This document shows positions 1 to 54,598 of a stretch of 54,598 bases of DNA, piece by piece. A model generated the notes under the pieces. That model made no database searches. It was not told the DNA's origin and saw only the letters and a list, made by a program, of their open reading frames with translations. Source of the DNA: Bacteroidota bacterium. Its GTDB lineage: Bacteria; Bacteroidota; Bacteroidia; B-17B0; Aurantibacillaceae. The translations under genes and the position numbers were made by a program. The first letter of the stretch is position 1, and each line of letters begins with the position of its first letter. The stretch lies in contig JAUXSA010000090.1 in the NCBI GenBank assembly GCA_030681615.1, forward strand, positions 1 through 54,598, read 5' to 3'.

Positions 1-449
1 CCCTCCTTAAAGTATGTTAACTCTTTGTTATCTTCAATAGATTGCTTTAATTGCAATTTTAATGATTTGGAATATTTTTCTTCTCTTTCAAGATCGGCTA
101 ATGGGACAAAACCGGGTTTATCAATTTTAGCGATGAGTGAATTCAAAAATTTACCTACAATTTTTATTAGCTGTGCGATAATGGCTATTAAATAATAACA
201 GAACAAAGAACCAAAGGAAATTAATAGTGGACAGAATACCATTCCACAGAATCCATAATGATTGATGTAAATTTTTACAAGGAATAATTTCTCTTCAACA
301 GAAAAGTTAGAATATGTACTAAATAACCGAAATATTAAAGTCCAATGTTGATACATCCAAACTAAAATAAATGTTGCTATCACAGGGTTTTTAATTCTCC
401 CGCCAAAATCCTGCATTATTTCGCTTATCTTTTCTTTAAAATTGCTCAT
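1..449 (-). CDS. Membrane/coiled-coil protein, 5' part only
   Basis: The reverse strand reads from an ATG at 447-449 and stays open to the window edge, giving about 149 residues. It begins MSNFKEKISEIMQDFGGRIK and is clearly a paralogue of the next gene: the FKEKI.EI..D.GGRIKNP opening, two hydrophobic segments and the YYLIAI.AQL.K stretch are shared. The segments around residues 22-40 and 70-100 look like membrane helices, followed by a charged region that begins a coiled coil. I know no named family and infer no function. The two copies read in the same direction with 24 bp between them, so this is a tandem duplication. The 3' end lies outside the window. Confidence 0.75.
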   Translation of the reverse strand, partial: MSNFKEKISEIMQDFGGRIKNPVIATFILVWMYQHWTLIFRLFSTYSNFSVEEKLFLVKIYINHYGFCGMVFCPLLISFGSLFCYYLIAIIAQLIKIVGKFLNSLIAKIDKPGFVPLADLEREEKYSKSLKLQLKQSIEDNKELTYFKE

Positions 450-473
450 ACTTTTTTATTATTGACGTAATTA

Positions 474-1556
474 TCAAAATGATTTTGAATGAATATATTT
501 AACTTTCCTTTCATCTTCAAAGCCATATAATTCATGCTTATTGTCAATTTTTAATTTTACAATGGTTTCTTTCAATGAAATCCCCGGGCTTACCATGCTC
601 ATTTTATTGAAAATTAAAACTCCATCATCAAACGAAACGTTTGAGATTCTAAAAGACTGACTCCGATTTGGTGAAATAAAGTATCCTCTTTCGTAAATAA
701 ACGTTTCTAAACTAATTTGTTTTTCATCAACGACATCCCATTTAATATTTCCGAAAATTATTACAAGAACAGTGTGTTGGTCTAATGATAAATGACCGTA
801 AGCTACTTTACCATCTAAGACTGTTAACATATCTAATACTTCTTCACTAGATTTGAATTTAACTGCATCTTCCCTTAATCTTTCTAACTCAACGTTTACA
901 TCGATTTCTTTTTTCATAAGCAACTTAATTTGGTCGCTAATTAGGTCGCTATTTGCCGTCTCTCTTTCTAGTTTTCCTGAAAGTTCAAACTTCTCATTTT
1001 GGAGATTAAAAATCTCTCCTTTCAATGTCCCTAATTCACTATCTTTTTCGGAAATTCTTTCGCTATTTTTCTTTCGCGTTTCTTCTAATTCGGCATCCTT
1101 TTGGCGAAGTTTTGATTTGTTAATTTCAATTTCAGATTCTAACTCACCTTCTTTAATTTTTAGTTCTCTATTTACTTCTAATGTTTTTTTATGAATTGTT
1201 CTCAAAATATATTTACTCTTATCGAAATATAAAATTATAGCTGCATTAAACCTTTCCCCTACAATTAATTTAACTAATTGAGCGGTGATAGCAATTAAAT
1301 AATAAATTATAAGCGAGAAAAACGCATAAAGCAATGGGTTCCAAAACAGTCCTTTAAATCCGTAAGAATTAATATATATCCTTAATATAAATAACTTTTC
1401 ACCAAAAGAGAATGTTGGGTTTAAATTGAAATAAATAAAAATTAAACTCCAGTTCTGATATAACCAAACAAAAATAAAACTTAAAATTAAAGGGTTCTTA
1501 ATCCTTCCACCTAAATCAGATGTTATTTCATTAATTTTTTCTTTAAACGAACTCAT
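474..1556 (-). CDS. Membrane-anchored coiled-coil protein, paralogue of the upstream-window gene
   Basis: 360 residues. The N-terminus (1-110) has two or three hydrophobic segments (FIFVWLYQNWSLIFIYF, PLLYAFFSLIIYYLIAITAQ) suggesting a membrane anchor. Residues about 120-235 are highly charged with heptad-like Glu/Lys/Leu spacing, a long coiled coil. Residues 240-360 form a mixed alpha/beta-looking tail. Its N-terminal third matches the partial gene at 1-449, so the pair arose by duplication. No catalytic motif is visible and I cannot name a family. Such anchors plus coiled coils are common among accessory genes near recombinases, but that is context only. Smaller forward-strand frames inside it are shadows of the charged region. 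Confidence 0.75.
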   Translation of the reverse strand: MSSFKEKINEITSDLGGRIKNPLILSFIFVWLYQNWSLIFIYFNLNPTFSFGEKLFILRIYINSYGFKGLFWNPLLYAFFSLIIYYLIAITAQLVKLIVGERFNAAIILYFDKSKYILRTIHKKTLEVNRELKIKEGELESEIEINKSKLRQKDAELEETRKKNSERISEKDSELGTLKGEIFNLQNEKFELSGKLERETANSDLISDQIKLLMKKEIDVNVELERLREDAVKFKSSEEVLDMLTVLDGKVAYGHLSLDQHTVLVIIFGNIKWDVVDEKQISLETFIYERGYFISPNRSQSFRISNVSFDDGVLIFNKMSMVSPGISLKETIVKLKIDNKHELYGFEDERKVKYIHSKSF

Positions 1557-2013
1557 GCTTAAATTTAAATAAAATAAGTAAAAACTATATAAAAAGTTAT
1601 TCGATTAAAGCCATGAAAGTCTGCTTAGAGTTTAAACAAGCTTCGCTTAAACTAACCAAAACATTCAATAAAGTTTCTTAAAAGTCACTAGAAAGCTTGA
1701 TAATACAAGGAAAATACTTGAATAATGTATCCTTTATTATTAAAACAAACATTCATAATGCAATTATATTGTAACATTTAGACATCCACGAAATTATAGA
1801 ATAATATCACAAACACTAAAAAATATGCTCTGATTAAGAAACTTTTGCGGAGTACTTTGCGTATAACAACTTATAATCTTTGTTTACTGGCTGTATAACA
1901 AAATTTCCCACAACGATCCCTCATTAAAAAATTTATAGGCTTATAAAAACACCTTCGGGGTGCATTTATTAATTTTTGCCATTTTAAAAAAGTGGCAATT
2001 TATTTTTTCAGCC
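1557..2013. other. AT-rich intergenic stretch with hairpins
   Basis: No gene was found in this stretch of about 450 bp. It holds the promoter region of the reverse-strand gene ending the first block, and near its right end a UUCG-type hairpin (CACC TTCG G GGTG, about 1950-1962) and the terminator-like hairpin listed separately. Confidence 0.5.
1976..2008 (+). terminator. Terminator-like hairpin just upstream of the small recombinase-linked gene
   Basis: TTGCCATTTT (1976-1985) pairs with AAAAGTGGCAA (ending at 1998) with one T-G wobble and is followed by TTTATTTTTT. It ends a few bases before the ATG at 2014, so it could terminate or attenuate transcription entering the small gene and recombinase. 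It also argues against translation starting at 1960. Confidence 0.5.
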
Positions 2014-2199
2014 ATGAAACCAAAAAAATCGGTTAATCAAAAATCAAATTCAGAATTAACCATCGAAAAATTAAGAACCTTTAAAGGGTTTGAAAATTTT
2101 ACAGACGAGCAAGCGGAAAAAATAATCGCAAATATTAAGCGGTTGTCAAATTTATTGTTTGGTATGTATTCAAATAATAACCCCTCAAAATTATTTTAA
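2014..2199 (+). CDS. Small recombinase-linked protein
   Basis: 61 residues from the ATG at 2014 (MKPKKSVNQKSNSELTIEKL...). The open frame extends back to 1960, but that part crosses a terminator-like hairpin, so I prefer 2014. The motif LTIEKLRTFKGFENFTDEQA followed by a short amphipathic helix resembles small proteins I recall next to integrases in Bacteroidota mobile elements; that is memory, not a search. It may be a regulator or accessory of the downstream serine recombinase. No enzymatic motif is present. Confidence 0.55.
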   Translation: MKPKKSVNQKSNSELTIEKLRTFKGFENFTDEQAEKIIANIKRLSNLLFGMYSNNNPSKLF

Positions 2200-2256
2200 A
2201 AATCTCAAAGTTAAATTATTTGGCGAAAATTAAAATGAAAGAAAGCCGCCAAAACC

Positions 2257-2280
2257 CAATAAAATCAAACGATTTTATTG
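2257..2280. repeat. Perfect 10-bp inverted repeat with 4-nt loop
   Basis: CAATAAAATC (2257-2266), loop AAAC, GATTTTATTG (2271-2280). It sits between the small gene and the recombinase. It lacks a T tract directly after it, so it is more likely an operator or mRNA structure than a terminator. Confidence 0.5.
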
Positions 2281-2408
2281 GTTCGTAAAATTGCTTTTTT
2301 ATGTTGCAAAAATTTTGTACATTAGATTTTAAAGATAAATATTTACACCTAAAAAATGTAAATAGCTCTTTGAAATGCTGGGGATAAAATGTACTTAAAA
2401 AGTAAGCC

Positions 2409-2528
2409 ATGAAAAAGCAAGTGAATGAATTAAAAATCAAAATTCATTTATTAATGCAAAAAAATTCAAAGTCATGGAAAATTATTTTAAAAGTTTCGGA
2501 AAAGGGAAAAAAACGATTCAAACTATAA
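2409..2528 (+). CDS. Possible 39-aa leader ORF overlapping the recombinase start
   Basis: An ATG at 2409 opens a 39-codon lysine-rich frame (MKKQVNELKIKIHLLMQKNS...) that ends at TAA 2526-2528, in a different frame from the recombinase and overlapping its first 18 codons. It could be a translated leader that couples or dampens recombinase translation. Frameshifting at the A7 run (2507-2513) is conceivable but unsupported. It may also be chance. Confidence 0.25.
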   Translation: MKKQVNELKIKIHLLMQKNSKSWKIILKVSEKGKKRFKL

Positions 2529-4075
2529 CCGACGAATGCGTTAGTTACACTAGAGTGTCAGGTGCGAAACAAATGGACGGTTTAAGCTTGGAAGTTCAAT
2601 TAAATGGTATTAACGAATACGCCAATAAATACAAATATAAAATTCAGGAATATTTTGGCGGTACTTATGAAAGTGCCGCAACAGATGAACGTAAAGAGTT
2701 TAAAAGAATGATTAAATATCTTAAAACTACCAAGCGTAAAATCTCAAAAATATTAGTGTATAGTTTAGAGCGTTTTTCTAGGAATGAAAATTCTATTTGG
2801 TTAAGTTCTCAATTACGGACTTTAGGAATAGAAATTATTTCAGTTACTCAACCTATTGATACTTCTAATCCTTCGGGAATTATGCAACAAAAAATGCTTT
2901 TTATATTTGGTGAGTTTGATAACCAATTAAGAAGGCAAAAAAGCATGGCTGGTATAAAAGAACATTTGATGCAAGGCGAATGGTGTACACGACCGCCCGT
3001 GGGTTATGATATTGTAAAAGTAAATAGAGAGCGCAAAATTGTTGCCAATGAAACGGGAAACATAATTAAAAAAATGTTTTACTGGAAAGTTAAAGAGCGA
3101 TTGCCAAATGTAGAAATACAAACCCGACTAAAAAGTTATAAGTTAAATTATTGTTTACGTCGTATTGCTGAAATTTTATGCAACCCTTTTTATTGTGGCA
3201 AATTAACTCATAAAGCTTTAGAGGGCGAAGTGGTTAATGGTAAACACGAAAAACTAATTTCGGAAGCCATATTTTTAGAAGCTAATAATATTATGGCAGA
3301 AAAAAAGATAGGGCTACAAACAAAAAAGGAACGTAAAGAAATTGCGCTTAAAAGATTTGTGAAATGTAGCAATTGTAACCAACCAATGAGGGGCTATATT
3401 TCTAATAGTTGGGACGTTCCATACTATAAATGCAATACAATAGGCTGTAAATGCAACCGAAATGCCAATATCATTAATAGCCAGTTTGAAAGTATGTTAG
3501 ATGGCTATAAAGTAAGCAATGAAATTTTACCTTTTATAAAAGACCAATTATTTTTAACCTTTCAAGAACACAACGCTAGTTTAATTGAGAATGAAAGTAT
3601 TGTAAAATCTCATTTAAAGGAACTTCAAAGTAAAATTGAAAGATTGGAGGAGCGTTTTATTTTAGAAGAAATAACAGCCGACCTTTATAATAAGTATAAA
3701 GATAAATTTGTTAAAGAAATTGCTGAAATTTCAAGCCAATTAAAAGAAAACCAAATTGAAATGTCGAAGGTGGAAGATTATATTAATTATTCATTAGATT
3801 TTTGCTCAAACCTTAGTAAAATATGGGCTTGCGGGGACTACAACCAACGACAGGAACTGCAAAACATACTGTTTGAGAAGGGTATTATATATAATCGGCA
3901 AAAAGACGAATGTCGAAGTGTCGAGCAAAACGAATTTATATATACAATTGCCCAATTATCAAAGGAAACACCAACCTTCGGAGAACAAAAAAAAAATAAT
4001 TTAACCCCAACTTCGGTTCGCTCATGTCGAGCGCAGTCTAGACACGTATACTCTTCTCGACTGCGCTCGAAGTGA
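2474..4075 (+). CDS. Large serine recombinase (site-specific integrase)
   Basis: 533 residues. The resolvase-type catalytic domain spans about 22-165, with the nucleophile Ser29 in YTRVS and the SLERFSRNE motif near 100. A 'recombinase' DNA-binding domain follows (about 180-280: PPVGYDIVK...LCNPFYCGKLTHK), then a zinc ribbon with CSNCNQPM and paired cysteines (about 297-335) and a coiled coil (375-440). This order is that of large serine integrases, which integrate and excise elements at att sites. Its partner element is probably the accessory block to its left. The last 20 or so residues are encoded by an interspersed inverted repeat, so the original C-terminus seems to have been replaced or extended. 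The stop is TGA. Confidence 0.9.
   Translation: MENYFKSFGKGKKTIQTITDECVSYTRVSGAKQMDGLSLEVQLNGINEYANKYKYKIQEYFGGTYESAATDERKEFKRMIKYLKTTKRKISKILVYSLERFSRNENSIWLSSQLRTLGIEIISVTQPIDTSNPSGIMQQKMLFIFGEFDNQLRRQKSMAGIKEHLMQGEWCTRPPVGYDIVKVNRERKIVANETGNIIKKMFYWKVKERLPNVEIQTRLKSYKLNYCLRRIAEILCNPFYCGKLTHKALEGEVVNGKHEKLISEAIFLEANNIMAEKKIGLQTKKERKEIALKRFVKCSNCNQPMRGYISNSWDVPYYKCNTIGCKCNRNANIINSQFESMLDGYKVSNEILPFIKDQLFLTFQEHNASLIENESIVKSHLKELQSKIERLEERFILEEITADLYNKYKDKFVKEIAEISSQLKENQIEMSKVEDYINYSLDFCSNLSKIWACGDYNQRQELQNILFEKGIIYNRQKDECRSVEQNEFIYTIAQLSKETPTFGEQKKNNLTPTSVRSCRAQSRHVYSSRLRSK
4022..4075. repeat. Interspersed inverted repeat (TCGAGCGCAG type)
   Basis: TCGAGCGCAGTC (4028-4039) and GACTGCGCTCGA (4059-4070) are inverted copies. 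This is the kind of dispersed repeat common in Bacteroidota genomes. It forms the 3' end of the recombinase gene and lies directly beside the 3' end of the glycosylase gene, so it may mark a mobile-element boundary. Confidence 0.6.
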
Positions 4076-4082
4076 CAAATGT

Positions 4083-4688
4083 TTATTTAGTGTCTTTATA
4101 ACGCCAGATATACCTGCAAGCTAAGGTTCTATGAGGCCTCCAGGTTTCGGCTATCTCTTCCATCTCTTTTAAAAGTGCTTTCTTTTCTGAAGTAAGGTTA
4201 TACAGTTTTTTCATGCCATTCTGTATCCCAAGGTCGTCTTTAGGAAAAACATCCGGCCTGTTCAAATTAAACATCAACAGCATTTCAACGGTCCACCGGC
4301 CTACGCCTTTAATTTGTACAAGGTATTCAACCAACTCATCATCGGTTTTAACTTTCAGTAATTTATGATCTAAACTTTGTTCTAACGAAAAAGTAGCAAT
4401 GTTTTTAATATAACCAGCTTTTTGATACGACAAACCAACGGCACGCAGCTTGTCGTCTTTTAATTTAAGAATACTTTTAGCGTCAGGAACTCCATTCTTA
4501 AACAAACCCAAAAAACGGCTGTAGATGGTATCTGCGGCCTTTACAGATAACTGCTGACTAACAATGGCGCGCACTAAAGCAATAAAAAGGTCTTCACGCC
4601 TGCTGTTCTTAATAACACCTACCTGCTCTATTACTTTTTTAAGAGCTTTATCTTTTTTAAGATGCGTTATGTGTGCTTCTTTTTTCAA
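4083..4688 (-). CDS. alkA: DNA-3-methyladenine glycosylase II (HhH-GPD family)
   Basis: 201 residues. It excises alkylated bases to start base-excision repair. The helix-hairpin-helix is visible (LVQIKGVGRWTVEMLL, about 129-144), followed by the catalytic-aspartate segment (FPKDDLGIQNGM). The family signature IVSQQLSVKAADTIY lies near residue 45. It is shorter than E. coli AlkA because it lacks the N-terminal domain, as in many small HhH glycosylases. The only available start is a TTG, 6 bases after the TAG of the ABC-F gene upstream, so the two are probably co-transcribed and translationally coupled. Confidence 0.88.
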   Translation of the reverse strand: MKKEAHITHLKKDKALKKVIEQVGVIKNSRREDLFIALVRAIVSQQLSVKAADTIYSRFLGLFKNGVPDAKSILKLKDDKLRAVGLSYQKAGYIKNIATFSLEQSLDHKLLKVKTDDELVEYLVQIKGVGRWTVEMLLMFNLNRPDVFPKDDLGIQNGMKKLYNLTSEKKALLKEMEEIAETWRPHRTLACRYIWRYKDTK

Positions 4689-4694
4689 AAAACA

Positions 4695-6311
4695 CTAAGA
4701 ATACATTTTTATTCTTTGTTCTTTTATGGCAGGGTTCTCTAAGTACTCATCGTAAGTACATACTTTATCAATTACGCCTTTTGGTGTCAGCTCAATTATC
4801 CTGTTAGCAACAGTTTGCATTAACTGGTGATCATGACTGGTAAATAAAATAGTGCCTGCGTAATCTTTTAAGGCATCATTATAAGCAATAATACTTTCAA
4901 GATCCAGGTGATTGGTTGGTTCATCCAATATTAAAAAATTAGGATTAAGTAACATCATACGACTTGTCATACAACGCACTTTCTCTCCTCCGCTTAATAC
5001 ATTACATTTTTTAAGAACTTCTTCGCCGCTAAATAACATCTTTCCTAAAAATCCGCGAATATACGTTTCATCCTTATCCTTACTAAACTGGCGTAACCAG
5101 TCTATCAGGTTTAGACTTCCATCCTGGAAATATTTATGATTATCGTTTGGTAAATAAGCTTTGTAAATGGTTGTACCAAACGTAAATTTTCCTTTAAAAT
5201 CCGTATCCTCATCGGCTAAAGCAGAAAATAAACTCGAAACCGCTAATTGATTTTTGCTGATGAAAGCAATCTTATCTCCCTTTCTTACATTAATATTTAC
5301 ATCCTTATAAACAACACCATCCTGATTTGATTTACTTAAATTCTCAATTAATAATAACTGATCTCCCGCCTCACGCTCCTGCTTAAAAATAATACCAGGA
5401 TATTTACGTGTGCTTGCAGGGATCTCATCAACCGTTAATTTCTCCAATAATTTTTTACGGCTTGTTGCCTGGCTACTCTTGCTGGCGTTGGCACTAAAGC
5501 GACGAACGAATTCCTGTAACTCGGCACGTTTATCTTCTATCTTTTTATTCTGATCGCTGCGTTGCTTTAATTGCAATTGGCTCATGTGGTACCAGAAACT
5601 ATAATTACCGGTGTATGTACTTAGCTTTCCAAAATCAATATCACAAATATTAGTACAAACTGCATCTAAGAAGTGACGATCGTGACTAATAACAATAACT
5701 GTATTTACAAAGTCGGCTAAAAAATTCTCCAGCCAACTGATTGTTTCTACATCCAGATCGTTGGTAGGCTCATCTAATAATAAAATATCGGGGTTACCAA
5801 AAAGGGCCTGTGCCAATAATGTTTTTACTTTTTCTTTACCTGTTAGTTCAGATACCAAACGTGTGTGCATAGCTGGCGGAATGCCCATATTGGTAAGCAT
5901 TTCGGCGGCTTCGCTATCAGCGTTCCAACCATTCATTTCGGCAAATTCAGCTTCCAGTTCGCTGGCTTTAATACCATCCGCATCGCTAAAATCGGGCTTT
6001 GCATAAATAGCATCTTTTTCTTTTATGAGTTGAAACAAACGTTTGTTGCCCATCATCACGGTATCTAAAACTGTAAACTCGTTATACTCGAAGTGATTTT
6101 GTTTTAAAGTACTCATGCGCATACCCGGCAATATATTTACGCGGCCTTTTGTAGCCTCTATCTCGCCACTTAATATTTTCATGAAAGTAGATTTACCGGC
6201 GCCATTAGCGCCAATAATACCATAACAATTACCTGGTGTAAAATTTACATTTACCTCATCAAACAAAACACGTTTGCCATATTGCAAACTCACATTAACA
6301 GCTGAAATCAT
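4695..6311 (-). CDS. ABC-F family ATPase, YbiT-like
   Basis: 538 residues with two ABC ATPase domains and no membrane segment. ABC-F proteins bind the ribosome E site and modulate translation. The first domain has a canonical Walker A (GANGAGKST, about 34-42), a weak signature and LLLDEPTNDLD. The second has LSGGEKVR and LILDEPTNHLD, but its Walker A position reads ISKNQLAVSS instead of GxxxxGKS/T. The linker with QEFVRRFSANASKSSQATSR matches my memory of YbiT. It is followed closely by alkA in one operon. The missing lysine in the second P-loop may be a clade trait or may mean only one active ATP site. Confidence 0.9.
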   Translation of the reverse strand: MISAVNVSLQYGKRVLFDEVNVNFTPGNCYGIIGANGAGKSTFMKILSGEIEATKGRVNILPGMRMSTLKQNHFEYNEFTVLDTVMMGNKRLFQLIKEKDAIYAKPDFSDADGIKASELEAEFAEMNGWNADSEAAEMLTNMGIPPAMHTRLVSELTGKEKVKTLLAQALFGNPDILLLDEPTNDLDVETISWLENFLADFVNTVIVISHDRHFLDAVCTNICDIDFGKLSTYTGNYSFWYHMSQLQLKQRSDQNKKIEDKRAELQEFVRRFSANASKSSQATSRKKLLEKLTVDEIPASTRKYPGIIFKQEREAGDQLLLIENLSKSNQDGVVYKDVNINVRKGDKIAFISKNQLAVSSLFSALADEDTDFKGKFTFGTTIYKAYLPNDNHKYFQDGSLNLIDWLRQFSKDKDETYIRGFLGKMLFSGEEVLKKCNVLSGGEKVRCMTSRMMLLNPNFLILDEPTNHLDLESIIAYNDALKDYAGTILFTSHDHQLMQTVANRIIELTPKGVIDKVCTYDEYLENPAIKEQRIKMYS

Positions 6312-6485
6312 CTTAGTAGAACCTATTTATAATAAGCCTGCAAAAATACTAAATATGCCGAAAGGAAATAGGTTTTAAATTACAAAAATCGTTATAGTAG
6401 GCATAAACGGGAAGTACGTTTCGTTTTTTCACAAAAACTCAACTACTTTCCATATTAATTGCCATCTGTTTAGTAGTTTAGCAGT

Positions 6486-7325
6486 GTGAACTATTTACTG
6501 TTATTTTTAACCATAACCGGCAGTTTATTAGCCCAGCAAAAGATAAGCGGTGTTATTTTTGACAAAACCACTAATAAACCTATTTCTTTTGTGAGTATTG
6601 GCATTGTTGGAAAGCAGGTGGGTACATTAAGTGATGAGAACGGTGTTTTTGAATTGACTTTAGCTGAAGATCAAAAAAAAGACACCCTTAAAGTGTACGC
6701 TATAGGTTACAAACCACAGGTTTTTTATGCTACCGATCTCATAAAAGAAGTTAACAAAAAAATAAGCCTGGAGGCTTTACCAACACAATTAGCAGAAGTA
6801 GTTGTTAAATCAAAAAAAATAAAATACAAAACTCTGGGCACCACTAAATATTCTAAAAATAATTGTAGTGGTTTTGTAAAGAACACCAATAACTGGAAGG
6901 GTTCAGAGTCTGCTTTAAAGATCAATAATAAAGATGGCAGACAGGTTTTAATGGAAACTTTTAGCTTTTATATCATTCAAAATAAATATGCCGATTCTTT
7001 AACCTTCAGGCTTATGTTTTACGAAGCCGCCGATACAAAATGGCAATATCCATCAACCCGGCCATTTATGAAAAAACCAATTATTTTTAAAGTAGGTCAA
7101 AAACAAGGTGAATTTGTATTGAATATTAAAGATTATGGTGTGTATACGTCAAAAGATTTTTATGTGAGCCTTGAGTGTTTGATGGATGAAATGGAGATAA
7201 CTAAATTTTGTTATGCGGGCTCTTACGACTCGCCTTCCTTTGTTAAAGCAGCCGTTTTTAGTAAATGGACACAATTGCGTGGTGGCGGACCTGATTTTAA
7301 TGTGAAGGTTTCTTATACCGATTAA
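6486..7325 (+). CDS. Carboxypeptidase-like regulatory-domain protein, exported
   Basis: 279 residues from a GTG at 6486; no better ATG is near. A signal peptide (MNYLLLFLTITGSLLAQ) precedes a CarboxypepD_reg-like beta domain (about 18-100: ISGVIFDKTTNKPISFVSIG), the same module found at the start of SusC-type receptors. The remainder (110-279) is an unrecognised beta-rich domain often attached to this module in Bacteroidota. It is likely periplasmic or on the outer membrane. It stands alone between oppositely oriented ABC-F and cyanophycinase genes. The function is unknown. Confidence 0.75.
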   Translation: MNYLLLFLTITGSLLAQQKISGVIFDKTTNKPISFVSIGIVGKQVGTLSDENGVFELTLAEDQKKDTLKVYAIGYKPQVFYATDLIKEVNKKISLEALPTQLAEVVVKSKKIKYKTLGTTKYSKNNCSGFVKNTNNWKGSESALKINNKDGRQVLMETFSFYIIQNKYADSLTFRLMFYEAADTKWQYPSTRPFMKKPIIFKVGQKQGEFVLNIKDYGVYTSKDFYVSLECLMDEMEITKFCYAGSYDSPSFVKAAVFSKWTQLRGGGPDFNVKVSYTD

Positions 7326-7716
7326 TACTTTTGTCACTTTTTTGTTTTAAAGTGTGGCGCGAGACCATGTGAGTGATCAATAACAAAGTACAATAGTTGT
7401 GCACAGGTATGATTACCCGTACTAGTACACCGTAAGCACACACAAGCCGGTGCGGTGGCAAATGGCGATTTGGTGTGAACCCAATTTTTTCGTTGAATGA
7501 GTAATATATTTTACAAGTACAGCGAAAAAATCAGGTTGGCAAATCGTCTTGATTTTTTGGTTACTTTTTCATCAAGGAAAAAGTGACAAAAGAAATATCT
7601 AAAATTAGTTTTGCTAATAGCATCAAGAGCGACAAAAAATTCTTATAAAATAATATTTTTGATTGTTATTTAGAACAAATTTGCCCCTTAGTTGTTGTAT
7701 TTGCAGACGTTATTTT
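7326..7716. other. Intergenic stretch with dispersed hairpin repeat
   Basis: About 390 bp without a gene. It holds a CACTTT/AAAGTG hairpin right after the upstream gene, a GC-richer stretch with no reading frame (7355-7500) and a second hairpin at 7560-7587. It resembles decayed repeat DNA. Confidence 0.5.
7560..7587. repeat. Hairpin repeat
   Basis: GTTACTTTTTC (7560-7570) pairs with GAAAAAGTGAC (7577-7587) across ATCAAG. Hairpins of this look are dispersed in Bacteroidota intergenic regions. It may act as a bidirectional terminator. Confidence 0.5.
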
Positions 7717-8706
7717 ATGCAAAAACAAATACCCAAAGGCAAATTAATTTTAATTGGCGGGGCCGAAGACAAAGGTAAATCAACTGTTTTAGATATTGAA
7801 AGCAAGAACAAACAGTTTGAAGAATTTGAGATCTTAAAAGGTTTATTACCTGTAAAAAAGGGAAAACGCATTCTTGAAATTATTACCACCGCTTCGCAAC
7901 AGCCTAAAGAAGTAATGAAAACCTACCTACGGGCTTTTAAAGAGATAGGGTTTAACCAGGTTGGTTTTATTAGCATGGACAATAATCCTGAAGCAAGAAA
8001 CCCTTTATGGATAGAAAGGATAAATAACGCTCATGCCGTGTTATTTGCAGGCGGCGATCAATTCAGGCTTTCAACCATATTGGGCAATACGGATATTATT
8101 GATGTTATTATGGAGCGGTATTACAGAGATCCTAATTTTACCGTTGCCGGAACCAGTGCAGGCGCCATGGCCGCGGCATCCTTAATGATCTACGACGGTG
8201 CGCGCAATGAAGCTATGCTTAAAGATACGGTTAAAGTAAGTTCGGGTTTAGGATTTATAGATCATTGCATTATTGATACACATTTTGTAAAACGTGGGCG
8301 TTTTGGGCGTTTGGTAGAAGCATTATTAATGAATCCATCCTGCATTGGTATTGGACTTGGAGAAGATACCGCCTTGATCATCCGAAATGGAAATGAAGCC
8401 GAATGTAAAGGGTCCGGCATGGTTGTAATTTTAGACGGACGCGATATTAGCGAAACCAATATTGCTTATGCTGAGCCCGGAACACCTTTGTGGGTAGAGA
8501 ACCTAAGGGTACATATGGTCACAAAAGGGAATTATTTTTTATTGCACGAACGCAAATTTGTGGTCTCTAAAAAAGATCTTAAAAAAGAGAAAATTGGATC
8601 TAAAATAATTGCTAAAGTAAAACCCGATAAGCTTATTATTGGCAACAGGAAAAAAGTCCAGAAAAAAAAACCTAAAAAAATCCAAAAAAAACCGGTCAAA
8701 AAATAG
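7717..8706 (+). CDS. cphB: Cyanophycinase (peptidase S51)
   Basis: 329 residues from the ATG at 7717; the frame is open 54 bases further back but that part looks non-coding. Cyanophycinase hydrolyses cyanophycin (multi-L-arginyl-poly-aspartate) to dipeptides. The S51 features are present: the GTSAGAMAA nucleophile elbow (catalytic Ser), KLILIGGAEDKG at the N-terminus, FAGGDQFRL, and IDTHFVKRGRFGRL with the catalytic-region His. The tail after about residue 285 is lysine-rich and low in complexity. Cyanophycin synthetase (cphA) often adjoins it, but no synthetase is in this window, so it may act on imported or separately made polymer. Confidence 0.88.
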   Translation: MQKQIPKGKLILIGGAEDKGKSTVLDIESKNKQFEEFEILKGLLPVKKGKRILEIITTASQQPKEVMKTYLRAFKEIGFNQVGFISMDNNPEARNPLWIERINNAHAVLFAGGDQFRLSTILGNTDIIDVIMERYYRDPNFTVAGTSAGAMAAASLMIYDGARNEAMLKDTVKVSSGLGFIDHCIIDTHFVKRGRFGRLVEALLMNPSCIGIGLGEDTALIIRNGNEAECKGSGMVVILDGRDISETNIAYAEPGTPLWVENLRVHMVTKGNYFLLHERKFVVSKKDLKKEKIGSKIIAKVKPDKLIIGNRKKVQKKKPKKIQKKPVKK

Positions 8707-8742
8707 CGGCTTATATCTTAATTTCCCAATAAATATTCACAA

Positions 8743-8775
8743 TTTGGGTGGCAATTAAATTAAAATATATCTTTA
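8743..8775 (+). promoter_or_regulatory. Candidate Bacteroidota promoter of terC
   Basis: TTTG at 8743-8746 and TATCTTTA at 8768-8775, 21 nt apart. The start codon at 8782 would leave almost no leader, so either the message is nearly leaderless or this match is fortuitous. Confidence 0.3.
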
Positions 8776-8781
8776 CGTTCT

Positions 8782-9552
8782 ATGTTTGACCATCTCTTGT
8801 CTGTTGACGGCTTGTTAAGCCTTTTAAGCCTTACAGTAATGGAAATTTTACTGGGCATTGATAATGTTATTTTCGTTTCAATTGTTATGGGCCGTTTGCC
8901 TAAAGAGCAAACCAAGCGTGCCAGCCTTATCTGGATGACCGTTGGCATTATTATGCGTATAACGCTTTTATTTACCATGTTTTTCCTTATAAGCGGAGAA
9001 AAGGTGTTGTTTACTGCCTTCAGTCACGATGTAGCCTTAAAAGACATTATTATGCTTGCAGGAGGTTTATTTTTATTGGTTAATAGCACACTAGAAATTC
9101 ACAACAAGTTAGAGGGCGCTAACGAAGAAGGTGATGAAGCCAAACAAAACCTTAAAAAAGGTTTCAGGGCCATTATGGCGCAAATTTTATTAATTGATAT
9201 TGTGTTTAGTGTTGATGGTATTGTTACAGCTATAGGTATGGCAAAAGATATTTTTATTATGAGCATTGCTGTTGTAATAAGCATGTGCGTAATGTTCTTT
9301 TACGCACCAAAGATAGCCGCGTTCATAGAAAAACATCCTACCTTCAAGATCCTTGCCTTATCTTTCCTGGTATTAATAGCTGTGTTATTAGTGGTTGAGG
9401 GCATTCATATTGAGAAGATACATGTACCAAAAGGTTATATTTATTTTGCAATGGCCTTTAGTTTTGGTGTAGAATTATTAAATTTAAAGTTCCGCAAAAA
9501 ACGCAATCCTGTTGAGTTGCGTAAAAATACAATTGATGAAGGATCAAAATAA
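8782..9552 (+). CDS. TerC-family integral membrane protein
   Basis: 256 residues with about seven hydrophobic segments. The TerC signatures are clear: LTVMEILLGIDNVIFVSIV near residue 20 and LIDIVFSVDGIVTAIGMA near 140, the paired acidic motifs within membrane helices. Family members are linked to tellurium resistance and, in other bacteria, to metal (Mn) export that metalates secreted proteins; the substrate here is unknown. It stands as a single gene between cyanophycinase and the carboxylase. Confidence 0.88.
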   Translation: MFDHLLSVDGLLSLLSLTVMEILLGIDNVIFVSIVMGRLPKEQTKRASLIWMTVGIIMRITLLFTMFFLISGEKVLFTAFSHDVALKDIIMLAGGLFLLVNSTLEIHNKLEGANEEGDEAKQNLKKGFRAIMAQILLIDIVFSVDGIVTAIGMAKDIFIMSIAVVISMCVMFFYAPKIAAFIEKHPTFKILALSFLVLIAVLLVVEGIHIEKIHVPKGYIYFAMAFSFGVELLNLKFRKKRNPVELRKNTIDEGSK

Positions 9553-9556
9553 AAGA

Positions 9557-9642
9557 GCCACAAATTTCGCAGATTCCACAGAGTCTATTGCTTTTGCATG
9601 TTTAATAAATAATCATCTGTGCAAATCAGTGCAATCTGTGGC
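9557..9642. repeat. Inverted repeat of GCCACAGATT type, possible terminator
   Basis: Left arm beginning GCCACAAATTTCGCAGATTC (from 9557) and right arm ending CAATCTGTGGC (to 9641) are imperfect inverted copies around about 30 nt, followed by A7. This resembles the widespread 'CACAGATT' repeat. It lies between terC and the carboxylase gene. Confidence 0.55.
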
Positions 9643-9669
9643 AAAAAAATATACCGATATTAAAAAACT

Positions 9670-11211
9670 ATGAACGATAAAATAAAAATATTAGAACAAA
9701 AAAAGGCCGAAGCGCTTTTAGGCGGTGGACAAAAACGTATTGATGCGCAACATAAAAAAGGCAAATTGACTGCGCGCGAACGCATTCATTTTTTAATGGA
9801 TGAAGGAACTTTTGAAGAGATCGGTATGCTGGTGCAACACCGTAGTACCGACTTTGGTTTGGATAAAGAAAAATATCCGGGTGATGGCGTAGTTACCGGT
9901 TACGGTAATATTAACGGACGTTTAACGTATGTATTCTCTCAGGATTTTACAGTGTTTGGCGGTAGCTTAAGCGAAACGCATGCCGAAAAAATTGTAAAAG
10001 TAATGGATCTTGCCATGAAGAACGGTGCACCAATTATTGGGCTTAACGATAGCGGTGGCGCACGTATACAGGAAGGTGTGGTTTCTTTAGGAGGTTATGC
10101 AGATATTTTTTATCGTAATGTGCGCAGCAGTGGTGTAATTCCGCAACTGAGCGCTATTATGGGGCCTTGTGCCGGTGGTGCGGTTTACAGTCCGGCAATA
10201 ACCGATTTTATTTTAATGGTTGAGAATACAAGTTACATGTTTGTAACCGGACCAAACGTTGTAAAAACAGTAACACACGAAGAAGTAACCAGCGAAGAAT
10301 TAGGCGGTGCTATGACACATGCTACAAAAAGCGGTGTTACCCATTTTGCCTGTGCTAATGAGCTAGAAGCCATTAATTATTTAAAACAATTATTAAGTTA
10401 CGTGCCACAAAATTGTGAAGAAGATGCCCCTTCCCTACCCTACGAACCAGGAAATGAGCTACGTGAAGAATTGAATAACATTATACCCGAGAACAATAAC
10501 CAACCTTACGATATAAGAGAGGTAATTGAAAAAGTAATTGACGACGGTAGTTTTTTTGAAGTACATAAATTATTTGCAGAGAATATTGTTGTTGGCTTTG
10601 CACGCCTTGCCGGAAAAAGCATTGGCATTGTAGCTAACCAGCCTGCTGTGTTGGCAGGTGTTTTAGACATACACTCTTCTACAAAGGCAGCACGCTTTGT
10701 GCGTTTTTGCGATAGTTTTAATATTCCTTTGTTAGTATTTGAAGATGTGCCGGGCTTTTTACCGGGTACCGACCAGGAATGGAATGCCATTATAACTAAT
10801 GGTGCTAAATTATTGTATGCTTTTAGCGAGGCAACGGTTCCGAGGATTACGGTAATTACCCGTAAGGCTTATGGTGGTGCTTATGATGTAATGAATAGTA
10901 AACACATTGGTGCAGATATGAACTTTGCCTGGCCAAGTGCCGAAATTGCAGTAATGGGTGCTAAAGGCGCTGCTGAAATTATTTTTAAATCTGAAATTGC
11001 TGCTGCAAAAGATAAAGATGCAAAATGGTTAGAGAAGGAAACAGAATATAAGAACATGTTTGCCAACCCTTACCGTGCGGCTGAGCGTGGCTTTATTGAT
11101 GAAGTAATTGAACCAAAAGAAACACGTTTAAAGCTTATTAAAGCATTTAAAATGCTGGAAAATAAAGTAGATAATTTGCCTAAGAAAAAACACGGGAATA
11201 TTCCTTTGTAA
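9670..11211 (+). CDS. pccB: Acyl-CoA carboxylase carboxyltransferase subunit (propionyl-CoA type)
   Basis: 513 residues, the usual length for the beta chain. It transfers carboxyl from carboxybiotin to propionyl-CoA (or, in decarboxylase complexes, from methylmalonyl-CoA). The crotonase-like N and C halves show [13 protein letters not shown] (oxyanion and acyl-CoA loop), [27 protein letters not shown] and [20 protein letters not shown]. It starts at the ATG at 9670. The biotin carboxylase and carrier subunits are not adjacent. MmdA of methylmalonyl-CoA decarboxylase is hard to distinguish from sequence alone, so the substrate direction is inference. Confidence 0.88.
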
Positions 11212-11232
11212 AATTTTGATCTGAGTGTTTTT

Positions 11233-11268
11233 AAAAGTCTTTCTTGTAACAAGAAAGACTTTTTTAGT
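11233..11268 (+). terminator. Rho-independent terminator after pccB
   Basis: AAAAGTCTTTCTTG (11233-11246), loop TAA, CAAGAAAGACTTTT (11250-11263), a perfect 14-bp stem running into T's. This is the cleanest terminator in the window. Confidence 0.9.
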
Positions 11269-11319
11269 TTACTATAAATTGTAGCCATGCCGTGCTCCAC
11301 TATATAGTAAATTTATACT

Positions 11320-11832
11320 ATGAAAATACTATTAGAGAGGTTATGGCATAAAGACAAAGATTGTCTGGCCATAAAATTTAAGTATGATATAACCATTTTT
11401 AATTTGCTAAGAAAAATTGAGGGTGGCAGATGGAGCAAAACGCATAGAGCCTGGCTACTCGACTTTACACAAAACACTGTAAACGAAGTTTGTAAATTGT
11501 TAAATAACGAATACTCTATCATTTTTAAAGATGATCTGAAGGAAGTTGAAAAAATAAAAACCTATAACGAGTTACAACCTGTTAATGCTTTAGCAGGACT
11601 TAACGAAGAAACTCAGAAAAAAGTAAAAGAATTTGAGAATTGGACGCGCTCTAAGCGTTACAGCGAAAGTACCATTGGTACCTATACAGATGCCCTTAGG
11701 ACATTTTTACGTTTTTATGCAAACAAACCTGTTGCTGAAATAAATAATAATGACGTAATCGTTTTTAATAATGAATACATTATTAAAAATAAATTTTCTT
11801 CTTCATATCAAGCCTACAGTTTAACTCCTTAA
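11320..11832 (+). pseudogene. Truncated tyrosine recombinase (N-terminal part only)
   Basis: 170 residues. The C-terminal half has the SAM-like core-binding domain of tyrosine recombinases (FENWTRSKRYSESTIGTYTDALRTFLRFY...). The N-terminal 80 residues resemble the arm region of Bacteroidota Xer-like recombinases. The frame ends just after the SSSYQA position, where the helix leading to the catalytic domain should continue; no R, H-x-x-R or Tyr motifs follow. The gene is therefore cut off, next to the converging STAS-like gene. It is not an integron integrase as far as it can be read, since the catalytic domain and any IntI-specific insert are absent. Confidence 0.75.
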
Positions 11833-12233
11833 TCTCTATCGAGTAATTCCGAATATCTGATACCTTGTATCAAAAGCCAGTTATATGCTTCGTCATAATC
11901 CGAAAATATTTTTGTTGGTATTGTAGGTTTGTTTAATCCTGTGTAGAAAGATAGCAACACTCTAGTAAAAATAGACCCTTTAACAACCGCTCTCGCTATA
12001 GTTTGCTTTGCGTCAACACTATTTATTAATTCACGCGCGCGCTTTTCAACCCTAAAAAACGCCCGTGCATCAATTAACTTTAAAGCTTTCTTTCCTTTGG
12101 TGCAAGATTTCACAACAAGCAAGTTGTCCATGGCATCTTCGTAATCCACGCGTACCTTATCAAGCATCTGTATATGCAGTACTCTATTCTCGTCCATATA
12201 AATTGTAGCAGTTCGGGTTGTTATTTTCTTCAC
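11829..12233 (-). CDS. Small STAS-like protein (hypothetical)
   Basis: 134 residues from a GTG at 12231-12233. The frame is open to 12509, but residues before the GTG look non-coding and overlap the divergent gene. The segment TATIYMDENRVLHIQMLDKV ... LKLIDARAFFRVEKRARELI ... NKPTIPTKIFSDYDEAYNWL resembles small STAS/SEC14-like alpha-beta proteins of Bacteroidota that I recall, with the 'LKLIDAR' strand at the centre. The role is unknown. It converges on the truncated recombinase and diverges from the LuxR-type regulator. Confidence 0.55.
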   Translation of the reverse strand: MKKITTRTATIYMDENRVLHIQMLDKVRVDYEDAMDNLLVVKSCTKGKKALKLIDARAFFRVEKRARELINSVDAKQTIARAVVKGSIFTRVLLSFYTGLNKPTIPTKIFSDYDEAYNWLLIQGIRYSELLDRD

Positions 12234-12452
12234 GGTTGAATGTATTGCTATTATAACTGCAATAATATATTCAAACAATAAGTGGTCAGTTTGGTCATAT
12301 AACTGGTAAACCTGGAGTATTAATTGGTTAGAGTTTCCCTTTTTGAGTTTAGTACCGCAAACAGGGTAACCCCTTCGTGGTATTAGCATCACCTCTTTGG
12401 GGTATTTTGAACTTGTAATTAGTTTTCGAGTTCCTATTAGCATATTTTCGCT

Positions 12453-12471
12453 GTTTAGAATCATTCTAAAC
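12453..12471. promoter_or_regulatory. 19-bp palindrome upstream of the LuxR-type regulator
   Basis: GTTTAGAAT-C-ATTCTAAAC, a perfect dyad with 9-bp arms and a single central base, ending 10 bases before the regulator's ATG at 12482. The position fits an autoregulatory operator. Confidence 0.5.
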
Positions 12472-12481
12472 ACGAACTTTG

Positions 12482-13099
12482 ATGAAATCCGTCTGCATAC
12501 TTGAAACAAGTTACATCGTTAACGAAGGGCTTAAGCACATTGTGTCCGGCTTAAACGACTTCAGAATAAAAGCGCACTTTGAAACTCTAAATGCATTGGA
12601 AAAGTTTGCCGATATAAAAAATTGCAACCTTTTAGTTTGCAATCCCGACCTGATAAAAAACTCTCACGCACTTACTAAACTAAGAATAAATAATCCATCA
12701 TTAAAAATCTTAATGATTGATCAGGAGAAGAACGCTTACAAAGATTTTTTTACTCCTGCTTCTGTTGATGGTTATATATTTTTATGCTGTCATACCGAAG
12801 AAGTTTTAAAAGCGCTTTTGGCCGTCGCGCACGGCGAAAAGTTTTTTTGCGATAAAGCTCTCGGTTATATCTTAACCTCCAAAAACAATGTGCAGTCATG
12901 TAATCCGATCAATTTATCCGAAAGAGAAATTGAAGTATTAAAACTAATTGTAAAGGGGCATTCTTCAAAAGAAATTTCTGAAGAGATCAACGTAAGTATT
13001 CATACTGTAAATACGCACAGAAAAAATATGTCCAGAAAATTAAAGGTGAACAAAGTAAATGATCTTATTGCAAAAGCACATAAATTAAAGATAGTATAA
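12482..13099 (+). CDS. NarL/LuxR-type transcriptional regulator with degenerate receiver
   Basis: 205 residues from the ATG at 12482 (an in-frame TTG lies just before it). The N-terminal 125 residues have receiver-like strand/helix spacing, but the phosphoacceptor position reads LLVCNPDL, with Asn in place of the usual Asp. The C-terminal LuxR HTH is intact (LSEREIEVLKLIVKGHSSKEISEEINVSIHTVNTHRKNM...). It therefore probably acts without phosphorylation. It lies just upstream of, and on the same strand as, the haem-acquisition operon, which makes it a candidate regulator of that operon. A palindrome overlaps its promoter. Confidence 0.82.
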   Translation: MKSVCILETSYIVNEGLKHIVSGLNDFRIKAHFETLNALEKFADIKNCNLLVCNPDLIKNSHALTKLRINNPSLKILMIDQEKNAYKDFFTPASVDGYIFLCCHTEEVLKALLAVAHGEKFFCDKALGYILTSKNNVQSCNPINLSEREIEVLKLIVKGHSSKEISEEINVSIHTVNTHRKNMSRKLKVNKVNDLIAKAHKLKIV

Positions 13100-13154
13100 T
13101 ATACCCTATTTACGCTACTTACATCAAGCGATATAGTTTAACCATTTGTGGCGA

Positions 13155-13185
13155 TTGCAGGCCAATTGCATTAAGCAGACATTTG
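13155..13185 (+). promoter_or_regulatory. Possible promoter of the haem operon
   Basis: TTGC at 13155-13158 and GACATTTG at 13178-13185, 19 nt apart, approximate the Bacteroidota boxes. Both boxes deviate from consensus. It sits 23 bases before the first operon gene. Confidence 0.25.
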
Positions 13186-13207
13186 TAAGAAAAATAAAAC
13201 AATAAAC

Positions 13208-14464
13208 ATGAAAAAAAATCTACTCATTTTAGCGCTTGCCCTTGTTACAATAACAACAAAATCGCAGGTAATTATTGATACAGTAGCCATAGGCGCCGGA
13301 TATGCTAATCAAGTTTGGTACAGTTTAGCAAATGACAACCAAGGCACAGCTCCAAAAAACAATTGGGACTTAGCTTTTGATGCGTCCGGTCAAGGCTCAA
13401 CTATTTTAATCAATTCAGTAACAGGTACAACTTTATGGCAATACCCTAGTGCGGACACTACAGGCTGGAACACGTTAGACACTACAGGCATTAATTCCTG
13501 GTCTAAACGTTGGAACTCTGATACTTCTTGGGCAATGGGCGCAATGGGGCGTTATGCTTCTATAAGCAATTCCAATGATTTAGATTGGGGTATTTACAGT
13601 TCAATCACTCATATTGTAACAGGTGATTCTCTTTACGTGATTAAATTAGCGAGTGGCGCTTACAAAAAATTACACATTCGTAATTTAAGTAGTGGCGCTT
13701 ACAATTTCCGTTACGCAGATATAAACGGAGCAAACCTACAAAATGCTACATTAACAAAGTCAAATTATACAGGACAAAATTTCGGTTACTACTCTATTCA
13801 AAACAATACTGCATTATCGCGTGAGCCACTTTCTGCAAATTGGGATCTATTATTCGGCCAATACACAACCTACATTCCAAGCCCATATACAGTTACTGGA
13901 ATCTTACACAATAAAGGTGTTAAAGTTGCCGAAGTAAAACCAATTGCCAATGCAAACTCATACGTAAACTGGTCGGTTCATCCATTTAAAAATGCGATTA
14001 ATACAATTGGTTACGATTGGAAAGTATTTACCACTTCATTTATAATTGAAGATTCCCTCGTTTACTTTGTACAATCTAAACCGGGCGCTATTTGGAAAGT
14101 TATTCCAACAGGCTTTGGCGGTAGTGCAAACGGAAATAACATTTTCTCAAAAGAAATGATAAGCGCTGTTGGCATTAACGAAGCAAACGGAAGCAATATT
14201 GCAACAATGGCTCTTTATCCTAATCCTTCACAAGGAAACGATGTAACAATAATTCTTTCTACAAACGAATTAGTTCAGGTTCCTGTTCTTAAAGTTTATG
14301 ATTTAAACGGAAAGCTCATTAAAGAAATGCAGTTAAATAATGCAGTAAATAATCAAATGAATTTGTTCCACATCAACACCGAAGATTTTGAAAATGGCAT
14401 TTACGTTGTAAATCTTACTATCGGCAACTCATCTGCAAATCAAAAATTAGTAATAACGAAATAG
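13208..14464 (+). CDS. HmuY-like secreted haem-binding protein with T9SS sorting domain
   Basis: 418 residues. A signal peptide (MKKNLLILALALVTITTKSQ) leads into a HmuY-like beta domain (about 25-290) with the paired 'NWDLAFDASGQGS' and 'NWDLLFGQYTTYI...YTVTGILHNKGVKVAEV' blocks. The C-terminus (about 335-418) is a T9SS sorting domain starting MALYPNPSQG and ending NQKLVITK. HmuY proteins capture haem outside the cell and pass it to a TonB receptor. It is the first gene of the operon that contains such a receptor. Unlike classical HmuY lipoproteins it would be exported by T9SS. Confidence 0.82.
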   Translation: MKKNLLILALALVTITTKSQVIIDTVAIGAGYANQVWYSLANDNQGTAPKNNWDLAFDASGQGSTILINSVTGTTLWQYPSADTTGWNTLDTTGINSWSKRWNSDTSWAMGAMGRYASISNSNDLDWGIYSSITHIVTGDSLYVIKLASGAYKKLHIRNLSSGAYNFRYADINGANLQNATLTKSNYTGQNFGYYSIQNNTALSREPLSANWDLLFGQYTTYIPSPYTVTGILHNKGVKVAEVKPIANANSYVNWSVHPFKNAINTIGYDWKVFTTSFIIEDSLVYFVQSKPGAIWKVIPTGFGGSANGNNIFSKEMISAVGINEANGSNIATMALYPNPSQGNDVTIILSTNELVQVPVLKVYDLNGKLIKEMQLNNAVNNQMNLFHINTEDFENGIYVVNLTIGNSSANQKLVITK

Positions 14465-14476
14465 TAAAAAACCCTT

Positions 14477-15439
14477 ATGAAAAAAAGATCTCTTTTAAGT
14501 TCTGTTTTAGGAATTGTAATCCCCTTGGTGATTATTGTTTTGATGTGCTATTGCCAATCAAATGCCGAAGTTGAAACAAAGTCTGACCCAATGGCAAATA
14601 AAAAAATTGGCGTGTTAATGGTAAATCATGGTTCGCGTTCCGAAACATGGCGTAATGCGCTTTTGGCTCTCGAAACAAGTGTGAAAGATTCCATTCTAAA
14701 AAGCGGTGTAGTGAAAGGTACCAAAACCGCCTTTATGGAATACAATGAGCCATCAATTGCCACTCGCTTAAAAGAGTTTGATAAAGAAGGATACACAGAT
14801 GTAATAATCATTCCAATCTTTTTAACTGTAAGCCCACACTCGTTCGATGATATTCCAACTATAATAGGTCAAAAAGAAAATCCTGAATCAATGGAAGCAT
14901 TGAAACTGGAAAAGATTGAGCGTTATACACCAAAAGCCAAAACATATCTTACTCCATTGTTAGATTTTACGGATATGCTTGAAAAAAATATACTTCGCCG
15001 TTTCCAAGCTATTTCAAAAGACGCATCTAAAGAAGGTTTGGTAATGATGGCTTATGGTGATGTAACCTATGTAAAAGAATGGTCAGAGCTTTTAACTAAA
15101 GTTGGAAACTATGTTTCAAAAAATACAGGCATGACAGATTTCTCTTACGGTTGGTGCGGCCATATTGCACATTACAATCCCGATTCAACAACGGTTGCAA
15201 TTAATCGAGTACTCAAGAAAAAAGAGGTTGCAGTGGTTATTCCTGTATTAGTAGCGCATGACGAAATGTTTCAAATCAAAATCATTGGAGATGGTATCGG
15301 AAAAATTAAAAACGATAAAGACAAGGTGATATACAAACCAGATGCCATTCTGCCTGATGCCAACGTTGAAAAATGGGTTATTAGTGCTGCTGCCGATCAG
15401 TTAAATAAAATTATTAGCGAAAGTAAGCCTGCACTTTAA
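14477..15439 (+). CDS. CbiK-like class II chelatase, lipoprotein
   Basis: 320 residues. The N-terminal hydrophobic segment ends in LMCYCQSN, consistent with export and possible lipid attachment. The rest is a CbiK-type chelatase: KKIGVLMVNHGSRSETWRNAL near 40-60, IIIPIFLTVSPHSFDDIPTIIG, GYGWCGHIAH-like SYGWCGHIAHYNPDS and PVLVAHDEMFQIKIIG. CbiK enzymes insert cobalt into sirohydrochlorin in the cytoplasm, but an exported copy inside a haem-uptake operon is more likely to bind or demetallate tetrapyrroles, by analogy with HmuS in hmu operons. That role is inference. It follows the HmuY-like gene after 12 bp. Confidence 0.78.
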   Translation: MKKRSLLSSVLGIVIPLVIIVLMCYCQSNAEVETKSDPMANKKIGVLMVNHGSRSETWRNALLALETSVKDSILKSGVVKGTKTAFMEYNEPSIATRLKEFDKEGYTDVIIIPIFLTVSPHSFDDIPTIIGQKENPESMEALKLEKIERYTPKAKTYLTPLLDFTDMLEKNILRRFQAISKDASKEGLVMMAYGDVTYVKEWSELLTKVGNYVSKNTGMTDFSYGWCGHIAHYNPDSTTVAINRVLKKKEVAVVIPVLVAHDEMFQIKIIGDGIGKIKNDKDKVIYKPDAILPDANVEKWVISAAADQLNKIISESKPAL

Positions 15440-15441
15440 CA

Positions 15442-16017
15442 ATGTCGAGCAAGTTACTGCAAAAGATAAGGCGTTTAAATATTGCAACGCATCGTGATGT
15501 AGGGTATTTCTTTTCAAGTTTAATAATCATTTATTGCTTGTCAGGAATTGCCCTTAATCACGTTGATGATTGGAACCCCGATTTTATAATCTCTAAAAAA
15601 ACAATTCACTTTAAAGAAAATTATAAAGCAAAAGAGGTAACCAAAGCAGATGTTGAAGTGTTTAATAAAATGGTTGGTGAAGATAAATACAAAGTTTTTG
15701 ATGCCCCAACCTTCGACCAGGTTAAAATATATTATGATAATGCTACTTTACATTTAAACTTTACAACACACGAAGGCTCTTACGAAAGCATAACAAGACG
15801 ACCCATCTTTTATCAGGTAAACGTTCTTCATAAAAACAGCCTCAAGGGTTGGAAATGGGCATCAGATGTTTTTGCAGTAATGCTAATTGTAATTAGTATT
15901 ACTGGCTTATTTATTCTAAAAGGGAAAAACGGTTTCCTGTCCGGTCGTGGTAAATGGTTAGTACTTGCCGGTCTCTTGCCTCCAATTGTAGCATGGATAA
16001 TTCACGCTCTTATATAA
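15442..16017 (+). CDS. PepSY-associated membrane protein
   Basis: 191 residues. It has the short PepSY_TM pattern: an N-terminal helix (HRDVGYFFSSLIIIYCLSGIAL) followed by NHVDDWNPDF, a soluble periplasmic part (about 40-130), then NVLHKNSLKGWKWASDVFAVMLIVISITGLFIL and a final helix. Related proteins occur beside iron and haem receptors and may act in ferric or haem reduction at the inner membrane. It starts 2 bp after the chelatase stop, a sign of tight coupling. Confidence 0.8.
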   Translation: MSSKLLQKIRRLNIATHRDVGYFFSSLIIIYCLSGIALNHVDDWNPDFIISKKTIHFKENYKAKEVTKADVEVFNKMVGEDKYKVFDAPTFDQVKIYYDNATLHLNFTTHEGSYESITRRPIFYQVNVLHKNSLKGWKWASDVFAVMLIVISITGLFILKGKNGFLSGRGKWLVLAGLLPPIVAWIIHALI

Positions 16018-16038
16018 TAATCTCAAAAACAAAATATC

Positions 16039-16197
16039 ATGGCAAATAACAAACAACCCGGCATCAAAGAAAAAAAAGAAATAGGAAACGAGAAACTAAA
16101 AAATGAGCAGCAGGTTAAAATCTTTATTCAGCTACTTGATGTAAAGAAGGACACAAATATGACTCGAATTTATTCCGTTCTTAGCTCATATAGATAA
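16039..16197 (+). CDS. 52-aa hypothetical protein in the haem operon
   Basis: ATG at 16039, 52 codons, then tandem TAA codons. It is charged (MANNKQPGIKEKKEIGNEKL...) with a C-terminal amphipathic stretch (QVKIFIQLLDVKKD). It lies 21 bp after the PepSY gene and 12 bp before the receptor, in a dense operon. No family is recognised. The tight spacing and clean reading frame are the only evidence. Confidence 0.45.
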   Translation: MANNKQPGIKEKKEIGNEKLKNEQQVKIFIQLLDVKKDTNMTRIYSVLSSYR

Positions 16198-16209
16198 TAA
16201 TTTTAAAAA

Positions 16210-18294
16210 ATGATTCTCCCAAATGCAAAAACTAACAAAACCATCATCAACTTATTGATGGTTTTTTGCATTTACGTAAGCCAAGCACAGACACCCGATA
16301 CTTCCAAACTGAACAAAACTCAAAATTTAGAAGACGTGGTTGTAACCGCGCAATATCAGCCCAACACCATTGATAAATCCACGTACAAAATAAAAGTAAT
16401 TGATGCTGAAAAGATTCAGGCTTTAGCGGCAGTTAATTTGAAAGACGCATTAAGCAATGAGTTAAACATCCGTTTTTCTCAAGATCCCGTTTTAGGAAGT
16501 AGTATTAGTCTACAAGGTTTATCAGGACAAAATGTAAAAATCTTAATTGACGGTGTTGCTTTGATTGGCAGACAAAACGGTAATTTAGATTTATCTCAAA
16601 TAAACATCAATAATATTGAACGGATTGAAATCGTCGAAGGCCCTTTATCTGTAACCTATGGTACAAATGCTTTAGCAGGTGTTATTAATATAATAACCAA
16701 AAAACCGAAAACAAATTCCGTTGGCGCGGGTTTAAATTTATATTATGAAACAAACAATACTTATAATGCAGGACTTAATTTTTCGGCAAGAAAGAAAAGT
16801 CACGGTTTTACAGCAAACATTAACCGCAATTATTTTAATGGTTGGAATATTAAAGACAAACAGTATTTAGTTCCTGAAAAAACATTGGCAGATACAAATC
16901 GTTTCAAAAGTTGGAAACCAAAAGAGCAATATTTTGGTGACATACAATACAACTTTGAAAAGAGCAAATTCAAACTAAACTATCGCACCGCTTACTTTAA
17001 CGAGCTAATCGTAAACCGTGGCTTTCCGTTAAAACCCTATTATGAAGCCGCGTTTGACGACTATTATAAAACACAACGCTTAGACAATACGCTCTATACA
17101 AACATAAAATTCAAAAACTTTAAATCTTACAACAATACGCTTGCCTACAATTACTATAGGCGCGATAAAACCACTTATTATAAAAACTTAACTGATCTTA
17201 CTGAACAGCTATCTCCTGACAGCTCATTACAAGACACCGCAGTATTTACTGCTGCAATGGCACGTGGTTCGTTTATCAGCAGTAAACCCTACGAAACTTG
17301 GGAAGATACAATTGCAAAGCACAACTGGCTAAACTATGAATTAGGATATGACCTAAACTATAATTATGCATTAGGGAAACGTATAAAAAATAAAACACAA
17401 GTCATTGGCGATTATGCAGCTTTTGCAAGCGCCGAAATTCAACCTTATAAAAACTTTATCATAAGACCGGGATTACGTTATGCCTACAATACAGTTTATA
17501 AATCACCCTTAACCCCTTCTTTTAATATCAAGTTCAATATAAATCACTGGACATTTCGTGCCTCTTACGCTAAAGGCTTTCGCGCGCCCGACTTAAAAGA
17601 ATTATACTTTGAATTCGTCGACATCAATCATAATATTTTTGGTAATACAGAATTAAAACCTGAACAATCGGATAATTATAATCTTAATGTAAAATTTTCA
17701 AGGAAAAAATTAGATAAAGATTTTTCTTTTGATGTTTCCGCATTTTATAATGATATAGACAATCTCATTACACTTGCCTTACTTAGCGGTTCACAATATT
17801 CGTACATTAATATCGGTAAGTTTAAGTCTTATGGTACTTCCTTAAATGGAACTTATACTCATAAGAAGTTAACTCTTTCGGCAGGAACATCGCTTATAGC
17901 CAGATATAACGATCTTAGTTCTGATTTTTCAAACGTTGAAGAATTTTCCTATACACCCGAAGCAAGAGCATCAGTTCAATATAAAATAGAAAAGTGGAAA
18001 ACATACATAAATTGCTTCTATAAATACTCAGGTAAGTTACCAGGATACAATCAAAATAGCGACGGAACAGTTAGTCAAACATTTGTTCAGGATTTTCACA
18101 TGTTAGACGCAAATATTTCAAAACAATTATTTAAAAACCGACTTTCATTAAGCGCAGGCGTGAAAAATGTTTTGAACGTGAATAATGTCACGGCAAGTTT
18201 AGCGGGTGGTGCACATTCAGGTAATTCATCATCAACGCCGATAGCTATGGGTAGAACCTACTTTATTAAGTTACAATATGCATTTGAAAAGTAA
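16210..18294 (+). CDS. TonB-dependent outer-membrane receptor, probably for haem
   Basis: 694 residues. It has a signal peptide (to about residue 27) and a plug domain with a TonB-box-like LEDVVVTAQ followed by GLSGQNVKILIDGV, NIERIEIVEGPLSVTYGTNALAGVINIITKK, then a 22-strand-type barrel ending in an aromatic residue region (YFIKLQYAFEK). RASYAKGFRAPDLKELYFEF is the typical barrel motif. Length and plug fit HmuR/BtuB-like receptors. Substrate assignment to haem rests on flanking HmuY-like proteins. Its last 17 bases overlap the next gene. Confidence 0.88.
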   Translation: MILPNAKTNKTIINLLMVFCIYVSQAQTPDTSKLNKTQNLEDVVVTAQYQPNTIDKSTYKIKVIDAEKIQALAAVNLKDALSNELNIRFSQDPVLGSSISLQGLSGQNVKILIDGVALIGRQNGNLDLSQININNIERIEIVEGPLSVTYGTNALAGVINIITKKPKTNSVGAGLNLYYETNNTYNAGLNFSARKKSHGFTANINRNYFNGWNIKDKQYLVPEKTLADTNRFKSWKPKEQYFGDIQYNFEKSKFKLNYRTAYFNELIVNRGFPLKPYYEAAFDDYYKTQRLDNTLYTNIKFKNFKSYNNTLAYNYYRRDKTTYYKNLTDLTEQLSPDSSLQDTAVFTAAMARGSFISSKPYETWEDTIAKHNWLNYELGYDLNYNYALGKRIKNKTQVIGDYAAFASAEIQPYKNFIIRPGLRYAYNTVYKSPLTPSFNIKFNINHWTFRASYAKGFRAPDLKELYFEFVDINHNIFGNTELKPEQSDNYNLNVKFSRKKLDKDFSFDVSAFYNDIDNLITLALLSGSQYSYINIGKFKSYGTSLNGTYTHKKLTLSAGTSLIARYNDLSSDFSNVEEFSYTPEARASVQYKIEKWKTYINCFYKYSGKLPGYNQNSDGTVSQTFVQDFHMLDANISKQLFKNRLSLSAGVKNVLNVNNVTASLAGGAHSGNSSSTPIAMGRTYFIKLQYAFEK

Positions 18295-19264
18295 GATAGT
18301 CTTGTTTAGTTTATGTTCTGTGTTATTGCTGTTTTCGGCTTCCTGCCGGAAGTCGGAGATAGCAATAAAACCATTAGACCGAGGCGACGTAATTACAGCT
18401 TCGGTTGACATGAATACAGATTATAAACAACAAATATTTTTCTCTTTATCAGAAAACGTAATAATTTCAACCAATGTAAAAACCATTTGGGATATTGGTT
18501 TTGAATGTAGTTCATCTGGTTTTCATCTCAAAATAAATACCGCTAAAGCAATGAGTGTTTACAATACAAACCAAACTGCATTTACAGCAGTTAGCGACAC
18601 CATCGGTTTAAGTTCAAACAGGAAATACGATTCTCCAACAGGTAATTTAGATAGTATGGCCTTTGGTAATTGGCAAATCAATATGCCTGTTTACATAGTT
18701 GATCGTGGATATAACGAGGCCGGAACACAGTTAGGATATAAAAAAATACAAATCCTTTCTGTAACAGCTACAGTTTACAATGTAAAAATATCAAATGTAA
18801 ATGGAAGTAACGAGGTAATAGTTACAGTACCGAAAAACACAAATCTGAATTATGTTTATTTTTCTTTCAATTCTAATACGGTTGTAAATGTTGAACCTGA
18901 TAAAGAAACCTACGACTTGTTATTTTCGCAGTACACACACATTTATAGTAATCCGTTTTCAGTCTATTTAGTAATGGGTGTGTTAATTAATCCAAATAAA
19001 GTAAAAATTGCTACTGTGTTTGACAAGCCTTTCAACGAAATTACGGTAAATGATACAACCTCACATCCCTTCGGCACGTTTCATAATACGATTGGATACT
19101 ATTGGAAGACTTATAGCTTTCAAAGTTCGTCATATGTAATTAATTCGAATATGAGTTATATTATTAAGGATGTAAAAGGGTTTTACTACAAACTACACTT
19201 TATAGATTTTTATAATTCGGTTGGTGTGAAAGGTTACCCTAAATTTGAATTTAGGAAACTATAA
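18278..19264 (+). CDS. HmuY-like haem-binding lipoprotein
   Basis: 328 residues. The lipobox LLLFSASC puts the acylated Cys at about 23, so this is an outer-membrane lipoprotein. The body has the HmuY pattern seen in the first operon gene: 'IWDIGFECSSSGFHLKIN' and 'YDLLFSQYTHIYSNPFSVYLVMGVLINPNKVKIATV'. Its start overlaps the receptor gene by 17 bp, implying translational coupling and partnership with the receptor. It would take haem from carriers and hand it to the receptor. The operon thus carries both a T9SS-exported and a lipid-anchored HmuY-like protein. Confidence 0.82.
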   Translation: MHLKSKIVLFSLCSVLLLFSASCRKSEIAIKPLDRGDVITASVDMNTDYKQQIFFSLSENVIISTNVKTIWDIGFECSSSGFHLKINTAKAMSVYNTNQTAFTAVSDTIGLSSNRKYDSPTGNLDSMAFGNWQINMPVYIVDRGYNEAGTQLGYKKIQILSVTATVYNVKISNVNGSNEVIVTVPKNTNLNYVYFSFNSNTVVNVEPDKETYDLLFSQYTHIYSNPFSVYLVMGVLINPNKVKIATVFDKPFNEITVNDTTSHPFGTFHNTIGYYWKTYSFQSSSYVINSNMSYIIKDVKGFYYKLHFIDFYNSVGVKGYPKFEFRKL

Positions 19265-19290
19265 ATAGCTTACTCTAAAGTTAAATAGTA

Positions 19291-19336
19291 AAGCCGTCAC
19301 CCGTTCGATAAACTCAGGGACCGGGCTGCTTTTTTA
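19291..19336 (+). terminator. Probable terminator of the haem operon within a dispersed repeat
   Basis: AGCC...GTC..CC pairs with GG.GAC..GGCT across a loop and is followed by GCTTTTTTAT. The core CGTTCGATAAACTCAGGG is a variant of the CTGAG..TCGAA repeats frequent in Bacteroidota. Confidence 0.45.
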
Positions 19337-19411
19337 TAAGCTCTGCCATTATTACATATGTTCTACTTTGGTATAATAATTGAAGCCACTAAATGAAAGG
19401 AGGTGTTTAAA

Positions 19412-19546
19412 TTGAGTAAGAAACCAAATCACAATGCGGATATAAGTAACCCGAACAAAGGAACAAAGGGAACTAATACCACATACGACAAAAACCAAGG
19501 GAATCGCGGGACGCAGATTCAACAGAATCAAAAAGGTAAAAAGTAA
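19412..19546 (+). CDS. 44-aa conserved-looking small basic protein with TTG start
   Basis: Translated from TTG at 19412: SKKPNHNADISNPNKGTKGT then NTTYDKNQGNRGTQIQQNQK, rich in Asn, Lys, Gly and Gln. The start is fixed by a strong Shine-Dalgarno AAGGAGGTG at 19397-19405, which is unusual in Bacteroidota. A terminator follows directly, so this is a single-gene transcription unit. I recall similar Asn/Gly/Lys-rich small proteins in many bacteria with no known role. It is likely soluble and disordered. Confidence 0.7.
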   Translation: MSKKPNHNADISNPNKGTKGTNTTYDKNQGNRGTQIQQNQKGKK

Positions 19547-19552
19547 TTTATG

Positions 19553-19582
19553 AAAAGCCACTCGGAACGTGTGGCTTTTTTA
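19553..19582 (+). terminator. Rho-independent terminator of the 44-aa gene
   Basis: AAAAGCCAC (19553-19561) pairs with GTGGCTTTT (19571-19579) with a 9-nt loop and runs into TTTT. Confidence 0.85.
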
Positions 19583-19728
19583 ATTATATTTATACTTGCA
19601 AACGAAAACAAACATTTAAAAATAGATAAGTGGCGCCAGTCCGCAAGTTAGCGGCAATGCAGAGAGAAATACGATTACTCTTCATGATTTGAATGGATAG
19701 TTAAATAAACTTAAGGGAAATATTCTTT

Positions 19729-21519
19729 ATGCATAAGGATTCAGACAGTAAGTGCGGTCAAGTTGGACTTAGGAATTCCGGAATAGAAATTCTTGGAGAA
19801 CTCCCATGGGGTTCTCACTTTTGTAATTTTTTCGATAATAAAGAGGACTTACTGCAATTAATTATACCCTATTTCAAGGCGGGATTAATAAATAATGAAT
19901 TTTGTCTCTGGATAACATCAGATCCTATAACTGTAGAAATAGCTTACGAAGAATTACGAAAGGAAATTCACGATTTTGATAAATATGAAAAAAAGGAGCA
20001 AATCACAATACTTTCCCACACAGATTGGTATTTGCAAGACAAAACGTTCGTACCTGATATTGTTGTCAACGGCTGGTATCAAAAGCTAGAAAAATCATTG
20101 AATAAGGGATTTGATGGAATGCGTGTAAGCGGTAACGAAGCATGGTTGGACCGCGAGGTTTGGAAGAATTTCATAGACTATGAGCGAAACCTGAATAACA
20201 GCCTCACAGGTAAACGCATGATTGTTCTTTGTACATATCCCCTTGACAAATGTGATGCGCAAGCTGTATTTGACGTATCACAGGTACACGAGATTGCGGT
20301 GACAAAAAGAAAAGGCGATTGGGAAATTATCGAAGTGCCGGCAATAAAAAAAACAAAATCACAACTGGCCAGTGATAAAAAGGAACTGGAAGATAAAGTA
20401 GCAGAACGCACGAAGGAGCTGACTGTTATCAATACAAAATTGATAACAGAGATTGAACAGCACAAAATCACTCAAGATATGCTGCTAAAAACTGAAGCCA
20501 AACTCCGTACAGTATTTGACGCTACGGATACGGCTTATATATTACTTGAAGCTGACTTGTCAATTCTTCTTTTTAACCATCGCGCAGCCGATTTTACCCA
20601 AAAAGTATTTTATTGGAATCTGAAAACAGGAGATAATATTTATGATTTTCTTACAGCAGACAGGAAAGTTCTTTTTGCAGACAGAGTGCTGAGAGCTCTT
20701 AAAGGAGAGCAAATCAGCTATGAAACCAATTATGTATTGAAAAATGAATCCTCGTTATGGTATGATGTGAGACTCTTTCCTATTCTAAAAGACGATAAGG
20801 GTATTTTTGGTCTGGTACTTGCATTAACCGATATCACTGAAAGAAAATTGTTGGAAATTCAGCTTGAAAGAGAAAGAATAGAAAAGCAGCAGGAGATAAC
20901 TGATGCTGTTATTACTGCAGAAGAAAACGAACGGCAGGAAATTGGCCGTGAATTACACGATAATATCCAACAAATATTGGTTGGCGCCCGGATGTTTATT
21001 TCTATGATTAAAAAAGAGGACATTTCGGAATCACGTTATTCAAATCTGGAGCAAACTAATCAATTGATTTTGTCTGCAATTACTGAGATCAGAAATTTGT
21101 CTCATTCCATGATCTCTCCGTTTATGGAATCAACTACCCTTAAGGAGGCCATCGAAAAAGTAGTCTTTAACATAACAAGTGCTAGCGGAATAAAAATTAA
21201 AATGGAAGTTACTGGGCTTGATATCGAGAAGCTATCTGAAAAACTCCGACTAACAACCTATCGTATTATCCAAGAGCAGTTCAATAATATTCTTAAGTAC
21301 GCAAAAGCATCATCAGTATTGCTGAAAATTGTTCAGGATAATGAGAAACTGACATTGATAATACAGGATGATGGTATAGGTTTTGACGCGTCAAAAAAAA
21401 CAACAGGTATCGGGCTGATGAATATCAAAACAAGGGCTTCTCTTTTTAATGGTGAAGTTAGAATTCGTTCTTCAATTGGACAGGGCTTTGAGTTATCTGT
21501 TACAATGAAACTTAAATAA
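19729..21519 (+). CDS. MEDS-PAS sensor histidine kinase (HisKA_3 type), carried as a cassette
   Basis: 596 residues. The N-terminal MEDS domain (about 15-200: LGELPWGSHFCNFFDNKEDLLQLIIPYFKAGL...) is a P-loop-like sensory module first noted in DcmR-type regulators. A coiled-coil linker leads to a PAS domain (about 255-385). The HisKA_3 dimerisation helix has the phospho-His in EIGRELHDNIQQ (about 404), and the HATPase has the N box (EQFNNILKYAKA), DDGIGFD and GIGLMNIKTR. There is no membrane segment, so it is a cytoplasmic sensor. A response regulator would be expected to be of NarL type and is not adjacent. The gene lies between matched cassette ends at 19647 and 21659-21668, so it appears to be an unusually large cassette. 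Confidence 0.85.
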   Translation: MHKDSDSKCGQVGLRNSGIEILGELPWGSHFCNFFDNKEDLLQLIIPYFKAGLINNEFCLWITSDPITVEIAYEELRKEIHDFDKYEKKEQITILSHTDWYLQDKTFVPDIVVNGWYQKLEKSLNKGFDGMRVSGNEAWLDREVWKNFIDYERNLNNSLTGKRMIVLCTYPLDKCDAQAVFDVSQVHEIAVTKRKGDWEIIEVPAIKKTKSQLASDKKELEDKVAERTKELTVINTKLITEIEQHKITQDMLLKTEAKLRTVFDATDTAYILLEADLSILLFNHRAADFTQKVFYWNLKTGDNIYDFLTADRKVLFADRVLRALKGEQISYETNYVLKNESSLWYDVRLFPILKDDKGIFGLVLALTDITERKLLEIQLERERIEKQQEITDAVITAEENERQEIGRELHDNIQQILVGARMFISMIKKEDISESRYSNLEQTNQLILSAITEIRNLSHSMISPFMESTTLKEAIEKVVFNITSASGIKIKMEVTGLDIEKLSEKLRLTTYRIIQEQFNNILKYAKASSVLLKIVQDNEKLTLIIQDDGIGFDASKKTTGIGLMNIKTRASLFNGEVRIRSSIGQGFELSVTMKLK

Positions 21520-21658
21520 TTTTCTCTGCTGCTTATTGTCTTCTGCTTTTCGTTCCTTCAAAACAATAAATTTCGAATCATTTAAAATCTTTCAACAACC
21601 AAAATAAACCAAATTTAGTGTAACATGACTCATTTAAGTATTGTGCGACAGAAGCACA

Positions 21659-21843
21659 TGCCGCTAACAACAAGCAAAAGTAAGCGGGCGGACTCGGTCA
21701 TCGTTCGCGCGCAAGACCAAGGCCGCTTCGCGAAAATAGTTTGCGGCTCACTAATAAAGTAAGTATCTTTAAAATACCTTTTGTGGGTTAAGACAGGGGA
21801 AGCTTCGATAGGCCCGCCTACTTTTGCTTGCAAAACGTTAGGT
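21659..21843 (+). other. attC-like site 1, with embedded promoter
   Basis: R''-type box TGCCGCTAAC (21659-21668) then AACAAGCAAAAGTAAGCGGGC on the left; GCCCGCCTACTTTTGCTTGC and AAAACGTTAGGT (R' GTTAGGT, 21837-21843) on the right. The arms form an imperfect hairpin with unpaired bases near the ends, as in attC. The loop contains a promoter (TTTG 21740-21743, TATCTTTA 21764-21771). The rest of the gap 21520-21892 holds no gene. Confidence 0.75.
21740..21771 (+). promoter_or_regulatory. Bacteroidota promoter inside attC-like site 1
   Basis: TTTG (21740-21743), 20-nt spacer, TATCTTTA (21764-21771). It points at the cassette gene starting at 21893. The spacer core CACTAATAAAG is shared with site 5. 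Confidence 0.55.
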
Positions 21844-21892
21844 GCAAGTGGCGGACTGACATTCCGTAAGACAAACAGACAACAATAATTCC

Positions 21893-22423
21893 ATGAACAA
21901 ACCAAAGACCTTCAGGACACAAATAAGCGAATGGTTTGACAGGGACAAATGCCTATTCAGCAGCCTGACAATTTTCACCGGACTTTTCTTTTTTTATCAC
22001 CAGTTTACACGCGACACATTAAAATCTGACAAAGACTTGCTTCAATTAAAAGGTATTGTCAAAGACTATTCCTTTGCCGACAAACAAGGCGGTCGAGGAA
22101 TGACACACGAATATTACATCTGGCTTGACGGCTATAAAAACGCCTTTCAAATCCCAGCGGACTATTTAGGTTATTTTAAGAAGGAGGAGTTTGAAACTCA
22201 AGTGCGAAAAGGTGACTCATTGTCGCTAACAATTCCGCGACAAAAAATGATCAAACTAAATGACAGTAACGACGACATTTATGTAATGAGTCTTGACAAA
22301 CATAATTACAACTATCTTGACAAAGTAAAGACTATGGAAAATGAAAATAGCGGTTTCGACATTTACGCTGGAATCTTCTTCCTTGTTATCGGAATCGCGT
22401 TCTATTTTTTCAAACGGTGGTAA
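21893..22423 (+). CDS. Cassette-borne membrane protein of unknown function
   Basis: 176 residues. A hydrophobic segment near 22-38 (LFSSLTIFTGLFFFYHQF) and another at the C-terminus (IYAGIFFLVIGIAFYFFKRW) flank a polar domain (50-150) with mixed strands (LKGIVKDYSFADKQGGRGMTHEYYIWLDG). The topology suggests both termini face the same side. It is alone in its cassette, which begins GTTAGGTG at 21837 and ends CACCTAAC at 22465-22472. No family is recognised. Confidence 0.7.
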   Translation: MNKPKTFRTQISEWFDRDKCLFSSLTIFTGLFFFYHQFTRDTLKSDKDLLQLKGIVKDYSFADKQGGRGMTHEYYIWLDGYKNAFQIPADYLGYFKKEEFETQVRKGDSLSLTIPRQKMIKLNDSNDDIYVMSLDKHNYNYLDKVKTMENENSGFDIYAGIFFLVIGIAFYFFKRW

Positions 22424-22464
22424 GCAGACACTTAAGCGAGACGCACCTGTGTGCCGCCACCAGA

Positions 22465-22558
22465 CACCTAACACCAAGCAAGCGACCATTTTTTGCGGGT
22501 TAGCACTCAAATGTGTAACTTGACAAAGCAAAAAACTGCAAGTAGCTGCAAAACGTTA
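22465..22558 (+). other. attC-like site 2, interrupted at its R' box by the transposon
   Basis: R''-type box CACCTAAC (22465-22472), then ACCAAGCAAGCG, and on the right CTGCAAAACGTTA ending at 22558 where the transposon's inverted repeat begins. The missing end, GTTAGTGGTA, is found across the transposon at 49698-49707. Confidence 0.7.
22551..22558. repeat. Left 8-bp target-site duplication
   Basis: AAACGTTA directly outside the left inverted repeat; the identical copy is at 49694-49701. Confidence 0.8.
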
Positions 22559-22700
22559 GGCGCTTCCCCGTATTTAGGGTTTTTAACGATCTAACTTAAA
22601 CCATACCCTGGTTTAGGGTTTTACTATATGTAAATATACTTAATTCTTCAAGGCTTCCAGAGCCTGGATTAGGGTGCTACTTTTTTATGGTTTAGGGTTT
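22559..22700 (+). repeat. Left terminal inverted repeat of the 27-kb transposon
   Basis: Starts GGCGCTTCCCCGTATTTAGG. Contains four TTTAGGG or ATTAGGG motifs (22573, 22612, about 22669, 22691), probably repeated transposase-binding sites. About 10 mismatches and one indel against the right repeat. Confidence 0.85.
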
Positions 22701-22848
22701 AAGTATCAAGATATAATTGATTTTACCCGCTCCCAATTATTTTTGATTCCCCAAAGTGCTATGAACAATAGCAAGACTAATAACTTTTAATACCTACTTT
22801 TAATTTATAGAATAAAAGTTGTTAAATTGTAATATAAAATAAGAAATC

Positions 22849-23193
22849 ATGATTAATATAGAAAAATTTAAAAAAGCAAAAGAGATATTTTCTGACATGA
22901 AAAAATCAGATTGCATAGGTAAATTTAACGAGTCCACTAATTTTGATGATTCGGCAAATGTGTTAAGTGAGTTTTATACAAATAATTTTTCAGTCTTTTT
23001 TTTAAAAGATAATGATTTCAGATTTTATATAACAGAGGATATTAAAGAAATTCAAAATAGGGCAGAAATGATGGAGTATGGAGAGATTGAATTTGATTTT
23101 GTTAAAACTAGAATTAATTCACTCTTGGACTTATTTCAGACTTTAATTGAAGATACGGAAAATGAACTTAAAAAAGAATTAGTTGCAAGCTAA
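22849..23193 (+). CDS. Hypothetical 114-aa protein
   Basis: First gene inside the left end of the transposon. It is acidic and mostly helical in appearance (MINIEKFKKAKEIFSDMKKS; C-terminal LLDLFQTLIEDTENELKKEL). No signal peptide or membrane segment. It converges with the AlkB-like gene, only 3 bp between stops. I recognise no family; the small acidic helical character would suit an immunity or anti-repressor type protein, but that is speculation. Confidence 0.6.
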   Translation: MINIEKFKKAKEIFSDMKKSDCIGKFNESTNFDDSANVLSEFYTNNFSVFFLKDNDFRFYITEDIKEIQNRAEMMEYGEIEFDFVKTRINSLLDLFQTLIEDTENELKKELVAS

Positions 23194-23196
23194 TTC

Positions 23197-23832
23197 CTAA
23201 AGGATTACTCTAAAAGTTAAATTTATTCGACCTTCAGAAACATTTTTTTCTTTTGGAACTTGGTGTTGCCAATTATGTTGCAAAGCGCCAGCCATTACTA
23301 ATAGGCTTCCGTGATGTAAAAGTATATCGATTACCTCTTTAGTTTTTAAATGCCTAATTTGAAATTTTCTTGTTGCTCCAAAATTTACTGACCCAATTAC
23401 TGGATTAATACCAAGTTCTTTTTCGTTATCCTGATGCCATGAAATCCAATCATTACCGGTCCTGTATCTATTTAGTAGAACACTATTAAAACTAACCTTT
23501 CCAATTTCATTAATTTTATTCCGTATTTCTAAAAGTTCGGGCGTCCATGAATGAGGGTTTAATTTAATTCCAGAAAATTTATAGCTTTTTTCTGCATCTC
23601 CATACCAAGCAGTAAGCCTTGGTAAAAAAACACTTTTTCCATACATATTCATTTTTTCCTGATTCCAAATTATATTATCACACATTGAAGAATAATAATT
23701 ATCGCTATCAAGCTGTTCAAAATAATTGGGATAATAAATAAACTCGCCGCCTTCTATTTTATTAAATCCTATTTTCGCAATAGTTTTTATCTTTTGCGGC
23801 TCAATTGGATTGCCAAATAAATCTTGTTCCAT
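23197..23832 (-). CDS. alkB: AlkB-like 2-oxoglutarate/Fe(II) dioxygenase
   Basis: 211 residues. It removes alkyl groups from DNA or RNA bases by oxidative demethylation. The iron ligands are visible as WHQDNE (HxD, about 130-132) and HNWQHQVPK (distal His), and the 2-oxoglutarate arginine in RINLTFR at the C-terminus. NRYRTGNDWISWHQDNEKEL closely follows the ALKBH2/3-type arrangement. With the methyltransferase-like gene upstream it may form a two-gene unit (27 bp gap). Inside a defence-bearing transposon it might repair or modify nucleic acid. Confidence 0.85.
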   Translation of the reverse strand: MEQDLFGNPIEPQKIKTIAKIGFNKIEGGEFIYYPNYFEQLDSDNYYSSMCDNIIWNQEKMNMYGKSVFLPRLTAWYGDAEKSYKFSGIKLNPHSWTPELLEIRNKINEIGKVSFNSVLLNRYRTGNDWISWHQDNEKELGINPVIGSVNFGATRKFQIRHLKTKEVIDILLHHGSLLVMAGALQHNWQHQVPKEKNVSEGRINLTFRVIL

Positions 23833-23859
23833 TTCTTTACAATATTAAATAGTGAAGAA

Positions 23860-24711
23860 TTATTCAAAATTACAATAAAATACCCTTATATACATTTTAA
23901 TACCAAAATCCTTTCTCCAACGCTGAATTTTAATATCATATGCTAATCCCTCCATCCTATAAGAGTTGCAGGCAATTGGCATGTTATCGAAAAAACCGCG
24001 AAATTGTTCCATTCTTGCCAAAACAAGATGATTATATGTACCTGTACATATAAAATAATTTAATCCTTTCTGGGTATTTTGAATTTTTGTGGCCAATTCC
24101 GTGAGATCAACAGTACTAATATCCAAAATATTTGAAAATAAGTGAATTTTAATATTCGCGTCTTCAGTTTTTAAATCACTATCGATAATATCATTCATTA
24201 GTTTCTTTACAGGCTTTATTTCTGTAATTTGAGCCTTGTGATCTATAAAATGATTAAGATGAAGTATTCCTCGCATTAAAGCTAATTCTGAAGGTTCAAT
24301 AAGAGCAATAGTTTTAATATTATAATTTAATTTATTCTGTATGATATAATTATAAAACAAAGTAGTAGCTAAAGCCTGACCGCAACCATAGTCTATAATT
24401 TCGATATCAGAGTTATCTGGGATCTGATTAGTAATAGCAGAAAAACAACGTTGTAACTTATGAAAATGTATTCCTGCATAGCAAGCAATATACTTTTCTA
24501 ATGTTAATGCTTCATCAATTACAATAACACCATTTCCTAATGCTCCAAACATAGCGCCGAAATTATTATGTAGAGAAGAGGTAGAATCCACATTATATTC
24601 ATAAATCTTCCAAAAATCGAGGTCTATTGTTAATTCTTTTGAAATATCTTCAGAGTATTTGGTGCCACTTTCTTGAAGCGCGCGCCTGGCATCTTTATTT
24701 TGATCTAGCAT
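23860..24711 (-). CDS. Methyltransferase-like protein
   Basis: 283 residues. A class I SAM-binding motif is present (IEIIDYGCGQALATTLFYNY, about 98-117), followed by an acidic strand-end (TIALIEPSELAL) typical of motif II. The later KIHLFSNILDI and YFICTGTYNHLVL segments fit the remaining Rossmann strands. No target-recognition domain or NPPY motif is seen, so the substrate is unknown. It is divergent from the small gene at 24877 and shares that promoter region with palindromic repeats. Confidence 0.6.
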   Translation of the reverse strand: MLDQNKDARRALQESGTKYSEDISKELTIDLDFWKIYEYNVDSTSSLHNNFGAMFGALGNGVIVIDEALTLEKYIACYAGIHFHKLQRCFSAITNQIPDNSDIEIIDYGCGQALATTLFYNYIIQNKLNYNIKTIALIEPSELALMRGILHLNHFIDHKAQITEIKPVKKLMNDIIDSDLKTEDANIKIHLFSNILDISTVDLTELATKIQNTQKGLNYFICTGTYNHLVLARMEQFRGFFDNMPIACNSYRMEGLAYDIKIQRWRKDFGIKMYIRVFYCNFE

Positions 24712-24757
24712 AATGTTTTGTTATAATTCAAATATATAACAATTAAAATCTAAAAAC

Positions 24758-24818
24758 ACCTACTGGTAGCCGTAGGTAAAATAATTTTAACATATTAAAA
24801 TAGGTAAAATTACCTATT
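24758..24818. promoter_or_regulatory. TAGGTAA palindromes in a divergent promoter region
   Basis: ACCTAC-N8-GTAGGT at 24758-24777 and AATAGGTAA-AA-TTACCTATT at 24799-24818. Nearly the same palindrome occurs twice at 33491-33534, so this is probably an operator for one element-encoded regulator. Confidence 0.6.
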
Positions 24819-24876
24819 GACAGATCAATATAGATTCGATACTATTGAAGTATAAAATCTTTATAAAAATAAAATT

Positions 24877-25173
24877 ATGGAAATTATTATTGCCTATGAT
24901 GTGAATATAAGACAAGGAGAAGTAAAAACACAAATGCTAAACGAAGGATTTTTCGACAATATTATTCGTGACCGAGTTACTTATTATTTACCTGATACAA
25001 CATTATATCATCCAAATTTAGTTAATCCTACAACAGCAAAGAACATTTTCGAACGAATTATAAGAGAACTTAATCAAGATCAAGCGCCTAATAGGGTTAT
25101 TCGAATAAAAAGAGTTATGGCCTTTCAACTTGTAGCTGGTTGGTCACCGTTGCCAGGTGATCCTCATGCCTAA
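24877..25173 (+). CDS. Small protein, possibly Cas2/VapD-like ferredoxin fold
   Basis: 98 residues. The opening MEIIIAYDVN resembles the first strand of Cas2/VapD proteins (xxxYDV/I), followed by a helix, strands and another helix (TTAKNIFERIIRELNQDQ), then IKRVMAFQLVAGWSPLPGD. No Cas genes or repeats accompany it. The match rests on the first strand and overall size, so confidence is low. Its promoter carries TAGGTAA palindromes, hinting at control with the gene at 33592. A hairpin terminator follows. Confidence 0.5.
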   Translation: MEIIIAYDVNIRQGEVKTQMLNEGFFDNIIRDRVTYYLPDTTLYHPNLVNPTTAKNIFERIIRELNQDQAPNRVIRIKRVMAFQLVAGWSPLPGDPHA

Positions 25174-25189
25174 AAGACTTAAGGTATAA

Positions 25190-25220
25190 CCTGATGATGT
25201 TTCATTAGGTACTTTTTTCT
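25190..25220 (+). terminator. Terminator after the small gene
   Basis: CCTGATG (25190-25196) pairs with CATTAGG (25203-25209) with one G-T wobble, followed by TACTTTTTTCTTTTT. Confidence 0.6.
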
Positions 25221-25314
25221 TTTTCGGAAACAGTCTTGGTATATTAATTAAAATTGTCATACTATTAAATAGTCAAGAAAAAGAAATTCCAGCTTATTTT
25301 TAATTTTTCTTTAA

Positions 25315-25809
25315 CTATTTGGATAATAAAGCCATAGAATTCTTTTCAATCAACACGGTCCTTGTTTTTAAAGATGGATTAATCGAATTTATTAAGCCTA
25401 TAATATTATCAATTATGTCATGGCGCCTGGAATATCTTGTAAGTTTCTTGCCATTTAAATTTTCTCCAGGCATATGTGCAACGAAGCAATGAAAAAATTG
25501 ATTGGGTGTCAAATTAAAAAAAATCTGGATCGCTTTTTCAGGTCTGTAGTATCTGCTATTTGGCTTATATGAAATTAAGCCTGATTCGCGAAAGTACTTT
25601 CATTCTTCGGGAAAAGCTTTATGAATAGCTTCATATACGAATGGAAAACATATTCAGGTTATCTCTCCTCTGCCCATTGGAAAAAAAGGTGGCATTTCAT
25701 TGGAACAATAACGATCCATTTCATAATCCCTAAGATTACATTTCTTTAATGATTCGCATAATTTTAATAGGCGCTGTATATGGTATCTTTTAAATTCGGT
25801 TTTGTTCAT
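25315..25809 (-). CDS. ~164-aa paralogue-family protein with two in-frame TGA codons
   Basis: From ATG 25807-25809 to TAG 25315-25317 the frame is continuous apart from TGA at 25654-25656 and 25600-25602. Reading TGA as Trp gives ...GEIT-W-ICFPFVYEAIHKAFPEE-W-KYFRESGLISYKPN...FHCFVAHMPGEN. It aligns with the genes at 29252, 30808 and 31331; the second TGA falls where two of those have TGG. No frameshift or other stop occurs. The function is unknown; the family seems specific to this element. The alternative is a decayed gene. Confidence 0.55.
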
Positions 25810-25830
25810 AGTAATTTTGATTTTAAATTG

Positions 25831-27267
25831 TTACATATTTAAACCCGATTCTTTCAATAGAAATTGAAAAGTACTTGATAAAGACTTTACATCCATAAAA
25901 CTATAAGCTTTAAGTTCCGTTATTACTTTTTCTTTAACATCTGCTTTTTCCGAGATTAGTTTTCTGTATTCATACTGTGCTTGTAGACCAGACTTAATGG
26001 ATAACTCACTATAAGAAATTTCCGGACATATAATTGGAATAATGTCTTTTAAATAAGTTGAGCCTTTAAATTTTGGATTATAGTAAAGTTGGTCAGTAAA
26101 AAGAACTTTAATATCAACAAGTCTTTTTATAACTTCATTAATTTCTTTTTCAGAGTTTGGTAATACAATTGATGCGTTTCTAAGAGCTTCTTTTACTTTA
26201 TTTATATTTCCAACCACAATAGGGGCAAACAAATTTAGGTTTACTTGTGTAATGAAATTTTCAATAAAATCTTTTAAGACTAAAGCTGTTAAGGCTGTGG
26301 GCATAATTTTCTGAAATGAACCTTTTGACTTAGTTGCCAAATCACTGTATTGCAGCGTATAAATGAAAGGATATTTCGCAAACGGTCTTTTGCTATTACT
26401 AATTGGCATAACAGGCGTATCAGTTTCCATATCTAAGAACCAAACAAATTTTTTAGCCATTTGCTTATTGAGCCAATGTTTTATTTCCTTTTTATCGAAT
26501 ATAATTTTATTGGTTAATGTATATTCAACTTGTTTATCATTTTTACCACTTAGAACAAAGTCCATAGGTAATCCAATTTTATAACTAGTAATACCAGCCC
26601 GATATAATTGAAGCTTTCTGTAAAATGAAATATCCTTTAACTCCAAGATGCTGCTTTCTTCCGGGAAAGCGTTTTTTTCACATGATTTTTTAAATGGGCA
26701 AATGCTAGGTTTTATACAACAATATTCCATTTTATTATCAGGTAAAACATTATTTCTGATTTTCTCTTTTGATTTATTTATAACTGATTGTACTCTGCTC
26801 TGCAAATTCTTCACTTTCTTGGTATAATCTTTGATTCGTAAAAGTTCATAGGTTAATTCACTTCCATTTACATATTCCTTGCTTACAAAGCATATAAATG
26901 CCGAATCAAACTTAATTTGCGCTTGACCGAAAACATAAAATGTATATGCTAAGTTTTGAATCTGCAGCCAGTCAGGTTCGGTCGTTGAATTAATTAAGGC
27001 TATTAAAGAATTACTATTACCTGATTTAACAATTATATCGGCTATTGCTGTTTCTCCACCAGATGTTTTAACTTCCTTATTTCTAATTATTTCTATGTCA
27101 GCACTTTTTTTATATTTTTTTATAATTTTAAAAGCAACCTCATGAAATTCTTTTGCTAAAAACTTTTGCCCTTGGTAATTTAAATCTATTAAATTTAAAT
27201 TATTTGCAAATAAAAATCCTGCTTTCGCACATCTAGAAAAATGTAAAAATATTTCGTTTGTCATCAT
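25831..27267 (-). CDS. DUF2779-like protein: Cas4-like and exonuclease-like nuclease
   Basis: 478 residues. The N-terminal half (about 1-200) has a RecB/Cas4-like pattern (ETAIADIIVKSG strand, later cysteines CCIKPSICPFKKSC). The C-terminal half carries the DUF2779 RNase H-like fold: VWFLDMETDTPVMPISNSKRPFAKYPFIYTLQYSD, then STYLKDIIPIICPEISYSEL and AYSFMDVKSLSSTFQFLL. The Asp/Glu residues in FLDMET and FMDVKS fit metal ligands. It lies 17 bp after the transposase gene in the same operon, so it may act in transposition or end processing. Function by family is unproven. Confidence 0.65.
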   Translation of the reverse strand: MMTNEIFLHFSRCAKAGFLFANNLNLIDLNYQGQKFLAKEFHEVAFKIIKKYKKSADIEIIRNKEVKTSGGETAIADIIVKSGNSNSLIALINSTTEPDWLQIQNLAYTFYVFGQAQIKFDSAFICFVSKEYVNGSELTYELLRIKDYTKKVKNLQSRVQSVINKSKEKIRNNVLPDNKMEYCCIKPSICPFKKSCEKNAFPEESSILELKDISFYRKLQLYRAGITSYKIGLPMDFVLSGKNDKQVEYTLTNKIIFDKKEIKHWLNKQMAKKFVWFLDMETDTPVMPISNSKRPFAKYPFIYTLQYSDLATKSKGSFQKIMPTALTALVLKDFIENFITQVNLNLFAPIVVGNINKVKEALRNASIVLPNSEKEINEVIKRLVDIKVLFTDQLYYNPKFKGSTYLKDIIPIICPEISYSELSIKSGLQAQYEYRKLISEKADVKEKVITELKAYSFMDVKSLSSTFQFLLKESGLNM

Positions 27268-27284
27268 ATATTTAAAAATTAAGT

Positions 27285-28361
27285 TTATGCGGCAGGCCTA
27301 TATTGCTCTTTCTTTTTTCTTTTTCTACTTTTCCTTTTAGCTTTTCTAACAACGCAATTATAAAAATCCGGCAGTGAATTAAATAAAACATCCATAACTT
27401 CAAAAAAATTTTTCGCCCGGCAAGAATGATTGAATGCAACCCTATTAATATAAAACTGAAGATATTCGGGGTGCACTCCTAAGTAAACTCTGTGAATCGT
27501 AGTTTTTACTCTTTCATTACATCCCTCAACAGTGTTAGTTGAACAACCTGTTTCTTTATTTATGTATTCTTTATTTCCATGGTTAATAGTATGGTGCAAA
27601 TAACCGTTATAACTTAAAAAAGTATAATAATCACTTTCATCAGTGCAAATTTTGTGTTTATCTTCTGGACGCACATATTTTTTTATTAAAGCTTCGACTT
27701 CTTTGCTGTTTGTTTTATCAAAATGGAAGGCTTTAGTAATTCCTTTGATACCTTTTTCTGGGTCATCTCTTTCCGTCATAACTAAAATCCCATGAGTTCT
27801 TTCACTACCTTTCCCTCTTTTAAATTTATAGTATTCTCCTAATCCGGTTTCAGCCTTTGGATAAACTTCATCAAATTCAATAGTAGAGCCTGGAGTAAAT
27901 TTTTGCCCCTCAAGACTCCATCCCATCCAGTCAGATGCTCTGTGGAGATTATACAAGCATGTATCATAGTCTCCGCCATCTGCTCTCTGTAATGCCGTGG
28001 CAGGCACTCCATGCTTATTTCTAAATAACTCATAGATAAGTTCAACAGTTTCTGTTAATGGAGTTCTACTTTGTTCATAATGTGTCCCTTTTAATGGATG
28101 AATTTTATATGGACATTTACATTTAAACGCGAGTTTTTTTGGAATTTTCTTAAATAAACTAAATGGTCTTTCGCAATGTGGACACCCACCTAGCGTTTTG
28201 GCTGCACGAGCATCAAATATTTTTTTTAATATTTCATCGTCACTAGAAAATACTTCTTTAACTCTTTTGCGTGTTCCAAAGTTTTTATTTCTTTCTTTAA
28301 AAATTTTACTACTATTAAGTCTCTTAAGACTGTCTTCTTCTTCAATTGGTATATTAAGCAT
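27285..28361 (-). CDS. IS1595/ISXO2-family DDE transposase
   Basis: 358 residues. An N-terminal zinc ribbon (GGCPHCERPFSLFKK...FKCKCPYKIHPLKGT, about 60-90) is followed by helices and the ISXO2-like catalytic domain. Acidic residues are in STIEFDEVYPKAE (first Asp) and ICTDESDYYTFL (second), with the conserved HHTINHGNKEYI...CSTNTVEGCNERVK block towards the third. The family uses 8-bp target duplications, as seen at the ends of this 27-kb element. No smaller pair of inverted repeats around this gene was seen. The C-terminus is basic. Confidence 0.88.
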   Translation of the reverse strand: MLNIPIEEEDSLKRLNSSKIFKERNKNFGTRKRVKEVFSSDDEILKKIFDARAAKTLGGCPHCERPFSLFKKIPKKLAFKCKCPYKIHPLKGTHYEQSRTPLTETVELIYELFRNKHGVPATALQRADGGDYDTCLYNLHRASDWMGWSLEGQKFTPGSTIEFDEVYPKAETGLGEYYKFKRGKGSERTHGILVMTERDDPEKGIKGITKAFHFDKTNSKEVEALIKKYVRPEDKHKICTDESDYYTFLSYNGYLHHTINHGNKEYINKETGCSTNTVEGCNERVKTTIHRVYLGVHPEYLQFYINRVAFNHSCRAKNFFEVMDVLFNSLPDFYNCVVRKAKRKSRKRKKKEQYRPAA

Positions 28362-28417
28362 GTTTTCTAATTTTAATTTATAAATGATTTTGTTTATTTA
28401 TCTAGTATTCATTTATT

Positions 28418-28960
28418 TTATCTTCATTTCGATTTATGCCAGACCATATTTTCGAACGTCGCTTCAAGAGGAAACTGTATTATTTCTTTTGGCGGCAGGA
28501 ACGATTCCGTTACGTTTTTGTTTTCATCGAGCCATTCATGTTTGATATAAAACCGCTGTTTACTGGATTTGTATTCAAAATATAGAAATTCACCATCTCG
28601 TGGATGTGTTAATTGCCTTAATGCTCTTAAAAATTTATCCCAATTTTTAGACGCTTTATCACCTTCATACTCTTCAAATTTACTTTTGAACTCTTCTACT
28701 TCAGTAGCTCTGGAATAATTCTCAAGAATAAATCTTGCTTTATCGGCCCAGCATTTTTTAGGATATGCGCTAGGAGCACTAGAAGCTTTTCGAAGGGTTT
28801 TAAAACCTTCATTTTTTAAGCTTTCAATTTGAGTTCCTAAACCAGTTTTTATAGTTTCAGAGTTTAACATCAGCTTAAAGTTTTTAAATAATAAAGTACG
28901 TTCTTCTAATCGCACAAGTTCATTATCTACGAATTCTTCAAATTTTTTTATTTCTTCCAT
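28418..28960 (-). CDS. Hypothetical helical protein upstream of the transposase
   Basis: 178 residues to a TGA at 28424-28426; if TGA is read as Trp here as in neighbouring genes, it gains only Trp-Arg before TAA at 28418-28420. The N-terminus is coiled-coil-like (EEIKKFEEFVDNELVRLEER), the middle has RKASSAPSAYPKKCWADKAR and the C-terminus ESFLPPKEIIQFPLEATFEN. No family is recognised. It is the gene before the transposase in the same direction (62 bp gap) and may be a transposition accessory. Confidence 0.6.
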
Positions 28961-29251
28961 TTTATTTATTTTTTTAATTGTTTTTTTGATTTTAACGAAA
29001 CATAATTACTTTGAGTTGCGAACGTGTTTTTAAGCAACATGATAAAATCGATAAAACACTTTTTCTAAAAAATTTGTTATTACGATTATTCAAATCTAAG
29101 TTCTACCAGACGCTAAAACATACTAATTTCAATACATTCAGATGTACTAGCTCATTCACTATTAGCCTAATTTTACTGATAAAAAGTTATTAACAACGAA
29201 CAAAACTCATTTAATCTGTATACGCGATTCTATTGTACTATACGAGATTAT
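28961..29251. other. AT-rich gap inside the reverse-strand block
   Basis: 290 bp with no convincing gene or hairpin. It separates the paralogue/DUF2130 cluster from the transposase cluster. Confidence 0.4.
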
Positions 29252-29704
29252 TTAGAAACCTGTTACACTACCAAATCTTTTTTCGTTAAGTCTGATCTTA
29301 ATTATCCTTCTGATATTTTTTGCTATTTCAATCGGTGCAGGATCGAACATTAACTCCACGCCCCCAAATTTTTGACGATCTTGACGAAATGGTACAAAAC
29401 AATGATTTACTTCATCAAAGGTGAGCCCGGTAAAATCCATTAACCCATAATACTCATCCAATTTCTTATTCGGCTTATAGATTATCGCACCAAAACATTC
29501 ATCTCATTCATTAAACAAGTATGGTAATTCTCAGAGTACAAATGGAAAACACTGATATGATTCTCCGTTATTGCTTATAGCTATTGAAGGTTCACTAATA
29601 TTAAAGAGAGCAGAGTACGGCACATAATCAACATGAAGGTTACCTCTGTGAAAATGTTCGTATAGATTCAATAGCCGAAAAAAGTATGTTTGATAATCTT
29701 CCAT
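29252..29704 (-). CDS. ~150-aa paralogue-family protein with two in-frame TGA codons
   Basis: ATG at 29702-29704, TAA at 29252-29254. TGA codons occur at 29531-29533 and 29504-29506. With TGA as Trp: ...YQCFPFVL-W-ELPYLFNE-W-DECFGAIIYKPNKKLDEYYGLMDF...FVPFRQD. The second matches TGG in FSQW (30808 gene) and PGEW (31331 gene). There are no other lesions. It begins 10 bp after the DUF2130 gene ends, so the cluster is an operon. The function is unknown. Confidence 0.55.
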
Positions 29705-29714
29705 GTTTTGTGTT

Positions 29715-30851
29715 TTATAATTCTGTTTTCGCTTTCGGTAATTCTAGTAAGTCTATTTTTTGAACTGAATCTCCTGCGATACCTTTTACAGTTGAGAACA
29801 TGTGACTGGTATTCAAAAGAACCTTTTCTATTTGTTTTGCTCTTTTCTTCCACATTGATTCCATTGCTCTTCGCTCGGCATTTAAATCATCCGTCATTTG
29901 CGTGAAACCTTCTACAATAGCTTCTATTTGCATCCTGAATTCATTACCGGTCAAAAAATTATATAACATATTCATTTTTTCTCCTTTGTTTTCCTGAGAG
30001 ATAGAATAATTACTTAGAAGTAATATAGATTCCCGGATCACGAAGCACAAGCCTTTAAATTCTTCAACTGAACAAACCCAAACTCCATCTATTAATGTCA
30101 TTCTGGTAATATTCTTAGGGTACACATCCGTTACCAAGACTCCGAAATCCGCATTCTTTTCGCGCATATCGTTACGGAACTTTTCTATTCATGCACTTGA
30201 AAAGTCTTTTGTACGTTTCGATTCATAATATATACTACCGCAGTTTAATCGAGTTCTTGAGTTTACGATCTGTAGGCAGTCCGCTCCTCTTTGCCCTTTT
30301 TTAATTTCTTCAATAATATCCAACGGAAAATTATCGCGCAGATAATTTTCGATCGCCAACTCCTGAACTTCCCCCTGAGCTTGCATGCTTCCCTGTTCCA
30401 CTTTACGAGTTAGAACCTGAATTTGTGTTTTAAGGGTATCGATTAAATGTTCTTTCTCAGCAAGTTTCAGGTCGGTTTTTTCTGAATAGACTTTTTTTAA
30501 TCTTTCATTTTCTGCATTGACTGCTTGAGACAGTTTTATTTCAGATTCAACCTCAATTTGTGTTTTCAGCTCATCTTTTTCTCTTTTAGCCCTTTCAAGA
30601 GCCGCGCGTATGGTATTTAATTCCTTCACCTGTTCGCTCTTTCTTTCAAGTTCTTCTTTATATGAAAGTAACTCTTCATTTTTTTCCGCCGTCAGTTGTT
30701 TTCGCAGCTTAATTTCCAGTTCTTTTTTTTCATCACCTGCTTTCTTATTAAAGTCGGTTTTTATTTGCGTTGCGATTTGATTGTAAAGAACTTCGCTCAC
30801 ATCAAAATTATGCTCGCATTTCGGACACGATATCATTGTTTCTGTTTTCAT
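29715..30851 (-). CDS. DUF2130 protein with one in-frame TGA at a Trp position
   Basis: 378 residues if the TGA at 30189-30191 is read through. Order: N-terminal zinc-finger-like CPKCEHNF, a long coiled coil (about 30-165), then the DUF2130 nuclease-like domain: GQRGADCLQIV, GSIYYESKRTKDFSSA-[TGA]-IEKFRNDMREKNADFGVLVTDVYPK. In this family, as I recall it, the residue after the KxTKxFxxx stretch is Trp (WIxKL). The remainder to TAA at 29715-29717 is in frame and well conserved in character. DUF2130 proteins are PD-(D/E)XK-like; their role is unknown. Confidence 0.65.
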
Positions 30852-31323
30852 AATAATCAGTTTTTAGTTTATAAATTTTTGTTTTTTCTTTTAGAGGATT
30901 TTTGATGGTGAGGTTTCCCGATTCGTTTTCCATTACGGTTATGTATTCATAAATATTATGAACCAATTCATCGGGCTGAGAATCTGAATCCAGTGATCTG
31001 CCTTTATAAAATACTTCCTGATAGCCTGGCACAAAAAGATGCATAACTGTGTCGAAGTTGAGATTAAACCACAAAGCTGCAGCAGTTAAAGTATTTAAGT
31101 GCTCGTATCCTTGTAACTGCGGATTACCTTCTGGTCCATACTGCCATTGGGAAAATATTTTCGGCAAATCTTTTAAAGCTCATGCAAAGTGCTCAATATT
31201 GCTGCCGCATTTACTCGCAGTAAACTTTTTCTCTTTGCTTAGTAGAACGTCGAGTAAATTGTTCTTTCCAATATGTCTCGCAAGTTTTAGCATACGATTC
31301 AAATACTTGTCATTTGTTTCCAT
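30808..31323 (-). CDS. ~171-aa paralogue-family protein with one in-frame TGA codon
   Basis: ATG at 31321-31323, TAA at 30808-30810, with TGA at 31180-31182. Read as Trp: ...SNIEHFA-W-ALKDLPKIFSQWQYGPEGNPQLQGYEHL. It also uses TGG for Trp (SQW, ALWFN), so both codons would be in use. Its end overlaps the start of the DUF2130 gene by 44 bp. It belongs to the same family as 25315, 29252 and 31331. The function is unknown. Confidence 0.55.
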
Positions 31324-31330
31324 AATAATA

Positions 31331-31795
31331 TTAGTTTAAAAAATTTGGTGTTTCATTATGTTTTATATCAGCATAGTATCTTATCACTTCAACTAAGTCT
31401 AAAATATTTGATGCTAAGCAACCAAGTGTTGGTTTCGGACTTAGTATTTTTCCGCCATAAATTTCTGTTCTCTGCGCGCCCGGTGACCAAATGTGATAAA
31501 AAATGTATCTGTTAATTCCAAAGAACTGGATTACAGAGGAAATAGTTTCTTGTTCTTTATTCTCTTTGTAAACAGGCATATAATCCTTATCAAAGCACCA
31601 TTCCCCAGGGAAAATAATTGGTAGCTCCATGATTGGCATAAATAGAAGCGGTCTTAATTCCTTGCTTTCTATTAGTTGATCAACAGTTTTTTTATTTTGA
31701 TTAACTGTATAGAATTTTTCACACTTTAATTTGCCACATTGCAAGTACCTTGCATATTTTAGCAGACGTACTTCATTAAATTTTTCTGGTTTCAT
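31331..31795 (-). CDS. 154-aa paralogue-family protein (no TGA)
   Basis: 154 residues. First gene of the reverse-strand cluster. LLFMPIMELPIIFPGEWCFDKDYMPVYK followed by SSVIQFFGINRYIFYHIWSPG and GGKILSPKPTLGCLASNILDLVEVI sets the family pattern: an LP..F..EW block, a middle aromatic strand with a P-G turn, and a C-terminal helix. Trp codons here are TGG, so it serves as the internal reference for the TGA positions in its paralogues. It is followed 7 bp later by the next paralogue. No known family. Confidence 0.65.
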   Translation of the reverse strand: MKPEKFNEVRLLKYARYLQCGKLKCEKFYTVNQNKKTVDQLIESKELRPLLFMPIMELPIIFPGEWCFDKDYMPVYKENKEQETISSVIQFFGINRYIFYHIWSPGAQRTEIYGGKILSPKPTLGCLASNILDLVEVIRYYADIKHNETPNFLN

Positions 31796-32106
31796 ATTAT
31801 TTATATATTAATTTTTATTGTTTTGATTTATATTTAGTTTTTTTATTCCAATGATGATCATGGAGGAATACCGGTGAATTCCTTTTGAAACAGATTCTTT
31901 GGCTTCGCCTTTTTTAATTTTCTTTTTACCATATTGTGTTTTCAAAATTAAACGACATCTTTGTCGTGTGTGTTACAGAAAATAGAAAAGAAAATCGTAA
32001 GTATCTCACGTACAGGCTTATAAATTCAAAATAAGTGACAAATTTGTCTGGAGGTAATAAAAAATGCTTGAAAAAAAGTAGCTTTACCAGATATTACAGA
32101 TTTATT
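31796..32106. other. Divergent intergenic region
   Basis: About 310 bp without a gene. It contains a -7-type box for the reverse strand and an adjacent inverted repeat (listed next). A GGAGGT before a short ATG frame near 32049 leads to an immediate stop and is not called. Confidence 0.4.
31943..31967 (-). promoter_or_regulatory. Candidate promoter and operator for the paralogue/DUF2130 cluster
   Basis: On the reverse strand TAATTTTG (31943-31950) matches the -7 consensus TAnnTTTG. Directly upstream of it lies ACGACA-N4-TGTCGT (31952-31967), placed in the promoter spacer as an operator would be. No good -33 TTTG is seen. Confidence 0.4.
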
Positions 32107-32385
32107 ATGGCAAAAAAATTTCCGGCCGCGCTAAAAAAATTCGGCGCTAAAATTCAAGAATTAAGGATTGATGCTGGGATAACTCAGAAAGAGCTCTCTG
32201 AAAAGTGTGAATTAGAAGTAAGAACAATTCAACGAATTGAAAATGGAGAACACGCCGTTAATCTTAATAATATAATAGCTATTGCTTTATCATTTGATAT
32301 GAACCCATATGAGTTACTTTTACATATTGATGTGTCTTCTAAGGGAAAAATTATCCGGATCAAGCATGTAATTAAGAGAACTTAA
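32107..32385 (+). CDS. XRE-family HTH regulator
   Basis: 92 residues from the ATG at 32107; the frame extends to 32035 but the domain begins after MAKKFPAALKKFGAKIQELR. The HTH_3 pattern is clear (LRIDAGITQKELSEKCELEVRTIQRIENGEHAVNLNNIIAIALSFDMNPYELL). It is probably a repressor of a nearby element gene. Its last 4 bases overlap the end of the convergent HTH gene. Confidence 0.82.
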   Translation: MAKKFPAALKKFGAKIQELRIDAGITQKELSEKCELEVRTIQRIENGEHAVNLNNIIAIALSFDMNPYELLLHIDVSSKGKIIRIKHVIKRT

Positions 32386-32615
32386 TTATCAATTTCTTTT
32401 AATAGATCTGACATTTTCATATCTAATGCTTCGCAAACACGCTTTAACACCTTGATCGACATATTTTGCTTTCCTTGAAGTATTCTACGGATTGAGGTTT
32501 CATTAATATCACAGACATTTGCAAATTCTACATTTGATTTAAATTTAAGTGCTGCTTTTTTGCCGATATAGTTCCCTATTTTAACAAGTATATCCTTCTC
32601 CTTTGACATACTCAA
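32382..32615 (-). CDS. Small XRE-family HTH regulator
   Basis: 77 residues. FANVCDINETSIRRILQGKQNMSIKVLKRVCEALDMKMSDLLKEID is a Cro/CI-type HTH. It is divergent from the secreted-protein gene at 32692; a 16-bp palindrome and a perfect -7 box lie between them, so it probably represses that gene and itself. Confidence 0.8.
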   Translation of the reverse strand: MSMSKEKDILVKIGNYIGKKAALKFKSNVEFANVCDINETSIRRILQGKQNMSIKVLKRVCEALDMKMSDLLKEIDN

Positions 32616-32641
32616 ATGTCAACCTATGGGTTAAATTATTC

Positions 32642-32657
32642 TCGGCATATATGCCGA
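32642..32657. promoter_or_regulatory. 16-bp palindromic operator between divergent genes
   Basis: TCGGCATATATGCCGA, a perfect palindrome. It occupies the spacer upstream of the -7 box TATATTTG (32665-32672) that serves the forward gene. Confidence 0.6.
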
Positions 32658-32664
32658 AATTGCA

Positions 32665-32672
32665 TATATTTG
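32665..32672 (+). promoter_or_regulatory. -7 box of the secreted-protein gene
   Basis: TATATTTG matches TAnnTTTG exactly. The expected start of transcription near 32679 leaves a short leader before the ATG at 32692. The -33 element is not consensus, consistent with regulated use. Confidence 0.5.
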
Positions 32673-32691
32673 ATTGAAAAAATCAAACAAC

Positions 32692-33495
32692 ATGAAAAAA
32701 ACAATTTTAATCGCGCTTCTGGGGTTATTAATAGTAACCGGCGCAAAAGGCCAGGATAATGTGATTCTTGCCTCTTATTTGAAAACAATCTATCAAGCTG
32801 GCGAAGATGGTAGCTATGTACAGGTCGATTTTAAAGAAAGTGATGGTAAGATCACAAGCTTTGTTGAAGGAGCTGAGATTTTTATGGCCGACGCGGTAAA
32901 GAAAAGTTCATTTATTGGTAAAGGGTCTTCTTTTGGGGATGTTACAAATAAATCCAACGTAGGAAAAAAATACATGGTAACTTATTTCACTGATGAAGCG
33001 GGAAGTAAAATAATTAAGGCAGCGAAAGACCAAAGTCCTCAACAGACTCAAAATCCGATGGACACAGTTCTTCCGAGGTTAAAAAAAATACAGGCTGGAT
33101 TACTGACGCAGAATAAATGCCCTAATTGCCCGATCGATGGAGCTAAAGAGTTTATGAAAAAACAAATCGCTGAAATAGATAAGCAATTGCAAACTCAAAC
33201 AAAACCCAAAGTACAGAAAGAGCTTTCAGATACAAAAGAGTTTCTCCAAGCAAGTTTGAACGAAAATAAATTCCTCACGTACTTTTTCTCTAATAACCGC
33301 GCGTCGGTTTTGATCAATAAAAAATTCGCTAATCGGTACTTTGCAATTCAACTTAAAAAGCAAGATAAATGGATTGGAATCGGCATTGATGATAGTTGGT
33401 CATCATGTAAAGAACTAAAAGTTGCTGATGAAGTTAAAACCGCTGATGCATTAAATTGTGGAGTATACTTTGATAATGCTTTAAAAAACCAGTAG
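32692..33495 (+). CDS. Secreted protein of unknown function
   Basis: 267 residues from the ATG at 32692; an upstream in-frame TTG is less likely because it lies beside the -7 box. The signal peptide is MKKTILIALLGLLIVTGAKGQ. The mature part has a beta-looking N-half, a CPNCPIDG cysteine pair near 142 and a long helical stretch (KKIQAGLL...KEFLQASL). No family is recognised. It is controlled by the divergent HTH gene. Two TAGGTAA palindromes begin at its stop codon. Confidence 0.65.
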   Translation: MKKTILIALLGLLIVTGAKGQDNVILASYLKTIYQAGEDGSYVQVDFKESDGKITSFVEGAEIFMADAVKKSSFIGKGSSFGDVTNKSNVGKKYMVTYFTDEAGSKIIKAAKDQSPQQTQNPMDTVLPRLKKIQAGLLTQNKCPNCPIDGAKEFMKKQIAEIDKQLQTQTKPKVQKELSDTKEFLQASLNENKFLTYFFSNNRASVLINKKFANRYFAIQLKKQDKWIGIGIDDSWSSCKELKVADEVKTADALNCGVYFDNALKNQ

Positions 33496-33534
33496 GTAAT
33501 ATTACCTACTTCAAAATAGGTAATATTACCTATT
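33491..33534. promoter_or_regulatory. Two adjacent 20-bp perfect palindromes
   Basis: AGTAGGTAATATTACCTACT (33491-33510) and AATAGGTAATATTACCTATT (33515-33534), with centres 24 bp apart. They match the palindrome at 24799-24818 and lie upstream of the gene at 33592. Confidence 0.65.
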
Positions 33535-33591
33535 GTGTACTTAAAAAAGAATCAATAATCTTACAACAGTTGTGTTTTATTTTTTTTAGTA

Positions 33592-33918
33592 ATGATTGAC
33601 AAAGAGCCAGTAGTTCTCAAAGTAGGTATTGAAGAAACTTTAACGTTTCCAAAAATGGTTGATGGCTATACGACAGTTGGGATGATTGAATCTAATTTAA
33701 TAGGTGAAAATATTTCATTGGAAGTACGTGGCATTTGTGAACCGACAGATGATGAGCAAAATGGAAAAACATTTAAAGTAAATGTAATATTAGATTCAGC
33801 ATTAGTTGGCTTTAGTTTATTTGATAAGGACTCTGCAAATAATAAATATAGATATATATCTTTTAAAGCTGACGAGGATATAAATATTAAATTCTCATTA
33901 GTAGAAGATAAAATTTAA
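33592..33918 (+). CDS. Hypothetical 108-aa protein
   Basis: 108 residues, acidic and beta-rich in appearance (EETLTFPKMVDGYTTVGMIESNLIGENISLEVRG...). There is no signal peptide. Its promoter region holds the double TAGGTAA palindrome, so it is likely co-regulated with the gene at 24877. No family is recognised. Confidence 0.6.
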   Translation: MIDKEPVVLKVGIEETLTFPKMVDGYTTVGMIESNLIGENISLEVRGICEPTDDEQNGKTFKVNVILDSALVGFSLFDKDSANNKYRYISFKADEDINIKFSLVEDKI

Positions 33919-34034
33919 AACCTAATTGCCTATGAAGAAAATAAGAGTGATAAATTAATGCTTAGTTGCTACGGGAGTGGCAGCAAGAATTTGTAGAAAT
34001 GTTCTGATTGTACTTAACAACTAACAAAAAAACA

Positions 34035-37000
34035 ATGAAAAAATTATTTAGCACTTTTATTTTATGCTCATTTGTATTTATTGCAAATGCTCAAGTACAC
34101 GTTAATCGTGAATGGAGAGATTACACAGGTAACCCTGTTTTCAATCCAATATTAAACCCCTTTGGCTTAGAATGGACAAAGACTATTCCTTGCGATGCCG
34201 GTGGTATTATTACAGTTGGCCATACTCAGGTTTCTGGACAAGGTGAAAACATTTTACTGACAAAGTATGATGACTATGGTGCAATTAGCTGGCAAGTTGA
34301 TTACAATTCAGGAAGCACTTTTAATGATTACGGAATTGATCTTACTGAAAATGTAACTAATGGAGATATTTATTTAGTTGGGACAACTGATAATGGCGGC
34401 ACCACTGATTACGACGCTGTGATTTTACGTTACGATGCTTCGGGTAGTCTATTATCAACCAACACTTATACTGGGTCTTCGGGATTAAATGATATTGCCA
34501 CTGCTATAACTTATGCTGGCGGCAGAGTATATGTTGCGGCAAGTACAGAAAACTCTTCTACTTCTTACGATTATTTGGTTATGAAGTTAAATAACAGTTT
34601 AGTAACCTCTTGGACTAATACCTATGACTATGCTTCGTTAATCGAAGTGCCTGTTGGTATCGAAGTAGTTGGAGCCAATGTAATTGTTGCTGGCGCTAGT
34701 GCCAATTCTTTAACCGATTGGGATTATACTACTGTATCTTTTGTAACTAATACTGGTGCATACAATAGTGATAACAGGGTCAACATTCCCGGTATAGGTC
34801 TTGACCAACCTTTGGCTTTTACCAAAGATGGTGCGGGAAACACATTCATTACAGGGAGGGCTTCTACTGATGGGATAAATTATGACATAAGAACAGCGGC
34901 AATAGATGTGTTTAATGTACTGGTATGGACGCAAAGTTATGACGCTTATGGCTTGGAGGATTGTGGAAATACCATAGCAATTGATCCTACAAGTGGAGAT
35001 GTTATTGTTGGAGGTTTTATAACAAAAACTAATAATGTTAAAGATATGATTGTGTTAAAGTATAACAGTTTAACAGGTTCATTGATTTGGAAACAAACTC
35101 AAACTTCAAAAGACCCAACCGCAGATGCCTTCATAAAAAAACTTGTAATGAATTCATCAGGTGATATTTATTTTATTGGTGGTGAAAAAGGTCTTAGTGG
35201 AAATAAGGAAGCTGTCATAGGGAAAATAAAATCGAATGGTGAAAGAAAATGGGAAAAATCTATAAATGGAAATTACGATTATTTACCCTCGGATATACAA
35301 TTTGGTGGCGGTGGTGCTGATGGAGTTTTTACAATAGCCGTTAAAGATTCAACAATCAATGTTTATGAAACCGCTCATTATACCGAATTAGAACTTGATA
35401 CTGCAAGAGCTAATTATGGTGCCGCAAATTTTAAAAAAAATGAATTGGTTGTGCGTTTTCAGGCATCTGCAATAGATACGGCGGCAATAAATAATCATAT
35501 AGGTACAAAAGTTATGGAATTTGGCGACCTGAGTAGTTTTCTTACTGTTTCTGCTTATACAACAATTGTAAATGCACTAAATCCTTATTGTGGTGGCGGT
35601 GGTTTTTGCGATCTTAAAGCAGTTAAAATATTTCCTGACATGCTAACCTCCGATACGCTCGCTCATTCTAAATTAAATGAACCGATTAGCAAACCCGACT
35701 TTTGGACGGCTTTAAATGTAGTACTACCGTCAGGTTTAAGTGTTAAGGATGCACATACCGTTTTAAACCAACTACCCAGCATAGTTCAATATGCACATCC
35801 AAATTTTATGTTTGTTTTGCATGGTTCAAATGACTCTCTATATAATAAACAATATTCCCTTCATACAAATACAGTTTATACAATTGCTTCCGATGTAAAT
35901 GTTGAAGAAGCCTATAAGGTTATTCCAAGCGGCGGGCATCCTGGTATTCGTTGCGCTGTGATAGATCAGAATGTGGATTGGCAACAAAAAGATTTTGGGT
36001 ACAATGGTATTAGTCCTGCATCAAGTAAGATGGTTGGTGGTTTATGGTGGGGGCCTAATCTACCAATTAAGTCACAAGCCCACGGGTCAACTTCTGGAGA
36101 TTCTCATGGTACTGCCGTTATGGGAATAATAGGTGCTACACGAAATAATACGGTTGGTATTGCTGGTATTGCGGGTGGTAATGATTCTATTGCTTCAAGC
36201 GGTATAAGCTTATACAGTGAAGGCGTTTTTTTAAATGCTGGTTATAATGTAGCTCCAATGACACAGCTTACTGAGGTAATTACATATGCGGCGCAAAGCC
36301 CTGCCGATGTTGGTTTCGTAAGTCCAATAAATAAATTGCATGGTTGTAACAGCGCTCATATTTTAAATTGCTCAATTGGCTTTTATGCACCACCATTAGA
36401 TACAGGTTGGTATGCCACCGTAAACCAAAATATAACAATTGTATCAGAGGCAGTACATTTTGTTAACCGCTTAAAAACTACTGTTGTGGCATCAAGGGGT
36501 AATGGCAATGCAGGTCCTAATTCTGCAACGTTAAGCTCCAGAGTTTATCCGGCAAATTGCGACGATGATTGGGTATTATGCGTTTCAGGTACCGGTACTG
36601 ATGGCAAATTCATTCATAATTCCGCTCCATTTTCAGGCGTTAATGGTGAATTTACAGGTTCGTTTGGTGGAGATATTGACGTAGCTGCTCCTGCTAGTGC
36701 ATCTCTTATTGCAACACTTGGCGTTGCTACTTTTAGCGATGTATCAACTAGCATCACAAATAATTACATATCATTCCAAGGCACGTCTGCATCAGCACCT
36801 CATGTTTCGGGCGCTGTTGGTTTAATAATGAGTTATTTGTATGATTCAACCAACGCATATGCAACTTTTCCAACACCCGAAGATTGCGAAGAAATTATAC
36901 AAATGTCGGCAACCGATACAGACATTTCCGGCCCAGATTCATTAACAGGTTATGGAAGACTTAACATTGGCAAGGCTATGCGCATGATTGAAAAACCGAG

Positions 37001-37766
37001 GCACAAATTACGCCATTTTAATACCAAAGCCCCGTTCTCCTATTCAGTAACTAAAACTTTGGTAAACGCGGTGGATACGATCAGAACAACTGAACAATGG
37101 AAGAGAAAAAATCCAAACGGTTCGTATACTCCGTTTTCTAAAGGTAAATACATTGTTAAAACCTATCAAATTAATTCCACAGTAATTCATAACCTTCCAA
37201 ATGCAGATACTATAATAAAGGTATGGCCACGTCCAAGTTCATCGGTTACATTTCCGGCAATCATAGGTACAGGATCAAATAAAAAGTTAATGCCGAGGGA
37301 AAAAACAATAATACAAGGATATACCAATAGCAGTTGTGCCTTAGTTGGTTTCATTTATCAGGTAAAAGATAGCACTGGTGCTAATGTTGGCTGGTGGCCA
37401 GTAGATACCGCGTTTATTAATACTACAACTTATAATTATGGAGAATGGGCTGAATATACTGTATTAACAAAAAATGCGACAACAAATGGAGTTAAGGAAC
37501 ATTCGGATTTGGATAATAATATCAGTTTATACCCAAATCCAACCAATTCCAATTTAACTTTAGAAGTTAAAACAAAAAAAGTGTGCCAATTAACGGTTGA
37601 TTTGTACGACATGATGGGGCGTAAATTAAAAACACTGTTTAGTGGCAAGTCAGATTTTGAAAAAACCATTATAAACACAGATGTTGCAAACCTCCCAAAT
37701 TCTTTGTATTTTTATTATATAACTGTTGATGGAGCGAAGACACTTAAAAAATTTGTAAAACAATAG
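34035..37766 (+). CDS. Secreted subtilisin-like protease with T9SS sorting domain
   Basis: 1243 residues from the ATG at 34035. Signal peptide MKKLFSTFILCSFVFIANAQ. Residues about 30-430 are a repetitive beta-propeller-like region (YDAVILRYDASGSLL, MIVLKYNSLTGSLIW). The S8 peptidase domain covers about 630-990, with Asp644 (IRCAVIDQNVDW), His691 (SGDSHGTAVMGIIGA) and Ser918 (GTSASAPHVSGAVG). The C-terminal sorting domain starts ISLYPNPTNSN and ends LKKFVKQ. It would be exported by T9SS and either surface-attached or released. It is followed after 3 bp by another T9SS protein. As transposon cargo beside a defence operon it is unexpected. Confidence 0.88.
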   Translation: MKKLFSTFILCSFVFIANAQVHVNREWRDYTGNPVFNPILNPFGLEWTKTIPCDAGGIITVGHTQVSGQGENILLTKYDDYGAISWQVDYNSGSTFNDYGIDLTENVTNGDIYLVGTTDNGGTTDYDAVILRYDASGSLLSTNTYTGSSGLNDIATAITYAGGRVYVAASTENSSTSYDYLVMKLNNSLVTSWTNTYDYASLIEVPVGIEVVGANVIVAGASANSLTDWDYTTVSFVTNTGAYNSDNRVNIPGIGLDQPLAFTKDGAGNTFITGRASTDGINYDIRTAAIDVFNVLVWTQSYDAYGLEDCGNTIAIDPTSGDVIVGGFITKTNNVKDMIVLKYNSLTGSLIWKQTQTSKDPTADAFIKKLVMNSSGDIYFIGGEKGLSGNKEAVIGKIKSNGERKWEKSINGNYDYLPSDIQFGGGGADGVFTIAVKDSTINVYETAHYTELELDTARANYGAANFKKNELVVRFQASAIDTAAINNHIGTKVMEFGDLSSFLTVSAYTTIVNALNPYCGGGGFCDLKAVKIFPDMLTSDTLAHSKLNEPISKPDFWTALNVVLPSGLSVKDAHTVLNQLPSIVQYAHPNFMFVLHGSNDSLYNKQYSLHTNTVYTIASDVNVEEAYKVIPSGGHPGIRCAVIDQNVDWQQKDFGYNGISPASSKMVGGLWWGPNLPIKSQAHGSTSGDSHGTAVMGIIGATRNNTVGIAGIAGGNDSIASSGISLYSEGVFLNAGYNVAPMTQLTEVITYAAQSPADVGFVSPINKLHGCNSAHILNCSIGFYAPPLDTGWYATVNQNITIVSEAVHFVNRLKTTVVASRGNGNAGPNSATLSSRVYPANCDDDWVLCVSGTGTDGKFIHNSAPFSGVNGEFTGSFGGDIDVAAPASASLIATLGVATFSDVSTSITNNYISFQGTSASAPHVSGAVGLIMSYLYDSTNAYATFPTPEDCEEIIQMSATDTDISGPDSLTGYGRLNIGKAMRMIEKPRHKLRHFNTKAPFSYSVTKTLVNAVDTIRTTEQWKRKNPNGSYTPFSKGKYIVKTYQINSTVIHNLPNADTIIKVWPRPSSSVTFPAIIGTGSNKKLMPREKTIIQGYTNSSCALVGFIYQVKDSTGANVGWWPVDTAFINTTTYNYGEWAEYTVLTKNATTNGVKEHSDLDNNISLYPNPTNSNLTLEVKTKKVCQLTVDLYDMMGRKLKTLFSGKSDFEKTIINTDVANLPNSLYFYYITVDGAKTLKKFVKQ

Positions 37767-37769
37767 ATC

Positions 37770-39083
37770 ATGAGAATAGTATCCGTATTAATTGCCGTGA
37801 TAATTGCGCAGGTTGTTTGTGCGCAAAGCCAAACGATAAATAATGCTAATAGTTCATCATCGCAATTCACCGTGATTAATACGGGTACTTCTGACTATTT
37901 GTTATCAATTTCAAAGATCAATAATAATATTTTAATAAGCGGTGGCAGCAGTTACCTTGCCCAAAGCTATGATAACTGCAATACTTTAATCCCTGTAAAT
38001 ACACCTGTGTTTTTAGAAACGCCCGAAAACAGGTATTACAAAACTTATAGGGTAGATACTAACTATATATATATTAGCTATAAAACCACTAATTCCAATT
38101 GGAAATTTTTTAAAACCGTTGACGGTGGTAATAATTGGATAAAAAAGAAAGATAGTACGCACTCAAGTTTAGTATATGTTGAACCTGTTCCGTTATTTTA
38201 TGATACAATAAATGCTTCCATTATTTTTAGCTATAACACAGCCTTATATACAAATAATTCTTTGAGTACGTACACGGTCGGCTCATGGCAGCCGACATGG
38301 ATAGGTGGCGTAGCGGTTAATATTGGAACGGTTATAAGCGATAGCATGGCTATTTTTGGAGAAAACATTTATGGCGGCGCTTATATAACAAAAAATCGCG
38401 GTAATACATGGCAGCAAAGTACCTTTGTAGGTGGTCGCGTTCGGGATTTTGAGGTAATAAATAAAGATACTATTTATTATGTTTCGCGCACTGTTCCGCC
38501 AAATAGCATTGCTCAATTCGGCTACACCTTTGATGGCGGATTAACGGGTCCATATATACCAATTACATCTCCCACTTATTTTACGAATATCACGGTAAAA
38601 AATAAAAATGAAATCTATTTGGTGGCCAGAGAAGGTGCGGCTGCTAATGGAAATGCGGTGATTTTAAAAACTACCGATCTGGGGCAAACCTGGTCAAAGC
38701 TTACAACGCCCTTTGTACAGGATCTAAGAGACATGAAATTTTTAAACGATAGCGTAGCGCTTATTTGTGGCGATAGCGGCTTGTTAGTTAAGTGGAATAC
38801 AAAACAATCCCTTTTTGTGGGCGTTAAAGAAAATACAACAAATAATTCTTCTATAAAAATTTACCCAAACCCTACGAATGATATTTTAAATATTGATGTT
38901 GATATTATAAACGGTAACAGTTCCAAACTACAAATTTTAAACAGTTTAGGGCAAATAGTTAGAGAAGAAAAAATTAAAGATCCAAAATCTCAAATTAATA
39001 TCTCGCAATTACCAAGTGGCGTTTATACGTTAAAAGTATTTATAGAGAATGAGTATAAAACATTTAAGATAATAAAACAATAA
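37770..39083 (+). CDS. Secreted BNR/YCF48-like propeller protein with T9SS sorting domain
   Basis: 437 residues. A signal peptide (MRIVSVLIAVIIAQVVCAQ) precedes a propeller built from sialidase-like Asp-box repeats (TVDGGNNWIKKK, NRGNTWQQS, TFDGG, TTDLGQTWSKL) and a C-terminal T9SS domain (IKIYPNPTNDILN ... KTFKIIKQ). Such proteins are non-enzymatic or bind glycans; no sialidase active-site set is visible. It starts 3 bp after the protease stop, so the pair is one operon and may work together outside the cell. Confidence 0.82.
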   Translation: MRIVSVLIAVIIAQVVCAQSQTINNANSSSSQFTVINTGTSDYLLSISKINNNILISGGSSYLAQSYDNCNTLIPVNTPVFLETPENRYYKTYRVDTNYIYISYKTTNSNWKFFKTVDGGNNWIKKKDSTHSSLVYVEPVPLFYDTINASIIFSYNTALYTNNSLSTYTVGSWQPTWIGGVAVNIGTVISDSMAIFGENIYGGAYITKNRGNTWQQSTFVGGRVRDFEVINKDTIYYVSRTVPPNSIAQFGYTFDGGLTGPYIPITSPTYFTNITVKNKNEIYLVAREGAAANGNAVILKTTDLGQTWSKLTTPFVQDLRDMKFLNDSVALICGDSGLLVKWNTKQSLFVGVKENTTNNSSIKIYPNPTNDILNIDVDIINGNSSKLQILNSLGQIVREEKIKDPKSQINISQLPSGVYTLKVFIENEYKTFKIIKQ

Positions 39084-39128
39084 CTTATTTTAATGTTTCA
39101 GTTTTACCTAAAAAAACGTATAAATATT

Positions 39129-39347
39129 ATGGGACTTTTTAAAATTACGGTAAAAAGCACAAGTATAACTAATGGCGTTCGTATTGAAAAGGGCATGAGT
39201 GTAGAAGTTGTATCTTCATATTCAAATCCAATATCAACTAATGGTGGCAAAGAGGTAATAGATGCCTTTCAAAGAGTTTATGCAATCAATATAAAAAAAG
39301 CAAATAAACTTTCTTCTGCTTATCTTGATGTGAAAAAATTAAATTGA
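39129..39347 (+). CDS. DUF6140-like small protein
   Basis: 72 residues from the ATG at 39129 (an earlier in-frame ATG at 39093 is less likely). MGLFKITVKSTSI..GVRIEKGMSVEVV...NGGKEVIDAFQRVYAINIKKANKLSSAYLDVKKLN matches small Bacteroidota proteins I recall as DUF6140. They are often seen on mobile elements. The stop is TGA followed at once by TAA. The role is unknown. Confidence 0.6.
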   Translation: MGLFKITVKSTSITNGVRIEKGMSVEVVSSYSNPISTNGGKEVIDAFQRVYAINIKKANKLSSAYLDVKKLN

Positions 39348-39423
39348 TAATGTTTTTTATATCTCTCATGCGTAAAAAGCGAAGTTATTTTAAAGTAAAT
39401 TAAATACACATTTCACTAATAAA

Positions 39424-39999
39424 ATGTTCAAACAAATAAAACTGTTCTATAAAAATAATATTGGTAAACCTTATTATCGTTCTTTATATTTAACTTATTT
39501 GTGTTCAATTCTATTATTTAATTTAATATTCTATCCTAAAAGTTTAAAAGAAGACGCACTATCGTTTTTTGCAAATGTATCAGAGTTTACAGGTTTATGT
39601 ATAGCTTTACACGAAATATTTATTGTAAATGCTGGCATAACAGAAATTAAAAAAAATATACATAATGCTAATTCTTTACTTGTCACTACTGAAATTCTAG
39701 GGAAATTTGAAATAGTTAACTGGCACATTAGTAAGCGTGAATATAAATTAGCGAGGATTCATTTACAGCATATTTATAATAATTATATGCAAATCAAAGA
39801 TAGTATTGAAACCAAGGGCGAACAATTAATTATTATTAATAAAACATTGGTAAAAATAAATACAATAATAAGTGATTGGATATTATTACCTAAAAGCGGT
39901 ATTGATGAAAAAACGGCTTTAAGACAAATAAAAGCAATAACTGGTTTCAACAATATAATTATTCAATTAAAAAATAACTTAATTAACCAACAATTATGA
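39424..39999 (+). CDS. Membrane protein, first gene of a three-gene operon
   Basis: 191 residues. One hydrophobic segment near 18-34 (SLYLTYLCSILLFNLIFY) and a second near 52-68 (FTGLCIALHEIFIV) form a hairpin, followed by a helical cytoplasmic tail. The stop TGA overlaps the next ATG (ATGA), a sign of translational coupling. The layout of a two-helix anchor plus a partner enzyme-like protein resembles membrane effectors of defence modules, but no family is recognised. Confidence 0.6.
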   Translation: MFKQIKLFYKNNIGKPYYRSLYLTYLCSILLFNLIFYPKSLKEDALSFFANVSEFTGLCIALHEIFIVNAGITEIKKNIHNANSLLVTTEILGKFEIVNWHISKREYKLARIHLQHIYNNYMQIKDSIETKGEQLIIINKTLVKINTIISDWILLPKSGIDEKTALRQIKAITGFNNIIIQLKNNLINQQL

Positions 40000-40316
40000 T
40001 ACCTAAAGCATTTAATAATTTTATTTTAGATTTAATTGAAAAAACTAATAACCAAGTTTTAAACTGGACAAAGTCTGACGAAGACGCGTTCTCTTTAAAT
40101 AGTAAAGATGCTTCGGTTACAATTTCATATTATTTAGATATTGATAGAGAATTATCATATTATACTTTTAATTTTATAAACCTTTCGACAAAAAATCAAT
40201 CTGGTTTTAAAATTTCAAGTGATGAAGACGACTTTAATACAATGGGTAAGTTATTTACTTTAGCTTCTGCATCGGCAAATAATATAAAAGATGAATTAGA
40301 TAATTTTTTCAAATAA
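39996..40316 (+). CDS. Hypothetical 106-aa protein, middle of the three-gene operon
   Basis: 106 residues beginning MIPKAFNNFILDLIEKTNNQ, with a central beta hairpin (ASVTISYYLDIDRELSYYTFNFI) and a C-terminal helix. The size and strand pattern suit a small adaptor or immunity protein. It overlaps the gene before by 4 bp and precedes the next by 6 bp. No family is recognised. Confidence 0.6.
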   Translation: MIPKAFNNFILDLIEKTNNQVLNWTKSDEDAFSLNSKDASVTISYYLDIDRELSYYTFNFINLSTKNQSGFKISSDEDDFNTMGKLFTLASASANNIKDELDNFFK

Positions 40317-40322
40317 TTATTC

Positions 40323-40976
40323 GTGCGTTTTAATAAAATCGATATTAATGAAGCATCTTTATTGGCAAGCGCTTTTGTTAAAAGCACCCTTGGCTCATAC
40401 ATACCCGATGGAAAATGCTTTACCGTTAGTTATCCTCTGTCAATACATTTAGAAAATAATGGGTTCAAAAACTCATTAAGCACCGGAAAATTTAAATTTG
40501 GAAGTCCTGAACAAAAAGATCATTTTTGGATAGCATTCGAAGATGAGGATAAAACTATCATTGATCCTACAATTAAACAATTTTTCACTGAAATGCCTGA
40601 CCTCTATATAGGAAAAAGACCAACTGAATACACAATTGAAAGCACGCCTTACGAATCCTGGTTTAAAGAAGTTTATAAGAGTTGGATTGGGAATTTTGAG
40701 TTTAGAGCGCAACTTCAATTATTATCAAGTCAGGAGTATTTTGATATCATTTTAGATATAAACGTAAAAGCTGCAATAATTATAAACAATGATATTGAAC
40801 TGAAAAATACAAATATGCATGTTTCGCAAAAGCTTGATCAATACTTATATGGTATATATTGCATATTAATTAATTATACTGATCAAGAATTAACTAAATT
40901 TCGTAATCTTTTAGGATATGATAAGCTCGTTGCAAGATTAAATAATGAGTACAGCAAACGTCATATAACTAATTAG
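40323..40976 (+). CDS. Papain/transglutaminase-like fold protein
   Basis: 217 residues from a GTG at 40323. The order of candidate catalytic residues is Cys (DGKCFTVSYPLSIHLENNG, about 33), His (KDHFWIAFEDED, about 63) and Asp (TIIDPTIKQFF, about 75), as in papain-like and transglutaminase-like folds. The C-terminal half (130-217) is helical. A cysteine protease, transglutaminase or related acyltransferase activity is plausible but unproven. As the last gene of the operon it could be the effector. Confidence 0.55.
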   Translation: MRFNKIDINEASLLASAFVKSTLGSYIPDGKCFTVSYPLSIHLENNGFKNSLSTGKFKFGSPEQKDHFWIAFEDEDKTIIDPTIKQFFTEMPDLYIGKRPTEYTIESTPYESWFKEVYKSWIGNFEFRAQLQLLSSQEYFDIILDINVKAAIIINNDIELKNTNMHVSQKLDQYLYGIYCILINYTDQELTKFRNLLGYDKLVARLNNEYSKRHITN

Positions 40977-41029
40977 GTTAAACTACACACAAACTTTACT
41001 TTCATTTAAATAATATAAAATCTAGTAAA

Positions 41030-42811
41030 TTAGTTCTCTCTGATTTGATCGTGCCAAGCTTTCAATTGCTTAATTATTTTCTCTCCGTTTCGTTCTTTAA
41101 ACCCCTTGACTAATTCCGGCAACTGAATACCTCCTGAATTAGAAGCGCGAAGTATTCTTGCATTTCTATCTAAGTAGCCAATTTCCAAATCTTCTAACTT
41201 ATAATTTGTTAATCTAAAAATAGTTCTTTGAGATTGAGCCCTAATGTCTAGTCCTCTAATTTCTAATACAGGTTTGATAGCGAAAATATTAATTACATCA
41301 TCAATTGTCTTACATTTTTTATCATCAACTTGTAAAAATATCCAATACCAAATTAAATAACGATTTACTCGCCTTATCTGCATTTCATCTACATTTGGAT
41401 CCAAATCATCAAACGCCCACATTGTTTTTGTAGCAACATCAATCAATTCTTTAAAAAATGTAATTAGGTCAGTTGTTGAGGATGCGTAATACAATTTGGA
41501 AAAAGCGTACTCATGAACCATTGCCCAAACATCAGCTATGTAATCAGCCTCCTCTAGTACTCTGGGAAATCTTCCAACGTTTTCAGCTGTATAACTAGTT
41601 AGTTTTTGATGTATATGTATTGCTTCATGAAAAACAAATAACCTAAGAGCTTTGAGAACCTTAGATTTATCATTATTAAGTCGATTTTTTATATTGAAAA
41701 TAAAACGGTCGGTTAACTGCCATTCACCATTTTCTGCAATATGAAAACCTTCGCCAGCGAGATCAGTTGAATCAACTAATTTTGAGTTTGCTAAAATCGT
41801 TTGAGAAATATCAGGAATATTTTTCCAATAACCTCTTTCTATTTCACTATAACTACCTTCACTTAATACAGTTTTTATCCAACTTAATTTATCATTATGC
41901 TTTTTTTGATCTTCAATTTTCAATGTTACAAATGGCGCTATTTTATTTTCTAATTCAGCCTTTAGTTCAGCTCTTATTTCTAAAATAAACTTAGCATCTT
42001 CTTCTGTAATTATTGCTTCAGGTTGATCCGACTCCTGTAGAATTAAGATTTGTTCATACTTAGGTGTATGATTTGTATTATATTGATAAGTTACAATCGG
42101 TTTCGTTACCATCGGATTAATCTTTGTACCCATCAAAAATGCAAGGCCAACCGGTACAGTTGGAAACAGGTGTATTTTGTCGGTATTGGGTAAAAAATTT
42201 GCAACTGTATCTATTCCTAAAGCAAATTGATGTGCAAAATGTTTCAACTGTTCTTGGTTACCAAATACATCTTTTCCTATTACACCAAGTTTAAGATCAA
42301 TTTTTTTTGAGGGGCTTTCAACGACTTCCTTTAAATCAGTATCTTGACTTAAATAGGTCGCCTCGACTTTATAAATGACATCGATCGGTCCAGTAAATTC
42401 TTCTTTTACAAAATTGCTATTTGTTTCCAGTTCTTTTGCTCCGCTTTCATCTTGCCATTCCCAAGTCATTTTCTCCCGGTGAAGTAAATACACATCAACA
42501 TCCTTCCAAGAACCAAAGCAATAACCTAAATGTAATGCTAATGGAATACTTGCTGTTCCGAAATAAAGAACTTTGTAATCAGGATTAGCATTTAAAAAGG
42601 GTTTTATTTCATTTTCAATTATGTTTTTTTGATAAACCCTGAATTCAAAATTATTGAGTTGATGGATATTCTCCATACTGATAATTTCTTTTTTTATATC
42701 AAATATTTTATATTTTGGTATTGTTGTACTTGTAGGTAAAAACCCCAAAACCGTTTCATCAGAAATTTCCGTGAAAACTTGATGTTTAATTATTACGTAT
42801 CCTTGTGCCAT
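41030..42811 (-). CDS. CBASS effector: SAVED sensor fused to HExxH zinc-peptidase-like domain
   Basis: 593 residues. Residues about 50-260 show the SAVED pattern: YKVLYFGTASIPLALHLGYCFGSWKDVDVYLLHRE and IHLFPTVPVGLAFLMGTKINPMV...IVTYQYN. SAVED binds cyclic oligonucleotides. The C-terminal region carries HEAIH at 395-399, with EEADYIAD about 21 residues later, the layout of a zincin active site with a third ligand. Binding of the cyclic nucleotide would be expected to unleash proteolysis. SAVED is N-terminal, whereas nuclease effectors usually carry it C-terminally. It is the last gene of the CBASS operon, 1 bp after Cap3. The zincin part is inferred from motif only. Confidence 0.75.
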   Translation of the reverse strand: MAQGYVIIKHQVFTEISDETVLGFLPTSTTIPKYKIFDIKKEIISMENIHQLNNFEFRVYQKNIIENEIKPFLNANPDYKVLYFGTASIPLALHLGYCFGSWKDVDVYLLHREKMTWEWQDESGAKELETNSNFVKEEFTGPIDVIYKVEATYLSQDTDLKEVVESPSKKIDLKLGVIGKDVFGNQEQLKHFAHQFALGIDTVANFLPNTDKIHLFPTVPVGLAFLMGTKINPMVTKPIVTYQYNTNHTPKYEQILILQESDQPEAIITEEDAKFILEIRAELKAELENKIAPFVTLKIEDQKKHNDKLSWIKTVLSEGSYSEIERGYWKNIPDISQTILANSKLVDSTDLAGEGFHIAENGEWQLTDRFIFNIKNRLNNDKSKVLKALRLFVFHEAIHIHQKLTSYTAENVGRFPRVLEEADYIADVWAMVHEYAFSKLYYASSTTDLITFFKELIDVATKTMWAFDDLDPNVDEMQIRRVNRYLIWYWIFLQVDDKKCKTIDDVINIFAIKPVLEIRGLDIRAQSQRTIFRLTNYKLEDLEIGYLDRNARILRASNSGGIQLPELVKGFKERNGEKIIKQLKAWHDQIREN

Positions 42812-42812
42812 A

Positions 42813-43298
42813 TTATATTTTTTCTAGTTTTTTAAATTTTAATGTTCTTCTGTCCCCTTCCCATATATAGAACTCCTTAATTCCAACAATGATAAAGTAA
42901 AGGTAACGGCTTGTGAATTTATCTTCTTTCATTCTTTTTCTCCAATTTTGAAGGTCTGTATTTGAAGGTTCAGGATAGTTTTCTGGGTGTGTATGCCATT
43001 CGCCTAAATAATTACAGGTTCCATTTGTTTTAAACCATTTACTATCTATTATTTTTTGATGAGACTTCGCGCTCCTAAAAAAGAAACATCTCCTTCTCTG
43101 ATCTCCAATCATTGGTATGGTAACATCATCAATAATAATGTTTTTTGAATCTACAATAAACCGTCCCAGCAAAACCCCGCCGGCTTCGTCAAGATCAGGT
43201 TTTTCTTGTTTGAATTTATTCATTCTTTCATGTGCAAATTCAGACACTTTTATTTTTCCTTTATTCGAAAGTGTAAAAATTGATTCTTCTAATTGCAT
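42813..43298 (-). CDS. cap3: Cap3-like JAMM deconjugating peptidase
   Basis: 161 residues. The JAMM/MPN+ metal site is complete: Glu38 (DEAGGVLLG), HxH at 102-104 (GEWHTHPENYPEPSNTD) and Asp115. In type II CBASS, Cap3 cleaves the conjugates made by Cap2 and so tunes the cyclase. Its start overlaps the Cap2 stop by 10 bp. Confidence 0.88.
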   Translation of the reverse strand: MQLEESIFTLSNKGKIKVSEFAHERMNKFKQEKPDLDEAGGVLLGRFIVDSKNIIIDDVTIPMIGDQRRRCFFFRSAKSHQKIIDSKWFKTNGTCNYLGEWHTHPENYPEPSNTDLQNWRKRMKEDKFTSRYLYFIIVGIKEFYIWEGDRRTLKFKKLEKI

Positions 43299-44986
43299 AC
43301 TTTACATTTTTCATTTGCAAAACTATTTTTCCTTTCTTCAAGATCAACATTACCCATCTCATATCGTGACGAAGTTTTATACCCTTCTCTGATAAAAATT
43401 TCAGAGTTACCCTTCCAGGAATAAATAGCATTTTGTTTTATTCTATTAGTTTCAATTTCTATAACTGTTTTTACGGTCAGTATTGCCGTTTGCATTGAAT
43501 CAATCGATCCATAAGGTGTATACACAGAGCCACAACCCGATAAAGTCTTTAAAAACGTTTTGTCTTGTTTATGATGTGCAAACGACGCCATGTTATAAAA
43601 TTCATCATTAGTATATAAACAATTGTAACACCCTTTCTTTTCAAGATTGGTTACTAAACAGTGTCCACCAATTCCGTAAGGATCGTTCCAGGTATAAAGT
43701 ATTGGCTTGTTAAATTTTGACAATAATTTATTGAGGAAACAGTTGACTGTCACATTACCTGTAGCTACAATAATAAAGTGATAATCTTCTATTCTTATCA
43801 CTTTTTTCCTTAAAGCTTCTTCTATTGGGATATCAATTGCATTTACATTACTATGTGGAAAAAAGCTTTCTGTTTTTTCTTTTATAGCTTTTGCTTTATT
43901 TTTTCCTACATAAGCGAAACCAGTAAGATGCCTGTAACAATTTACGCTTTTTAAAAAGTCGGCATCCACAACGGTTAAATCAAAAAAACCATTACGAATA
44001 AGTTCCTCTCCAATAAAACCACCGATTGAACCACCTCCAATTAATAATACTTTTTTTTCTGGCACAGCTTCACCATTACCGCCTCGTTTATACAAAAACT
44101 CTTTATCCAGTCTGTCAAAACTTATTGGCGTAATTTTTCCGGCAAAGTCATTTGAAATTAGTGGATGGCCAGTAGATTTAAAATTGGAAAATTTAACTCC
44201 AAACAAGCAATGAACATTATTTTTTTGTGGGAATGAGAATATAACATATTCCTCGTTTTTTGTTGTTGTTGAAAACAACCTGGATAATTTTTTTTCAGCA
44301 GGCGCGGTTAGTAATTTTAGTATTGATTGAAAATAATCAATACCTAGCGAATCATGATATCTTGGTGGCAGAAACACATCGTTTATTGTAAATGGAATAA
44401 AAATAGCGTTTTGATAAGTAATACCTATCTCATCCAAATTAACATAGCGACTCACATTTTTCATTCTCTGCGTTTCGTCAGATACAGCAAAACGAAAGTT
44501 TTCCTTTTTTCCAATTTTTATTATTATAGGATCAGCTGATATATTTATATCTGAATAGATCTCTTCGCAATTATCAAGTCTTGCCCAATAAGCTTCAAAC
44601 TCATCAGCAAAGTCCTGTAGGTTTTTCTTTTTTAGTCCTTCTTCAATTGTTTTCTTTGTTAACAGATATGTCTCACTGATTATTTGACCAGGCTGCTCAA
44701 AATCAATAAAGGTATAGTCTTCGTGTGTATAGCAAACCTTGCCATCTTTCTCCACATGAGGTATTAGGGGTAGAGAACCGTAATTATCTATAAAAAAAGT
44801 TGGCATAACAAGTGGGAAATTAATTTCAAAACCCACTAAAATCTTTATATTAAAACGCTCAATAGTATCAGTAAAGGAAAAGCCAAAACCCAATTTTCTT
44901 TTTTTGAAAACAGGGTTTTGACATTCGGCGATCTCATTAAAAGAACCAATATGTTGTAACACTTTTAATACTTCCGCCTTTTCCAT
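43289..44986 (-). CDS. cap2: Cap2-like E2-E1 fusion conjugating enzyme
   Basis: 565 residues. The N-terminal E2-like domain has the catalytic Cys85 (IPHVEKDGKVCY). After a linker, the E1/ThiF domain has the nucleotide-binding GGGSIGG (317-323), VVDAD and the adenylation-domain Cys485 (TLSGCGSVYTPYGS). Two CxxC pairs (453-456 and 561-564) probably hold zinc. Cap2 joins the C-terminus of the CD-NTase to a target and primes it. One base separates it from the CD-NTase stop. Confidence 0.88.
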   Translation of the reverse strand: MEKAEVLKVLQHIGSFNEIAECQNPVFKKRKLGFGFSFTDTIERFNIKILVGFEINFPLVMPTFFIDNYGSLPLIPHVEKDGKVCYTHEDYTFIDFEQPGQIISETYLLTKKTIEEGLKKKNLQDFADEFEAYWARLDNCEEIYSDINISADPIIIKIGKKENFRFAVSDETQRMKNVSRYVNLDEIGITYQNAIFIPFTINDVFLPPRYHDSLGIDYFQSILKLLTAPAEKKLSRLFSTTTKNEEYVIFSFPQKNNVHCLFGVKFSNFKSTGHPLISNDFAGKITPISFDRLDKEFLYKRGGNGEAVPEKKVLLIGGGSIGGFIGEELIRNGFFDLTVVDADFLKSVNCYRHLTGFAYVGKNKAKAIKEKTESFFPHSNVNAIDIPIEEALRKKVIRIEDYHFIIVATGNVTVNCFLNKLLSKFNKPILYTWNDPYGIGGHCLVTNLEKKGCYNCLYTNDEFYNMASFAHHKQDKTFLKTLSGCGSVYTPYGSIDSMQTAILTVKTVIEIETNRIKQNAIYSWKGNSEIFIREGYKTSSRYEMGNVDLEERKNSFANEKCKVCN

Positions 44987-44987
44987 A

Positions 44988-46025
44988 TTAAGCTGATTCG
45001 TTTGTTCCTACAACTGCTCTTTTTCTGCTTTGTGCCGTGTCCTCCTTAGGTGGTACAGGAAAATCTTGTCCAAACTCTTTTTGAAGTTTTTTGCACGCTT
45101 CATGTGGATCAGGTTCTATAGCAGCAGCTTCTAATACGTCTTTAAGGTGTTTTAGCTTTTCACTAAAATTTTTACACTGATCATCTGTCATTTTTTCAAA
45201 CAAATCATTGTAAGGAGGAACAGGTAAATTAACCTTAATTCGCTTTGTAAAAAAATCAAATTGGTTAATAATGTATTTAGTAAACTCTATAAGAGCTTTT
45301 AAATCATTAATATTTTCTTGCCCATTAAAGTACTCTACAGTGTGCGGTTTAAATCCATTATACGCGAGAGCTGTTATGGCAATTCCAGTAGGTTTACCAT
45401 TCACAGAATCGAATTTGACATCTTTCCATCTTTTATAATAACGAATACAACGTATAAACTGACTGCGTTCTAACGAATCAGTGTACTTTCCATTAATAAG
45501 GTTTTTTAAAAGTTTTGGTTCTGAAATTTCCCATTTATTTTGATCAGAAGAAATTGTTGGTTTCCCTTTTGCTAAATAAATTTTCTTATCCGTATTAGCG
45601 TTCGCGTATATAGCAAAATCAACATGGAATTTTGGAAAACCGGCTTCAGTATACTGAACCCTTATACATGGCTTTTTCCACTCTACGGTTCTGAATTGCT
45701 TTGCGTTTAATGCATCATGCACCCACTGTTTAACTTCTAATGGTGTATAATCATCTTTGTTAATATTAAACAAAAGCGCAATATCAATGTCATAATCATC
45801 TTCATCAAAAGCAGGTTTATTACCTGTACCCATAGCATTGCTTCCTTGCGTTTCAACGCTAAAAGTGATTAATGGTTTTCCATCCTCTTCTGATTTCTTC
45901 TTTAGAGATGCTCTTAGTTCTTCTACGAGCATATTTATTTTTTCAATAACGGGTTGGTTATCTACTGCTTCTAATTTTATTGTATCATGATACTTATAAA
46001 ATTGTGATTGAATTACTGTACTCAT
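44988..46025 (-). CDS. cdn: CD-NTase (cGAS/DncV-like cyclase) of type II CBASS
   Basis: 345 residues. It makes a cyclic di- or trinucleotide signal on phage infection. Motifs: QGSNAMGTG (GS at 61-62), YDIDIALL (Asp79, Asp81) and FHVDFAIYA (Asp136). The C-terminus ends in a flexible ...RKRAVVGTNESA, the part Cap2 is expected to conjugate. The operon order (this gene, Cap2, Cap3, SAVED effector) fits type II CBASS. The clade and product cannot be set by eye. Confidence 0.88.
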   Translation of the reverse strand: MSTVIQSQFYKYHDTIKLEAVDNQPVIEKINMLVEELRASLKKKSEEDGKPLITFSVETQGSNAMGTGNKPAFDEDDYDIDIALLFNINKDDYTPLEVKQWVHDALNAKQFRTVEWKKPCIRVQYTEAGFPKFHVDFAIYANANTDKKIYLAKGKPTISSDQNKWEISEPKLLKNLINGKYTDSLERSQFIRCIRYYKRWKDVKFDSVNGKPTGIAITALAYNGFKPHTVEYFNGQENINDLKALIEFTKYIINQFDFFTKRIKVNLPVPPYNDLFEKMTDDQCKNFSEKLKHLKDVLEAAAIEPDPHEACKKLQKEFGQDFPVPPKEDTAQSRKRAVVGTNESA

Positions 46026-46036
46026 TTTTTTGTTTT

Positions 46037-46510
46037 TTAATAGTTTTTAGATTTATTATTATTTGATTCTGATGCAACACCTGCTATAAATAGTCCTAAT
46101 GCCAATAGCCCTAATCCTAATCCAGTACTGGCCTGCTTGCTTTTAACTACATGATGCTGAAGTTCGTTAGATAGATGCTCGCAATTATATTTAAGCAGAT
46201 CATAACGTCTTCCCTGTTTCGTCAAAGCATAGTTATACAAGTCATTCCTGGAATAATTGTAACGTGGAGTAAATTTATTGATGCGTGTTACCTTATTTAC
46301 ACCTGCAAAAAATACATCAGCACAAACTATGCGCACACCATAGCCCTCTTTATTTTCAATAAACCAATATTGGTTATTCCAGTACCCTAAATAAATAGCA
46401 TGATGTTGTATAAGATCCCATGTACTTTTTGGAACCACTATTCGGTCCCCAACTTCTAACTTTATTAATATGTGTAAAAATTTATTCATTTGTTTCCCTT
46501 TCGCGCGCAT
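46037..46510 (-). CDS. LRAT/NlpC-P60-like protein with C-terminal membrane helix
   Basis: 157 residues from 46510, or 150 from the ATG at 46489, which lacks the odd MRAKGKQ start. The LRAT-type active site is visible: HHAIYLGYWNNQYWFIEN (His) and LLKYNCEHLSNELQHH (the NCEH Cys). A helix at the C-terminus (TGLGLGLLALGLFIAGVA) would anchor it in a membrane. LRAT/H-rev107-like enzymes are acyltransferases or phospholipases. It is first in the CBASS operon, 11 bp before the cyclase. It may be an added effector acting on lipids. Confidence 0.7.
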   Translation of the reverse strand: MRAKGKQMNKFLHILIKLEVGDRIVVPKSTWDLIQHHAIYLGYWNNQYWFIENKEGYGVRIVCADVFFAGVNKVTRINKFTPRYNYSRNDLYNYALTKQGRRYDLLKYNCEHLSNELQHHVVKSKQASTGLGLGLLALGLFIAGVASESNNNKSKNY

Positions 46511-46749
46511 ATTGCTTGCGCATTTTTTAGTTGTTATTATATCAATGATTTATTCGCGCTCTATAACAGGCATATATTTTGCATGGTAATAAGAGGCATT
46601 ACTTATTAAACGGAGATGTCCGTTTGCAACGTTTCGTTCTTTATTTCGTAAAAAATAACTAATGAAGATTGAACATCGCAATTCCTGGCAATTTAATCGG
46701 CAGGAATTGGCAACTTGTCAGTTTTCGGCGGGAGAATTTATGACCTTTA

Positions 46750-46780
46750 TTTGTACTTTAACTGTACAGTGCTATATTTG
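46750..46780 (+). promoter_or_regulatory. Consensus promoter with operator-like repeat in its spacer
   Basis: TTTG (46750-46753), exactly 19 nt, TATATTTG (46773-46780). The spacer contains TGTAC-N7-GTACA (46752-46768), the usual place for a repressor site. Confidence 0.65.
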
Positions 46781-46786
46781 CGACCT

Positions 46787-46920
46787 GTTAACAAAACTCA
46801 AAAAACAGAATGTGGCAAAAAAAGGGAGTAATTTCCTTTGGAAAATGTTTAGCTGCTGAGGCTTTATGTTTGTACATTCTACCGGCCCTTGATGTTACAG
46901 CATCCGGGGCCATTTTTTTT
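46787..46920 (+). ncRNA. Probable ~134-nt small RNA upstream of CBASS
   Basis: It starts about 7 nt after the -7 box of a consensus promoter and ends at a GC-rich hairpin (46884-46911) followed by eight T's. No start codon with a useful frame lies within. It reads away from the CBASS operon and towards the HTH gene. No known RNA family is recognised. Confidence 0.5.
46884..46920 (+). terminator. Rho-independent terminator of the small RNA
   Basis: GGCCCTTGATG (46884-46894) pairs with CATCCGGGGCC (46901-46911), with one mismatch and one wobble, then A and eight T's. Confidence 0.8.
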
Positions 46921-47082
46921 ATCTATTATTTTTAAATGTTAAACCATTCATTTTCGACAATATTAGTGCCATTTATTTTATTTTCTAAAGACTGACATTA
47001 AGGCATTTTAACACTTATGCTTATTAAAAACCTGTAGTTAAAAAACTTCATAACTCCTTGTTTTACTTATCATATATATTAC

Positions 47083-47109
47083 TATCTTTGTTTCATACAT
47101 AATAAAATA
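47083..47109 (+). promoter_or_regulatory. -7 box and overlapping operator half-site of the HTH gene
   Basis: TATCTTTG (47083-47090) matches the -7 consensus. TTTGTTTCATACAT overlaps it and repeats the left half of the dyad at 47154-47175. Confidence 0.5.
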
Positions 47110-47153
47110 TCTTTTTTTACTCATATACAAATGCAAATATAATTGAAAATCAG

Positions 47154-47175
47154 TTTATTTCATACATGAAACAAA
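47154..47175. promoter_or_regulatory. Dyad operator in the HTH gene leader
   Basis: TTTATTTCA, TACA, TGAAACAAA: 9-bp arms with one mismatch. Together with the related site at 47087 it suggests autoregulation by the HTH protein. Confidence 0.5.
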
Positions 47176-47199
47176 TCTTACGTGTAAAAAGTTATTAAC

Positions 47200-47532
47200 A
47201 TGGCAACAACATTAAATAGCAGCCTGTTAGCAGGTATGCTCAAAGAAAAGCGCGGAAAAAAAGTTTTACGGGAAGTTTCGATCGAGATTGGTGGTGTAAG
47301 CCCAGCTACTTTATCAAGAGTTGAGCAAGGAAAAGTACCCGATGTAGATACATTCATCAAACTTTGTAAATGGCTAGGAACATCATCTGATACATTTATT
47401 ATCAACCATGCTACAACAGAACCATCATCAAATAAGGATTTTATTGTCGCTCACCTACGAGCAGAAAGAGAACTGGAACCAACTACAGTTCAAATGCTTC
47501 TTAAAATGATCGATATGGCTTATGCAAAGTAA
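47200..47532 (+). CDS. XRE-family repressor, CapH-like
   Basis: 110 residues. The HTH is LREVSIEIGGVSPATLSRVEQGKVPDVDTFIKLCKWLGTS. A C-terminal helix follows (LRAEREL...TVQMLLKMIDMAYAK). It is 8 bp upstream of an ImmA/IrrE-type peptidase gene and divergent from the CBASS operon. CapH/CapP pairs of this layout control CBASS in other bacteria, where CapP cuts CapH after DNA damage. Assignment here is by context. It has two operator-like repeats upstream. Confidence 0.8.
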   Translation: MATTLNSSLLAGMLKEKRGKKVLREVSIEIGGVSPATLSRVEQGKVPDVDTFIKLCKWLGTSSDTFIINHATTEPSSNKDFIVAHLRAERELEPTTVQMLLKMIDMAYAK

Positions 47533-47540
47533 ACTTATTT

Positions 47541-48119
47541 GTGGCAAAAGTCAGCTTACTACCCAGAGGGTTTAAATCTAAAGCAGAAAAAACAGCAATT
47601 GCTTTAAGGACTGAACTAGGCTTGTTGGCCTCTGATCCTCTATGTGGTTTTAAATTGGCCGAACATTTAAATGTCAAAGTATTTACACCTCTTGAAATAT
47701 TTCCTGCCGAAACAAATATTGAAGATTTGGTTGGTTCGGATAAAGGCTGGTCTGCTCTTACAATGAAAACAGGTAGCGACGCTACAATTATTATTCATAA
47801 TCATCTACATGCTCCAGCTCGCCAGCAAAGTAATTTGATGCACGAAATGGCCCATATAATTTGCTGTCACAAACAACCAGAAAGGCATAAGGGAATTAAT
47901 TTGCCTTTTATAATGCGTGAATTTGATCCGCAACAAGAACAAGAAGCTAATTATCTTGGCTCCGCTTTGCAAATTACCCGTGATGGACTTCTATGGGCCC
48001 TCAAAAAGAGAATGGAAGTAGCCGAAATTGCTGAGCATTACAACGCGAGTCCTGCAATGGTAACATTAAGAATTAATACAACCGCCGTAAAAAAACAACT
48101 CGGTTATATGGGTTATTAA
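47541..48119 (+). CDS. ImmA/IrrE-family metallopeptidase, CapP-like
   Basis: 192 residues from a GTG at 47541. The zinc motif is LMHEMAHIICCHK (HExxH at 101-105), with the third ligand probably in QEQEANYLGSAL (about 136). Proteins of this family cleave the partner HTH repressor. It is 8 bp after the HTH gene. If it acts like CapP it would derepress CBASS on a stress signal, perhaps involving single-stranded DNA; that is inference. Confidence 0.85.
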   Translation: MAKVSLLPRGFKSKAEKTAIALRTELGLLASDPLCGFKLAEHLNVKVFTPLEIFPAETNIEDLVGSDKGWSALTMKTGSDATIIIHNHLHAPARQQSNLMHEMAHIICCHKQPERHKGINLPFIMREFDPQQEQEANYLGSALQITRDGLLWALKKRMEVAEIAEHYNASPAMVTLRINTTAVKKQLGYMGY

Positions 48120-48152
48120 CTATCTTTTCTTTAGAATGATATTTTCCAAAAT

Positions 48153-48971
48153 ATGAAAAGGTATAGAATTTTAGGTTGGGATTACGATAGTAGAAGTCTG
48201 TTATTAAGCCAACTATCAGAACAAGCTTCTATGTCTTCTTTAGATAAAGAAAATTACGATAAAACAATTACCAGTCTTAAATTCGAATATGGAGAACAGA
48301 ACTTCGATCAAAAAATCCAAAATTTCAAAGACATCGGTGCTAAACCTTTTTGCGTAATTGCTTATCATAATAATTTTTTACATCAAATTAGAAAATCATT
48401 TGTTTTAGGTTCTTATTATCCTGCTTTAACCGCAGCATGCGCTTTAGGTGAACGGATTTTAAATCATTTAATATTAAATCTTAGAGAAAGTTATAAAGAA
48501 ACGGCGACTTATAACACAGTTAAAAAGAAGGAAGCCTTTGCAAAGTGGCATATCGCATATTCTGCTTTATATGAGTGGGGTATACTTACAGATAAAGCAA
48601 TTGAGTCGTATAAAAAATTAGCAATAATTAGAAATGACTCAATACATTTTAAAATTGAAACTGAAACTAAAGATAGAGAAATAGCGCTTAAAGCAATTTT
48701 ACTTCTGCAGACTATTATAAATGAACAATTCTCTGCAATGGGCTATCAAAAATATTTTATCTTAAATACACCAGGAGAAACGTATGTCAAAAAAAATTTT
48801 GAAAAGCATCCTTATATAAAACTTATATATTTACCAAATACAGCTCATGTTGGGCCAAATCATAGAATAGAATTTCTGCCTGAATTTAGAGCAATTGATA
48901 TCCAGTATCCGGAAAAAGAAATTACGGATGAAGAATTCGTAGAGCTACGTAAAAGACCCGCCATTCTTTAA
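48153..48971 (+). CDS. HEPN-like helical protein
   Basis: 272 residues. The central part is all-helical (SFVLGSYYPALTAACALGERILNHLIL ... LYEWGILTDKAIESYKKLAIIRNDSIHFKIE). It contains RNDSIHF, an Rx4H motif like that of HEPN ribonuclease domains, at the expected helix. The C-terminal region (200-272) is unrecognised. HEPN proteins often act as toxins or defence effectors. It follows the peptidase gene by 33 bp. Confidence in HEPN is modest. Confidence 0.55.
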   Translation: MKRYRILGWDYDSRSLLLSQLSEQASMSSLDKENYDKTITSLKFEYGEQNFDQKIQNFKDIGAKPFCVIAYHNNFLHQIRKSFVLGSYYPALTAACALGERILNHLILNLRESYKETATYNTVKKKEAFAKWHIAYSALYEWGILTDKAIESYKKLAIIRNDSIHFKIETETKDREIALKAILLLQTIINEQFSAMGYQKYFILNTPGETYVKKNFEKHPYIKLIYLPNTAHVGPNHRIEFLPEFRAIDIQYPEKEITDEEFVELRKRPAIL

Positions 48972-48984
48972 ATTAAATTTCTCA

Positions 48985-49200
48985 CTACTTCCATTTGGTT
49001 ATTTTTACTGCTTCATTAGGATGGCAAACTCTTGCTGGTTTATTTTTGTTTTCAGTATTATATTTTTTAGTATAATCAAAAAATTCTTTTAGTTCTTTTT
49101 GACTAGCGGATACACTTGGCCCATTTACTATAGCACTGCCGATAAAAACTATGTAACGGTCATTAACAGGCTCGATTGCAACTTCTTTATTTTTTTCCAT
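48985..49200 (-). CDS. Hypothetical 71-aa protein
   Basis: 71 residues: MEKNKEVAIEPVNDRYIVFI then GSAIVNGPSVSASQKELKEF, ending in a VCHPNEAVKITKWK tail. It converges with the HEPN-like gene, 13 bp apart. No family is recognised. Confidence 0.45.
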   Translation of the reverse strand: MEKNKEVAIEPVNDRYIVFIGSAIVNGPSVSASQKELKEFFDYTKKYNTENKNKPARVCHPNEAVKITKWK

Positions 49201-49277
49201 TTTTCTTTCTTTTCTTTAAAGTTACCGGGTCTTTTTTATAAAGTCAAGTTCTATTGAAGAAAATATAAAATTAAATT

Positions 49278-49523
49278 TTACTTAAAATACCAATCTAATA
49301 ATTCCTGAATCTGTGAAAGACATTTTTCTGCATCCGGCTTCGGTTCCAGACTTTTTTGATTATTATTATTCGTTTCGGAATTATTCGGTTCATTATTAAC
49401 ATTAGAATCAGGATTTGATTCAGCAGATATTAGGTCCTCTTTAACCATTGTTTCTCTAATTAAAAATCTTAAATCACTTAAAGATTTGATTGTTTTTGTG
49501 GTGTTTTTCATTTGCTTTTTCAT
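49278..49523 (-). CDS. Hypothetical small protein at the right end of the transposon
   Basis: Up to 81 residues (77 if started at the fifth codon, MKNTTKT). The middle is low in complexity (Asn/Glu/Ser: NVNNEPNNSETNNNNQ) between a helical N-terminus and LSQIQELLDWYFK. It ends the cargo region, 30 bp from the right inverted repeat. No function is known. Confidence 0.45.
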   Translation of the reverse strand: MKKQMKNTTKTIKSLSDLRFLIRETMVKEDLISAESNPDSNVNNEPNNSETNNNNQKSLEPKPDAEKCLSQIQELLDWYFK

Positions 49524-49552
49524 TTAAATATTATAGAAAAAAGTAAAATCTA

Positions 49553-49693
49553 AAACCCTAAACCATAAAAAAGTAGCACCCTAATCCCGGTTCTGGAAAC
49601 TTTGAAAATTAAGTATATTTACATATAGTAAAACCCTAAACCAGGGTATGGTTTAAGTTTAATAATTAAAAACCCTAAACACAGGGAAGCGCC
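49553..49693 (-). repeat. Right terminal inverted repeat of the 27-kb transposon
   Basis: Read inward on the reverse strand it starts GGCGCTTCCCTGTGTTTAGG and matches the left repeat over its length, including the 53-bp identical core at 49607-49659 and all four TTAGGG-type motifs. Confidence 0.85.
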
Positions 49694-49701
49694 AAACGTT
49701 A
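49694..49701. repeat. Right 8-bp target-site duplication
   Basis: AAACGTTA, identical to 22551-22558. It restores the attC-like end GTTAGTGGTA (49698-49707). Confidence 0.8.
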
Positions 49702-49713
49702 GTGGTAATTTTT

Positions 49714-50256
49714 ATGGACAACATTACTCCAGGACATAACATTCAATCTTTTGTAATCGGACAAAGGGCGGCTGACCATCCTATGTTTAAAGAGTTTCAA
49801 AAAATCACTGATCGTAAGTTTAAGTGGCAGGACATTCAGCTGCGAGTAAATGACGCAGGACTTATCGACCTAATTTCAACCAGAGATGGGTCTTTTGGTG
49901 AAATTGCGACCGGACAAACCTTTCGACATGTGATTGAGAATGGTCATAACTTATTATATGACGAGTTTGACCAAGTGTTTTATTTAGTTGATCCAGGTGG
50001 ACTATGCATAGAAAAGGAATATGAAAATTTGCCCATAACAGAACTTTTAAATTCAAAAATTCAATACTTAACGGTCTTTGACATCGGCTTGAACAAACAA
50101 TTTAATATCGACAACGACTTTGAAAAAATTACCCGCGACAACTTAGCCGACTTTGAACTAAAAAATCATGAGTCTGAACAGTTTCTTAAAAATGCCATAC
50201 GACAATTCAAATCGACCCACGACAAACAAACAAGACCATGGTGGAAAATTTGGTGA
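49714..50256 (+). CDS. Cassette-borne hypothetical protein
   Basis: 180 residues from the ATG at 49714. A mixed alpha/beta protein without signal peptide: MDNITPGHNIQSFVIGQRAA then strands such as WQDIQLRVNDAGLIDLISTRDGSF, and QFKSTHDKQTRPWWKIW at the C-terminus. It begins only 15 bp into its cassette, which runs from 49699 to 50437. No family is recognised. Confidence 0.65.
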   Translation: MDNITPGHNIQSFVIGQRAADHPMFKEFQKITDRKFKWQDIQLRVNDAGLIDLISTRDGSFGEIATGQTFRHVIENGHNLLYDEFDQVFYLVDPGGLCIEKEYENLPITELLNSKIQYLTVFDIGLNKQFNIDNDFEKITRDNLADFELKNHESEQFLKNAIRQFKSTHDKQTRPWWKIW

Positions 50257-50264
50257 CAAAAAAC

Positions 50265-50444
50265 TACCACTAACAGCAAGCAATCGCAAGCGGGCAGACT
50301 TGCAAGGCTTTTGCAAAGTCAAGGTCGCTTCGCGGACAATAATTTCCATTTTGCAAAAGTCCAATAAACATGTATCTTTAAATTAACGTTTCGGCAGACA
50401 ATGTTTCATTAATCCGCATGCGCCTGCTTGCAAAACGTTAGCAC
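50265..50444 (+). other. attC-like site 3, with embedded promoter
   Basis: Left box TACCACTAAC (50265-50274) then AGCAAGCAATCGCAAGCGGG; right arm CGCCTGCTTGCAAAACGTTA with GTTAGCAC at 50437-50444. The left box is complementary to the start of its cassette (GTTAGTGGTA, 49698). Confidence 0.75.
50350..50380 (+). promoter_or_regulatory. Bacteroidota promoter inside attC-like site 3
   Basis: TTTG (50350-50353), 19-nt spacer, TATCTTTA (50373-50380), pointing to the cassette gene at 50481. Confidence 0.6.
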
Positions 50445-50480
50445 TAATTGCCACAGGACCTTGCCTTTAAGACACTAGAC

Positions 50481-50852
50481 ATGAAAAAAAAACTTCTTTT
50501 TCTCCTACTCTTGCTGACCTTTGCGCTTAACGCTCAAAGACCAAAAGACGGTACTTACACTTTAACTATAGTTTTTAAGGTCTGGAATGGTAAATCAAAT
50601 ACGAAAAGTATATCCGGCGGTTCGACTTGTACTGCAATAGTTAAAAATGACTCCATAAAAATCATCAATAATGGCGATCCTGGTTTTTGGGGCGGGAAAG
50701 GTGACATCCTTGACGTCGGCCTAATAGTAAGACATAAAAAGACAGGCAGATTTATAATCGCTCATGGTCCTCTCGACCAAGACTCTGAAGAAATTGATAA
50801 TTCCAAAGGACCTCGCATACTCGACTTTTCAAAAAAAGTATTTTGGCTGTGA
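50481..50852 (+). CDS. Cassette-borne secreted protein
   Basis: 123 residues from the ATG at 50481; the frame extends 33 bases back into the att region. Signal peptide MKKKLLFLLLLLTFALNAQ, then a small beta-rich domain (RPKDGTYTLTIVFKVWNGKS ... IINNGDPGFWGGKGDILDVG). No family is recognised. It shares its cassette with the HAD-like gene, 29 bp downstream. Confidence 0.65.
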   Translation: MKKKLLFLLLLLTFALNAQRPKDGTYTLTIVFKVWNGKSNTKSISGGSTCTAIVKNDSIKIINNGDPGFWGGKGDILDVGLIVRHKKTGRFIIAHGPLDQDSEEIDNSKGPRILDFSKKVFWL

Positions 50853-50881
50853 CCGGCAACTAACTGATAACAGGCTTTATT

Positions 50882-51355
50882 GTGAAGATACTTCTCGACA
50901 TAGACGGCGTAATGGTGACGACACCCGCTTGGAAAAAAGCTGAAATCCATGAAGACGGTTTCTTAATGTTCAATTCCACTGCGGCCGACAATTTATCCAG
51001 ACTAATTGCTGAGACTAATGCATCCATCATATTAACAACAACTCATCGCATAAGTTTCTCGGACAACGACTGGCAACAAATACTCGAAAGACGTGGAATT
51101 AAAGTTTCAAACGTTTCTAAAATAAATAATTGTTCAACAATTCAGGAGATGCCTGATCGTGCGACCGAAATAAAACAATGGGTCGACAATAAAATGGACA
51201 ATGAACCCTTTGTAATTATCGATGACGACTCTTCTTTAAATGGTCTTCCCCTTAACATCAAAGCAAAATGGGTAAAGACTAGTTCATTAATTGGTTTTGA
51301 CAAAGAAAGTGCGGACACCGCTAAACTCATACTGTGTGGCCACAACAATTGCTAA
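50882..51355 (+). CDS. HAD-like hydrolase-fold protein
   Basis: 157 residues from GTG at 50882. It has the HAD motif I (KILLDIDGVMVT, with the nucleophile Asp), motif II (NASIILTTTHR) and a later acidic motif (PFVIIDDDSSL), like the HAD domain of RNA-repair 'Swiss army knife' proteins. It probably acts as a phosphatase or end-processing enzyme on an unknown substrate. The stop codon TAA (51353-51355) is part of the next att box TGCTAAC, so the gene ends inside the recombination site. Confidence 0.75.
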   Translation: MKILLDIDGVMVTTPAWKKAEIHEDGFLMFNSTAADNLSRLIAETNASIILTTTHRISFSDNDWQQILERRGIKVSNVSKINNCSTIQEMPDRATEIKQWVDNKMDNEPFVIIDDDSSLNGLPLNIKAKWVKTSSLIGFDKESADTAKLILCGHNNC

Positions 51356-51464
51356 CAACAAGCAAGCCCCATGCCCGTGCATTTTACATTTTTAAATCTC
51401 GGCGGACATTCGTACTTTTAATTTATGGACGCGGGCACGGTGCCTGCTTGTGGTCCGTTACCAG
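51350..51464 (+). other. attC-like site 4
   Basis: Left box TGCTAAC (51350-51356) then AACAAGCAAGCC; right arm GTGCCTGCTTGTGGTCCGTT with GTTACCAG at 51457-51464. CATGCCCGTGC and GCGGGCACGG arms pair inside. The -7-like TACTTTTA in the loop has only a weak -33 (TTTT). Confidence 0.7.
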
Positions 51465-51483
51465 CTAGGGGTGGGACAAGAAC

Positions 51484-51930
51484 ATGAAAAAAATATTTAT
51501 TATAATAACTTACTTTTTCGCACTGACAATAGTAAGCTGCTCTGAAAAAGGCAATTCAGACAATAACATAAAATTTCCATTCAAAAATAATACTTCGAAC
51601 ACAATTGGTTTGGTTGGTGAATGGAGCTGTTGCGCGATTCAAAGCGGTACTGGTGACAGTATCAGTACAATGCAGGTAAATGTTTGTACAATAATTAATT
51701 TCAATATTGACAACTCTGCGATTGTAACCATACCATCGGGTGACAAGGGAAGATTAACATGGCGATTAAATAAAAATAAAGTGATCTTAACAAACACTGA
51801 CTCGACAAACAAAGACAACTTATACTTTAACGAAGGTGAATACGAAATGATTTTTACTAATAAAAAAGAGTATACCGAGTTAAAATTAATTTTGACGGAC
51901 AAACATCTTATTTATATACTCGGACGATGA
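51484..51930 (+). CDS. Cassette-borne lipoprotein
   Basis: 148 residues. The lipobox (FALTIVSC) marks an acylated Cys at about 19. The mature part is Asn/Thr/Ser-rich at first, then has strands resembling a lipocalin-like 'GEWSCCAIQSG...' start and '...LTWRLNKNKVILTNTDS' middle, as in small lipocalin-type lipoproteins of Bacteroidota. The ligand is unknown. It is the only gene in its cassette (51458-52139). Confidence 0.65.
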   Translation: MKKIFIIITYFFALTIVSCSEKGNSDNNIKFPFKNNTSNTIGLVGEWSCCAIQSGTGDSISTMQVNVCTIINFNIDNSAIVTIPSGDKGRLTWRLNKNKVILTNTDSTNKDNLYFNEGEYEMIFTNKKEYTELKLILTDKHLIYILGR

Positions 51931-51955
51931 AATAAAACTGTGTGCCACCACCAGA

Positions 51956-52148
51956 CTGGTAACAGCGGCTAAGCGCAAGGCGGGCGGAATCGGTCATCGC
52001 CCGGGCAATTCAAAGCGCGCTGAAGCACAAAATAATTTTTATTTGCCTTCACTAATAAAGTTTGGTATCTTTAAATAATCTTTTGTAGGTATAGACAGTT
52101 GAGTGTTCCAAAACCTTCGCTGCGACAAGCCTCAAAACGTTATATACC
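51956..52148 (+). other. attC-like site 5, with embedded promoter
   Basis: Left box CTGGTAAC (51956-51963) then AGCGGCTAAGCGCAAGGCGG; right end CAAGCCTCAAAACGTTATAT (GTTATATACC from 52139). The interior is homologous to site 1 (GGGCGG.ATCGGTCATCG and CACTAATAAAGT...TATCTTTAAA). Confidence 0.72.
52042..52073 (+). promoter_or_regulatory. Bacteroidota promoter inside attC-like site 5
   Basis: TTTG (52042-52045), 20-nt spacer, TATCTTTA (52066-52073), pointing to the cassette gene at 52191. Confidence 0.6.
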
Positions 52149-52190
52149 ATTTTAGAACAACACACACACGAACAAATTGACGACTAATTT

Positions 52191-52940
52191 ATGTTCAGAC
52201 ACAAGGGAAAAACAAGAACTTTAAGCCACAATTTAAAAATCGCCTCGTTGCTGTCTTTTGTAGCTGGAATTGTAAATGTGGCTGGTTTTTTAGCCGTTCA
52301 ACGCTTGACAACAAATGTAACCGGACACTTTGCTTTTTTTGTAGACGAAATATTCAAACTCAATTTTTGGCAGGGGTTTATCTATTTCTTATATATTTTC
52401 TTCTTCTTCTTAGGTTCATTTGCATCAAACCTCATAGTTGAAATTACAACAAAAACAAGCGACAGATTAATTTATATAATTCCGACAATTATCGAAAGTC
52501 TTATTTTGTTTTTTTTAGCGGTATTCGGACAAATTCTAATCTCACACAATCCAAATCTTCTTGCTTGTTCTTTGCTTTTTGCAATGGGCTTGCAAAATTC
52601 ATTGGTAACAACAATTTCAAATGCAACCGTTCGGACAACACATCTAACAGGACTATTTACAGACTTAGGAATAGAACTATCCCAATTATTTTTTTACAAA
52701 CAAAAAGATCAAAAGGACAAACTTTACTCTTCAATAAAATTACGCCTGACCATTATTACTTTTTTCTTTTTGGGTGGACTATTAGGCGGTATCCTCTATT
52801 CGACTTTAAAACTTTATGTATTAGCCATTGCAGCAACAGTTTTAATTATTGGAATAGTATATGACGACCTGAAATTGAAACTAATAATGAAAAACAGAAG
52901 CCACAACGACGAAAATAAAAACGGATCTTCCACGGCATAA
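52191..52940 (+). CDS. DUF1275 (YoaK-like) membrane protein
   Basis: 249 residues with about six hydrophobic segments. DUF1275 signatures: SFVAGIVNVAGFLAVQRLTTNVTGHF near residue 18 and LFAMGLQNSLVTTISNATVRTTHLTGLFTDLGIELSQ near 130. The family is of unknown transport or regulatory role. It is alone in the last recognised cassette (52140 to about 53020). Confidence 0.85.
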   Translation: MFRHKGKTRTLSHNLKIASLLSFVAGIVNVAGFLAVQRLTTNVTGHFAFFVDEIFKLNFWQGFIYFLYIFFFFLGSFASNLIVEITTKTSDRLIYIIPTIIESLILFFLAVFGQILISHNPNLLACSLLFAMGLQNSLVTTISNATVRTTHLTGLFTDLGIELSQLFFYKQKDQKDKLYSSIKLRLTIITFFFLGGLLGGILYSTLKLYVLAIAATVLIIGIVYDDLKLKLIMKNRSHNDENKNGSSTA

Positions 52941-53013
52941 AAACAGATGTGGCAATGCCACCCTTCTTGCGCCTGCACTTAGCGCTATAATGCGCAGCCC
53001 GCGGCAGGCACAC

Positions 53014-53020
53014 ATATAAC
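53014..53020 (+). other. Possible last attC half-site
   Basis: ATATAAC is complementary to the start of its cassette (GTTATAT, 52139). No matching right-hand box is evident downstream, so the array may end with a degenerate site here. Inverted repeats GTGGCAATGCCAC and GCCTGC/GCAGGC lie just before it. Confidence 0.4.
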
Positions 53021-53217
53021 CCTTTCTGGTATTTACACCTGGCTTAAAATGCCCCTTTTATCAATTAACTGATAAGGGTCATGCCTATATATGACTACGG
53101 ACATTAAAAAGCAATAAAATCTAAGATATATTTGTTATGAAATCAAGTTCCTTTCCAGATTCCAAATTTGGCTTCACTATTCCCGCCTCTTATTATTAAT
53201 CTTTTAAAAAATGAAAA

Positions 53218-53658
53218 ATGAAAAAAAATGTAATTATCCTATCCGCAACACTTTTTATTACAAGTGCAATTTTAACAAGCTGTAACACTCCTTCTGATAA
53301 AGTAGAAGAAGCAACAGAAAATGTTACCGAAGCAAAAAAAGATCTTGAAAAAGCCAACGAAGAATATCAGATTGAAATTGAGAATTACCGGAAAGAAACA
53401 TCTGATAAAATCTCAGATAACGAGAAAATTATAGCTGATTTTAAAGCAAAGATCGAACATGAAAAAAAAGATATTAAAGCTGAATCCGAAAAGAAAATAG
53501 CTCAAATAGAACAAAGAAATAAAGAGCTAAAGCAAAAGATGGATGAGTACAAAGCAGAAAGTAAAGAAAAATGGGAAAAATTTAAAACGGAATTTAGCCA
53601 CGATATGGATGAGTTGGGTAACGCGTTTAAAGACCTTACAGTTAAAAACGTAAAATAA
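53218..53658 (+). CDS. Coiled-coil lipoprotein
   Basis: 146 residues. The signal with lipobox (ITSAILTSC) is followed by a long charged coiled coil (KVEEATENVTEAKKDLEKAN ... KEKWEKFKTEF). Such proteins are common envelope or stress-associated lipoproteins of Bacteroidota. It leads a group with the cupin and CsbD-like genes, spaced 18 and 30 bp, probably one stress operon. Confidence 0.72.
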   Translation: MKKNVIILSATLFITSAILTSCNTPSDKVEEATENVTEAKKDLEKANEEYQIEIENYRKETSDKISDNEKIIADFKAKIEHEKKDIKAESEKKIAQIEQRNKELKQKMDEYKAESKEKWEKFKTEFSHDMDELGNAFKDLTVKNVK

Positions 53659-53676
53659 GTAAGAAACAAAATTAAA

Positions 53677-54081
53677 ATGAAAGGATTTAAAATAGCGATT
53701 GAAAAATCAACTAAAGAAAATAATAACTTCAGAAAGGTATTATATACGTCTTCACACAGCCAATTAGTATTGATGAGCCTCAGGCCCAAAGAAGAAATTG
53801 GAGAAGAGGTCCATAAGGAAAATGATCAATTCTTTCGTTTTGAAAGTGGCCGGGGCAAATGTATAATAGATGGGAATGAATATGCAGTTAGCGATGGTGA
53901 TGCTATTGTGATTCCTGCGGGAGCAAAACATAACATTCTAAATACAGATGGGGAAATAGAATTAAAAATGTACACAATATATTCTCCGGCTCATCATAAA
54001 GATGGTATCATTCGCAAAACAAAGGCTGAGGCCGAAGCAAAAGAAAACGAGGAAGAATTTAAAGGAAAAACAACAGAATAA
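53677..54081 (+). CDS. Cupin-domain protein
   Basis: 134 residues. The cupin motifs are EEVHKENDQFFRFESGRGKC (His/Glu metal ligands) and GDAIVIPAGAKHNILN (second His). No signal peptide. The metal-bound substrate is unknown; small stand-alone cupins are often mannose isomerase-like or dioxygenase-like folds. The C-terminus is charged (KAEAEAKENEEEFKGKTTE). Confidence 0.8.
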   Translation: MKGFKIAIEKSTKENNNFRKVLYTSSHSQLVLMSLRPKEEIGEEVHKENDQFFRFESGRGKCIIDGNEYAVSDGDAIVIPAGAKHNILNTDGEIELKMYTIYSPAHHKDGIIRKTKAEAEAKENEEEFKGKTTE

Positions 54082-54111
54082 ATAAAATAAATAAATCTAA
54101 AACTTAAAAAA

Positions 54112-54300
54112 ATGGAAACAAAACTAAGCATTAAAGGAAATTGGGATGTGTTAAAAGGTAAACTCAAACAAAAGTATGCAAAACTAACTGACGATGATTT
54201 ACTTTTCATAGAAGGAAAAGAAAATGAATTATTAGGCCGGCTTGAAAAAAAACTTGGACAGACCAAGGAAGAAATACGCAATGTGATTGAAAAATTATAA
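54112..54300 (+). CDS. CsbD-family stress protein
   Basis: 62 residues. GNWDVLKGKLKQKYAKLTDDDLLFIEGKENELLGRLEKKLGQTKEEI is the CsbD pattern of a short general-stress protein with paired helices. It follows the cupin gene by 30 bp. The role is unknown in this group, but the family is induced by stress in other bacteria. Confidence 0.85.
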   Translation: METKLSIKGNWDVLKGKLKQKYAKLTDDDLLFIEGKENELLGRLEKKLGQTKEEIRNVIEKL

Positions 54301-54340
54301 TTCCCAGGAAGTAAAGGGATTAACACTTAAAAGATGTACA

Positions 54341-54508
54341 ATGAAAAATGCAGGTAAAAAGGGCAAGGATTAGTTAATAAAGAAATCTACAGATCGTGCT
54401 GATAAAACAAAACCCGATGAGGGTGCTTACAAAACAGGCACCGATTCTGATTTGGCATCATTCATGGAAGAAGGGCTAAGTGACAAACATCCCTTCGCGC
54501 AGACCTGA
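54341..54508 (+). pseudogene. Small gene broken by an in-frame TAG
   Basis: ATG at 54341, TAG at codon 11 (54371-54373), then an open, plausible protein (KKSTDRADKTKPDEGAYKTG ... MEEGLSDKHPFAQT) to TGA at 54506-54508. It may instead start further in. No family is recognised. Confidence 0.35.
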
Positions 54509-54510
54509 TA

Positions 54511-54535
54511 GACTTCGGCGTGAGCTCAGTCGAAC
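54511..54535. repeat. Dispersed CTCAGTCGAACG-type repeat
   Basis: GGCGT...ACGCC forms a hairpin around GAGCTCAGTCGA. It is the same repeat kind as near 19305. Confidence 0.5.
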
Positions 54536-54598
54536 GCCTGAAAGCTACGTCTATTGAGGATGAACCAATAACCCGATAAATCCGTTTAAGAATGAATT

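Follow-up and report, generated by a model that had tools for sequence, protein, structure and literature searches.

How is iron released from haem outside the cytoplasm when the enzyme expected for this step is missing, and where do the electrons come from? The operon at 13208-19264 raises this question, since it appears to carry a different class of chelatase in the place that HmuS holds in hmu operons. Periplasmic removal of haem iron in Bacteroidota and its electron source are stated as open in the available parts of two papers (PMC13227078, PMC6460266). The window, i.e., the whole stretch of 54,598 nucleotides analyzed here, contains the following features:

12454..12470, no strand assigned: palindromic operator-like site TTTAGAATCATTCTAAA, exact match, preceding the LuxR-type gene ahead of the operon
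12482..13099, plus strand: LuxR/NarL-type regulator (PF00196 GerE, 61 bits)
13101..13118, plus strand: second palindromic operator-like site, consensus ATACCnnnTTTAnGGTAT, with 2 mismatches here
13208..14464, plus strand: secreted HmuY-like protein, apparently double, with a T9SS type A sorting tail (PF18962, PF14064, TIGR04183)
14477..15439, plus strand: predicted exported lipoprotein, class II chelatase of the CbiX/SirB type (PF01903, 45.8 bits)
15442..16017, plus strand: PepSY_TM membrane protein (PF16357, 54 bits)
16210..18294, plus strand: TonB-dependent receptor, haem-receptor-like (PF00593, 122.4 bits; PF07715, 78.8 bits)
18278..19264, plus strand: predicted lipoprotein, HmuY-like and apparently double (PF14064, 58.7 bits, two stretches)

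The five operon genes share one strand, are separated by 12, 2, 192 and -17 bases and follow each other in the order T9SS-tailed double HmuY, lipoprotein chelatase, PepSY_TM, TonB receptor and lipoprotein double HmuY. An earlier note on this DNA gave their coordinates and reading frames correctly. It had also placed the chelatase between the T9SS-sorted HmuY-like protein and the TonB receptor; this order holds, but the PepSY_TM gene at 15442-16017, which had been overlooked, intervenes. Identical genes in identical order are present in three further loci (L009, L010 and L011), and L012, whose contig starts inside the chelatase, has the last four genes of the set. Owing to this repetition, the grouping is not a matter of chance. 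A scan of named genomes yielded 175 relatives, of which the best 80 were retained for locus counts. All five genes were found in 20 of these best 80, including L009-L011 themselves, and 19 of the 20 keep this order; L017 has all five in a different order, and in L023 the receptor is split over two frames.

The chelatase family is patchy. With the own genome counted in, a search of 60 related genomes detected it in 5, and a search of a phylum sample of 296 genomes detected it in 9 (E up to 1e-20). Five genomes of one family in the phylum sample (f38) have two or more chelatase matches each. The best 80 of the 175 relatives are titled Bacteroidota, Nitrospira, Chlorobiota, Verrucomicrobiota, Phycisphaerae, Chloroflexota and others. 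Metagenome bins account for nearly all loci, so that single odd phylum titles may reflect contamination. All ten Nitrospira rows group as a single clade in the tree (100/100 support), and L046 belongs to a named strain, Runella limosa DSM 17973.

Additional frames surround the operon. A possible 52-aa open frame, read from the sequence, lies at 16039-16197 between the PepSY_TM and receptor genes; the same gap in L012 holds an unrelated-looking 110-aa frame with relatives somewhere in L023, L024 and L049. Upstream of the operon and divergent from it is a DUF7793-type gene (11829-12509, minus strand, 67.2 bits), a relative of which, identified by phmmer, is located downstream of the operon in L010 (16748-17158, minus strand). 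A MEDS-PAS histidine kinase is encoded downstream of the operon on the same strand (19729-21519).

To which chelatase branch does the 320-aa protein belong? The label CbiK-like given by the earlier note did not hold: the protein passes the CbiX profile (PF01903, 45.8 bits, cut-off 22) and fails the CbiK profile (PF06180, 13 bits, cut-off 26.2), and its best fold match is SirB. The CbiX profile matches 43/43 aligned members of the family at E 0.05 or better and the CbiK profile 18/43, with a best E of 0.0004. A CbiK-type identity is thus ruled out by the profile scores, and a CobN profile match was not found in the protein. Among named sequence models the top scores come from sirohydrochlorin chelatases, every one of them under its cut-off, and the matches among solved structures are sirohydrochlorin chelatases as well. 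The predicted structure (pLDDT 89.9) superimposes on SirB (5zt8_B) with a Z-score of 19.0 and an rmsd of 3.5 over 241 residues at 18% identity, followed by CpfC ferrochelatase (Z 16.2), periplasmic CbiK (15.7), CbiK (15.3) and Porphyromonas gingivalis FetB (14.5). Sequence and modeled fold together place the chelatase in the CbiX/SirB branch, not with CbiK or HmuS.

Residues H51, E88 and H121 are kept in 84/84 aligned chelatases, the window included, and align with the His/Glu/His letters of SirB, which we take to be its metal-site residues. Additionally, C227 and H229 are present in 82/82 sequences, H261 in 62/82 and H232 in 53/82. The N-terminus shows a hydrophobic leader with a lipobox-like Cys26. 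This cysteine is found in 4/4 sequences of a first alignment, window included, and a cysteine stands at the same column in 66 of the 75 sequences that have a letter there in a wide alignment, which supports the export or lipoprotein signal predicted earlier.

Other arrangements were seen in Nitrospira and Chlorobiota. In eight Nitrospira loci (L039, L061-L064, L069-L071), the pair of chelatase and PepSY_TM has a further exported protein nearby, about 500-665 aa long and apparently built of two chelatase units; the copy that was scanned, from L070, reaches 24.6 bits with CbiX. Some of these loci add a secreted protein of the 255-aa type and a haem-type TonB receptor. Profile comparison gave no match of this 255-aa neighbor as a distant HmuY, and its end presumably resembles a PEP-CTERM tail. 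The Chlorobiota loci L075 (310-2980) and L089 encode a chelatase, PepSY_TM and a second chelatase consecutively.

The association with PepSY_TM was counted over 81 loci (L012 to L092); L009-L011 were dropped as duplicates and the window was excluded. Leaders were called by hydrophobicity and, for L076, L085 and L091, by reading; L012 is cut at its start. Exported chelatases occur in 76/81 loci, and PepSY_TM lies directly downstream in 75 of the 76; the one other locus is truncated by the end of its contig. The remaining five chelatases are leaderless, i.e., cytoplasmic, and none of them has PepSY_TM (0/5); as they form one clade, this absence counts as one event and not as five. The conserved core is chelatase plus PepSY_TM. 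HmuY was found within 6 kb in 38/81 loci and a TonB receptor in 41/81, both being undercounts, since the receptor beside the pair in the Nitrospira locus L063 (TIGR01785, 274.6 bits, cut-off 316.85) was missed by these profiles. Where 2.5 kb or more of flanking sequence is available in both directions (61 loci), these profiles detect PepSY_TM together with HmuY and a receptor in 34 cases, PepSY_TM with a receptor in one, PepSY_TM alone in 22 and none of the three in four.

The partner is a protein of 191 aa that exceeds the PF16357 cut-off of 27 bits and reaches 23.4 bits with PF03929, under the cut-off of 28.8; PF16357 matches 41/41 members of the partner set. Three histidines are conserved: H17 in 72/73, H40 in 73/73 and H130 in 74/74 aligned sequences. 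In the model (pLDDT 82.5, pTM 0.58), one PepSY domain sits between the first and second of three membrane helices, with the third helix last. H17 is inside helix 3-39, H40 at its end and H130 ahead of helix 137-158, within or beside a stretch of low confidence around residues 121-140. Fold searches with the model gave neither FoxB nor another clear match (best E 0.056 in Foldseek; best Z 6.2 in VIA), nor was a FoxB sequence found with the PepSY_TM profile at E up to 5. These negative results are taken as neutral. The accessible text of PMC13038864 and PMC11334425 describes PepSY_TM proteins as haem-carrying proteins that reduce metals in the periplasm, and the latter, as far as available, groups PepSY with FMN-binding proteins as components that move electrons across the inner membrane. 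Judged from the Pfam assignment and the conserved histidines, the haem sites here are putative: one haem might be held between H40 and H130 and a second might be shared across a dimer via H17. The partner is a probable haem-ligating electron supplier.

A replacement of this partner was observed in Persicobacter. Three records were obtained in a plasmid protein search, two of them from Persicobacter with most of the query covered; they lie outside the 81-locus count. Both Persicobacter plasmids encode an exported chelatase, followed by a single long open frame (1223 or 1211 aa) and, after it, a short HmuY-like gene. The P. psychrovividus frame (L118) matches FMN_bind (45.8 bits) and Fer4_5 (47.5 bits), followed by TonB receptor domains; the gene after it matches HmuY at 39 bits, and no PepSY_TM match was found at this chelatase locus. 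Strain JZB09 (L119) has the same arrangement, its frames read by eye only. The PepSY_TM protein is therefore not strictly required by the exported chelatase. That one electron-transfer module is swapped for another is the strongest hint that the partner delivers electrons. In both plasmids (L118, 6902-10573; L119, 6941-10576) the FMN_bind/4Fe-4S module, assigned by Pfam for L118 only, is fused to the TonB receptor; it presumably resembles NosR. A signal-peptide-like stretch lies between the two fused parts, possibly marking one precursor whose cleavage yields one protein for the inner and one for the outer membrane.

The two HmuY-like proteins and the T9SS sorting of the first, both claimed earlier, are supported by profile matches, and both proteins additionally look like tandem doubles. 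The product of 13208-14464 starts with a signal-peptide-like stretch, scores 23 bits with PF14064, under the cut-off of 27 bits, and has a T9SS tail (PF18962, 48 bits; TIGR04183, 44.8 bits). The product of 18278-19264 is over the PF14064 cut-off, with a lipobox-like Cys23 in 5/5 sequences. Profile comparison between the two proteins gave 99.2% for the N units and 99.9% for the C units; N against C unit inside one protein gave 45 and 56%. Against canonical HmuY of neighboring loci, the units of the first protein reached 94.9% (N) and 56.5% (C) and those of the second 96.2 and 97.4%. The own genome holds no HmuY matches beyond these two. The haem ligands of P. gingivalis HmuY are a His pair. Comparison with 3h8t for these known ligands gave a weak alignment only. 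The best NCBIfam models for the receptor are TIGR01786 (139 bits) and TIGR01785 (134 bits), both far under their cut-offs, and it scores 121.7 bits against a B12-receptor model.

The idea that the chelatase takes the place of HmuS gained support, as did the haem context of the operon. In L079, the chelatase and PepSY_TM come after a canonical hmuY (119.5 bits) and a TonB receptor gene. CobN/HmuS (PF02514) was not found in the own genome, which is 97.8% complete, nor in 48 of 50 other chelatase-bearing genomes; it is present in 2. R. defluvii has CobN, and in the genome of R. limosa none was found. These 50 genomes are 50 of the best 80 of the 175 relatives' loci, nearly all titled Bacteroidota, with other phylum titles left out. 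The own genome has ferrochelatase (HemH) and FeoB (535 bits). No sirohydrochlorin-making methylase was found in it, the sole gene detected of the TP-methylase family being RsmI. Among the 50 others, whose completeness is not given, no genome exceeds four TP-methylase matches, and in 14 of them a match reaches 145 bits or more, taken as the uroporphyrinogen-methylase class.

Is the operon under iron or haem control? We take TTTAGAATCATTCTAAA to have a 7-1-7 shape with the core AATnATT, like sites of the Fur superfamily, and the spacing of ATACCnnnTTTAnGGTAT presumably resembles a 7-2-7 NarL-type site. The unit possibly starts with the LuxR/NarL-type regulator; L014, L017, L019, L047 and L067 each have a relative on the same strand ahead of the secreted HmuY or the chelatase. 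At up to 2 mismatches TTTAGAATCATTCTAAA occurs once in the 54.6 kb, which is not rare, as 26 of 100 shuffles also had one. The own genome holds two sites at up to 1 mismatch (control pattern 0), the other one upstream of a cytochrome c gene. At up to 3 mismatches, TTTAGAATCATTCTAAA-like sites precede 14/21 secreted-HmuY genes (0.37 expected) and occur in 14/59 other upstreams (0.67 expected), and ATACCnnnTTTAnGGTAT in 14/21 (0.57 expected) and 7/59 (1.1 expected); both motifs had been selected visually from the 21 upstreams ahead of the counts, and since the sequences are related, the 59 are a partial check only. The scanned length was 827 bases for the window, about 250 for the other 20 and about 360 for the 59. 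In the window alone ATACCnnnTTTAnGGTAT is barely above chance (16 against a mean of 10; 4/100 shuffles as high). Exact TTTAGAATCATTCTAAA sites number 12 in 9 of 23 chelatase-bearing genomes, five of them at the chelatase operon by position, which agrees with the exact sites seen in the scan of upstreams. Two of the seven outside it precede nqrA and a cytochrome gene, one is at a TonB-receptor-like gene read by eye (L109), one is inside a reading frame (L117), and those in L111, L114 and L116 precede genes that are unannotated or have no evident iron link (L116 radical-SAM-like by eye). An operator-like site was not found at the FeoB locus, so that the evidence falls short of a classical Fur regulon. 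The candidate sites are compatible with iron or haem control.

The system most likely works like a haem-iron extraction system, and we give about even weight to a haem-iron acquisition module with reductive demetallation in the periplasm. The secreted double HmuY would collect haem, the lipoprotein double HmuY would take it over at the cell surface and the TonB receptor would import it. In the periplasm, the lipoprotein chelatase of the SirB type would run in the iron-releasing direction via His51/Glu88/His121, while the inner-membrane PepSY_TM protein would give electrons through bis-His haem; iron would exit as Fe(II) and enter by FeoB. Haem as the substrate, the releasing direction, the electron flow and the FeoB entry are what we infer from gene content, the export signal, the intact SirB-type site, the near-constant pairing with PepSY_TM, the electron-transfer swap in Persicobacter and the lack of a recognizable sirohydrochlorin route in the own genome. 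Reports of PepSY_TM reductases, the HmuY and receptor neighbors, the haem-type receptor of L063, the presence of HemH and FeoB and an operator-like site common to cytochrome c and nqrA genes point the same way. Several observations count against this mechanism: the partner lacks a FoxB match and its H130 is next to a low-confidence stretch, in 22 of the 61 loci with long flanks these profiles detect neither HmuY nor receptor beside the pair, the Persicobacter exported copies do without PepSY_TM, the receptor scores under the haem-family cut-offs, the cytoplasmic copies are one event and the FeoB locus has no operator-like site. Known SirB-type enzymes, moreover, act on sirohydrochlorin. Loss of a cbiK-type gene in B. 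fragilis was reportedly without effect on haem-iron use, and the dechelatase for haem iron there is still to be identified (unpublished data and text in the available part of PMC6460266). For P. gingivalis FetB, the accessible portion of PMC13402209 names manganese insertion as an activity and iron removal as a possible one.

Other roles for the chelatase have to be weighed against reductive demetallation. It might be a haem carrier or store between receptor and inner membrane, with PepSY_TM reducing or handling the bound haem and no demetallation taking place. The periplasmic CbiK of Desulfovibrio vulgaris, which shares the fold (2xvz, Z 15.7), binds haem, and the title of 9b86, 'FetB apo from Porphyromonas gingivalis without heme group', implies a haem-bound form of FetB; the whole SirB-type site kept in 84/84 chelatases is, however, beyond a carrier's needs, and we consider this role unlikely. 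An enzyme that exchanges or adds metal in imported porphyrins, as reported for FetB with manganese in the part of PMC13402209 available, would also fit the related fold of 9b86 (Z 14.5). Such insertion leaves both the electron-transfer-type partner and its replacement in Persicobacter unexplained, which makes it quite improbable in our view.

We attach little probability to another metal complex as the substrate, be it a copper complex or a cobalt tetrapyrrole, in which case PepSY_TM would be the metal reductase. The score of the receptor against the B12-receptor model is not far under those of the haem models, and a copper-reductase role has been proposed for CrpH, a PepSY_TM protein found next to a copper importer of the TonB type (PMC13038864, available text); HmuY within 6 kb in 38/81 loci and the haem-type receptor of L063 argue against such a substrate. 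Ordinary metal insertion into sirohydrochlorin receives almost no credence, although the best named models, all under their cut-offs, and the solved-structure matches are sirohydrochlorin chelatases. The chelatase has an export signal, only RsmI of the TP-methylase family was found in the own genome, which is 97.8% complete, and the 50 other genomes, of unstated completeness, have at most four matches each, 14 of them with one of at least 145 bits. For the own genome this activity was rejected on the RsmI finding; sirohydrochlorin cobalt insertion, which the earlier note had set against its own reading, is hence unlikely.

Periplasmic demetallation by an exported class II chelatase would not stand alone, since such chelatases linked to haem have precedents. 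We take IhtB and FetB of P. gingivalis to be one protein. Exported and CbiK-like, it shares the class II fold (9b86, Z 14.5, rmsd 3.9, 230 aligned) and is absent from the sequence matches of the chelatase at E up to 1; unlike it, the present system has a SirB/CbiX-branch enzyme, a PepSY_TM partner and double HmuY proteins. IhtB was suggested to strip haem of its iron extracellularly (Dashper 2000, cited in the available part of PMC6460266). The periplasmic CbiK of D. vulgaris, compared by fold, is an exported class II protein too, but of the CbiK branch. SirB/CbiX sirohydrochlorin chelatases are the best fold match with an aligned His/Glu/His, whereas the chelatase here, at 18% identity, is a predicted exported lipoprotein in a haem-type operon. 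HmuS occupies the same slot after hmuY and receptor, as seen in L079, and has the same proposed job of periplasmic iron removal from haem, but it is a class I, CobN-like protein of about 1,450 aa with a membrane anchor, compared to 320 aa here; its physiological electron donor is stated as unresolved (PMC13227078, accessible text). FoxB, HiuB and CrpH share the PepSY_TM-type profile, conserved histidines and a position beside TonB receptors; PepSY_TM reductases are described in the available parts of PMC13038864 and PMC13001220. Unlike these three, the protein here is paired with a chelatase and has one PepSY domain and three helices in the model. By description, a pepSY gene lies near Porphyromonas hmuY clusters (PMC12106395, figure legend) and PepSY-domain genes lie near TonB receptor genes in iron-starvation loci of B. 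thetaiotaomicron (PMC10434189), and the portions of these sources at hand mention no such chelatase. Literature joining CbiX and PepSY was not found, and the chelatase-PepSY_TM pair is not described in the accessible text on CbiX with a hemophore.

We tentatively propose, with somewhat less than even confidence, a two-part haem dechelatase spread over several phyla, in which a SirB-type periplasmic lipoprotein would work with its own membrane electron supplier, namely the PepSY_TM cytochrome or, in Persicobacter, a flavin/iron-sulphur module. If true, this would be a solution for obtaining iron from haem that is separate from HmuS and from haem oxygenases. As the chelatase and its candidate electron supplier are genetically tied, the electron-donor question becomes testable with two small proteins.
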